Part shown: positions 1 through 36,547 of the stretch, in pieces
How the letters are laid out: every line of letters starts with the position of its first letter
Numbering within the stretch: position 1 is the stretch's first letter
Origin: Fibrobacter sp.
GTDB lineage: Bacteria; Fibrobacterota; Fibrobacteria; Fibrobacterales; Fibrobacteraceae
Length of the DNA: 36,547 nt
Assembly (NCBI GenBank): GCA_012511955.1
Contig: JAAZFC010000042.1
Span: forward strand, 1-36,547
Reading direction: 5' to 3'
Notes under the pieces: generated by a model
Told to the model about the DNA's origin: nothing
Database searches by the model: none
Seen by the model: the letters and a program-made list of their open reading frames with translations, nothing else
Position numbers and translations under genes: made by a program

Positions 1-387
1 AAGTTTGAATATCTTAAAGCTTTAAACGAAACTGTTGAAAGCGGTTACACCATAGAATTAAGCAGCGGCGAAGATGAATTTGTTTATGTGGGAGGTTCCA
101 TTGCTGCCCCAGGAAGAAAACCCTATACCGAAGGCCATACTATTTTAGATTATGTGAGTATGGCAGGTGTGGTTCCCATTAGTGGTAAATTTAAACATAC
201 AAGAGTTATAAGAAACGGCAAAAAAATAAAACTTGATCCATACAATGATCCTGTGTTGCCTGGCGATTACATTGAGGTTTCTAAAGAAACTTTTGAGTCC
301 ACCAAAGAGTTGGTATCATTTTTCAGCCAAGTTGTTGGAGTCTTAATCAGCGCCGTTACCTTTTACTTATTACTCGCTAAGGAATAG
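1..387 (+). CDS. SLBB-domain polysaccharide export protein, C-terminal part (5' end outside window)
   Basis: The frame is open from the first base of the window, so this is the 3' end of a longer gene; the GTG at 88 lies in mid-domain and is not a credible start. The visible 128 residues hold one SLBB (soluble ligand-binding beta-grasp) unit, from the VYVGGSIAAPG strand through VLPGDYIEVSKE. A C-terminal hydrophobic helix follows (about LVSFFSQVVGVLISAVTFYL) and then a short charged end. SLBB repeats followed by a terminal membrane helix are typical of Wza/OPX-type outer-membrane polysaccharide export proteins, where the helix forms the outer-membrane pore. The neighbouring minus-strand polymerase and co-polymerase genes support a role in capsule, O-antigen or exopolysaccharide export. 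Its last 11 bases overlap the 3' end of the convergent polymerase gene. The upstream export domain cannot be checked here. Confidence 0.85.
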   Translation, partial: KFEYLKALNETVESGYTIELSSGEDEFVYVGGSIAAPGRKPYTEGHTILDYVSMAGVVPISGKFKHTRVIRNGKKIKLDPYNDPVLPGDYIEVSKETFESTKELVSFFSQVVGVLISAVTFYLLLAKE

Positions 388-1639
388 ATTTACGACCACT
401 ATGCTTAGCAGCTTGGGTTACCAAAAGAGCTAGAATGGTGCATAACCACATAAGACCACTTTTGTAACTTTCCACCATAAAAGACCAAGCCACAAAAAAC
501 AAAATCCATGCGTAAAAAATAATTACTCGTGGCTGCCAGGTAGCTAACATTTTGTGGTATAAAAAGCCTATAAAAGCACCTAACAAAGCAGGAAAAAATA
601 TCACTCCAAATAATCCCCAATCTTTGTAAAATTCCCACAAGTAAACAATAGTATTTAATCCTGCAACCTTTTGAATACGATCATTAAACAAATTATCCCA
701 ATTATAAGATTGTACTAATTGATATCCTACTGGGCTAATCTGAGTTAAACCGTTAAAAAAGTCCATGCCGTAGGTAAAAGGATGTATTTCAAAATCTGTG
801 GGAGGATTTATTGCAAAATCTAAATTCCAAAAATTATTAGCAAAATACAGATAGGGCAAAGTTAAAACCTTTTTTATAGCAATTCCCTCTACATCGGTGC
901 CAAACTGATTGCGAGCAAAAGCAATAAGAATAAATAACCCTATAGCAGCTACCACCGACAACAAAATCAAAGTTGGCTTAATACGCTTGGACAAAAAGTT
1001 ATACATAATAACTAACACAGCAATACTCTGCATGAGCAGCCCTCGGCTGGGAAAGGTTAAAGTTGCTAAAATCAACACAACAAAAACAACTATTTTTGAA
1101 ATAGTACGCAATCTTTTGTGGGGATTTAGTGCCTTAAAAGCGCCAACGCCAAACAAAACAATCACCGCGGGATAAGAAGCATAAACATAGGACCACAACC
1201 CCAAATTAAAGTTGCGATTCATAATCAAATGCACATCTTTTGAAAAAACCGCAAGTCCACCAACATAATATATGTAAACAGCCACCCCAACTGAATAAAA
1301 AGCTAAAACAGCAAAGCTGCCTGCATAATGAGCTCGCCAAGAATATTCAGCAGGTTGAGCAGGTAAAGTCGCTTTAAAGCGAGGATTATAAGTAAACCAA
1401 ACCATGCGTACCATAGCATAGCCCAAAGCAAAAGCTATAAATGCTCCTATTAGGAAAAACCAAGTTTTAACTTTTAAAGGGGTCATGCCTGGATGCAAAG
1501 CTAAAAAGGAAACCCCCATGGTTAGGCTATAACTAACCGCATAAACCTTAATTGGGGTAAAAAACTCATCCTTGTAAACCACAGCCCATAAAACTATAGA
1601 CAAGCCTAGAGCCAAAAACACATAAACCAAAGAGGTCAT
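377..1639 (-). CDS. Wzy-like oligosaccharide repeat-unit polymerase (multi-pass membrane protein)
   Basis: This is a 420-residue, very hydrophobic protein with roughly ten predicted membrane helices and a long periplasmic loop between about residues 250 and 340. The segment NTIVYLWEFYKDWGLFGVIF matches the conserved late motif of oligosaccharide repeat-unit polymerases (the O-antigen polymerase family). These enzymes join lipid-linked repeat units on the periplasmic face of the inner membrane in the Wzx/Wzy pathway. It starts one base after the stop of the Wzz-like gene, so the two are almost certainly co-transcribed and probably translationally coupled. Its 3' end overlaps the convergent SLBB gene by 11 bases. 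Family assignment rests on topology, motif and context. An O-antigen ligase (WaaL) is the main alternative and is less likely given the co-polymerase next to it. Confidence 0.8.
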   Translation of the reverse strand: MTSLVYVFLALGLSIVLWAVVYKDEFFTPIKVYAVSYSLTMGVSFLALHPGMTPLKVKTWFFLIGAFIAFALGYAMVRMVWFTYNPRFKATLPAQPAEYSWRAHYAGSFAVLAFYSVGVAVYIYYVGGLAVFSKDVHLIMNRNFNLGLWSYVYASYPAVIVLFGVGAFKALNPHKRLRTISKIVVFVVLILATLTFPSRGLLMQSIAVLVIMYNFLSKRIKPTLILLSVVAAIGLFILIAFARNQFGTDVEGIAIKKVLTLPYLYFANNFWNLDFAINPPTDFEIHPFTYGMDFFNGLTQISPVGYQLVQSYNWDNLFNDRIQKVAGLNTIVYLWEFYKDWGLFGVIFFPALLGAFIGFLYHKMLATWQPRVIIFYAWILFFVAWSFMVESYKSGLMWLCTILALLVTQAAKHSGRKSIP

Positions 1640-1640
1640 T

Positions 1641-2840
1641 TTATTTTTTGAACCTTAAATTGTTCTTAAAGCTTAGCCATTGACGAGCTAATTCAGTGTC
1701 CTCTTCTATTTGTTTTTGCATAAATATTTTATAAACGCAAGTGACCATAGCTATAACATTTGCCACTAAAAAGACTAAAATCGTCATAGCCATACGAGGT
1801 GGGCTTTTCTTTTTATCATTAGCCCAAGGTTTATGCATAACTTGCAACTGTTGCATTTTTTTAGCTTCTTCAATGGATGCTTCCTCGGATTTTTGACGCA
1901 ACAATTTATACAAGACAGTTAATATCTTTAGTTCACTTTCATATTTGATGTAGGTGTAGGTGTCATCAACTTGATCTTCTAGTTTGGTAACACCAATATT
2001 CTTTAAAGCCCCATGGCGCACTCTATTTAGATACGCATTGGTGGTCTTATAGCGCTCATTTAGTTGCTTATAACGAGGTGAATTTTTGCCATTAACCAAA
2101 GCCTCAACCTCTAACTCTAAAGCCACTTCGTCACGGCGTACATAAGCATCAGTTAAAGTGCTAATAGTATTTTCTACCTGCACTTCGGGAGCATACATAT
2201 TCTTTTCTTTTTGAAATTGTGCAAAAACTAAACTAAGAGAATCTATGCTATTTTTAGTTATATCTGTGCGTTCTGCAAAAAAGTCATATACGGTTTTAGC
2301 CTTAGCATTGCTATAATCCCTATACATGGAATCCACAGCATGAATCATAAACTCCACTACTTCTTTGGCCACTTGGGGATCTTCGTCTTCAAAGTAGACC
2401 TCAAGCATATCTTCGTCGTTAAAAACTAAACCCATTCTTTTACGCATTTTTTTTAACAAATCTGCGTAATACTTGCCCTTAAATTTATAACTCTTTTCCA
2501 AGTCAAATTTTACAATAACTTGATCGTGAAGTTCTTTGCTATTAAAAAAGGTCCAAACAACATTAGAGCTCTGATCAGAACCAATTTTAGGCATAAACGA
2601 CCCTAAAGCTCCCAAACCATCTACTACGCTTTGCATGGAGCCAAAAGAATCACCATCAGGTAAATGCAAAGTCGCTCCAGACTCATAACGAGGTTTGAGT
2701 ATAAACAAAACAGTAATCATAATCAACACAGTAGGTATGATTACAATGCTCAGATATAACTTGGGAAACTTCAAACACGAATTGATAATGTTTAAAATTA
2801 TATTCAAAAAACTTGTATTGTGATGCTCATTTGATTTCAT
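1641..2840 (-). CDS. Wzz-like chain-length determinant / polysaccharide co-polymerase
   Basis: This 399-residue protein has the two-helix layout of polysaccharide co-polymerases. One membrane helix lies near the N-terminus (about residues 28-50, LSIVIIPTVLIMITVLFIL) and one near the C-terminus (about 350-373), with a large periplasmic part of helical, coiled-coil character between them. Just after the first helix comes the beta-rich Wzz segment with YESGATLHLP, followed by a stretch on subunit and strand pairing typical of Wzz domains. There is no C-terminal tyrosine-kinase domain, so it resembles Wzz/KpsE-type regulators rather than Wzc. It should set polymer length together with the polymerase directly downstream (1-bp gap). 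No good ribosome binding site is visible before the ATG; the 67-bp gap upstream holds nothing I recognise. Confidence 0.8.
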   Translation of the reverse strand: MKSNEHHNTSFLNIILNIINSCLKFPKLYLSIVIIPTVLIMITVLFILKPRYESGATLHLPDGDSFGSMQSVVDGLGALGSFMPKIGSDQSSNVVWTFFNSKELHDQVIVKFDLEKSYKFKGKYYADLLKKMRKRMGLVFNDEDMLEVYFEDEDPQVAKEVVEFMIHAVDSMYRDYSNAKAKTVYDFFAERTDITKNSIDSLSLVFAQFQKEKNMYAPEVQVENTISTLTDAYVRRDEVALELEVEALVNGKNSPRYKQLNERYKTTNAYLNRVRHGALKNIGVTKLEDQVDDTYTYIKYESELKILTVLYKLLRQKSEEASIEEAKKMQQLQVMHKPWANDKKKSPPRMAMTILVFLVANVIAMVTCVYKIFMQKQIEEDTELARQWLSFKNNLRFKK

Positions 2841-2907
2841 AAGCTATAAACATAGAAAAACAATGCTTGCTAAACCACAAATAACAGCCATTGCGACCCT
2901 TTAAATG

Positions 2908-3690
2908 CTATTTCTTTCTCTTAGGCTTAGGCTTATTTTTTATACGCTTGGTTTTTTCCTCAATTTTCTCATTTTCTTCATAAAAATCAGTTACTTGATC
3001 TCCCTCTTCCCAATAGGTATAAGGCCCATGCATTTTATCGTTTTCCCAGGTTAAAATACCTGATATTTCGCCATCTATACATACATAGTATGTCTCTATA
3101 CCTTCTCGTTTACCATGCTCCCAAATGCGTTGTTCTCGGATTACATCGGCGTATTGTTCTTCTTCGCACCACATCTTTTCTTCGCCGTGCTTTCTACCTT
3201 CTAAATAAGTAACACTATGTTTGAGTACTCCTTTATCGTTCCAACGCTGATATAAAGAGTCTTGCAAACCATCTTTATAGTGAATTTCTTCGGTTTTTAC
3301 CCCTTCGCGGTTCCATATAAGCTTGGGACCATGTAATTTACCTTTAACCCAAGTTACCGATTGTACTTTTTGCCCTTGATCAGTAAACTCATCACACAAC
3401 CCATCTAAAAAACCATCGGTCCAATTGCACTTTTTTGCTATTTCTCCATTGGGATGCCAAGAGATTTCTATTCCATGGCGTTGATTCATATTGTAATTAA
3501 TAGAATCCCTTTTATTACCCTTGTCATCGAAGCGTTCAAAAGACCCATGTCTCACCATTTTTCCGTTTTCGGCTTTGGCCTCAAACCAGCGTTCTTTTAC
3601 ATTTCCATTATTGTGAAAGCTTTTTTCTGAACCGTCACCACAGGACACTAAGAAAAAAACAGCTGTGAATAAAAGCAATGCTATTCGCAT
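2908..3690 (-). CDS. MORN_2 (YwqK-like) repeat lipoprotein
   Basis: This 260-residue protein begins with a lipoprotein signal peptide ending in the lipobox LVSC, giving lipidated Cys17. The rest is at least seven MORN_2-type repeats, each about 22-24 residues with an aromatic residue, a short turn of type NG/KG, then a Y/W-x-x-G-x-x-[HD]-G end. Examples are WHPNGEIAKKCNWTDGFLDG, WNREGVKTEEIHYKDGLQD and WNDKGVLKHSVTYLEGRKHG. Databases often label such proteins 'YwqK family antitoxin', but no toxin partner is present, so that label should not be read as a function. The C-terminus is a run of Lys/Arg/Pro. A strong GGAGG lies four bases before the ATG (3695-3699), which fixes the start. The gene follows the glycosidase gene on the same strand after a 58-bp gap. 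Function is unknown; an envelope lipoprotein is the safe call. Confidence 0.75.
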   Translation of the reverse strand: MRIALLLFTAVFFLVSCGDGSEKSFHNNGNVKERWFEAKAENGKMVRHGSFERFDDKGNKRDSINYNMNQRHGIEISWHPNGEIAKKCNWTDGFLDGLCDEFTDQGQKVQSVTWVKGKLHGPKLIWNREGVKTEEIHYKDGLQDSLYQRWNDKGVLKHSVTYLEGRKHGEEKMWCEEEQYADVIREQRIWEHGKREGIETYYVCIDGEISGILTWENDKMHGPYTYWEEGDQVTDFYEENEKIEEKTKRIKNKPKPKRKK

Positions 3691-3748
3691 ATAACCTCCA
3701 ATATAATTTCTTTAAAAATAACTCCTATTTTTGTTTTTTGGGAATTTT

Positions 3749-6700
3749 TTATCTAGTTCTTCTAAAACCTTGGGGCATGGGTACTTCTTTGCCGTCTTCT
3801 GCCAGTAGCATCAAATTATCTATACGCATATAACCACTACCTTGTCCCCTAGCTTGCCATTCAAATTGTGTGATTAACTTCGGGTCTAAAAGTCCGCAAG
3901 GTTTGCCCCACCCTTCCTGAGCCATATCTTCCCAAAAAACAGTATCACGCACCCAAGTTCCTTTGGTGTTGCGCAAAAGTTTTATATAATCATCATAGTC
4001 CTTTACAGGTTCTGATAAAGCCATAAATTGAAAATAACCATCATTTGAGTCGTGAAAAGTGGCGTAATCGAAAATCACCCCTGACAAACGACCAAACTCG
4101 GGCTTGGTAAACAACTCTCTTTCAATGGGTAAATGCGCCGAGACAAAATTGGGCCACCCCTGCCCTTCAGGCTGTAAAATGTAAAAATCTCCATGCAGAT
4201 ATCCCCCCATGGGCGGTGGTCCGGGTATTATCTTTAAATCGAGCTTAGTGCCGTTTCGTCCATGGGCATAAACAAACCATTCTGATTGATCTGGCTGATC
4301 GGATTGCAAAGTTACCCCTTTATCAAATAGCGACAAAGGAGCCACAGTTCTGGCTTCGCCTTGAATACGATATTTTAATAACCACGCCCCTACCTGATCA
4401 CCTGCGGCTCGCGTGGTGATTTCTAAGCGATGTTCTCCGGGTTTAGTATTGTGTGGAATAGGGATTTGCAAACGCAAGCCTTCCATGGAACCACCCCATT
4501 GCCCATCTGATGGGAAAATTTCCCCTGGTCCCCACACGCTCTTGTAATCAGCTCCTAATACAGCACCATTTTCTTGAATTACCGTACCCCAAATATCTAT
4601 GGTATCACCGGGTTTTAACACATTGCGAGTCATGGCCAAATGTTGCATCAATACGGGTTCATCAGCCAATGGTATGCTACCCCATTGCACCAAAGCAACA
4701 CCTTGGGGAGGCAACATTATTTGTAACACGCTATCTGCGGCATGTCTATTGGCCCACGCTCCCATACCCGGTGCTGCATAAGCCTTTAAATCTGTACCTT
4801 GCCAGTTAAAGTTTGTCTCGCTAAAAACAAAGCTCTGCATGGGAGAGCTATGAGAACTGGGCACATTTAGCTCTACTTTTACAGGTTCTGCCCTAAAGTT
4901 AAGCAATAAAACATTAATAGAGTCTTTGTTGCCCAAAGCAAAAACTCGCACCATGGAATCGGGGTTATTGACTGGTAAAACAGCAAATCCTTGGCGTTGC
5001 CATTGGGTTTGCGCCAAATACAAAGCGTGGTATTGCGATGAAGGGCTATGATTTCCCCAACTACTGTATGCCCAAGGATGTACGGGATTAAAAAGCCTTA
5101 AACTTCCACTTGTACCATCGGGACCGGTTTGAAAGCCACCGTAAACATCCCAGGGCAAAGCGTGCCCGCGATCGCCAAAACGCACGGCAAAATCCGCTAA
5201 CAGACTCAATACGGCGGTGCCTTGTACGGCTTGTTGGGTCAAATGCGTGCCCACCACTGTGGAAGAATATTCGGAATAAGCCACGCGCCGCTTATCGCCA
5301 TCTTTAAAATGTTTCCGCAGCCAAGTAGCTAAAGTATCCATCATAGGCCCGGGACGGCGGGTGGAATGTAGCATAGTGGCTGCGTCACCAGTTTTATCGA
5401 ACCAATAGGGGTAACTGTGGAAATCCACGCCATCTAAATAGCGTTTTTTATCTTTAATTTCAGCTTCGGCCACGACTTTCAGAAATGTTTCCATCCACGA
5501 GCGGCCGCTGTATAGGCCGTCGCCTTTAGTGAACCAATCGGCGGTGCTATGCAGCGGTCCATAGACCCTAATGCTGGGATCCACCGCTTTCATAGCTTTG
5601 GCAAAAGCTATGTAGCGTCGGGCGTATTGGGTGGCCGACAAAGGACCGCCTTCTTCCCAATCTCCGTCGTTTTCGTTGCCCACTTGCCAATCGCGGATTT
5701 TGAAACCCCGCACTTTGTTGGCGTAGCGTACCCAATTCGCCGCTTCAGCTGGTGTACCGGTGGCTACATTGACGCTTATCACTGCCTGTCCCTGGGGCAC
5801 GGATTGGACCCAGGCCATAAACTTCTCAAAATCCCATTTAATATCGATCCAATCCGCCCGCACTTTACCGCCAATATGGGTGGACATAGCCCAAGTGCGG
5901 GTTTGGGCCCCAGGGTCGGGCACATTGCGCGTAACTTGTTCGCCTTGACTCCACAAACGGATTTGCCCCACTTGCAAACCCTGTTTGGGCAAATGTTTTT
6001 TCTGCACGCGTACTGCCCAAAACCGCCCGGAAATCGGGGTGAATTTCTTTTGCGTGCGCTCTTGTGTCGCCTTGCCCACAAAAGCATTTTTCCACTTGTT
6101 TACATGGTTTTGTTGGGGGCCAGGGTAAACTGCATCTATGCTATCCCACACAGCTAAAGCAAAGCTTTTGGGGCGATACTTTCCCCACACAATTTCCACA
6201 GAATCCACAGCGTGTACTGTCCCCAAATCGAGCACAAACCAAGGCAAATCCACATTGTCATCTATGCTTCCCCACCAAAGCGTGGTGTCATTGCCGTCGG
6301 TGAGGTGCGAAGCTCTTTTGAAGCCATAGTTATCTTTACTAGTTCCCCTAAAACGGCTTTCCACCAAAAAACCAGGCTTATATTCTTTATGGGTGGTAGC
6401 CCAAACACCATTTTCATCAAATTTTCCCTCTCCATTCCAGTGATAATCGTTGGACAAAGAACCATTGGGAAAGCGAAACCAATTAAAGCCCGCATCAATT
6501 AAAAATGGTTTAAACTCTGCATAATCGTCTGGTTTGTTCCAAATTGCTAAATCAGCTCCAAAGGCACCATCTAAACTCATTTTAATTCCTGGCTGAGAAG
6601 GATCTATGGAGATTTTCAATAATTCTTGAGAGCTTTGCACATTTTCGGGCCCTGTAGATGCTGGACCACCCAAAGGCAAACCCGGCAATCTTTCTGCCCA

Positions 6701-6751
6701 ACTAAACTTTAAACTCAAACAAATAATCAAGAGATATTTTACTTTATTCAT
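3749..6751 (-). CDS. Secreted clan GH-A-like glycoside hydrolase with inserted F5/8C (discoidin) domain
   Basis: The reading frame extends to an ATG at 6793, but the ATG at 6751 gives an immediate signal peptide (MNKVKYLLIICLSLKFSWA) and is preferred, giving 1000 residues. The barrel begins near residue 60 with GFNWFRFPNGSLS. It is interrupted at about residues 140-270 by an F5/8-type-C discoidin domain (LTDGNDTTLWWG at the start, VGQIRLWS at the end) and then resumes. WQVGNENDGDW carries the Asn-Glu pair typical of clan GH-A acid/base residues (Glu360), and VAYSEYSST supplies a candidate nucleophile (Glu494), 134 residues later. A beta-sandwich and a C-terminal jelly-roll, probably carbohydrate-binding (about residues 800-990), follow. 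The substrate is likely a plant cell-wall glycan such as arabinan, xylan or glucuronoxylan, but the GH family cannot be fixed by eye. Confidence 0.75.
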   Translation of the reverse strand: MNKVKYLLIICLSLKFSWAERLPGLPLGGPASTGPENVQSSQELLKISIDPSQPGIKMSLDGAFGADLAIWNKPDDYAEFKPFLIDAGFNWFRFPNGSLSNDYHWNGEGKFDENGVWATTHKEYKPGFLVESRFRGTSKDNYGFKRASHLTDGNDTTLWWGSIDDNVDLPWFVLDLGTVHAVDSVEIVWGKYRPKSFALAVWDSIDAVYPGPQQNHVNKWKNAFVGKATQERTQKKFTPISGRFWAVRVQKKHLPKQGLQVGQIRLWSQGEQVTRNVPDPGAQTRTWAMSTHIGGKVRADWIDIKWDFEKFMAWVQSVPQGQAVISVNVATGTPAEAANWVRYANKVRGFKIRDWQVGNENDGDWEEGGPLSATQYARRYIAFAKAMKAVDPSIRVYGPLHSTADWFTKGDGLYSGRSWMETFLKVVAEAEIKDKKRYLDGVDFHSYPYWFDKTGDAATMLHSTRRPGPMMDTLATWLRKHFKDGDKRRVAYSEYSSTVVGTHLTQQAVQGTAVLSLLADFAVRFGDRGHALPWDVYGGFQTGPDGTSGSLRLFNPVHPWAYSSWGNHSPSSQYHALYLAQTQWQRQGFAVLPVNNPDSMVRVFALGNKDSINVLLLNFRAEPVKVELNVPSSHSSPMQSFVFSETNFNWQGTDLKAYAAPGMGAWANRHAADSVLQIMLPPQGVALVQWGSIPLADEPVLMQHLAMTRNVLKPGDTIDIWGTVIQENGAVLGADYKSVWGPGEIFPSDGQWGGSMEGLRLQIPIPHNTKPGEHRLEITTRAAGDQVGAWLLKYRIQGEARTVAPLSLFDKGVTLQSDQPDQSEWFVYAHGRNGTKLDLKIIPGPPPMGGYLHGDFYILQPEGQGWPNFVSAHLPIERELFTKPEFGRLSGVIFDYATFHDSNDGYFQFMALSEPVKDYDDYIKLLRNTKGTWVRDTVFWEDMAQEGWGKPCGLLDPKLITQFEWQARGQGSGYMRIDNLMLLAEDGKEVPMPQGFRRTR

Positions 6752-6995
6752 GGCTCTAAAATAAATAAAGATTCTTAATAAGTTGTATGACATTTTTTCT
6801 CAAAAAAAATTATTAAACCCTATTTTGTTATAAATCATACAGTTAGCTTAAAATAATGCTTTTAAAAAAATAAAGAGACAAACAAAAAGCACCAACTTTG
6901 GTCAAATAACGCTCATTTTGCTACTATTTTATGGTATTTAATAGGCAAAGTAGTATAATGATTTTGTCTAATATGTTTAAATCGGAGTCGAAATA
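6752..6995. promoter_or_regulatory. Divergent AT-rich intergenic region with candidate promoter for the giant repeat gene
   Basis: This gap separates the minus-strand glycosidase from the plus-strand giant gene and must hold promoters for both. A perfect TATAAT lies at 6954-6959, 36 bases before the ATG at 6996, but no good -35 hexamer sits 16-18 bases upstream. A TATGAT on the minus strand (6834-6839) is a weaker candidate for the glycosidase gene. GGAG at 6984-6987 is the ribosome binding site of the giant gene. No operator palindrome was recognised. Confidence 0.4.
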
Positions 6996-9900
6996 ATGAA
7001 TTTTAAGCCCAAGTTTTTGCACAAACTCTTTGTAGCAACACTTTTTTTCTTTTTCTCTTATGGAATCAGCTTTGCCCAAGATACTGGCAACGAAGCACCA
7101 ACAGTAAGTGGAATTCCATCACAAACTATAGATGAGAAGCAGCAATTTAGTCCTATTAAATTAGATGATTATGTTAACGACCCCGACGACAAAGCAAACA
7201 CAATAACTTGGACTGTTTCTGGACAAAAAGATTTAGTTATCACCATAAATAATAGGGTTGCCAACATAAGAATCCCCGACAAATACTGGAATGGTTCTGA
7301 AACCGTAACCTTTATTGCCAAAGATCCCAAAGGAGCCACCGGGGCAGAGACTATCACTCTCACCGTAAATTCCATTAACGACCCTCCAGTGGTGAAAAAA
7401 ATCCCCAATCAAACCATCAATGAAGGTTCAGAATTTAAGAAAATCAAGCTAGATGATTATGTGTCTGATCCTGATCATCCAGCAGAGCAAATAAATTGGC
7501 TTGTAGATTTGCAACAAATTAGCAAAGAAAAAGCTGATGGCGAATTAAATATCATCATAAACGAAAATAGAATAGCATCTTTAGTACAGCCCGATACCAA
7601 CTGGTTCGGAGCCTATAAAGCTACTTTCACAGCCACTGATGGTGAAGGTGCCAGCGATAAGACTGAAGCAGTTTTTACCGTTAATCCTGTTAATGACGCA
7701 CCTATTTTACAAGCAATTCCCAGTCAAGCCATTGACGAAGGCCAAGAGTTTGAAGTGATAAACCTTATGTCCTATGCCTCTGATGTGGATGACGATATAA
7801 ACACACTTAAATTCACTGTTACAGGAGGTAGAGGTCTCAAAGCTTCTATAGATAAGTTTAATATTTTATCTATAAAGATCCCTGATAAGCATTGGAATGG
7901 GCCCGAAGAAACTTTTACCATTACTGTTACTGACCCCCATGGAGCCTCAGCTCGCACCACTGCTAAATTTTTAGTACGCTCGGTAAATGATCCCCCCGAA
8001 CTTAAAACTATCCCCAATATCACCGTAGATGAAAAAAAGCCCATACCTTCCGTGGACTTGTCTAAGTATGTAACTGATGTGGATCATAGCTTTGAACAGC
8101 TAAAATGGACTTTTACCGGACAAAAAGAATTACAGGTCCAAAAAGCTGGCAGAATGTTAAATTTTAAAGTTCCCTATTTGCACTGGAATGGCACTGAAAC
8201 CATCAAAATATTAGTAGAAGACCCAGAAGACGGCAAAGATGAAGGAGAAGTAACTGTGATGGTAAACTCCATAAACGATAAGCCTGTCATTGGGAATATT
8301 CCAGGACAAAATATTGATGAGGGAGAAAAATTCAAGGCTATTAAGTTAGATGATTATGTGAGCGATTTAGACCACAAAAACAACGAATTAAGATGGGAAA
8401 CCAATCTAGTTAGCAAGAACAAAGTGAACCCTTTCGGTGAACCTTATGTGGAAATTAATGATAAAAGAATTGCAAATATCGTGCAACCCGACACTAACTA
8501 CAACGGTAACTTTAGCATCACTTTCACTGTGACTGATCCCGAAGGCGCTCAAGACGAAAAGACTGTTAACTTTGCGGTGCGCTCCATTAATGACCCTCCT
8601 ATACTAAAAAAGATTCCTAATCAAACCATTGATGAAAAGAATGAATTTACTCCTATATATTTAGATGAATATGTAAGTGATGTAGATCACAGCAATGAAC
8701 AGTTAAGATGGGATGCTAGAGGGCAAAAAGATTTACGCGTTACTATAAGCAAAGATCGCATTCTCACAGTTAAAGCACCTTATGAACACTTCAATACTGC
8801 TGGAGAGAAAGTTCTTTTGACCGTAACGGATCCTGAAGGCGGCAAAGACACCACCACAGTTATCTTTAAAATAAACTCTATCAACGATCCTCCTGTGATG
8901 AAAGATATTCCCAATCAAAGCATCCAAGAAAAGCAAAAGTTTGTCACTATAAACTTAAACCAATATGTAAGTGATATTGATCATAAAAATGACCAGTTAA
9001 AATGGACTTTTAGTGGCAATAAAGATTTAAAAATTGAAGTTAATGATGCTAGAATAGCCACTGTTGTTATTCCTAACAAATATTGGAATGGTAAAGAATA
9101 CATAACATTCACAGTTACTGACCCAGAAGGTGCCAAAGATGAACGCAATGTTGTTTTCACAGTTGTATCTGTAAACGATCCTCCTGAATTAACCGCTATT
9201 CCTACTCAAGTTATAGATGAAAAACAGCAGTTTAAACCTATCAAGTTAGATGATTATGTCAACGATCCTGACCATGCTAAAGATATGCTCACTTGGGCCA
9301 CTAAAGTAAGCAAGCCTCAAGGAGTAAGAGGTCAAGCTGAGCTAAGTGTGGAAATTGATGCTTCCCGTGTAGCGCGCATTAAAATCCCCAATAAATATTG
9401 GAATGGCACTGAAAACATTAGCTTTACTGTAACGGATCCTGACGGCGCTAGCAAAACTGTTAGTACGCGCTTTACCGTAAACTCCATTAACGATTTACCT
9501 AAAATCTCTAAAATTGAAAATCAAAAAATTGACGAAGGTCAAAAATTTGTAAATGTCAATTTAGATGAATTTGTGGAAGATCCTGACCATCCCAAAAACA
9601 GCCTACGCTGGGTGGTAGAGGGCGGCAAAGAGCTCAAAGCATCCATAAATGCCAATAGAGTCTTAAGCGTAGCTATTCCCCACAAACATTGGTTTGGAGG
9701 TCCTGAACTTTTTGTATTAATAGTCACTGACCCCGAAGGTGGTGCTGATACCGCAAAAGTAAGCTATACCGTAAATCCTGTGAATGACCCCCCTGTGCTT
9801 ACTGAAATTCCTTCACAAAAAATCATGGAAAAAGCGCAGTTTAAAGTTATAGAACTTGATAAATTTGTAACTGATGTGGACAACACCCACGAAGAACTAA

Positions 9901-12900
9901 AATGGACTTTTGCTGGCAATAAAGATTTGAAACTCAATGTAGATGCTAAAAGAAATTTAAGTATCACAGCGCCAAATAAATATTGGAATGGCGAAGAAAC
10001 CATCACCTTTACAGTGAGTGACGGAGAGTTCCAAGAGCAATGCACTGCTACTTTTACCATAATATCAGTTAATGATATACCAGAGGTAATTAAGCCTTTG
10101 GCCCCACAAATCATTGATGAGAAAAAGCAATTCGCTAAGATCAACTTAAAAGAACATGTTAAAGACATGGATCATAAGTTTGAAGAGCTAAAGTGGACTG
10201 TAAGCTCAGTGCCTGCTGGTCCCCCTAAAAGAGGAGCAAAAGGTGAGCTAAAAGTTGACATTGATAGCAAAGGCATAGCTACCATAGTTATCCCTAATAA
10301 ATACTGGAATGGCTCTGAAGTCATTACTTTTGTGGCCACAGATCCCGATGGTGCTAAAGCCACGCTTAAGGAAACTTATACCGTGCGCTCTATCAACGAT
10401 TTACCTGTTATTAAGAAAATTGCAGCTCAAAAAATCAACGAAAAAGAAAAGTTTAGCGACATTAATTTAGCTGAATATGTTTCTGATCCAGATCACTCTT
10501 TAAAAAGTTTAAAAATTGAATTTAGAGGACAAAAAGATCTAAATTTAACTCTAAATAAAGATTTAGTGTTAAAAATTGCCACCCCAAACATCTATTGGAA
10601 TGGCACTGAAAAAATAATTATGACAGTAACGGATCCCGAAGGTGGAAAAGCTCAAGATACTTTGAGTTTCACCGCTGTTTCCATTAACGACTTACCTGAA
10701 ATCACAGGCTTTAAAGGTCAAAAAATCATGGAAAAAGCAAAATTTGCACCCATTAATCTAGATCCTATTGTTAAAGATCCTGATCACCAAAATAAAGAAC
10801 TTAAATTTACTGTAACTGGCTTGAAAGACTTAAAAGCAACCATAAGCCCTGCTAGAGTTTTAACCATTGCTACTCCTAATAAATACTGGAATGGTAAAGA
10901 AACTTTGACTTTAACAGTTACTGATCCTGAAGGTGGAAAAGCAGAAGCTACTGTTGATTTTGAAGTGGTTTCAGTCAACGACTTACCCGAATTGAAAAAT
11001 ATTCCTGGGCAAACCATTGATGAAAAGAAACAATTTAAGGAAATTAAACTTTCTGACTATGCCCACGACCCTGACCACAAATTTGAAGAACTAAAATGGA
11101 CTGCCACGGTAGCCCCCATGGTGGCTCCTAGACCTGTTAGAAGAGGTCAAAAAGCACCTCCTAAAGAGCCAGACTTAGATGTGGTATTTGAAAAAGGCAT
11201 GGCGCGCATAGTTATCCCCGACCAATATTGGAATGGGCAGCGCAAAATCACCTTTACAGTTACTGACCCCGAAGGTGGAAAAGCCTCTACTACTAGCAAT
11301 TTCACCGTGCGTTCCATCAATGACTTACCTGTAATTGACAAAAGTTTAATTAACAAGGTATTTACCATCGATGAAAAAGAGAAGTTTGAGCCCATCAATT
11401 TAAGGGAGATGGTTAAAGACCCAGATCATGCTATTAATCAATTAAAATTCACTGCAACTGGTGCCAAAGCGTGTGCTGTAACCATAAGCCCCCAAGGTGT
11501 GCTCACCGTGAAACAACCCGATAAATACTGGTTTGGTAAAGAAGAAGTTAATCTTACTGTAACTGACCCCGAAGGTGGCAAGGCAGAAACCAAACTCACC
11601 TTTGTAGTCAAACCTGTAAATGATCCCCCGGTAATTACAAAGTTTGCAGCCCAAACCATCAAAGAAAAACAAAAATTCGTAGAAGTGCGCTTAGATGACA
11701 TTGTTAAAGATCCTGACGATAAGCCTGCGGATATGACTTGGACTGTAACGGGTAATAAGGCTCTACAAGTTGTGATAACCGAACAGCGGGTACTGAAAAT
11801 CAATATACCTGACAAATATTGGAATGGAGCTGAAACCTTAAAGCTTACTGTGAAAGATAAAGCTGGAGCATCTGCTACTGCGGAAGCAAAATTCACTGTA
11901 ATTTCCGTAAATGACCCACCGGAAATGAAAACTATCCCCGAGCAACGCATTAAAGAAAAAGAAAGCTTTAAAGTCATTAACTTAGATGATTTTGTTCACG
12001 ATCCTGACCACAAAAAAGAGGAACTAAAATGGGCTGCCACTGTAGCACCAGTTGCACCTCCCCCTGCCAGACGAGGACGCAAACCTGCCCCCGCTCCAGA
12101 AGACATGAAAGTGGAAATAAATGCTGAACGCAAAGCAAAAGTAACTTTACCCAACAAGTATTGGAATGGAGAAAGAAGTATTACTTTCACCGTTACCGAC
12201 CCCGAAGGCGCAAAAGCTTCGCAAAAAGTATTATTTCATGTAACTTCTATAAATGATGCCCCTGTTTTAGCCAAAATTGAAAACCAAAGAATTGATGAAA
12301 AACAAAAGTTCAAAGCCATCAATTTAAGGGAATTAGCCTCAGATCCTGATCATCCAGTGAACCAGCTTAAATTCACTGTAACTGGAACCAAAGAATTAAA
12401 GGCCACAGTTTCACCCCAAGGCGTATTAACAGTGGCTCAACCTAACAAATTCTGGTTTGGTAAAGAAGAGTTAACTATCACTGTTACTGACCCTGAAGGT
12501 GCTAAAGACAGTAAAAAAGTATGGTTTGTAATAAATCCCATCAATGACCCTCCTCAAATCACTAACATAATTAAGAATGTTACTATTAAAGAAAAAGAAC
12601 CATTGCCTATTCTAGACTTAAACAAAGCGGCCACTGATGTGGACAACAAAACAGAAGAGCTAAAATGGTCTTATAGTGGTAATAAAAACTTAAAAATAGA
12701 GTTCAGCAAAGCTAAAAACGCCTATCGTTTATCCCCCATTGATCCCCAATGGAATGGTACGGAAAAAATCACTTTTACCGTAACTGACCCCGATAGCGCT
12801 AGCGACTCTAAAACGGTTTCTTACACTATTTTAAGAGTTAACGACGCTCCTACACTAAAAGCATTGCCTTTGCAAAAAATCAAGGAAAAAGCAGAGTTTA

Positions 12901-14186
12901 AGCCCATAGATTTACGCAAAATAGCTGCGGATCCCGATAACAAAATCGAAGAACTAATGTTTACCATAGACAATGCCGTGCCTGCTTTTGTAGGTCCTGG
13001 CAAACGCAGAACTCCCGCCAGAGCTTCTACGGTAAAAAGAGTTATGAAATACAATATTGACAAAGATGGCGTATTGCATGTTAGCCAACCATACAATCAT
13101 TGGAATGGCAAAGAAACAGTTAAAGTTACTGTTTGGGATCCAGAAAAAGCTTCGGCTTCCATTGAGGTACAGTTTGAAGTGGAATCTGTAAATGATGCCC
13201 CTGAAATCATTAAAGATTTTGCCGATATTACCATTGATCAAGGCAAAACCTTTGCGCCCATCAAGTTAGACCAATATGTAAAAGACTTAGATCATAAAAA
13301 CCATGAACTAAAATGGACTGTGAGTGGAAATCGACAACTAGATGTAACCATAAACAGCGGTAGAGAAGCTTTGATTAAACCCAAACGCAAAGAGTGGTTT
13401 GGTCAAGAAAAGTTAACTTTCACAGTGACTGATCCCGAAAAAGCAAGCGCAACTATGAGTGCTATGTTTGTAGTACGACATGTAAATGCGCCCCCTGTGT
13501 TAAAAACTATTCCCAACCAAACCATTGACGCAGATACGCCTTTTAAGCCCATCAAAATGGACGAAATGGCCAGCGACAAGGATCATAGAAATCACGAATT
13601 AAAATGGACCGTAACAGGAAATAAAGAGTTAATAGTGGATATTGATCAACTAAAACGCGAAATTCGCATTAGATCGCCCCGCGAACACTGGTATGGCGGA
13701 CCTGAAACCTTAACCTTTACCGTTACTGACCCTGAAGGTGCCTCAGCCACACGCAAAGCAAACTTTAGAATGCTTCCAGTAAATGACCCACCAGTGGTAC
13801 TACCTCACCGTTATACTACTAGAGAAGGAGAAGAGCTAAGAGTTTCTGTAGATAACGGTTTGTTAAACAACGCTTGGGATCCAGATGGCGTAAAACCTAA
13901 TCTTTGCTATGTGGTCAAACCGCCAGTAAATGGAAAAGTTGTACTGAAACTTGATGGCTCATTTGTCTATACTCCCAAACCAGGTTTTTCTGGTATAGAT
14001 GAATTTACCTTTAGAGCCAGAGATAGAGAAGGTTTGTATTCTAAACCTGAAAAAGCAGAGATATCAGTAACCTTTAGAATGCAGGACTTGCGTAAATCTG
14101 ATACTCCAAAACCTGCAGCAAAGAAAGGAACAACGAAGAAAAGACCAGCTGGTAGAAAAGCTGCACCACGCACCAAAAAGCGTTAG
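6996..14186 (+). CDS. Giant secreted protein with 22 tandem cadherin/Ig-like repeats and a basic C-terminal tail
   Basis: This 2396-residue protein has a signal peptide (cleavage after about Ala27) and then 22 tandem beta-sandwich repeats of about 97-117 residues (residues about 33-2266). The repeat signature runs: IPNQTIDEKQ..F..I.LDDYV, DPDH, LKW...G.KDL, IP.KYWNG.E, FTVTDPEG, VNDPP. The NDPP, DxD and DPEG elements resemble calcium sites of cadherin-like and tandem Ig-like domains. A different final domain (about 2267-2360) matches the cadherin-like/Big_9 type (DGSFVYTPKPGFSG). A 36-residue tail rich in Lys, Arg, Ala and Pro ends the protein. No LPXTG, T9SS sorting domain, RTX nonapeptide or membrane anchor is visible. 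Likely a surface adhesin, stalk or matrix protein; this is inferred from architecture. Every third repeat carries an extra basic loop. It is monocistronic: GGAG before the start and a strong terminator after the stop. Confidence 0.85.
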   Translation: MNFKPKFLHKLFVATLFFFFSYGISFAQDTGNEAPTVSGIPSQTIDEKQQFSPIKLDDYVNDPDDKANTITWTVSGQKDLVITINNRVANIRIPDKYWNGSETVTFIAKDPKGATGAETITLTVNSINDPPVVKKIPNQTINEGSEFKKIKLDDYVSDPDHPAEQINWLVDLQQISKEKADGELNIIINENRIASLVQPDTNWFGAYKATFTATDGEGASDKTEAVFTVNPVNDAPILQAIPSQAIDEGQEFEVINLMSYASDVDDDINTLKFTVTGGRGLKASIDKFNILSIKIPDKHWNGPEETFTITVTDPHGASARTTAKFLVRSVNDPPELKTIPNITVDEKKPIPSVDLSKYVTDVDHSFEQLKWTFTGQKELQVQKAGRMLNFKVPYLHWNGTETIKILVEDPEDGKDEGEVTVMVNSINDKPVIGNIPGQNIDEGEKFKAIKLDDYVSDLDHKNNELRWETNLVSKNKVNPFGEPYVEINDKRIANIVQPDTNYNGNFSITFTVTDPEGAQDEKTVNFAVRSINDPPILKKIPNQTIDEKNEFTPIYLDEYVSDVDHSNEQLRWDARGQKDLRVTISKDRILTVKAPYEHFNTAGEKVLLTVTDPEGGKDTTTVIFKINSINDPPVMKDIPNQSIQEKQKFVTINLNQYVSDIDHKNDQLKWTFSGNKDLKIEVNDARIATVVIPNKYWNGKEYITFTVTDPEGAKDERNVVFTVVSVNDPPELTAIPTQVIDEKQQFKPIKLDDYVNDPDHAKDMLTWATKVSKPQGVRGQAELSVEIDASRVARIKIPNKYWNGTENISFTVTDPDGASKTVSTRFTVNSINDLPKISKIENQKIDEGQKFVNVNLDEFVEDPDHPKNSLRWVVEGGKELKASINANRVLSVAIPHKHWFGGPELFVLIVTDPEGGADTAKVSYTVNPVNDPPVLTEIPSQKIMEKAQFKVIELDKFVTDVDNTHEELKWTFAGNKDLKLNVDAKRNLSITAPNKYWNGEETITFTVSDGEFQEQCTATFTIISVNDIPEVIKPLAPQIIDEKKQFAKINLKEHVKDMDHKFEELKWTVSSVPAGPPKRGAKGELKVDIDSKGIATIVIPNKYWNGSEVITFVATDPDGAKATLKETYTVRSINDLPVIKKIAAQKINEKEKFSDINLAEYVSDPDHSLKSLKIEFRGQKDLNLTLNKDLVLKIATPNIYWNGTEKIIMTVTDPEGGKAQDTLSFTAVSINDLPEITGFKGQKIMEKAKFAPINLDPIVKDPDHQNKELKFTVTGLKDLKATISPARVLTIATPNKYWNGKETLTLTVTDPEGGKAEATVDFEVVSVNDLPELKNIPGQTIDEKKQFKEIKLSDYAHDPDHKFEELKWTATVAPMVAPRPVRRGQKAPPKEPDLDVVFEKGMARIVIPDQYWNGQRKITFTVTDPEGGKASTTSNFTVRSINDLPVIDKSLINKVFTIDEKEKFEPINLREMVKDPDHAINQLKFTATGAKACAVTISPQGVLTVKQPDKYWFGKEEVNLTVTDPEGGKAETKLTFVVKPVNDPPVITKFAAQTIKEKQKFVEVRLDDIVKDPDDKPADMTWTVTGNKALQVVITEQRVLKINIPDKYWNGAETLKLTVKDKAGASATAEAKFTVISVNDPPEMKTIPEQRIKEKESFKVINLDDFVHDPDHKKEELKWAATVAPVAPPPARRGRKPAPAPEDMKVEINAERKAKVTLPNKYWNGERSITFTVTDPEGAKASQKVLFHVTSINDAPVLAKIENQRIDEKQKFKAINLRELASDPDHPVNQLKFTVTGTKELKATVSPQGVLTVAQPNKFWFGKEELTITVTDPEGAKDSKKVWFVINPINDPPQITNIIKNVTIKEKEPLPILDLNKAATDVDNKTEELKWSYSGNKNLKIEFSKAKNAYRLSPIDPQWNGTEKITFTVTDPDSASDSKTVSYTILRVNDAPTLKALPLQKIKEKAEFKPIDLRKIAADPDNKIEELMFTIDNAVPAFVGPGKRRTPARASTVKRVMKYNIDKDGVLHVSQPYNHWNGKETVKVTVWDPEKASASIEVQFEVESVNDAPEIIKDFADITIDQGKTFAPIKLDQYVKDLDHKNHELKWTVSGNRQLDVTINSGREALIKPKRKEWFGQEKLTFTVTDPEKASATMSAMFVVRHVNAPPVLKTIPNQTIDADTPFKPIKMDEMASDKDHRNHELKWTVTGNKELIVDIDQLKREIRIRSPREHWYGGPETLTFTVTDPEGASATRKANFRMLPVNDPPVVLPHRYTTREGEELRVSVDNGLLNNAWDPDGVKPNLCYVVKPPVNGKVVLKLDGSFVYTPKPGFSGIDEFTFRARDREGLYSKPEKAEISVTFRMQDLRKSDTPKPAAKKGTTKKRPAGRKAAPRTKKR
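7092..13793 (+). repeat. 22 tandem cadherin/Ig-like domain repeats (about 290-350 bp each), organised in threes
   Basis: I counted 22 consecutive units by their N-D-x-P linkers. All 22 carry a DxD followed by His (16 units), Asp (3) or Asn (3) in the first third of the domain. Units 2, 5, 8, 11, 14, 17 and 20 have an inserted loop after the conserved Trp/Phe, beginning near 7497, 8394, 9294, 10194, 11097, 12030 and 12960. The intervals are 897, 900, 900, 903, 933 and 930 bp. The inserted lengths relative to a loop-free unit are about 8, 8, 8, 10, 18, 17 and 20 residues. Units 15, 18 and 21 share WFG where most others have WNG, and 15 and 18 are especially alike. A three-domain block is therefore the probable unit of duplication. 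Confidence 0.85.
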
Positions 14187-14203
14187 AATAAACTATGAAT
14201 AAC

Positions 14204-14240
14204 AAAGGCTACCTTGGGGGGTAGCCTTTTTTTGTTTTTT
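14204..14240 (+). terminator. Strong rho-independent terminator of the giant repeat gene
   Basis: A perfect 10-bp stem (AAAGGCTACC at 14204-14213 with GGTAGCCTTT at 14220-14229) and a 6-base loop are followed by a T-rich tract to 14240. It begins 17 bases after the stop codon. The minus-strand side lacks a comparable U-tract beyond the stem, so it mainly serves the plus-strand gene and not the convergent MCE operon ending at 14245. Confidence 0.92.
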
Positions 14241-14244
14241 AAAA

Positions 14245-15900
14245 TTAATAATTAAAGAAGAAGCGCAGCTGTAAAGTATTTTCGTGCTTGAACCTAGGTT
14301 CATTTGATACTTTTAAGCCCTCTATACGCCTATCTACTAATTCATACTGGTAACTTAACTCTAAATTTCGAATTAAAGCTAAACGAAAGTCAAAACTAAG
14401 CTCTTCTATTTGGAACAAATCGGGATCAAAACGAGGGAAAAACACCTCCCCCACCATATCTATGGTCAAATAATTGCCAATGAAAAAGCGCATAATCAGT
14501 TGGTTTTCATTTCCCCAAGTGTAAAGATTTTCCCCTGGGCCAAATTCCGTTTTTTGCTCGTTTAAATGCACTAAAACATTTCGGTTCCATTGCTGTCGCC
14601 AAGCCATACCCGATTGAGCAAGTATTTCCACTTTGGTTCCCGAAGCTATGCGCATACTTAAACCCACTCCCTCACCCAATCGTAAAGGATAACCGGGAGG
14701 GCGAATTTTAAAAGATTGGTCTTTAGGTATAGTTTTAACAATCTCTCCTGCTAAATCCATGATATTAACGGTACTATCTTTATGCTTAAAATTTTGATCC
14801 AATATATGGGACCATGCAGAGACTCTACCATAAGGCCCAATCCAGTCGCGCACTCTGCGCATCCATGAGCTTTGAAATTGAATAGCATCTGCAGTAACAA
14901 GCATTTCATGAGTTTTATCTTTTTCAGATAGCCACTGAAAACTATTGCGTAAACGCAATTCACTGTGCCCATAATAGTACATATAATCATAGCGAGCTAA
15001 CAAACGCAAATCAGAGAGTATAGCCAAATAATTCTTAGTCATTTCGTTTTCTGCAATAGTAACTCCAGCGCTAACATTACCACCTATTCGAGTTCCAAAA
15101 GTCCACGGTGACTGGCCATCAATTTTGCGCCCTAATAAACGAACCCCTCCAGAAACTAAACTTCCTGTATTTGGGTCAAAAACAACTTCAACCCTAGTTA
15201 ATTCGCCAGAATTTAATTGCACTGTGATATAATCCGTAAGCGATCCCTGGGTCTCTCCCATGCGAGAAATTCTATAGATTCCCGCAGGTAAAATCCAAGT
15301 ATTTATATCTTTAAGGCGTTCCTGAGGTTGTCCCATGCCTTTTCCAAATGATTCCCCATCGCGCAATCGGCTTATCTCATAACTTTCACTTATTAAGTCT
15401 CCTTCAGTGGAACGGGTTTCTATGACCATACCACCCCATATTGGGCTAATTACTGAAGTGCGATCTTCATTGACTTTCACAGGTATTTTTGTCCGTAAGC
15501 GCTCAGGCCCAGAACCTACCAAAATATGATAATTACCTGGTTCTAAAGAAATTTTTTCACCTACTTGCCCACTTAAAACCTCATCACCTTTCTCATTGAG
15601 GATAGTAATTTCAGGTTCTAATTGCACTTCAGTCATACGCGGTACAAAAATCGCTCCCATTCCCATACTTATGAGTTTTGCAGCTTGGTTAACTTGGGTT
15701 TCAATGTCGGGAGCGCTCCAAGTCCTAGCTTCATTAGAAGAACATTTTTTATCGGGTTGAGAAGGCGTTATAACTTGAGTTTTTGGCGTTTCAAACTCCC
15801 CCACATCTATTCCAGGCAAATCTGGTGGTAAAGCTCCGTGAGTATAGACAAAAGCTAATATCGCCACGCTTAAAACTTTTTTAGGTAAATGCGGCAACAT
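14245..15900 (-). CDS. Putative outer-membrane beta-barrel protein, last gene of the MCE operon
   Basis: This 551-residue protein has a signal peptide (about residues 1-23). Then come two small beta-sandwich modules (about 70-250) of the PEGA/carboxypeptidase-regulatory kind, with turns such as LEPGNYHILVGSG and ILPAGIYRISRMG. From about residue 265 there are alternating-polarity strands rich in aromatic residues (RYDYMYYYGHSELRLRNS, LELSYQYELVDRRIEG). The protein ends in LQLRFFFNY, and a terminal aromatic residue on a last strand is typical of outer-membrane barrels. I do not recognise a named family. Its start codon overlaps the stop of the PqiC-like gene by one base (TAATG), so it belongs to the operon of the lipid transporter. 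By position it may be the outer-membrane receptor or exit of that system; this is inference. It could also be an unrelated barrel that is co-expressed. Confidence 0.6.
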   Translation of the reverse strand: MLPHLPKKVLSVAILAFVYTHGALPPDLPGIDVGEFETPKTQVITPSQPDKKCSSNEARTWSAPDIETQVNQAAKLISMGMGAIFVPRMTEVQLEPEITILNEKGDEVLSGQVGEKISLEPGNYHILVGSGPERLRTKIPVKVNEDRTSVISPIWGGMVIETRSTEGDLISESYEISRLRDGESFGKGMGQPQERLKDINTWILPAGIYRISRMGETQGSLTDYITVQLNSGELTRVEVVFDPNTGSLVSGGVRLLGRKIDGQSPWTFGTRIGGNVSAGVTIAENEMTKNYLAILSDLRLLARYDYMYYYGHSELRLRNSFQWLSEKDKTHEMLVTADAIQFQSSWMRRVRDWIGPYGRVSAWSHILDQNFKHKDSTVNIMDLAGEIVKTIPKDQSFKIRPPGYPLRLGEGVGLSMRIASGTKVEILAQSGMAWRQQWNRNVLVHLNEQKTEFGPGENLYTWGNENQLIMRFFIGNYLTIDMVGEVFFPRFDPDLFQIEELSFDFRLALIRNLELSYQYELVDRRIEGLKVSNEPRFKHENTLQLRFFFNY

Positions 15901-16643
15901 TAGATATCCTCCGGTGGAGGCAGTTCTTCAGGTACAGGCAAAACATCACTTTCTACGCTGTCGCTTTCTTCACTAGGACAAGGCTCAGGCACAGTAAGTG
16001 GTGAAATTATTTGTGGCGATGTTTTATCTTGAATATTGGCATTAAAGTTGGACTCCATCAAAGAATCTAAATCTGCAATGGCTTCATCTACAATTTTTTC
16101 AAGCAGAGTGCTCAATTCTCGCACCACATAAACCGGCTCTTGCTGAGCTACTTTTTTGCGATAATCCCAAGTGCGCGCCCAAACCACAGATTGACTTTGA
16201 GTTTCTTGAAGTTGCATGGAAAGGGCGATGTGGGCATACCAATGAGTTTCTGAGTCATATTCTTCGAGAGCGGTAATTTCCCCCCGCAAAACATAGTCAG
16301 ACTCTTCGGCTCCAACACTTCTAGTTAACTCTCTGAACAGCTTTACATCACGGATATGCTTATAAATCATATCCGACACTAAATACTCTGGATTAACCGC
16401 CCAAAGTTCATAGTTATAAAATCTCAATTCATGGGCAGATTGTCTGTAAACCATTTGATTGCGCCTATATGCTTCAGCAATGGCAAATTCTCTTATACGA
16501 ACGCTAACTGGCCAAGCCCCTTTAGCTAAGCGTTCAGGAGTAGGCTCTGGAACATAGTCCAACATATAATATTTGGTTACATTAGTTTTGGCGCAAGCAC
16601 CAAGTAATACTATGATTAAAATCCATTTTATTTTGTTCTTCAT
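15900..16643 (-). CDS. PqiC/YmbA-like ABC-transport auxiliary lipoprotein
   Basis: This 247-residue protein has a lipobox LGAC (lipidated Cys17). The following VTKYYMLDY is the typical first strand of the DUF330/ABC-type transport auxiliary lipoprotein family (PqiC, formerly YmbA). Later elements of the family are visible: VSVRIREFAIAEAYRRNQMVYR, YNYELWAVNPEYLVSDMI, and a C-terminal segment on VRELSTLLEKIVDEAIADL. In E. coli, PqiC is an outer-membrane lipoprotein that works with the MCE protein PqiB. Here it lies directly after an MCE gene, with TAATG overlaps at both its start and its stop, which supports the same partnership. The C-terminal 40 residues are an acidic, Pro-rich extension (PEELPPPED), beyond the usual family length and probably disordered. 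Confidence 0.8.
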   Translation of the reverse strand: MKNKIKWILIIVLLGACAKTNVTKYYMLDYVPEPTPERLAKGAWPVSVRIREFAIAEAYRRNQMVYRQSAHELRFYNYELWAVNPEYLVSDMIYKHIRDVKLFRELTRSVGAEESDYVLRGEITALEEYDSETHWYAHIALSMQLQETQSQSVVWARTWDYRKKVAQQEPVYVVRELSTLLEKIVDEAIADLDSLMESNFNANIQDKTSPQIISPLTVPEPCPSEESDSVESDVLPVPEELPPPEDI

Positions 16644-17659
16644 TATCTAACTCTACCTTGCTTTTCTTCACTACGCAACAACAACGAAGGTGTTTCACGA
16701 ATTTGACGACTGAAATCAGCTAAATTATCAGCAGATTCTTTAAGCCTTACCACAGCAAGCCCAAAATCTTCTTGGCTGCGATAAAGCATTAAATCAGCTC
16801 TTTTAGCCACAGTTTCTATACCTTTGGCTGCATTGTTAAAGCCTTCTAAAGATGCATCTAAATTTAAATCTTCAATTTTTGTAGTCAAAGTATGCGCACT
16901 AGTCTCATAAGCGGCAATAGTTTGCTGTAAGCTACCCACTATGGTATCTAGTTTATCGCTTAAATGCATAGCCTGTAAGTCCTTTTTCAAAATGTTTACA
17001 CTTTGTTTTGCGCCTAAAGAAGCATCGCTTAAGTTAGTTATGGCAGAGCTAACTTGTGCAAAAATACTATCTACATTATCAAAGTTTTTAAGCATTATTT
17101 CGTCGGTTTTTGCCACTAGCGAATTAAAATGCGCCAAGGTATTAGTAAAATTCGCTTGATTGACATCGCCAGTAAGATTCAACAAGTTATTCATTAGAGT
17201 TTCCACTTTATATACAATAACTTCAGCTTGACCAGTAATCTGCTTTAATTGAGAAACTCCAGCTTCTACTTCACTACCGGGAGGAAGATTTTCTTCCTTA
17301 GGGTCTCCTCCGGTTAATTGGATGTTTTTTAAGCCAGTGATATTTATGCCCCCAGCTAAATTTGCTTTCATGCTGGGTTTAATTGGTGTTCCCGCAGGAA
17401 CTTCAAAATGTACCACCACCTTTTCTAGACTATGTTCATCTATGCCTATACTTACCACTTGGCCAATATTTACACCACTCCACCGCACTTTTGCACCTAC
17501 ATTCAAGCCATCTACAGCCTCAGAAAACTTGGTGTAATAACTTACTCTACGCTCAGTAAAGCGCTTGCCCACATAGAAAAAAACTATGCCTAAAATCAGC
17601 AATGATCCTGCAATAACAAAAACGCCTAAGCGAATGCGCTCTGCTTTTGTTGTCTCCAT
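16643..17659 (-). CDS. MCE-family (MlaD-like) substrate-binding protein
   Basis: The open frame runs up to 17773, inside the ATPase gene. The ATG at 17659 is the credible start because AGAGGA lies about nine bases before it and the ATPase stop (17661) is one base away; this gives 338 residues. An N-terminal membrane helix (about 10-30, LGVFVIAGSLLILGIVFFYV) is followed by a single MCE domain (about 38-120) with KFSEAVDGLNVGAKVRWSGV and the family's GINITGLKNIQLTGG. A long helical, coiled-coil C-terminal part (about 150-325) follows. Such proteins form hexameric rings in the periplasm that carry phospholipids or other lipids between membranes. The long helical tail resembles the tunnel-forming segments of PqiB/LetB-like or mycobacterial Mce proteins, more than the short E. 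coli MlaD. It is part of the operon with permease, ATPase and lipoprotein. Confidence 0.9.
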   Translation of the reverse strand: METTKAERIRLGVFVIAGSLLILGIVFFYVGKRFTERRVSYYTKFSEAVDGLNVGAKVRWSGVNIGQVVSIGIDEHSLEKVVVHFEVPAGTPIKPSMKANLAGGINITGLKNIQLTGGDPKEENLPPGSEVEAGVSQLKQITGQAEVIVYKVETLMNNLLNLTGDVNQANFTNTLAHFNSLVAKTDEIMLKNFDNVDSIFAQVSSAITNLSDASLGAKQSVNILKKDLQAMHLSDKLDTIVGSLQQTIAAYETSAHTLTTKIEDLNLDASLEGFNNAAKGIETVAKRADLMLYRSQEDFGLAVVRLKESADNLADFSRQIRETPSLLLRSEEKQGRVR

Positions 17660-17660
17660 A

Positions 17661-18470
17661 TTACAATTCCTCTTTAATATCAAAAGATACAGCGTTAGTA
17701 GCACTAAATTCATCACTACTAAAACCGCGGAAAAAGTTAGCCACTTCAGCTTCAGAGCTGTTTTTGGCAGCATTTAACGAACCATCAAACAAAACCTTAG
17801 CTTGGGAAAGAAATAAAACATCATCGGCAATGGTATCTATGGAATTTAATTCATGGGTAACCACCAACATAGTTATTCCTAATTCAGATCTTAACTTTAA
17901 TAATAGTTTATCTAATTCATTAGATGTAACTGGATCTAAACCAGCAGAAGGTTCGTCGCAAAATAAAATTTGCGGGTCTAAAATCATAGCACGAGCCAAA
18001 GCAGCTCTTTTGCGCATTCCCCCCGAAAGCTCTCCAGGCAAGCGATGCCAAGCGTGCAGCATAGAAACGCTTTCTAACTTTTGCGCCACCATTTCTCGTA
18101 AAATGTCTTCTTTAATTTCGGGATGATGCATACGCAAAGGCAAAGCCACATTTTCAGCCACAGTGATAGAACTGAGCAAAGCGCCATTTTGAAATAATAC
18201 TCCACACTGTTGGCGAACTTCTAGCGGAATGGGATCCACCCCCGCACGCAAATGATGCCCCAACAAATCTAAAGTTCCTCCCCACGCAACTTCTAAGCCT
18301 AAAATGTTATTGAGCAAAGTTGATTTACCACAACCTGAAGTGCCTAAAATTATGCGAATAGAACCAGGGGCCAAATCAAAGCTGATATCACTAAGCACTT
18401 CAAGAGTTCCGTATCCTGCGCGCATATTGCGCACAGATAAAACAGGAGAATTTGATTTATTTTCCGTCAC
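17661..18470 (-). CDS. MlaF-like ABC transporter ATP-binding protein
   Basis: This is a 269-residue ABC ATPase. Walker A is GTSGCGKST (residues 43-51), the signature is LSGGMRKR, and Walker B with the catalytic Glu is ILFCDEPSAGLDP, followed by the switch His in VVTHE. The variant LSGGM(R/K)KR with DEP(S/T)AGLDP is characteristic of the Mla/Mce-type ATPases (MlaF, Mkl, TGD3). It powers the lipid transporter with the permease encoded just upstream (9-bp gap) and the MCE protein downstream (1-bp gap). The last 30 residues (after FFRGFSSDE) form a short acidic tail, as in MlaF, where the C-terminal extension helps dimerisation. Confidence 0.93.
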   Translation of the reverse strand: MTENKSNSPVLSVRNMRAGYGTLEVLSDISFDLAPGSIRIILGTSGCGKSTLLNNILGLEVAWGGTLDLLGHHLRAGVDPIPLEVRQQCGVLFQNGALLSSITVAENVALPLRMHHPEIKEDILREMVAQKLESVSMLHAWHRLPGELSGGMRKRAALARAMILDPQILFCDEPSAGLDPVTSNELDKLLLKLRSELGITMLVVTHELNSIDTIADDVLFLSQAKVLFDGSLNAAKNSSEAEVANFFRGFSSDEFSATNAVSFDIKEEL

Positions 18471-18479
18471 AACTAAGCC

Positions 18480-19544
18480 TCAATAAAACACAAAGGAAAA
18501 CAACGCATCGGTGATAATTATTGCAGATATTGAAAAAACCACACATTGAGTGGTGGCTTTACCCACCGCATCGGCCCCACCACGCACAGAAAACCCCTTA
18601 TGGCTCGCCACTAAAACTATAATCCACCCAAAAACCAAAGCTTTTACACCGCATTGCCATATAAACTTAAGAGGAACCCCAGTCCGCAACTCGGAAAAGT
18701 ACAGTGAAGGAGGCAAGCCAGAATAAAAAACCGTAACCGCCAATCCTGCTAAAATACCCGCCAACACAGAAATGTATGTGAGGATAGGCACTGTAATGCT
18801 CATGGCTTTGAAGCGGGGGACCACCACAAAAGGTACGGGATGCACTCCCATGGTGCGCAGTGCTTTAACTTCTTCTTGTACCACCATAGACGCTATTTCT
18901 GCAGTAATAGCACTGCCCGAGCGCCCCGCCAAGATTATGGAAGTTATAAGGGGGCCTATTTCGGTAAACATAATAACCCCTATCCCCCGAGCCAAAAACA
19001 CCGAAGCTCCCAAAATTTCTAACTGAATGGCACTTTGTAAGGCTAAAGTTATACCTATCAGAAAGGAAAGAATAAAAACAATAGGTACGGCTTCGCTGCC
19101 CAGACGCAACATTTGCTTGGCGGTTCCTCGGGTGGGCAAAGCTGTTTTGTCGAAGCGCCCCAAAGTACTCCAGTAAATGGATTCAGTAAATAAATAAAAG
19201 ATGCTTTTTAGTTCTGCAAAAAGGTTATAAACAGCAGTTCCTACTTTTTCTACCCATGATACATGAACCTGCTGAGTGGTGGGGATTTCTAAATTAGGCA
19301 AAGATTGTAATTGCTTTTGCAAAGAAGGAGCGACATTTATTAACTGAAACTTTCTCCCTAAATTTTGCGCTTGCCGCTGCAAAACTACCAAAGCGGCAAG
19401 TTCCTCTGTATCTGCAGTTAATACCCCAGCACAATTCAAAATTACGCCCTGGTATTCCAAAGCAGCCAATACTGAACTTATCGAGGTACTCAGCTTTGTA
19501 CCCGTAACAAAGTCTATACTTTTTGGCTCCATTTTGTCTTTCAT
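18480..19544 (-). CDS. MlaE-family ABC permease with N-terminal STAS-like domain
   Basis: This 354-residue protein starts the MCE operon. Residues 1-95 look like a STAS domain (GVILNCAGVLTADTEELAALV, then a second half on QLINVAPSLQKQL). In E. coli the equivalent function is the separate protein MlaB, so here the permease and STAS regulator are fused. The MlaE core follows with its conserved loop TEIGPLITSIILAGRSGSAI, then AEIASMVVQEEVKALRTMGV, and five to six membrane helices ending SFVFY. It should sit in the inner membrane as a dimer with the MlaF-like ATPase. Two Met codons four apart (19544 and 19532) could start translation; neither has a clear ribosome binding site. A TATACT (19554-19559, minus strand) lies only about ten bases upstream, so the leader may be very short. 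Confidence 0.9.
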   Translation of the reverse strand: MKDKMEPKSIDFVTGTKLSTSISSVLAALEYQGVILNCAGVLTADTEELAALVVLQRQAQNLGRKFQLINVAPSLQKQLQSLPNLEIPTTQQVHVSWVEKVGTAVYNLFAELKSIFYLFTESIYWSTLGRFDKTALPTRGTAKQMLRLGSEAVPIVFILSFLIGITLALQSAIQLEILGASVFLARGIGVIMFTEIGPLITSIILAGRSGSAITAEIASMVVQEEVKALRTMGVHPVPFVVVPRFKAMSITVPILTYISVLAGILAGLAVTVFYSGLPPSLYFSELRTGVPLKFIWQCGVKALVFGWIIVLVASHKGFSVRGGADAVGKATTQCVVFSISAIIITDALFSFVFY

Positions 19545-19664
19545 TTTTTAAATAGTATAAATTTTCACGATGTAATACAGCTAATAACTGTTAAAGGTGT
19601 TATTCTACTCTACAAATCATATTAAATTTGTAATAAAATAAAGATAACTAAGGTTAATACAATA
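19545..19664. promoter_or_regulatory. Divergent promoter region between the MCE operon and icd
   Basis: This 120-bp AT-rich gap serves both divergent transcripts. On the minus strand a TATACT (19554-19559) could be the -10 of the MCE operon. On the plus strand several AT-rich -10-like hexamers lie before icd, but no -35 of good quality is seen. A short inverted repeat, ACAAAT...ATTTGT with an 8-base spacer, sits at about 19611-19630 and could bind a regulator. The evidence is weak. Confidence 0.3.
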
Positions 19665-20993
19665 ATGAGTACTTTTTCTAAAATTAAAATTCCCGCCCAC
19701 GGGCAAGCTATAACCCTTAATGCGAAACACGAATTAATAGTTCCCGACCAACCAATTGTTCCTTTTATCGAAGGAGATGGCACTGGACCCGATATTTGGC
19801 GTTCTGCAGTAAAAGTTTTAGATGCTGCGGTGGAAAAAGCCTATCAAGGGAAAAAGAAAATCGCTTGGATGGAAGTTTATGCCGGTGAAAAAGCCAACGA
19901 AGTTTATGGCCCCAACACTTGGCTTCCTGCAGAAACCCTAGAAGCTTTTAAAAAGTTTTTGGTGGGGATCAAAGGGCCTTTAACCACTCCTGTAGGTGGT
20001 GGAATCACTTCTTTGAATGTAGCCTTGCGTCAACAATTGGACTTATTTGTGTGTTTGCGACCAGTAAAGTATTACAGCGGCACTCCTTCCCCAGTAAAAC
20101 ACCCCGAAAAAGTGGATATGGTGATTTTTAGGGAAAATACTGAAGATATTTATGCGGGTATTGAATGGGCAGGTGGCACCGATGAAGCCCAAAAAGTCTT
20201 AGACTTTGTACAAAAGGAATTTCCAGAATTTTTTGCTAAAATCCGTTTTGGCAACCAAGAGAAATCCGAAGAATACTGGGCACAAACCGATCTTAAAGAA
20301 GATACAAGCTTAAATGTGGGCTTAGGACTTAAACCAGTAAGTCGCACTGGCACCGCACGATTGGTCCATAGTGCTATCCAATATGCCATTGAAAATCAGC
20401 GTAAATCCGTAACTTTTGTGCACAAAGGCAATATTATGAAGTTCACCGAAGGTGCTTTCCGCGATTGGGGCTACCAAGTGGCCAAAGAGCATTTTGGTGC
20501 GGTGGAAATTGACGGCGGCCCTTGGTGTGCCATCCCCGAAGGCAAACCAGGTGCAGGCATTGTGATTAAAGATGCCATTGCCGATATTGCTTTGCAACAA
20601 GTGCTCACTCGCCCCGAAGAATTTGATGTCATTGCTACGCTAAACTTGAATGGCGACTACATTTCCGATGCGCTAGCGGCGCAAGTGGGAGGAATTGGCA
20701 TCGCACCTGGGGGGAATATAAACTACACCACAGGACATGCTATTTTTGAAGCCACCCATGGCACTGCTCCCAAATATGCCAACCAAGACAAGGTGAACCC
20801 TGGGTCGGTGATTTTATCCGGCGAAATGATGCTGCGCCACTTAGGCTGGAACGAAGCAGCTGATTTAATCAACAAAGGTTTAGGCGGAGCAATTAACGCC
20901 AAAGCTGTAACTTATGATTTTGCTCGTCTTATGGACGATGCCACAGAAATTAGCTGTTCAGAATTTGGTCAAAGAATTATCGATAACTTTTAA
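19665..20993 (+). CDS. icd: NADP-dependent isocitrate dehydrogenase
   Basis: This 442-residue enzyme oxidises isocitrate to 2-oxoglutarate and CO2 in the TCA cycle. The sequence follows the E. coli type closely: [12 protein letters not shown] near the N-terminus, [20 protein letters not shown] around the substrate/phosphorylation serine, [16 protein letters not shown], and the late [16 protein letters not shown]. In the last motif the Lys-Tyr pair and the following Val, and further on the Tyr and Arg of VTYDFARLM, match the residues that select NADP over NAD in the E. coli enzyme. It is somewhat longer than the E. coli protein (416). It diverges from the MCE operon and is followed by a hairpin shared with gltA, so citrate synthase and Icd lie tail to tail. 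Confidence 0.96.
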
Positions 20994-21003
20994 AAATAGT
21001 GGG

Positions 21004-21031
21004 GTGGCGCTACTAAAGCGCCACTTAATTA
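21004..21031 (+). terminator. Hairpin terminator between convergent icd and gltA
   Basis: A perfect 8-bp stem, GTGGCGCT (21004-21011) with AGCGCCAC (21017-21024), has a 5-base loop. It is followed on the plus strand by a broken T-rich tail (TTAATTATCTTTTT) and on the minus strand by ACTATTTTTA. It lies between the two stop codons and may end transcription from both sides, though neither U-tract is ideal. Confidence 0.7.
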
Positions 21032-21036
21032 TCTTT

Positions 21037-22329
21037 TTAATAGCGTTCGTCCATAGGAACATAACTTCTTTCTAACAAGCCTGTATAAACTTGACGAGGG
21101 CGACCTATTTTGAAATTAGGATCGTCGTGCATTTCTTTCCAATGGGCAATCCAGCCGGGCAAACGACCAATGGCAAACATTACGGTAAACATATTCACCG
21201 GAATACCAATGGCGCGATACAATATTCCCGAATAGAAGTCCACATTGGGGTACAACTTGCGTTCGATAAAATAATCATCATTGAGCGCTCTTTGTTCCAA
21301 TTCGTAGGCAATATCTAAGAGAGGATCATTAATATTACGCTCAGCAAACACTTTTGCCACCAAGTTTTTCAGCACTTTGGCCCGGGGATCATAACTTTTA
21401 TAAATGCGATGTCCAAAGCCAAAAAGCTTAAAAGAATCATTTTTGTCTTTAGCCCTATCCATAACTTGGTCTATGCTCATTCCCGACTCTTGAATTTGCA
21501 GTAAAGTTTCAATGGCTGCTTGGTTAGCCCCTCCGTGTAAAGGCCCCCACAAAGCGTTAATTCCCGCACAAACCGAGGCGTACAAATTCGCTTTAGAACT
21601 CCCCACCAAACGCACGGTAGAAGTGGAGCAATTCTGCTCGTGATCCGCATGGATTATCAGCAAAGCGTTAAGCACTTTTTCTAAAAGAGGATCTTCGTCA
21701 TAGGGTTTGGCATGACTGTGAAACATCATATTCAAAAAATTTGAGCAATAGCTTTTTTTGGCATCGGGATATACAAAAGGCTCACCAATGCTCTTTTTAT
21801 AAGAGAAAGCAGCTATGGTGCGTACTTTAGAAATCAAACGCGCCACCATTAAATCAAAATCTTCGCTATCGCTTTCTTCAGCGTAATATTTGGGATCATA
21901 AAGCGCCAAAGCATTGACCATGGAAGATAAGATACCCATAGGATGCGCCATGGGGGGAATCCCCACAAAAAAGTGAAGCATATCTTCGTGCACCAAAGCA
22001 TTTTGAGTAAGCATACGTCTAAAATTCGCCAACTGCTCGTAGTTTGGCAATTCACCATAAATTAACAAGTAAGCTGTTTCTGGAAAGGTGGCATTTTCGG
22101 CCAATTGCTCTATGGGATAACCCCTATAGCGTAAAACACCATTATTTCCATCTATATATGCGATGGAACTGGTGGTAGAACCAGTATTTTGATAACCTAC
22201 ATCTAAAGTTATAAGTCCAGTTTCAGCCCTTAAGCGGCTAATGTCCATGGCAATATCATTTTCTGTGCCAATCATCACTGGTAATTCGTAAGATTTGTTC
22301 TTGTATTTTAGTTCAACTTTATCTGACAT
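21037..22329 (-). CDS. gltA: Citrate synthase (type II, E. coli-like)
   Basis: The frame opens at 22368, but GGAGAG stands seven bases before the ATG at 22329, giving MSDKVELKYK and 430 residues, which fits the family (427 in E. coli). The enzyme condenses acetyl-CoA and oxaloacetate to citrate at the entry of the TCA cycle. Catalytic residues are visible: the His of WGPLHGGANQAAIETL, the His of FGFGHRIYKSYDPRAK, and the Asp of NVDFYSGI. The N-terminal small beta domain typical of the NADH-sensitive hexameric type is present. It lies tail to tail with icd, so two consecutive enzymes of the oxidative TCA branch are neighbours separated only by aconitase, which is not in the window. Confidence 0.96.
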   Translation of the reverse strand: MSDKVELKYKNKSYELPVMIGTENDIAMDISRLRAETGLITLDVGYQNTGSTTSSIAYIDGNNGVLRYRGYPIEQLAENATFPETAYLLIYGELPNYEQLANFRRMLTQNALVHEDMLHFFVGIPPMAHPMGILSSMVNALALYDPKYYAEESDSEDFDLMVARLISKVRTIAAFSYKKSIGEPFVYPDAKKSYCSNFLNMMFHSHAKPYDEDPLLEKVLNALLIIHADHEQNCSTSTVRLVGSSKANLYASVCAGINALWGPLHGGANQAAIETLLQIQESGMSIDQVMDRAKDKNDSFKLFGFGHRIYKSYDPRAKVLKNLVAKVFAERNINDPLLDIAYELEQRALNDDYFIERKLYPNVDFYSGILYRAIGIPVNMFTVMFAIGRLPGWIAHWKEMHDDPNFKIGRPRQVYTGLLERSYVPMDERY

Positions 22330-22398
22330 AATTCTCTCCAATTTAGAGCAATTTAGCATTTTACTCATATTTTAATGATAAAAGCTTAAATTACTCCG

Positions 22399-23514
22399 CT
22401 AAAAGCCTGCTTTTTGGGAACCAGCTGCACGAAAAAGACGGTCATTGATTGCAAGTCCTAGACTTTCTTCGGGGAGAGCCACCGCCACAATTCTTTTTAC
22501 TGGCAAAGCATCTAATTTACGCATATAGGCATATAAATTCACCGCCGCTTGGGATAAATCTCCCGTAGGAGAAAGCTCTTTGCACACATAAAAATCTTTT
22601 AAGCCCGACTCTTTTTGCAACAACAGCAAAGCGCTTTCCTGACGCCAAGTTCTATCCTGGGGCAAAGCTTGAATGCTAGGATAAAAAAGCATGGCTTTTT
22701 GGGGTGCATAATGGGATGCTGTGGTGCCGGGGGCAGGCAGCGGTTTAGAAACTCTCGTGGAATTTTCCGCTGCCTCGGTGGGAGCTTCCAGCTGATTTTC
22801 AGCGGTGGAGGCGGTGGAGGCGCCGGCTTCGGCAATGCTGTTTTCGGCGGTGGAGGCGGTGGAGGCGCCGGCTTCGGCTACGGGAACTCCCACTTGAATT
22901 TCCCCAATGATGTCTTGAATTGCTTCAAGGGGAATTCCCCCCGGCCGCAACAATACCACGCTTTCGTCCCAGAAAGCGACGATGGTGGATTCAACACCCA
23001 CACTACACGCTCCACCATCGATCACCCCATCGATGCGGCCATGCAACTGTTGCCACACTGCCTCAGCGGAGGTGGGGCTGATTTTCCCAAATAAATTGGC
23101 GCTGGGCGCGGCTAAAGGGAAACCGCTTTCGGCAATTATGCGACGCGCTAAATCATGGTCGGGGCAACGCACCGCCACTGTGGGTAATCCGGCGCTAATC
23201 AAGTCAGAAATGCTCTTTTTTTTGGGTAAAACCACAGATAATGGCCCCGGCCAAAATTTATCCATCAATTTTTGGGCCTTGGCCGGAACAAATTCCGCCA
23301 CTAATTCCACCTGTTCGGCATGGGATAAATGCACAATTAGGGGATCGAAAAAAGGACGCTTTTTGGCGGCAAAAATCTCAGCTATGGCATTGGGCATATC
23401 TGCCCGAGCAGCCAAACCATACACCGTTTCAGTGGGAATAGCCACCACTCCCCCACCGCGTAAAATTTCTATACCACGAGGGAGAGAAATAATGCCGTGG
23501 GGAGAATCATTCAT
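22399..23514 (-). CDS. L-threonylcarbamoyladenylate synthase, Sua5 type (YrdC + Sua5 domains)
   Basis: This 371-residue protein makes threonylcarbamoyl-AMP from Thr, bicarbonate and ATP for tRNA t6A37 modification. The YrdC domain (about 1-205) shows IPTETVYGLAA, KKRPFFDPL, AAPSANLFGKISPT and GVESTIV. The C-terminal Sua5 domain (about 262-371) opens with PAPGTTASHYAP and ends with LGLAINDRLFRAA. The linker between them (about 210-260) is unusual: an Ala/Ser/Thr/Glu-rich stretch containing two copies of a 15-residue unit (AEAGASTASTAEN plus two). Its DNA is far more GC-rich than the rest of the gene. The start overlaps the stop of the aminotransferase gene by one base (TAATG), so the two are translationally coupled. 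The single-domain TsaC type is excluded by the second domain. Confidence 0.92.
   Translation of the reverse strand: MNDSPHGIISLPRGIEILRGGGVVAIPTETVYGLAARADMPNAIAEIFAAKKRPFFDPLIVHLSHAEQVELVAEFVPAKAQKLMDKFWPGPLSVVLPKKKSISDLISAGLPTVAVRCPDHDLARRIIAESGFPLAAPSANLFGKISPTSAEAVWQQLHGRIDGVIDGGACSVGVESTIVAFWDESVVLLRPGGIPLEAIQDIIGEIQVGVPVAEAGASTASTAENSIAEAGASTASTAENQLEAPTEAAENSTRVSKPLPAPGTTASHYAPQKAMLFYPSIQALPQDRTWRQESALLLLQKESGLKDFYVCKELSPTGDLSQAAVNLYAYMRKLDALPVKRIVAVALPEESLGLAINDRLFRAAGSQKAGF
22796..22885 (-). repeat. Two tandem 45-bp repeats in the Sua5 linker
   Basis: Units at 22796-22840 and 22841-22885 share about the first 38 bases with one mismatch and then diverge. Within each unit a 9-bp GGTGGAGGC element is itself doubled. 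They encode the repeated AEAGASTASTAEN segment. Because the unit is a multiple of three bases, gain or loss of copies keeps the frame. Confidence 0.85.
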
Positions 23515-24809
23515 TAGCCTTTAACCTTTTGCACCGCCGCATGGAGGTTAGCAAATAGTTGCTCAATTTTAGTATGGGCTACTGCAGAAAATGCTAAACG
23601 CACTAAACCAGAAAGCACTATAACTCCAGTGCTGAAATCCTTGATCAGCACTTGACGCACAGTTTCGGGGTCAGCACCGTTTAAGCGCACGCACATAAAA
23701 TAACCCGAATTAAAGGGCATGGGTGTAAAACTTTCGGCGTATTCGGGATGGGCAGCTAAAACTTCAATAATTTTGTCAAAACGACGGCGTAATATGGCAA
23801 ATTTCTGAGCTTTTTGTTCAGCGTAATTTTCTTTTTCATAACCTTTAAGCAAAGTGGCTTGGGAAATACTCGAAGCGTTAGAAATAGTCCCCCGCACCAC
23901 TCCTGCAGCCTTATTTTCTAAAGCTTTTAACTGCACTTCCGTGGCGTTTTTAAAAGCAAAAGTGATAAAACCCACTCTAAAACCCCACACATAATCTTCT
24001 TTGGTGGGGCCGTCTAATTTGACCGCTAAAATATTTTCGTGCAAATCTGCTAAAGGGGCAAAAAGCGATTCCTTTATTACTTCGTCATTGTAAGCTAAGC
24101 CAAAATAAGCGTCATCTAACAAAACTACCACCTGATTGCCTGCATCGGCGGATTTTTTAAGCACTGCTATAATTTCGTCAGCTTCTTTTTGAGTGATGGT
24201 ATAACCCGTGGGATTGTTGGGGAAATTAAGTAATAGCACTTTTTTGCCCACAGGCCCTGCTAAAGCTTGGGCCAAGGCATTGACATTATAACTATCACCG
24301 TCATAAGTGTTGTAAAACTTTAGTTTAGCACCATAAGCTTCGGTAAATACAAGCTCGTAGTTATCCCAGAATAGATCGGGCAAAATCACTTGATCTTCGG
24401 GATCTAAAAATAAGTATCCTGCCACGGACAAACCGTGGGTTAAGGCCGAAGTAACCACGGGCTGACTAAAGCTTTTCTCTGCTAAACTGGGGTTTTTTTC
24501 CACCATTAATTTTCGCCACATAGTGCGCAATTTAGGAGAGCCAAAACTAGGCATATACAAAAAGCTTTCCGAGGGCAAATTGATGGTTTCTTCCATACAC
24601 TCCAAAGAAAGCGGAGAGCCATCCTCTTCGATAGCAGTGCCAATGGTGGCATTTATAGTGGTAGATTTAGCTTCAGCACTTTGACCTAAAATTCCCTTAG
24701 AAGGAAAATAAGCAGTTTTTCCTCGTTGAGAAAGCATATTGTAAATAAGGCAACCATCTGCAGACAATTCTGCGTTAAGTGCAAGGGCTAAAGCATTAGT
24801 TTGGGGCAT
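23514..24809 (-). CDS. PLP-dependent class I/II aminotransferase
   Basis: This 431-residue protein has a fold-type I aminotransferase pattern. LLNFPNNPTGYTI is the conserved region around the PLP-binding Asn. VVLLDDAYFGLAY gives the Asp and Tyr that contact the cofactor. AVKLDGPTKEDYVWGFRVGF holds the probable Schiff-base Lys (of TKE) and the phosphate-binding Arg. RLAFSAV near the C-terminus holds the Arg that usually binds the substrate carboxylate. The substrate is uncertain; aspartate or aromatic amino acids are typical of this class. The gene is the first of a two-gene operon with the Sua5 gene (TAATG overlap). AGGAG lies six bases before the ATG, and a good promoter lies just upstream. 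No other biosynthetic genes are adjacent, so the pathway cannot be inferred from context. Confidence 0.88.
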   Translation of the reverse strand: MPQTNALALALNAELSADGCLIYNMLSQRGKTAYFPSKGILGQSAEAKSTTINATIGTAIEEDGSPLSLECMEETINLPSESFLYMPSFGSPKLRTMWRKLMVEKNPSLAEKSFSQPVVTSALTHGLSVAGYLFLDPEDQVILPDLFWDNYELVFTEAYGAKLKFYNTYDGDSYNVNALAQALAGPVGKKVLLLNFPNNPTGYTITQKEADEIIAVLKKSADAGNQVVVLLDDAYFGLAYNDEVIKESLFAPLADLHENILAVKLDGPTKEDYVWGFRVGFITFAFKNATEVQLKALENKAAGVVRGTISNASSISQATLLKGYEKENYAEQKAQKFAILRRRFDKIIEVLAAHPEYAESFTPMPFNSGYFMCVRLNGADPETVRQVLIKDFSTGVIVLSGLVRLAFSAVAHTKIEQLFANLHAAVQKVKG

Positions 24810-24833
24810 AAATTCTCCTATAATATGAGCGCA

Positions 24834-24862
24834 ATAATCAAAAAAAAAACTGGTTATGTCAA
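24834..24862 (-). promoter_or_regulatory. Sigma-70-like promoter of the aminotransferase-Sua5 operon, with a 10-bp A/T tract in the spacer
   Basis: On the minus strand a perfect TTGACA (24862 down to 24857) is separated by exactly 17 bases from GATTAT (24839 down to 24834), which matches four of six consensus positions. Transcription would start about 18-20 bases before the ATG at 24809, with AGGAG between. The spacer contains an uninterrupted run of ten A on the plus strand (24840-24849), so slippage would change the -35/-10 distance. Confidence 0.6.
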
Positions 24863-24870
24863 TTTAAAAA

Positions 24871-26811
24871 CTAAAATTTCATCACAATTATGGTAATATC
24901 ATCTACAGGTTCCGCATCTTGACGAAAATCTGCCAATTCTTTGAGTAAATGCAGGCGCAATTCATCGGCTCCCATGGAAGCGTGATTTTCTACAAATATT
25001 TGTAATTTTTCTAAATCGTACATTTCCCCAGCGGCATTGCGCTCTTCTATAACTCCATCGGTATATAATAACACCACATCACCTTCTTGTACAGGCAGCT
25101 CACGCTCGCGCAAAATCTCGCTTACATCGTCAGTCATTCCCAAAGCTATGCCACCGCTACGCAGAGTAAAAAGCTTTTGCTGAGACTTGCTGTAATGCAA
25201 AATATGTTCGTGTCCACATGCGGTGTAACGCAACTTTTTATGCTGGTAATCCCACTCAAAAAGCAACATGGTAATAAACATACTCGACTTAATTTTACGA
25301 GAAATCTCTTTATTAGTATCTACTAACAACTCATAAGTGTTAGGATAAAAAGGATATTTGCTTTCTAAAATAGTTTGCAAAATAGTCATTAGCATCCCTG
25401 CAGGCACTCCCTTACCCGAAACATCGCCAATGGCAATGCCTAAACGACCATCATCCCTTTGGAAAAAGTCGAAGTAATCCCCCCCTATTTCTTTGGCGGG
25501 GGTCATGGAGCCAGCTAGTTCTATACCCTCAACTTCAGGGATTTTGTGAGGCAATAAATCCGCCTGAATTTTTTGCCCCAAGTTCAGTTCACTGGTAACT
25601 CTTTCCTGTTCTATACGCTGGGAAAGCATTCGCGATGAATTAATCATCATAGTGGCATAATGAGCAAAAGTGTGAGATAAATAAAAGTCACTTTCACTGA
25701 TATAACGCTCATAAAGCTTGTTTTGGAGTACTAAAACTCCCAACAGGTCATTCTCTAAAACTAAGGGTGAAAGCACTAAACTTTGAATATTGTGCTGCCT
25801 GTCTCCCAAAGTAATAATGCGTTCATCTAAACTGGCGTAGGGTATATAAATGGGCTTTTTACCGTGCCCGCATTGCCAAATCAGGTTGTTTTCTTCGGTA
25901 ATCACTTGAGTTTTAATCATTTTATGTAATTGCTCTATGCGTAAAAATGGCGCTTGAGTTCCCACCACCATGGGCTGAAAAGGCCCGTAAAGCGCCGTAG
26001 CACGGAAATGATTTTGATCTTCATGCCATATATAAATGGCCGATGACTTGATTTCGAGCACTTGACACATGTTTTGTAAAAACTTTTGCGCTGTTTCTTG
26101 AAAGTTCGTAACCGCTTGCATAACTTCAGTGAGATTTTCACTCATGGTGCTCGCCAATTCTTTCTCATCCATATTTTGCTGACGATCAGCTTTGATAGCT
26201 CCCATGGCATCGAAAAAAGTACGCATCCATGACCATGCAATAACAGTTAAAGGGAGCACCCTAAAAAAGGGCAAAGGAAACACCGCTGCTAAAAACACCA
26301 GCAAAATGCTCAGCCTATCGCGACCGCGGGGGCGAATAGCCCAACGCCCATAGGAAGTTTGAAAGCGCCACCAAAGAATAAGCACCAAAACTTGAGAGGG
26401 AAAACGATTAAATGTGGGAGGAAAATTTTTAATATAAAGTAACTGCACCACAAAGTTAATTACAACACAAATAGCAATACTCTTTAAAAAAGCGATACTG
26501 TGTTGTTTGTATTTACCTTTTTCGGTAATTTCTGCTTCTAAAACTGCCCAAACCAAGCCTCCAAAAATTATAGGATCTATAAGGCGTATCCAAAAGTTCC
26601 AATGGGGATGTTTAAAAACCCAAGCACTTAAAACCACTTGCCACATAAAAAACAGAACTGGCGGCCATAGATTATAATGATAGGAACGCCGCACACCAAT
26701 ATCGGGAAAGGAACGCAAAAATAGCACTACTAGCAAAGGAATTACAGCTAATACAGGAAGAGTATTTAAGATAAAGGTCGCTAACACATTATTTACCCAA
26801 TAAACTAACAT
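24871..26811 (-). CDS. Membrane-anchored GAF-SpoIIE/RsbU-type PP2C serine phosphatase
   Basis: This 646-residue protein has three parts. Residues 1-195 contain six to seven hydrophobic helices. Residues about 225-400 form a GAF-like sensor domain, preceded by a helical linker. Residues about 425-646 form a SpoIIE/RsbU-type PP2C domain. PP2C metal-site motifs are visible: EIGGDYFDFF, AIGDVSGKGVPAGM, LYTDGVIEERN and DDITIIVMKF at the very end. Such enzymes dephosphorylate anti-anti-sigma factors of the SpoIIAA/RsbV type in partner-switching cascades; neither an anti-sigma kinase nor a stand-alone STAS protein is next to it. The membrane part resembles a 7TM sensor but no named family was recognised. 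No clear ribosome binding site precedes the ATG. The stop is 61 bp before the aminotransferase start. Confidence 0.9.
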   Translation of the reverse strand: MLVYWVNNVLATFILNTLPVLAVIPLLVVLFLRSFPDIGVRRSYHYNLWPPVLFFMWQVVLSAWVFKHPHWNFWIRLIDPIIFGGLVWAVLEAEITEKGKYKQHSIAFLKSIAICVVINFVVQLLYIKNFPPTFNRFPSQVLVLILWWRFQTSYGRWAIRPRGRDRLSILLVFLAAVFPLPFFRVLPLTVIAWSWMRTFFDAMGAIKADRQQNMDEKELASTMSENLTEVMQAVTNFQETAQKFLQNMCQVLEIKSSAIYIWHEDQNHFRATALYGPFQPMVVGTQAPFLRIEQLHKMIKTQVITEENNLIWQCGHGKKPIYIPYASLDERIITLGDRQHNIQSLVLSPLVLENDLLGVLVLQNKLYERYISESDFYLSHTFAHYATMMINSSRMLSQRIEQERVTSELNLGQKIQADLLPHKIPEVEGIELAGSMTPAKEIGGDYFDFFQRDDGRLGIAIGDVSGKGVPAGMLMTILQTILESKYPFYPNTYELLVDTNKEISRKIKSSMFITMLLFEWDYQHKKLRYTACGHEHILHYSKSQQKLFTLRSGGIALGMTDDVSEILRERELPVQEGDVVLLYTDGVIEERNAAGEMYDLEKLQIFVENHASMGADELRLHLLKELADFRQDAEPVDDITIIVMKF

Positions 26812-26861
26812 AAATAATATAGTTATATGCGAGACTTTTGCTGAGGATAAGAATTATATAT

Positions 26862-27551
26862 TCAATATCCGGGATGATTATCCCATAATCGCACCTGTAA
26901 ACGATCGGAATAACGCAACCCATGCTCCACACACCACTGGGCTACTTGGGGGGCCACTTGGGCAATTTCAGCGTTATTTTTAGCCTGAGGCATAAGATAA
27001 ACTTGATCTCTAGGGAGCTTTAAAACTTCAATATGAGCTAAAACTTCTTCTAAGTCGGTTAAACTTTCCACCACATATTTGTAAAACACTTGTCCAGATC
27101 GCCATTTGGTCCACTGCCACAGAGCAGTGCAATCTTCAATAATTTTGCGATGCTGGGAACACCAAGGCTCTTCCGTGGGGATAGAATTAGACAATTTGGG
27201 TGAAATCACCACCAAATCAGCGGGTAAATCTCTGAAAATCGTCCCCGCTGTTTCTATATGAATTTTGTAGCCTTTTTGACGCAAAGTCTCACACAACGCA
27301 AAAATATTTTCATTGAGCAAAGGTTCACCACCAGTTAAAACTACAGTATTTACAGCGTATTCGCTTAATTTATCCAAAATTTTCGCCTTTGATAACATTT
27401 TCCCTTCCACTCGATGGGAAGCTTGGGGGGTATCGCAAAAAACGCAACGCAAATTGCAGCCCGACAGGCGTATAAAAGCACAGGGCAACCCCATGGCTGG
27501 ACCTTCACCTTGAATGGAAACGAATATTTCATTTATCAAATACATTTGCAT
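26862..27551 (-). CDS. queE: 7-carboxy-7-deazaguanine synthase (radical SAM)
   Basis: This 229-residue protein begins with INEIFVSIQGEGPAMGLPCA, the recognition segment of QueE. Next comes the radical-SAM cluster motif C-x3-C-x2-C (Cys32, Cys36, Cys39 in GCNLRCVFCDT), which is the short form expected for this family, and the SAM-binding TGGEPLL at about residue 76. QueE converts 6-carboxytetrahydropterin to 7-carboxy-7-deazaguanine on the route to queuosine (preQ0/preQ1). The length equals the usual QueE length. No other queuosine genes (queC, queD, queF) are adjacent. The start may be Met1 (27551) or Met3 (27545); no strong ribosome binding site favours either. It is divergent from the next gene. 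Confidence 0.93.
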   Translation of the reverse strand: MQMYLINEIFVSIQGEGPAMGLPCAFIRLSGCNLRCVFCDTPQASHRVEGKMLSKAKILDKLSEYAVNTVVLTGGEPLLNENIFALCETLRQKGYKIHIETAGTIFRDLPADLVVISPKLSNSIPTEEPWCSQHRKIIEDCTALWQWTKWRSGQVFYKYVVESLTDLEEVLAHIEVLKLPRDQVYLMPQAKNNAEIAQVAPQVAQWCVEHGLRYSDRLQVRLWDNHPGY

Positions 27552-27623
27552 AATCTACTAAAGACTTAGTACCATTCATCGGCTTTGACTTGTTTTTCTG
27601 ATGAAATTAACAATATTGTCTAT

Positions 27624-29561
27624 ATGCGTACAATTAATATTGTCATTTTTACTCTTTTAGCTTTTTATCAAGTTTGGGCTTGTCCTTTTCACGATCCTGA
27701 GCTGCCCACTTGGAACCCCCTGGGCGAAGATATTTTTGTCTTATCTACTTTTTTAGAAAAGAAAAATGGTGAATTTTACCCTGGGGTGAGTTGGCCCACC
27801 AATGAAAAAGAAGGCTGGCCTGTGCAAACTCCTGAGGCTGGAGAAGTAATAGAATTGCGAGAGAGTCCCTATGATTACGGCAAGGCTCTAGTGCTTCAAG
27901 GAGTATCGGGGCATCAATGGGTTTTTGCCCATTTAAGCAGCTTTAGCCCAGCTTTAGATTCAGCTTTTGAAGCCAAAAAACACCTCAAAAAAAGCAATGA
28001 ATTAAAGTGGCAACCCCCTCAAACAACCTGGACAAAATTCAATGAATACGATACTATAGGTTACAGCGGACAAACCGGAACTTCAGAACCCAATTTGCTT
28101 TTAGAAATGCGCGGTGCCAGGGGAAAAACCATCTTAAACCCTTGTTTTTACGGCATAGCCTGTGATGATAGTGTGTATATCAAGTTAGTGGGGGCAGCGG
28201 TGTGGGATGCAGCTAACCCCAAAAGCAATTTGAGTTTAACCTCGGAAGCTGCATTAAAAAAAGGTTGCCTCGAAGTTGACCCTAGTTTTATAGAACCTCG
28301 CTTAGCATTGAAATTCTTGGATTATACCCACAAATCATCTACTAAACCCACGGGAATCTATGAATTGAACATGCAGGTTGGCGATAAAATGGTATTTGCC
28401 AAAGAATATCAACAGCTAGGCATAAGCCAAAAAGATGTAATTTTTGAAGAAATATTATGGGCGGAAAATCAAAAAAGTCCAGGAGAATGGCATGTGATGG
28501 CCCCGGGAACTCGTCCCAACCCCAGCACCGAAGGTTCAGCGCGAACTTTGTCACAATTTATGCGCAATGTGGTGCGTTACAACGACCGCCGAGCTAAAAG
28601 CCATCCGGTAAAATTAAATGTCATGGACTATCGCTACAATGAATCGTATTTTGCTTTGGTACCCCGGGAAAAATGCTCTCCCACTTACAATCACAGCCTT
28701 TACCATCACCAAGACTCCCTGCTTTTCACCTTTTTGTCGCGCCCTTGGCTCAACTTAAAAGTTTGCGTGCAAAGCGACGCCAAGGTGAGCATTTTAGACG
28801 AAAACAAACATATTCTCAGCAATGAGATTTGCCAAGAATTTCCCCACGAAGCCATCCAGCTTTCCGCAATTTTGCAGAAATTCCCCCAGGGGCGCACTTT
28901 AACTGTCAGCGCCAACCAAAATTCCCGCGCTATTGCAGTGCGCCCAGTAAGGCTTTCGCCCAATCAAAAGATTTCTTGGTTCCAAGACGGCGTGCAACTG
29001 GAATTTACCCATCATCGCCCGCTTTTTCCCACAGCTTTGGCCTGGGAACTGCAAAACGACAAAAAAGGCCAAGCCTTGCGCGTGCATCCCAAAGGATTTT
29101 ACACCACAGGGAAGGTTAAAACTTGTATGCGCCCCGACGATTCCCAAGCCCAGCTTTATCGCTTAAATGCCGACACGCAAAAATGGGAATGGCTGGCGAC
29201 GCAAAATAGCAGCACCATAAATGGGCAAAAATATCTTTGCGCCACCACCAGCGAACTCCAGGATTTAAGCTTTAGAATAGATAAAACGCCTCCCAAACTG
29301 GGCACTCCCCAAAACACAATAATTTCAGAAAAAGGCAAAGATATTCCCGCTTGGCGCATTCCCCTTCACGAAAACGGTGCGGGCATCGCCAGTGGCAACG
29401 ATTTACAAGCCTGGCAGGGTGAAACTTGGGTTCCCTTACGCTACCAAGCCCACAGCAGCGAAATTATCATAAAAAAACGCCATCTCAAAAAAGGCGTGCC
29501 TCTGCGCGTGGAAATGCGCGATGCCGTGGGCAATAAAAGCACAGCCAATCTGAAGCTATAA
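27624..29561 (+). CDS. Secreted protein with a degenerate LytM/M23-like fold and beta-sandwich C-terminus
   Basis: A TTG at 27585 is in frame, but the ATG at 27624 directly begins a signal peptide (MRTINIVIFTLLAFYQVWA, then Cys20), giving 645 residues. Residues about 30-195 follow the layout of M23 (LytM) peptidases: a TPEAGEVIEL strand, DYGKALVLQG, HQWVFAHLSSF, the turn DTIGYSGQTGTSEPNLLLEM, then TILNPC. The zinc ligands appear to be lost: the HxGxD region reads YPGVSWP, and the final His-x-His reads Leu-Leu-Leu-Glu where LHFE is usual. Only the His of FAHLS remains. It is therefore probably not an active peptidase and may bind peptidoglycan or have a structural role. The rest (about 250-645) looks like several beta-sandwich domains ending in a family-typical MRDAVGNKS strand. 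The last stretch is not assigned. Confidence 0.7.
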   Translation: MRTINIVIFTLLAFYQVWACPFHDPELPTWNPLGEDIFVLSTFLEKKNGEFYPGVSWPTNEKEGWPVQTPEAGEVIELRESPYDYGKALVLQGVSGHQWVFAHLSSFSPALDSAFEAKKHLKKSNELKWQPPQTTWTKFNEYDTIGYSGQTGTSEPNLLLEMRGARGKTILNPCFYGIACDDSVYIKLVGAAVWDAANPKSNLSLTSEAALKKGCLEVDPSFIEPRLALKFLDYTHKSSTKPTGIYELNMQVGDKMVFAKEYQQLGISQKDVIFEEILWAENQKSPGEWHVMAPGTRPNPSTEGSARTLSQFMRNVVRYNDRRAKSHPVKLNVMDYRYNESYFALVPREKCSPTYNHSLYHHQDSLLFTFLSRPWLNLKVCVQSDAKVSILDENKHILSNEICQEFPHEAIQLSAILQKFPQGRTLTVSANQNSRAIAVRPVRLSPNQKISWFQDGVQLEFTHHRPLFPTALAWELQNDKKGQALRVHPKGFYTTGKVKTCMRPDDSQAQLYRLNADTQKWEWLATQNSSTINGQKYLCATTSELQDLSFRIDKTPPKLGTPQNTIISEKGKDIPAWRIPLHENGAGIASGNDLQAWQGETWVPLRYQAHSSEIIIKKRHLKKGVPLRVEMRDAVGNKSTANLKL

Positions 29562-29583
29562 GTGTTGTCTTGGGACAACACTT
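29560..29583 (+). terminator. Perfect 10-bp hairpin overlapping the stop codon
   Basis: AAGTGTTGTC (29560-29569) pairs fully with GACAACACTT (29574-29583) across a 4-base loop. The stem begins within the TAA stop. It is not followed by a T-tract, so by itself it is a weak terminator; it may stabilise the mRNA 3' end or act together with the next hairpin. Confidence 0.45.
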
Positions 29584-29595
29584 GTGCATAAAATT

Positions 29596-29629
29596 AGGCC
29601 ATTTCTACCCCGAAGTGGCTTATTTTTAT
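29596..29629 (+). terminator. Second hairpin with T-tract upstream of the pectinesterase gene
   Basis: AGGCCATTT (29596-29604) pairs with AAGTGGCTT (29613-29621), allowing two G-U pairs, with an 8-base loop and a following ATTTTTAT. It is positioned as a rho-independent terminator for the preceding gene, about 20 bases before the ribosome binding site of the next. Confidence 0.55.
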
Positions 29630-29648
29630 GATATAAAGAGGAAGTTGT

Positions 29649-31403
29649 ATGAAAAAACTATGCTTAATAATGATTTTTAGCTTAAACTTTGCACTTTGGG
29701 CCCAAGAAAGGCAAAAAATAGATTTTGTGGTGGGAATAGATGGAGATTTTAAAGCCGCTCAGGAAGTAGCTGCCCAAAAAGCTCCCCAGCAAAACCGCTT
29801 TGTGATATTTTTCCCCACCGGCGAATACCCCATTGGCACTCTCACCGGCGATGCCAACCAAAAAACCACTTTTAGCACTTCTAATGTATCGTTTATTGGG
29901 CAGGAAACCCAAAACACCAGCATCACCAACCGCTCCAGCGACGAAGGCATTGGAATCACCGCCACTTTGTGCTTTAATAAAGCCGACAATATTTACATGC
30001 AAGATATAACCGTGCACAACAAAGCCAACTACGGCAATCCCAGTTCTTACACCGAAACCGGCCGCCATGTAGCCGTTCAAGAACAAGGAAAGAAGTTTAT
30101 CTATAAAAATGTGCGTTTACTTAGCACCCAAGACACTTATTACACCAAAGGCACCAAAACTTATTGGGAAAACGGTGAAATCCACGGAACCACTGACTTT
30201 ATTTGCGGTGGAGGCGATGTGTTTTTCAATGAATGTAAAATTTACACCCTTAAAAGAAGCGCTATTACTGCCGCTTCTAGCACCAACAATGAATGGGGTT
30301 ATGTATTTAAAAACTGTACCATTGACGGCAATAGCAATGCTGAAGGTTACACCCTGGGACGCTCATGGAACGATGCCAAAACCGTGTTTATAGGCACTAC
30401 TTTAAAGCTTTTACCCACCGCCGAAGGTTGGGGAAACCCCATGAATTCTGTGCCCCAAGTTTTTGCGGAATTTGAAACAAAAAACAGCTCAGGTCAACTT
30501 TTAGATTTAAGCTCCCGCCGCAAAACTTATAGCAAAAATGATATTACTGTTAATATAAATCCAGTATTAAGTGCTAATCAGGCTGCCCAATACACCATTG
30601 AAAATGTCTTAGGTGGTGATGACAACTGGCGACCCCAAGATTTAAGTGCGCAAATAGCTGCTCCCTTAGTGCAACAAAAAGACGCTAAACTTATATGGAA
30701 CGATCAAAGCAAAGTTCGCTATTGGGCAATTTTTAAGAAGGGAAAATATTTAGATAACACCATTGCCCCAGAATACGCCCTAAATCAGGCCCAAGATGGC
30801 GAAATTTACACCGTGCGTGCCGCCAACCAGATGGGAGGCTTAGGTCCAGCTTCTGTGCCCTTGAGTTTTGTGAGTGGTCCCCAGGATTATTATAGCTATC
30901 AATGCGAATATGGGGAAATGCACGAAAGTATTTTTGAAGATAAAAACCCAGGTTTTAATGGTTCGGGATATGTCAATTTTAACCCCGTTTTAGGATCCAG
31001 CGTAAGCGTCCCCATTTATTTAGAAAAGGGCGGCAACTACCTGTTAAATTTACGCTATGCCAACGGCAGTGATTACACTCGTTATTTAAGTGTGGAAGTG
31101 GATGGACAAACACAAAAAGATTCCTGGGAATTCCCCCCCACGGGAGCGTGGAATCAATGGATGGAAGATCAAATAGAAGTGGAGGTACCCGCTGGATCTA
31201 GCACAGTAAAATTTACCACCATCGACGCAAATGACGGGCCTAATTTGGATCAGTTTGAGTTTCAAGAAAAACCCACTCAAGAAAAACCCACTCATTTAAA
31301 ATACCGCAAAAACCATGCAGAAGAGTATTTTAATGGGCAAAATCACTGGTCAAATAAAGCTTTAAAACTCTATGATTTACAGGGAAAAAGGATAAGTCCT
31401 TAA
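29649..31403 (+). CDS. Secreted pectinesterase (CE8) with C-terminal CBM6/35-like domain
   Basis: This 584-residue protein has a signal peptide (cleavage near Ala18). The CE8 right-handed beta-helix covers about residues 22-340 and removes methyl esters from homogalacturonan. Catalytic residues are recognisable: Asp162 in STQDTYYTKG, Asp183 in GTTDFICGGGDVFF and Arg238 in YTLGRSW. The Asp-Asp spacing of 21 equals that of known CE8 enzymes. A linker with an Fn3-like strand set (about 340-415) leads to a CBM6/35-like jelly-roll (about 417-538: YQCEYGEMHES at the start, NGPNLD-type end with DGPNLDQFEF). After a short EKPTQ repeat the protein ends in ALKLYDLQGKRISP, which resembles the end of sorting domains found on secreted proteins of Bacteroidota and Fibrobacterota. 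AGAGGAAG before the ATG is a good ribosome binding site. Confidence 0.9.
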   Translation: MKKLCLIMIFSLNFALWAQERQKIDFVVGIDGDFKAAQEVAAQKAPQQNRFVIFFPTGEYPIGTLTGDANQKTTFSTSNVSFIGQETQNTSITNRSSDEGIGITATLCFNKADNIYMQDITVHNKANYGNPSSYTETGRHVAVQEQGKKFIYKNVRLLSTQDTYYTKGTKTYWENGEIHGTTDFICGGGDVFFNECKIYTLKRSAITAASSTNNEWGYVFKNCTIDGNSNAEGYTLGRSWNDAKTVFIGTTLKLLPTAEGWGNPMNSVPQVFAEFETKNSSGQLLDLSSRRKTYSKNDITVNINPVLSANQAAQYTIENVLGGDDNWRPQDLSAQIAAPLVQQKDAKLIWNDQSKVRYWAIFKKGKYLDNTIAPEYALNQAQDGEIYTVRAANQMGGLGPASVPLSFVSGPQDYYSYQCEYGEMHESIFEDKNPGFNGSGYVNFNPVLGSSVSVPIYLEKGGNYLLNLRYANGSDYTRYLSVEVDGQTQKDSWEFPPTGAWNQWMEDQIEVEVPAGSSTVKFTTIDANDGPNLDQFEFQEKPTQEKPTHLKYRKNHAEEYFNGQNHWSNKALKLYDLQGKRISP

Positions 31404-31439
31404 GACCTGCTTTACCCAATTGAAAATCTTTGTATTATT

Positions 31440-31461
31440 GCACCTCAACGAGGTGCTTTTT
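31440..31461 (+). terminator. Terminator-like hairpin that contains the MFS gene's Shine-Dalgarno sequence
   Basis: GCACCTC (31440-31446) pairs perfectly with GAGGTGC (31450-31456) around a 3-base loop and is followed by TTTTT (31457-31461), a compact rho-independent terminator 36 bases after the pectinesterase stop. The 3' arm GAGGTG is also a perfect anti-SD complement, four bases before an in-frame TTG (31460). The same element may therefore end the pectinesterase transcript and, in read-through mRNA, hide the ribosome binding site of the transporter. Confidence 0.65.
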
Positions 31462-32818
31462 GCTTAATAAACCCCTAATTTTCGCCATTATTGCCATGGC
31501 TCTGTTGATGAATACCATCGATGCAACCATAGTAGCCACTGCTTTGCACACCTTGCAAATAGACCTGCAAACCACCGTGAGCTGGGCGGGCTGGACCATG
31601 ACCATATATTCCTTGGGTTTTGTGTTAATGCTCCCCTTAAGCGCTAAATTGAGCACCCGTTTTGGGCATAAACGCATATTTTTGCTTTCGGTGGGGACTT
31701 TTAGCCTAGCTTCGCTACTTTGCGCTCTGTCCCCCAATGTGGAGATTTTAATAGCCACCCGAGCCTTGCAAGCCATCGGCGGAGCGGGTATTACCCCGGC
31801 CGCCACGGGGATAATTGTGAATCATTTTGGCACAGCGCGGGATAAATATTTGGGGTTAATTGGCAGCACTTTTTCCATAGGAACCATGATTGGTCCTGTT
31901 TTTGGCAGTATAATTGTGAGCTATTTTAGCTGGCAGTGGATTTTTTTAATCAACTTACCTGTGGGCTTAGTGGCGGTTTTATTGGGTTTAAAGCTTATTC
32001 CTGCCGATAAAAAAGAACTGCTTAGCCACGAAGCACTGGATTTTAAAGGTTTAATTTATTTGGCCATGGGAATTTTAACCTTGATGTACGGTGCCACCTA
32101 TTTGGGCGAACACGGTTTACAAGGGCGTATTTATGTGATAGTTCCTCTGGTTGCTTTGAGTATTTTAGCATTTAGCGTTTTTGCATGGCATATCAAAAGG
32201 AGCCCTCACCCATTTATACACCCACGGCTTATAGTTGGCCCTGGCTTTGCTCCGGTAAATTTATTGAATATCATAAATGCCGGAATGGTGATGGGAGCTA
32301 TGTCTTTGGTACCGTTTTACGCTGTAAATCGCTATGGAATCACTGAATTGCGGGCAGGAACTATCTTGGTGGCCCAAGGAATTTCCGCCATATTTATGTC
32401 TATTTTAGCCAGCTTATACATTAGGCGCACCGGCTACCGCAAACCTTTGTACGCAGGGGCATTGGCGCTGATTTTTGCCCTTATTATGTTGGCCATTAGC
32501 CCAAAAATGGGCATTCCCCCAGTGTGGTGGCTGGCCGGTGGGGTTTTTATTGTGGGATGGGCTGCAGGTACCATGAGCCCCGCCGCTCGCAATGCAGGCA
32601 TACAACTCGCCCCCCAAGAATCAGCCAATATCGCCGCCATTCGCTCCTTGGGCTTGCAGTTTGGGCATATTTTGACCGTATCTATTAGCACCGCCCTAAT
32701 TACCGCATTTAGTCCAGCTTATGCCATCCAAGCTTTGGTCTATGCCGGCCTAGCAGTCTTGGTTTTAAGTACGCTATTAATCATTCCCAAAATACCAGAA
32801 AATCACGGGCATTGGTAA
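31460..32818 (+). CDS. MFS drug/solute efflux transporter, DHA2 (EmrB/QacA) type
   Basis: The frame is open from a TTG at 31430, but that start lies before a terminator hairpin. TTG at 31460 has GAGGTG four bases upstream and keeps the whole first helix; the first ATG (31496) would cut into helix 1. From 31460 the protein has 452 residues, about 14 hydrophobic helices, the DHA2 motif NTIDATIVATAL in helix 1, LSTRFGHKRIFLL (motif A) between helices 2 and 3, and the antiporter motif C-like GSTFSIGTMIGPVFGSII in helix 5. It should export drugs or metabolites using the proton gradient; the substrate is unknown. It follows the pectinesterase gene on the same strand but no functional link is evident. 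No TetR or MarR regulator is adjacent. Confidence 0.85.
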   Translation: MLNKPLIFAIIAMALLMNTIDATIVATALHTLQIDLQTTVSWAGWTMTIYSLGFVLMLPLSAKLSTRFGHKRIFLLSVGTFSLASLLCALSPNVEILIATRALQAIGGAGITPAATGIIVNHFGTARDKYLGLIGSTFSIGTMIGPVFGSIIVSYFSWQWIFLINLPVGLVAVLLGLKLIPADKKELLSHEALDFKGLIYLAMGILTLMYGATYLGEHGLQGRIYVIVPLVALSILAFSVFAWHIKRSPHPFIHPRLIVGPGFAPVNLLNIINAGMVMGAMSLVPFYAVNRYGITELRAGTILVAQGISAIFMSILASLYIRRTGYRKPLYAGALALIFALIMLAISPKMGIPPVWWLAGGVFIVGWAAGTMSPAARNAGIQLAPQESANIAAIRSLGLQFGHILTVSISTALITAFSPAYAIQALVYAGLAVLVLSTLLIIPKIPENHGHW

Positions 32819-32840
32819 AGGTTGTTGGCACCAAAACCCT

Positions 32841-32876
32841 TAAGTGTGATGCATATCACACTTATACTTTTTTATT
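32841..32876 (+). promoter_or_regulatory. Perfect palindrome: Crp/Fnr-type operator and/or terminator
   Basis: TAAGTGTGAT (32841-32850) pairs fully with ATCACACTTA (32855-32864) and is followed by TACTTTTTTATTT, so it reads as a terminator for the MFS gene. The same bases contain TGTGA-N6-TCACA (32845-32860), which is exactly the Crp consensus arrangement. It lies about 84 bases before the ATG of the DUF285 surface gene, whose probable -10 (TATAAA, 32916-32921) is about 64 bases from the centre of the palindrome. Either or both roles are possible. Confidence 0.55.
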
Positions 32877-32943
32877 TACTTTATATGTCAACTCAAACTA
32901 AAATAAACTAGTATTTATAAATATCATATTTATTAGAGTTATT

Positions 32944-34002
32944 ATGAAAAGAACATTCTTATTAACAATTCTTTTAGCCAGTTTTTTATTTGCAGAACCC
33001 ATGCAACTGCTCTTTGATACCCAACTAGCAGAAAATAACAGAATATATATTGCCGTATTAGGCAACACTAATATCACTGTAGATTGGGGCGATGGAAAGT
33101 CTAACACCTATACCAAAGATGGTTATCATAGTCACACTTATACTTCCCCTGGAAAATACACTGTATCTATCACTGGAAGTCTGGAAAACTTTGGCAGACC
33201 TTCTCAAAAATTACCCGCATTGGTAGAGGTAATTTCTTTTGGCGATCTTGGTCTTAAGGGGTTAAACAACGCATTTGAAGGGGCCGACAATCTCACCAAA
33301 GTCCCCAATCAAATTCCTTCTTCGGTTACTAGTGTTGAAAAAATGTTTTACAATGCTATACAATTCAATGGCGATATCAGCAACTGGGATATGAGCAATG
33401 TAAAGAATATGTGCTGTATGTTTGCTAATTCTTTGGTATTTAATCAAAATATTGGCAACTGGAAGGTGAACAATGTTACAGATATGAGCTATATGTTTTT
33501 TGGAGCGCGAGCTTTTAACCAAAATATTGGCAACTGGGATGTGAGCAATGTTACAGATATGAGCTATATGTTTTATGGCACCCATGCATTTGATCAACCC
33601 ATTGGCAACTGGAATGTGAGCAAAGTTACAGATATGAGCTATATGTTTTATGGCACCCGTGCATTTGATCAACCCATTGGCAACTGGAATGTAGCTAAAG
33701 TTACCGATATGAGCTATATGTTTGCGGGAGCACAAGTTTTTAATCAACCCATTGGCAGCTGGAATGTTTTAAATGTGGAAAAAATGGGCTATATGTTTTA
33801 TCAAAACCCTATTTTTAATCAAGATATTAACGGTTGGAATGTGAGTGGGGTAACCAGTATGGGTAGCATGTTTAGAGAAACCAAAGAATTTAACCAAGAT
33901 TTAAACGACTGGGATCTCTATAGCTTAACTTACGCATGGAATATGTTTTATGAAGCAGAAAAATTTAATGTAAGATTGGCAATTGGCGCTTCCCGAACCT
34001 AA
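32944..34002 (+). CDS. BspA-like DUF285 surface protein, N-terminal part (ends at first frame break)
   Basis: This frame codes 352 residues: a signal peptide (MKRTFLLTILLASFLFA), a PKD-like domain (about 36-80, ITVDWGDGKSNTYT then YTSPGKYTVSI), a spacer, and then eight 25-residue DUF285 units from 33364. The unit pattern is F[ND]Q[DNP]I.NWDVSNVTDMSYMF. The frame is lost inside the ninth unit, where TTTAAT is followed by GTAAG in place of the expected six bases; this is a net loss of one base near 33970, with TAA at 34000. The last nine residues (VRLAIGASR onward) are out of frame and not native. Translation of the correct frame resumes as KIGNWRFPNLTSLDGMF. DUF285/BspA repeats occur on surface adhesins and lipoproteins of host-associated and fibre-attached bacteria. 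The break could be a real mutation or an assembly error in a repeat tract. Confidence 0.8.
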   Translation: MKRTFLLTILLASFLFAEPMQLLFDTQLAENNRIYIAVLGNTNITVDWGDGKSNTYTKDGYHSHTYTSPGKYTVSITGSLENFGRPSQKLPALVEVISFGDLGLKGLNNAFEGADNLTKVPNQIPSSVTSVEKMFYNAIQFNGDISNWDMSNVKNMCCMFANSLVFNQNIGNWKVNNVTDMSYMFFGARAFNQNIGNWDVSNVTDMSYMFYGTHAFDQPIGNWNVSKVTDMSYMFYGTRAFDQPIGNWNVAKVTDMSYMFAGAQVFNQPIGSWNVLNVEKMGYMFYQNPIFNQDINGWNVSGVTSMGSMFRETKEFNQDLNDWDLYSLTYAWNMFYEAEKFNVRLAIGASRT

Positions 34003-35072
34003 CTAGCCTAGATGGAATGTTTGACCGTACTCAGGCTTTTAATCAAGACATCAACGATTGGGATGTTAGCAAAATTACTTCTTTTTACTATACATTTGCC
34101 TACGCCTTGGCTTTTGATCAACCTTTGGATAAATGGGATGTGAGCCAAGGGGAAAACTTTGGGTATATGTTTTCTGGTTGTCAATTCAATCAAAATATTA
34201 ACAACTGGGATGTAAGCAATGCCACCTCCATGCGTTATATGTTTGCTGGGGACTCTGCTTTTAATCAACCCTTAGATAAATGGAAGGTGAGTAAGGTAAC
34301 TGACATGGAATCAATATTTAGCAGAGCCCGAGCATTTAATCAAGATATTAGCAGTTGGGATCTGCGTAGCGCTGTTAGTTTGCAGTCTATGTTTAACGAT
34401 GCCAGCGCTTTTAACCAAGATATTGGCAACTGGAATACAAGTAGTGTGGAAAATATGGGTTATATGTTTTCGGGGGCTACGGTGTTCAACCAAGATATTA
34501 GCAGCTGGGATATGAGCAATGTTAGCTCCACACGAGAAATGTTTGCTTGGACCCATGAGTTTAACCAAGATATTAGCAGCTGGGATATGAGCAATGTAAA
34601 CTATACAATCGACATGTTTAACGGTGCTAAGGCCTTTAATCAAATGGGAAGTAGGCAATGTGGTCAATATGTGGGGCATGTTTGCTAATACCGCCGTATT
34701 CAATCAAGATATCAGTGGCTGGGATGTGAGTCAAGTTAAGGATATGAATCGCATGTTTAGGAACTCTCAAGCTTTTGACCAAAATATTGGTGGCTGGGAT
34801 GTGGGCAATGTTACTAATATGCGAGAAATGTTTTATGGCGCTCAGGCTTTTAATCAAAATGTCGATAACTGGGATGTGAGCAATGTTAGCACTATGAGTA
34901 ACATGTTTGCTAATACCGCCGTCTTTAATCAAGATATTAGTGGCTGGGATGTGAGCAATGTTACTACTATGAGCCGCATGTTTATGAACTCTCAAGCTTT
35001 TGATCAAGATTTAAGTGCTTGGGATATTAGCAAAGTTAAATATATGGATTCCATATTCATCGATATGACTCT
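33364..35072 (+). repeat. About 23 tandem 75-bp DUF285 repeats
   Basis: Units of 25 codons run through three reading-frame blocks: 8 intact units, one broken, 8 intact, one broken, 5 intact. Some neighbours are nearly identical at DNA level: 33550-33624 and 33625-33699 differ at only about five of 75 positions, showing recent duplication. In the third block a 225-bp (three-unit) period is visible: the GTTTGCTAATACCGCC element at about 34680 recurs at about 34905, and CTCAAGCTTTTGA at about 34765 recurs at about 34990. Confidence 0.85.
33981..34644 (+). CDS. BspA-like DUF285 protein, middle block in a shifted frame
   Basis: This block continues the DUF285 array in another frame, from NWRFPNLTSLDGMF through eight intact units (for example FNQDISSWDLRSAVSLQSMF) to AKAFNQ at 34643. 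A short in-frame ORF from the ATG at 34017 runs on to a TGA at 34688, but its last dozen residues (MGSRQCGQYVGHVC) are clearly outside the repeat pattern. At 34644 about 11 bases of the expected unit (encoding D-I-x-N) are missing, and the original frame resumes at TGG 34645. The block is thus part of the same gene, not a separate one. It has no ribosome binding site or signal peptide of its own. Confidence 0.7.
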
Positions 35073-36547
35073 TTCCACCGCCAATTACGATAGCATTTTA
35101 TGCAATTGGAGCCAACTAGAGTTGCAAAGGAATGTAAAATTCGATGGTGGCAATAGTAAATACTCTCCAGGTCTTCCCGCTGCTTCTCGGGCGTTGCTAG
35201 AGAATGTTTACAACTGGCAAATTACCGATGGTGGCTCTCTCGAGATTGACAATGCGCCTCTGATTCTGGTTTTTGATACAGAATTGTCTCCCGGCAACAC
35301 CATTAGCCTAGCTTTAAATGATTATGTTGACGCCATTGTGGATTGGGGAGATGGAAATATAGACACAGTAAAAACCCCGGGGATCATAGAGTATGATTAT
35401 GCACAACCAGGCCAATACACGGTTTCCATCGCTGGGACTGTAATAACTTTTGGCGATGAAGATCAAACTACTCCCAACATAGAAAAACTAGTAGAAGTAA
35501 AATCTTTTGGCGATGTGGGACTATTTATTTTAAGCCGGGCTTTTAACGATGCCATTAATCTCCGCAAAGTTCCCGACACTTTGCCTGCCTCCATAAAACG
35601 CCTAGATTACGCTTTTACAGGGGCTACTTCTTTTGACCAAGACCTAAGTTCTTGGGATATTAGCAATGTGGTTTTCATGGATGATATGTTTGCAGGAACC
35701 GCTCTTTCCACCCCCAACTACAACCGAATTTTGGAACAGTGGAGTGCACTGCCCGTGCAAAATGGGGTAGAATTTAGCGTCGGAACCACCATGTATTCGC
35801 CAGGGACGCCCGCCACCGCGCGCCAAAAGCTTGAGTACGACTTTGGCTGGGATATCACCGATGGCGGCATCAGCGATTTACCCGCCATTACTGCCGCCAC
35901 GGTAGTGGAACTCACGGCCAGCGCGGCCAGCCTAAGCGCGGAACTAACCCATAATGGGGGCAGCGCAGTCACCGACCGCGGCTTAGTCTGGGCTACCACG
36001 CCTCAACCAATCTTGGGGCAAGATAGCGTGATAGCGGCGGGCTCCGAACTCGGGGAATTTAGCGCCTCTATCACCAACTTAAGCTGTGCGCAACCCTATT
36101 ATGTGCGCAGTTATGCCACCAATGACGCGGGCACCGCCTATGGTACCGAAATCAGCTTTGTTCTTCCCTGTGAACTCACCATTGCCGGTAATTTTATCGC
36201 CTCAGATAAATCTTATGATGGCAATTCCAATGCCACCATTAAAACCAATAATTTAGAGTTACAAGGAGCCGTAAGCAGCCACCAGGTTGAGTTAAGCGAT
36301 GTGGTGCTAGAATTTGCCCAAAGCAAAGCGGGCAAAGACCTTAAAATCAGCATTAAATCTGCGAAACTAAGCGGTGCCGACAAAGGAAACTACACCCTAT
36401 CAATGACAGGAGCGCCCACGGCCAAAGCAAATATTTCCGCCAAGGAAATCACCATTGCCGGTAGCTTTAGCGCCAAAGATAAAGCTTACGATGGCAAAAG
36501 TACCGCCACCATCAATAGCAACAAATTAAAACTCGAGGGTGTAATAA
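34645..36547 (+). CDS. BspA-like DUF285 surface protein, C-terminal part with PKD, FN3-like and YDG domains (runs off window)
   Basis: From TGG 34645 the original frame is open without a stop to the last base, 634 codons. The first in-frame ATG is at 34669, but this is the continuation of the gene starting at 32944. Order of modules: the end of a broken unit (WEVGNVVNMWGMF), five DUF285 units, a cap ending YSPGLPAASRALLENVYNWQ, a second PKD-like domain (VDWGDGNIDTVKTPG, about 35276-35430), one more DUF285 unit (FDQDLSSWDISNVVFMDDMF) with a second cap (YSPGTPATARQKLEYDFGW), and an Fn3-like module (about 35880-36170, ending YYVRSYATNDAGTAYG). Then come one full YDG domain (ASDKSYDGNSNATIKTNN) and the start of a second (AKDKAYDGKSTATINSN). 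YDG repeats are common in large adhesins. The anchor must lie beyond the window. Confidence 0.8.

Follow-up and report, generated by a model that had tools for sequence, protein, structure and literature searches.

The window, a stretch of 36,547 bp, is the whole of one contig (C10) of a draft genome (2.68 Mb, 150 contigs, 96.9% complete), whose T9SS tails and genome size suggest a lineage within Fibrobacterota. At its right-hand end we identify a repeat gene whose coding sequence is spread over three pieces in two reading frames (Table 1). The first piece encodes an apparent signal peptide (MKRTFLLTILLASFLFA, read from sequence only), followed by a PKD-like domain (25.9 bits, Pfam), units 1–8 of a tandem array and a short out-of-frame tail. 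The array is built from a 75-bp DNA unit that specifies 25 residues of the DUF285 (PF03382)/TIGR02167 "PARCEL" type, with unit starts at 33364 (unit 1), 33439 and onward to 34999 (unit 23) at a usual spacing of 75 bp. Matches to PF03382 reach 305.6, 238.9 and 199.6 bits for the three coding pieces (cut-off 25), and those to TIGR02167 reach 103.5, 83.2 and 71.9 bits (cut-off 30), so that by curated cut-offs the product is a PARCEL/DUF285/TIGR02167 repeat protein. Beyond the array come a second PKD-like/PARCEL module, a linker and a YDG domain (approximately 36172–36405; PF18657, 51.8 bits in the last coding piece), after which the gene leaves the contig end. The opposite strand of the array also carries long open frames. 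Automatic annotation will show three separate DUF285 proteins at this locus.

Table 1. Features of the PARCEL repeat gene, in window coordinates.
Feature	Position	Strand	Source or remark
ORF piece 1, 352 aa	32944..34002	+	ORF list; TAA at 34000-34002
Whole PARCEL/DUF285 array, 23 units of ~75 bp after one partial unit	33319..35058	+	frameshift-aware profile chain
Break 1, unit 9: GTAAG (5 bases) against six elsewhere, net -1	33970..33974	+	
Units 9 (rest) to 18 (start), second frame, open and stop-free	33975..34643	+	
First stop downstream of break 1 in the starting frame	34000..34002	+	
Unit 11, 72 bp, in-frame -3 (one codon, after 34184)	34113..34184	+	profile; absent from the sequence-only reading
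Break 2, unit 18: CAA-A-TGG, net -11	34641..34647	+	
Three-unit (225-bp) duplication inside the array	34644..34998	+	of which units 18-19 lie in 34644..34773
Gene remainder in the first frame, units 18-23 onward	34645..36546	+	ORF list; Pfam

Elsewhere in the window, a 2396-aa secreted protein (6996–14186, plus strand) has many tandem repeats with the recurring motif IPxQxIDEKxxFxxIxLxxYVxDxDH and is intact over 7.2 kb. An ORF resembling a Sua5/TsaC-type threonylcarbamoyl-AMP synthase (22399–23514, minus strand) contains an in-frame 45-bp tandem duplication of about two copies (AEAGASTASTAEN, 22791–22878).

We scanned the array with our own cyclic 25-position profile, which includes explicit frameshift steps. 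The resulting path is free of stops and changes frame exactly twice, by −1 after 33969 and by −11 after 34643. This agrees with the sequence-only reading, in which the array keeps one frame to unit 9, another across units 9–18 and then the first frame again, and which had correctly described a net loss of one base at GTAAG, a loss of about 11 bases and a distance of 674 bp between the two (33970 to 34644). Unit 9 (start 33964) measures 74 bp and unit 18 (start 34635) only 64 bp, with a single base separating CAA from TGG against 12 in the other units. The codon missing from unit 11 lies at the unit end, where such a loss is ordinary for the PARCEL family. The description of the outer parts as back in phase holds arithmetically but not in translation: between the two breaks the first frame is closed by ten stops (34000, 34009, 34141 ... 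34597), and a stop at 34686 ends the frame of units 9–18. The breaks thus compensate only as a sum, without any return of translation to the first phase. The longest ATG-initiated ORF of the middle frame (34017–34688, 223 aa) lacks a signal peptide.

That the paired, compensating arrangement calls for a special explanation is not borne out. The summed shift of two frame-breaking indels is divisible by three with a chance of 1/2, and two random sites occupy unit positions no more than 6 bp apart with a chance of 16%, giving a joint coincidence of about 0.08 for which no special mechanism is needed; the spacing of the breaks and their common unit position are unremarkable. Break 2 falls inside the three-unit duplication, in which units 18–19 match units 21–22 at 70–93% in steps of 45 bp. 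The copy in unit 21 is in frame and lacks the deletion, and so the loss of 11 bases is most simply placed later than the duplication.

The window ends inside the gene and holds no T9SS sorting domain. The missing 3' end is probably found on another contig, C25 (3468–3845, minus strand; L221), which begins inside a YDG domain, as C10 ends in YDG repeats at 36172–36547; we infer the join from these two ends. C25 closes with a match to the sorting domain TIGR04183 (40.4 bits, cut-off 23), which has 34 matches in this genome. Given a sorting domain at the probable 3' end, a product of 352 residues would lack the sorting signal.

A paralogue of 1181 aa lies on contig C43 (complement). Like this gene, it combines a signal peptide with a repeated module of PKD-like domain and PARCEL array; it has several arrays and a C-terminal region that resembles a sorting domain by eye. 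It differs in its intact frame, in the lack of a YDG domain and in a linker rich in Glu, Pro and Gly. On contig C150 (approximately 5691–5894, plus strand; L020), an open stretch of 68 aa holds a single PARCEL unit together with the motif that closes arrays; it is apparently the remnant of a lost PARCEL gene, which suggests that members of the family decay in this genome and that there were earlier losses. No close orthologue was found in the genus, which is represented by this genome only, or in the family or phylum, the best family matches being at most 55% identical, and a synteny search via the upstream MFS transporter returned only distant homologues and no syntenic locus. A family relative carries a run of separate PARCEL genes (L206; G063:C2:216000-230000, minus strand), several of which have a Lys/Ala/Thr-rich start followed by a common segment, VVAKDKNDLMKLIKAAIKKNGTNCDLNFI, just before the array, and no obvious signal peptide.

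The survey covered 141 loci, made up of the C43 paralogue, 60 loci of the same family or phylum and 80 drawn from the genome collection. Because these last 80 were selected for matching an intact stretch well, they are biased to unbroken arrays, the family set less so. The frameshift-aware scan found no solid frame break in 288 other PARCEL arrays (~2,870 units), nor any frame break in the 135 arrays of the family set alone. The sole frameshift of the survey (L035) is marginal and lies seven codons from an array end, and the sole stop codon, in a count that included codons skipped by the profile, lies near an array start (L172). Implanted lesions were recovered reliably, with 60/60 trials for single-base deletions, 59/60 for 11-base deletions, 58/60 for paired deletions and 60/60 for stops. 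At the upper bound of the survey rate, two breaks in 23 units have a probability of ~0.0003, a figure to be read with the knowledge that the locus was picked because it is broken and that one break leaves an array free to acquire another. In having frame breaks, this gene is an unusual outlier among PARCEL arrays. In seven cases two neighbouring arrays lay in different frames and were considered as further broken genes; these were rejected, each pair appearing to be two distinct genes, in which array 1 stops and array 2 has its own N-terminal stretch ahead. In-frame length changes across the 288 arrays cluster at residue 22 of 25 (735 of ~1,100), indicating that the end of the unit, and not the region near the FNQ motif, is where the family tolerates changes in length. 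Both breaks lie near the FNQ of their unit, away from the tolerated end.

We propose that the locus probably encoded a large secreted T9SS-type PARCEL repeat surface protein until its recent inactivation; of the four origins listed in the sequence-only reading, pseudogenisation is the best supported. Two small indels, −1 in unit 9 and −11 in unit 18, would most simply be independent events that broke the frame, the second being free to occur once the first had. Translation would end at 34002, and the predicted 352-residue product may still be exported; lacking the C-terminal sorting domain, it would not be displayed or anchored at the surface. The gene most likely makes only this truncated protein. 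The loss of 11 bases may have arisen as a short deletion, with a CAA direct repeat 11 bp apart as a possible source of slippage; six of the 23 units contain a second CAA at this distance downstream.

Supporting inactivation, the coding frame is interrupted where the intact relatives (the C43 paralogue and the 288 other arrays) stay in frame, and the lack of any solid break among those arrays indicates that members of the family do not as a rule function in a broken form. The three coding pieces contain no nonsense codons and show no further decay, which points to recent damage: from the 340 single substitutions that would produce a nonsense codon, and assuming uniform substitution, neutral divergence since the loss of constraint is below ~2.6% (95% upper bound). 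Most units score in the normal range; units 8, 9 and 11 rank among the lowest 3%, which may reflect decay or mere divergence. On the other side, the absence of further decay means that the case for a pseudogene depends on two sites, each of them within repeats of a draft assembly. The locus fits the normal birth and death of repeat surface genes and offers a clean case in which such a tandem-repeat gene has lost its frame in a lineage whose arrays otherwise keep theirs.

An artefact of assembly or consensus, in which mis-joined repeat units or mixed strains conceal an intact gene, is the main alternative, which we consider unlikely but still worth weighing. The draft is probably metagenome-derived (150 contigs, 2.95% contamination), PARCEL arrays elsewhere hardly ever show frame breaks, and the contig ends in YDG repeats that are 89% identical over 133 bp to C25, indicating that repeats troubled the assembler. 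Neither break, however, coincides with a homopolymer slip, and no exact repeat of at least 14 bp spans either one, leaving no k-mer overlap able to join two units there. A repeat-collapse junction was accordingly set aside as unlikely for want of a common exact repeat at either break. Across 32.8 kb of the same contig some 20 further genes are unbroken, the repetitive 2396-aa one among them, and so is the C43 array. The proposal of assembly junctions in a repeat tract is thus disfavoured in its repeat-collapse form, while error of a general kind keeps the limited probability given above. Far less probable is a nine-unit cassette recombined out of register, with both breaks made in one event. 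Such an exchange would account for the single frame of the block between the breaks, and PARCEL arrays are thought to shuffle (PMC2996958), but units 10–17 form no distinct group: their mutual similarity is 0.572, against 0.595 and 0.590 to the flanking units, and a sliding block of eight units peaks at units 7–14 and not at the breaks. Unit similarities show no rise at lag 9, and the three-unit similarity crosses break 2, which lies within that duplication, without a boundary. The rest of the genome holds no cassette donor and no near-identical DNA, only divergent paralogous matches.

The idea that an OFF state of a reversible, phase-variable surface protein was caught in the assembly draws on the frequent variation of repeat surface genes, among them the BspA-like genes of Ca. 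Mycoplasma girerdii, whose switching depends on the length of dinucleotide tracts (PMC5476646), and an M. agalactiae DUF285 gene with a difference in poly-A length (PMC2824730). We regard it as improbable, since simple-repeat tracts serve in both published cases and neither break here has a homopolymer of at least 6, a simple repeat or an inverted repeat. Neither a simple repeat tract nor an invertible element lies at the supposed switch points, and a return to ON would need the reversion of two unlike lesions. A switch of another kind, in which recombination between units reversibly changes the frame of a block and so turns the surface protein on or off, strikes us as slightly less probable again; if both in-frame and out-of-frame variants existed, this would amount to switching by whole repeat units, with no simple-repeat tract involved. 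We place least weight on programmed frameshifting or re-initiation that yields a full product or three separate proteins. All three frames are open and apparently constrained, and ORF 34017–34688 begins 14 bases past the stop of ORF 1, yet two different shifts nine units apart would be required, the middle ORF has no signal peptide, and no other array in the survey behaves in this way. The usable first overlap contains no classical slippery heptamer, the sole XXXYYYZ match (AAATTTA at 33961) preceding the opening of the second frame.

The locus shares with described PARCEL proteins (PMC2996958, Roske et al. 2010) the 25-residue tandem motif, the 75-bp unit, a secreted or membrane-targeted host protein and the long open frames opposite the array, a feature noted there for many PARCEL regions; it departs from them in carrying two frame breaks within one array. 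Dyad symmetry was assessed in that work with MEME palindrome motifs, and we found no inverted repeat of at least 10 bp in 33900–34720. Frameshifted DUF285 genes are reported in Mycoplasma agalactiae PG2, and the drp gene MAGa7470, with PG2 counterpart MAG6490/MAG6480, resembles our locus as a DUF285 surface gene split by a frameshift in one strain (PMC2824730); there the change is a poly-A difference (A6/A7) with an intact allele in another strain, whereas the lesions here are not in simple repeats. The BspA-like genes of Ca. Mycoplasma girerdii are likewise surface genes truncated by frameshifts (PMC5476646), although they do so through dinucleotide tracts of at least 5 repeats with length variants in the population, and our locus has no such tracts. 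PARCEL arrays and their loss by frameshift have thus already been described (PMC2996958; PMC2824730), and this locus is one more case.
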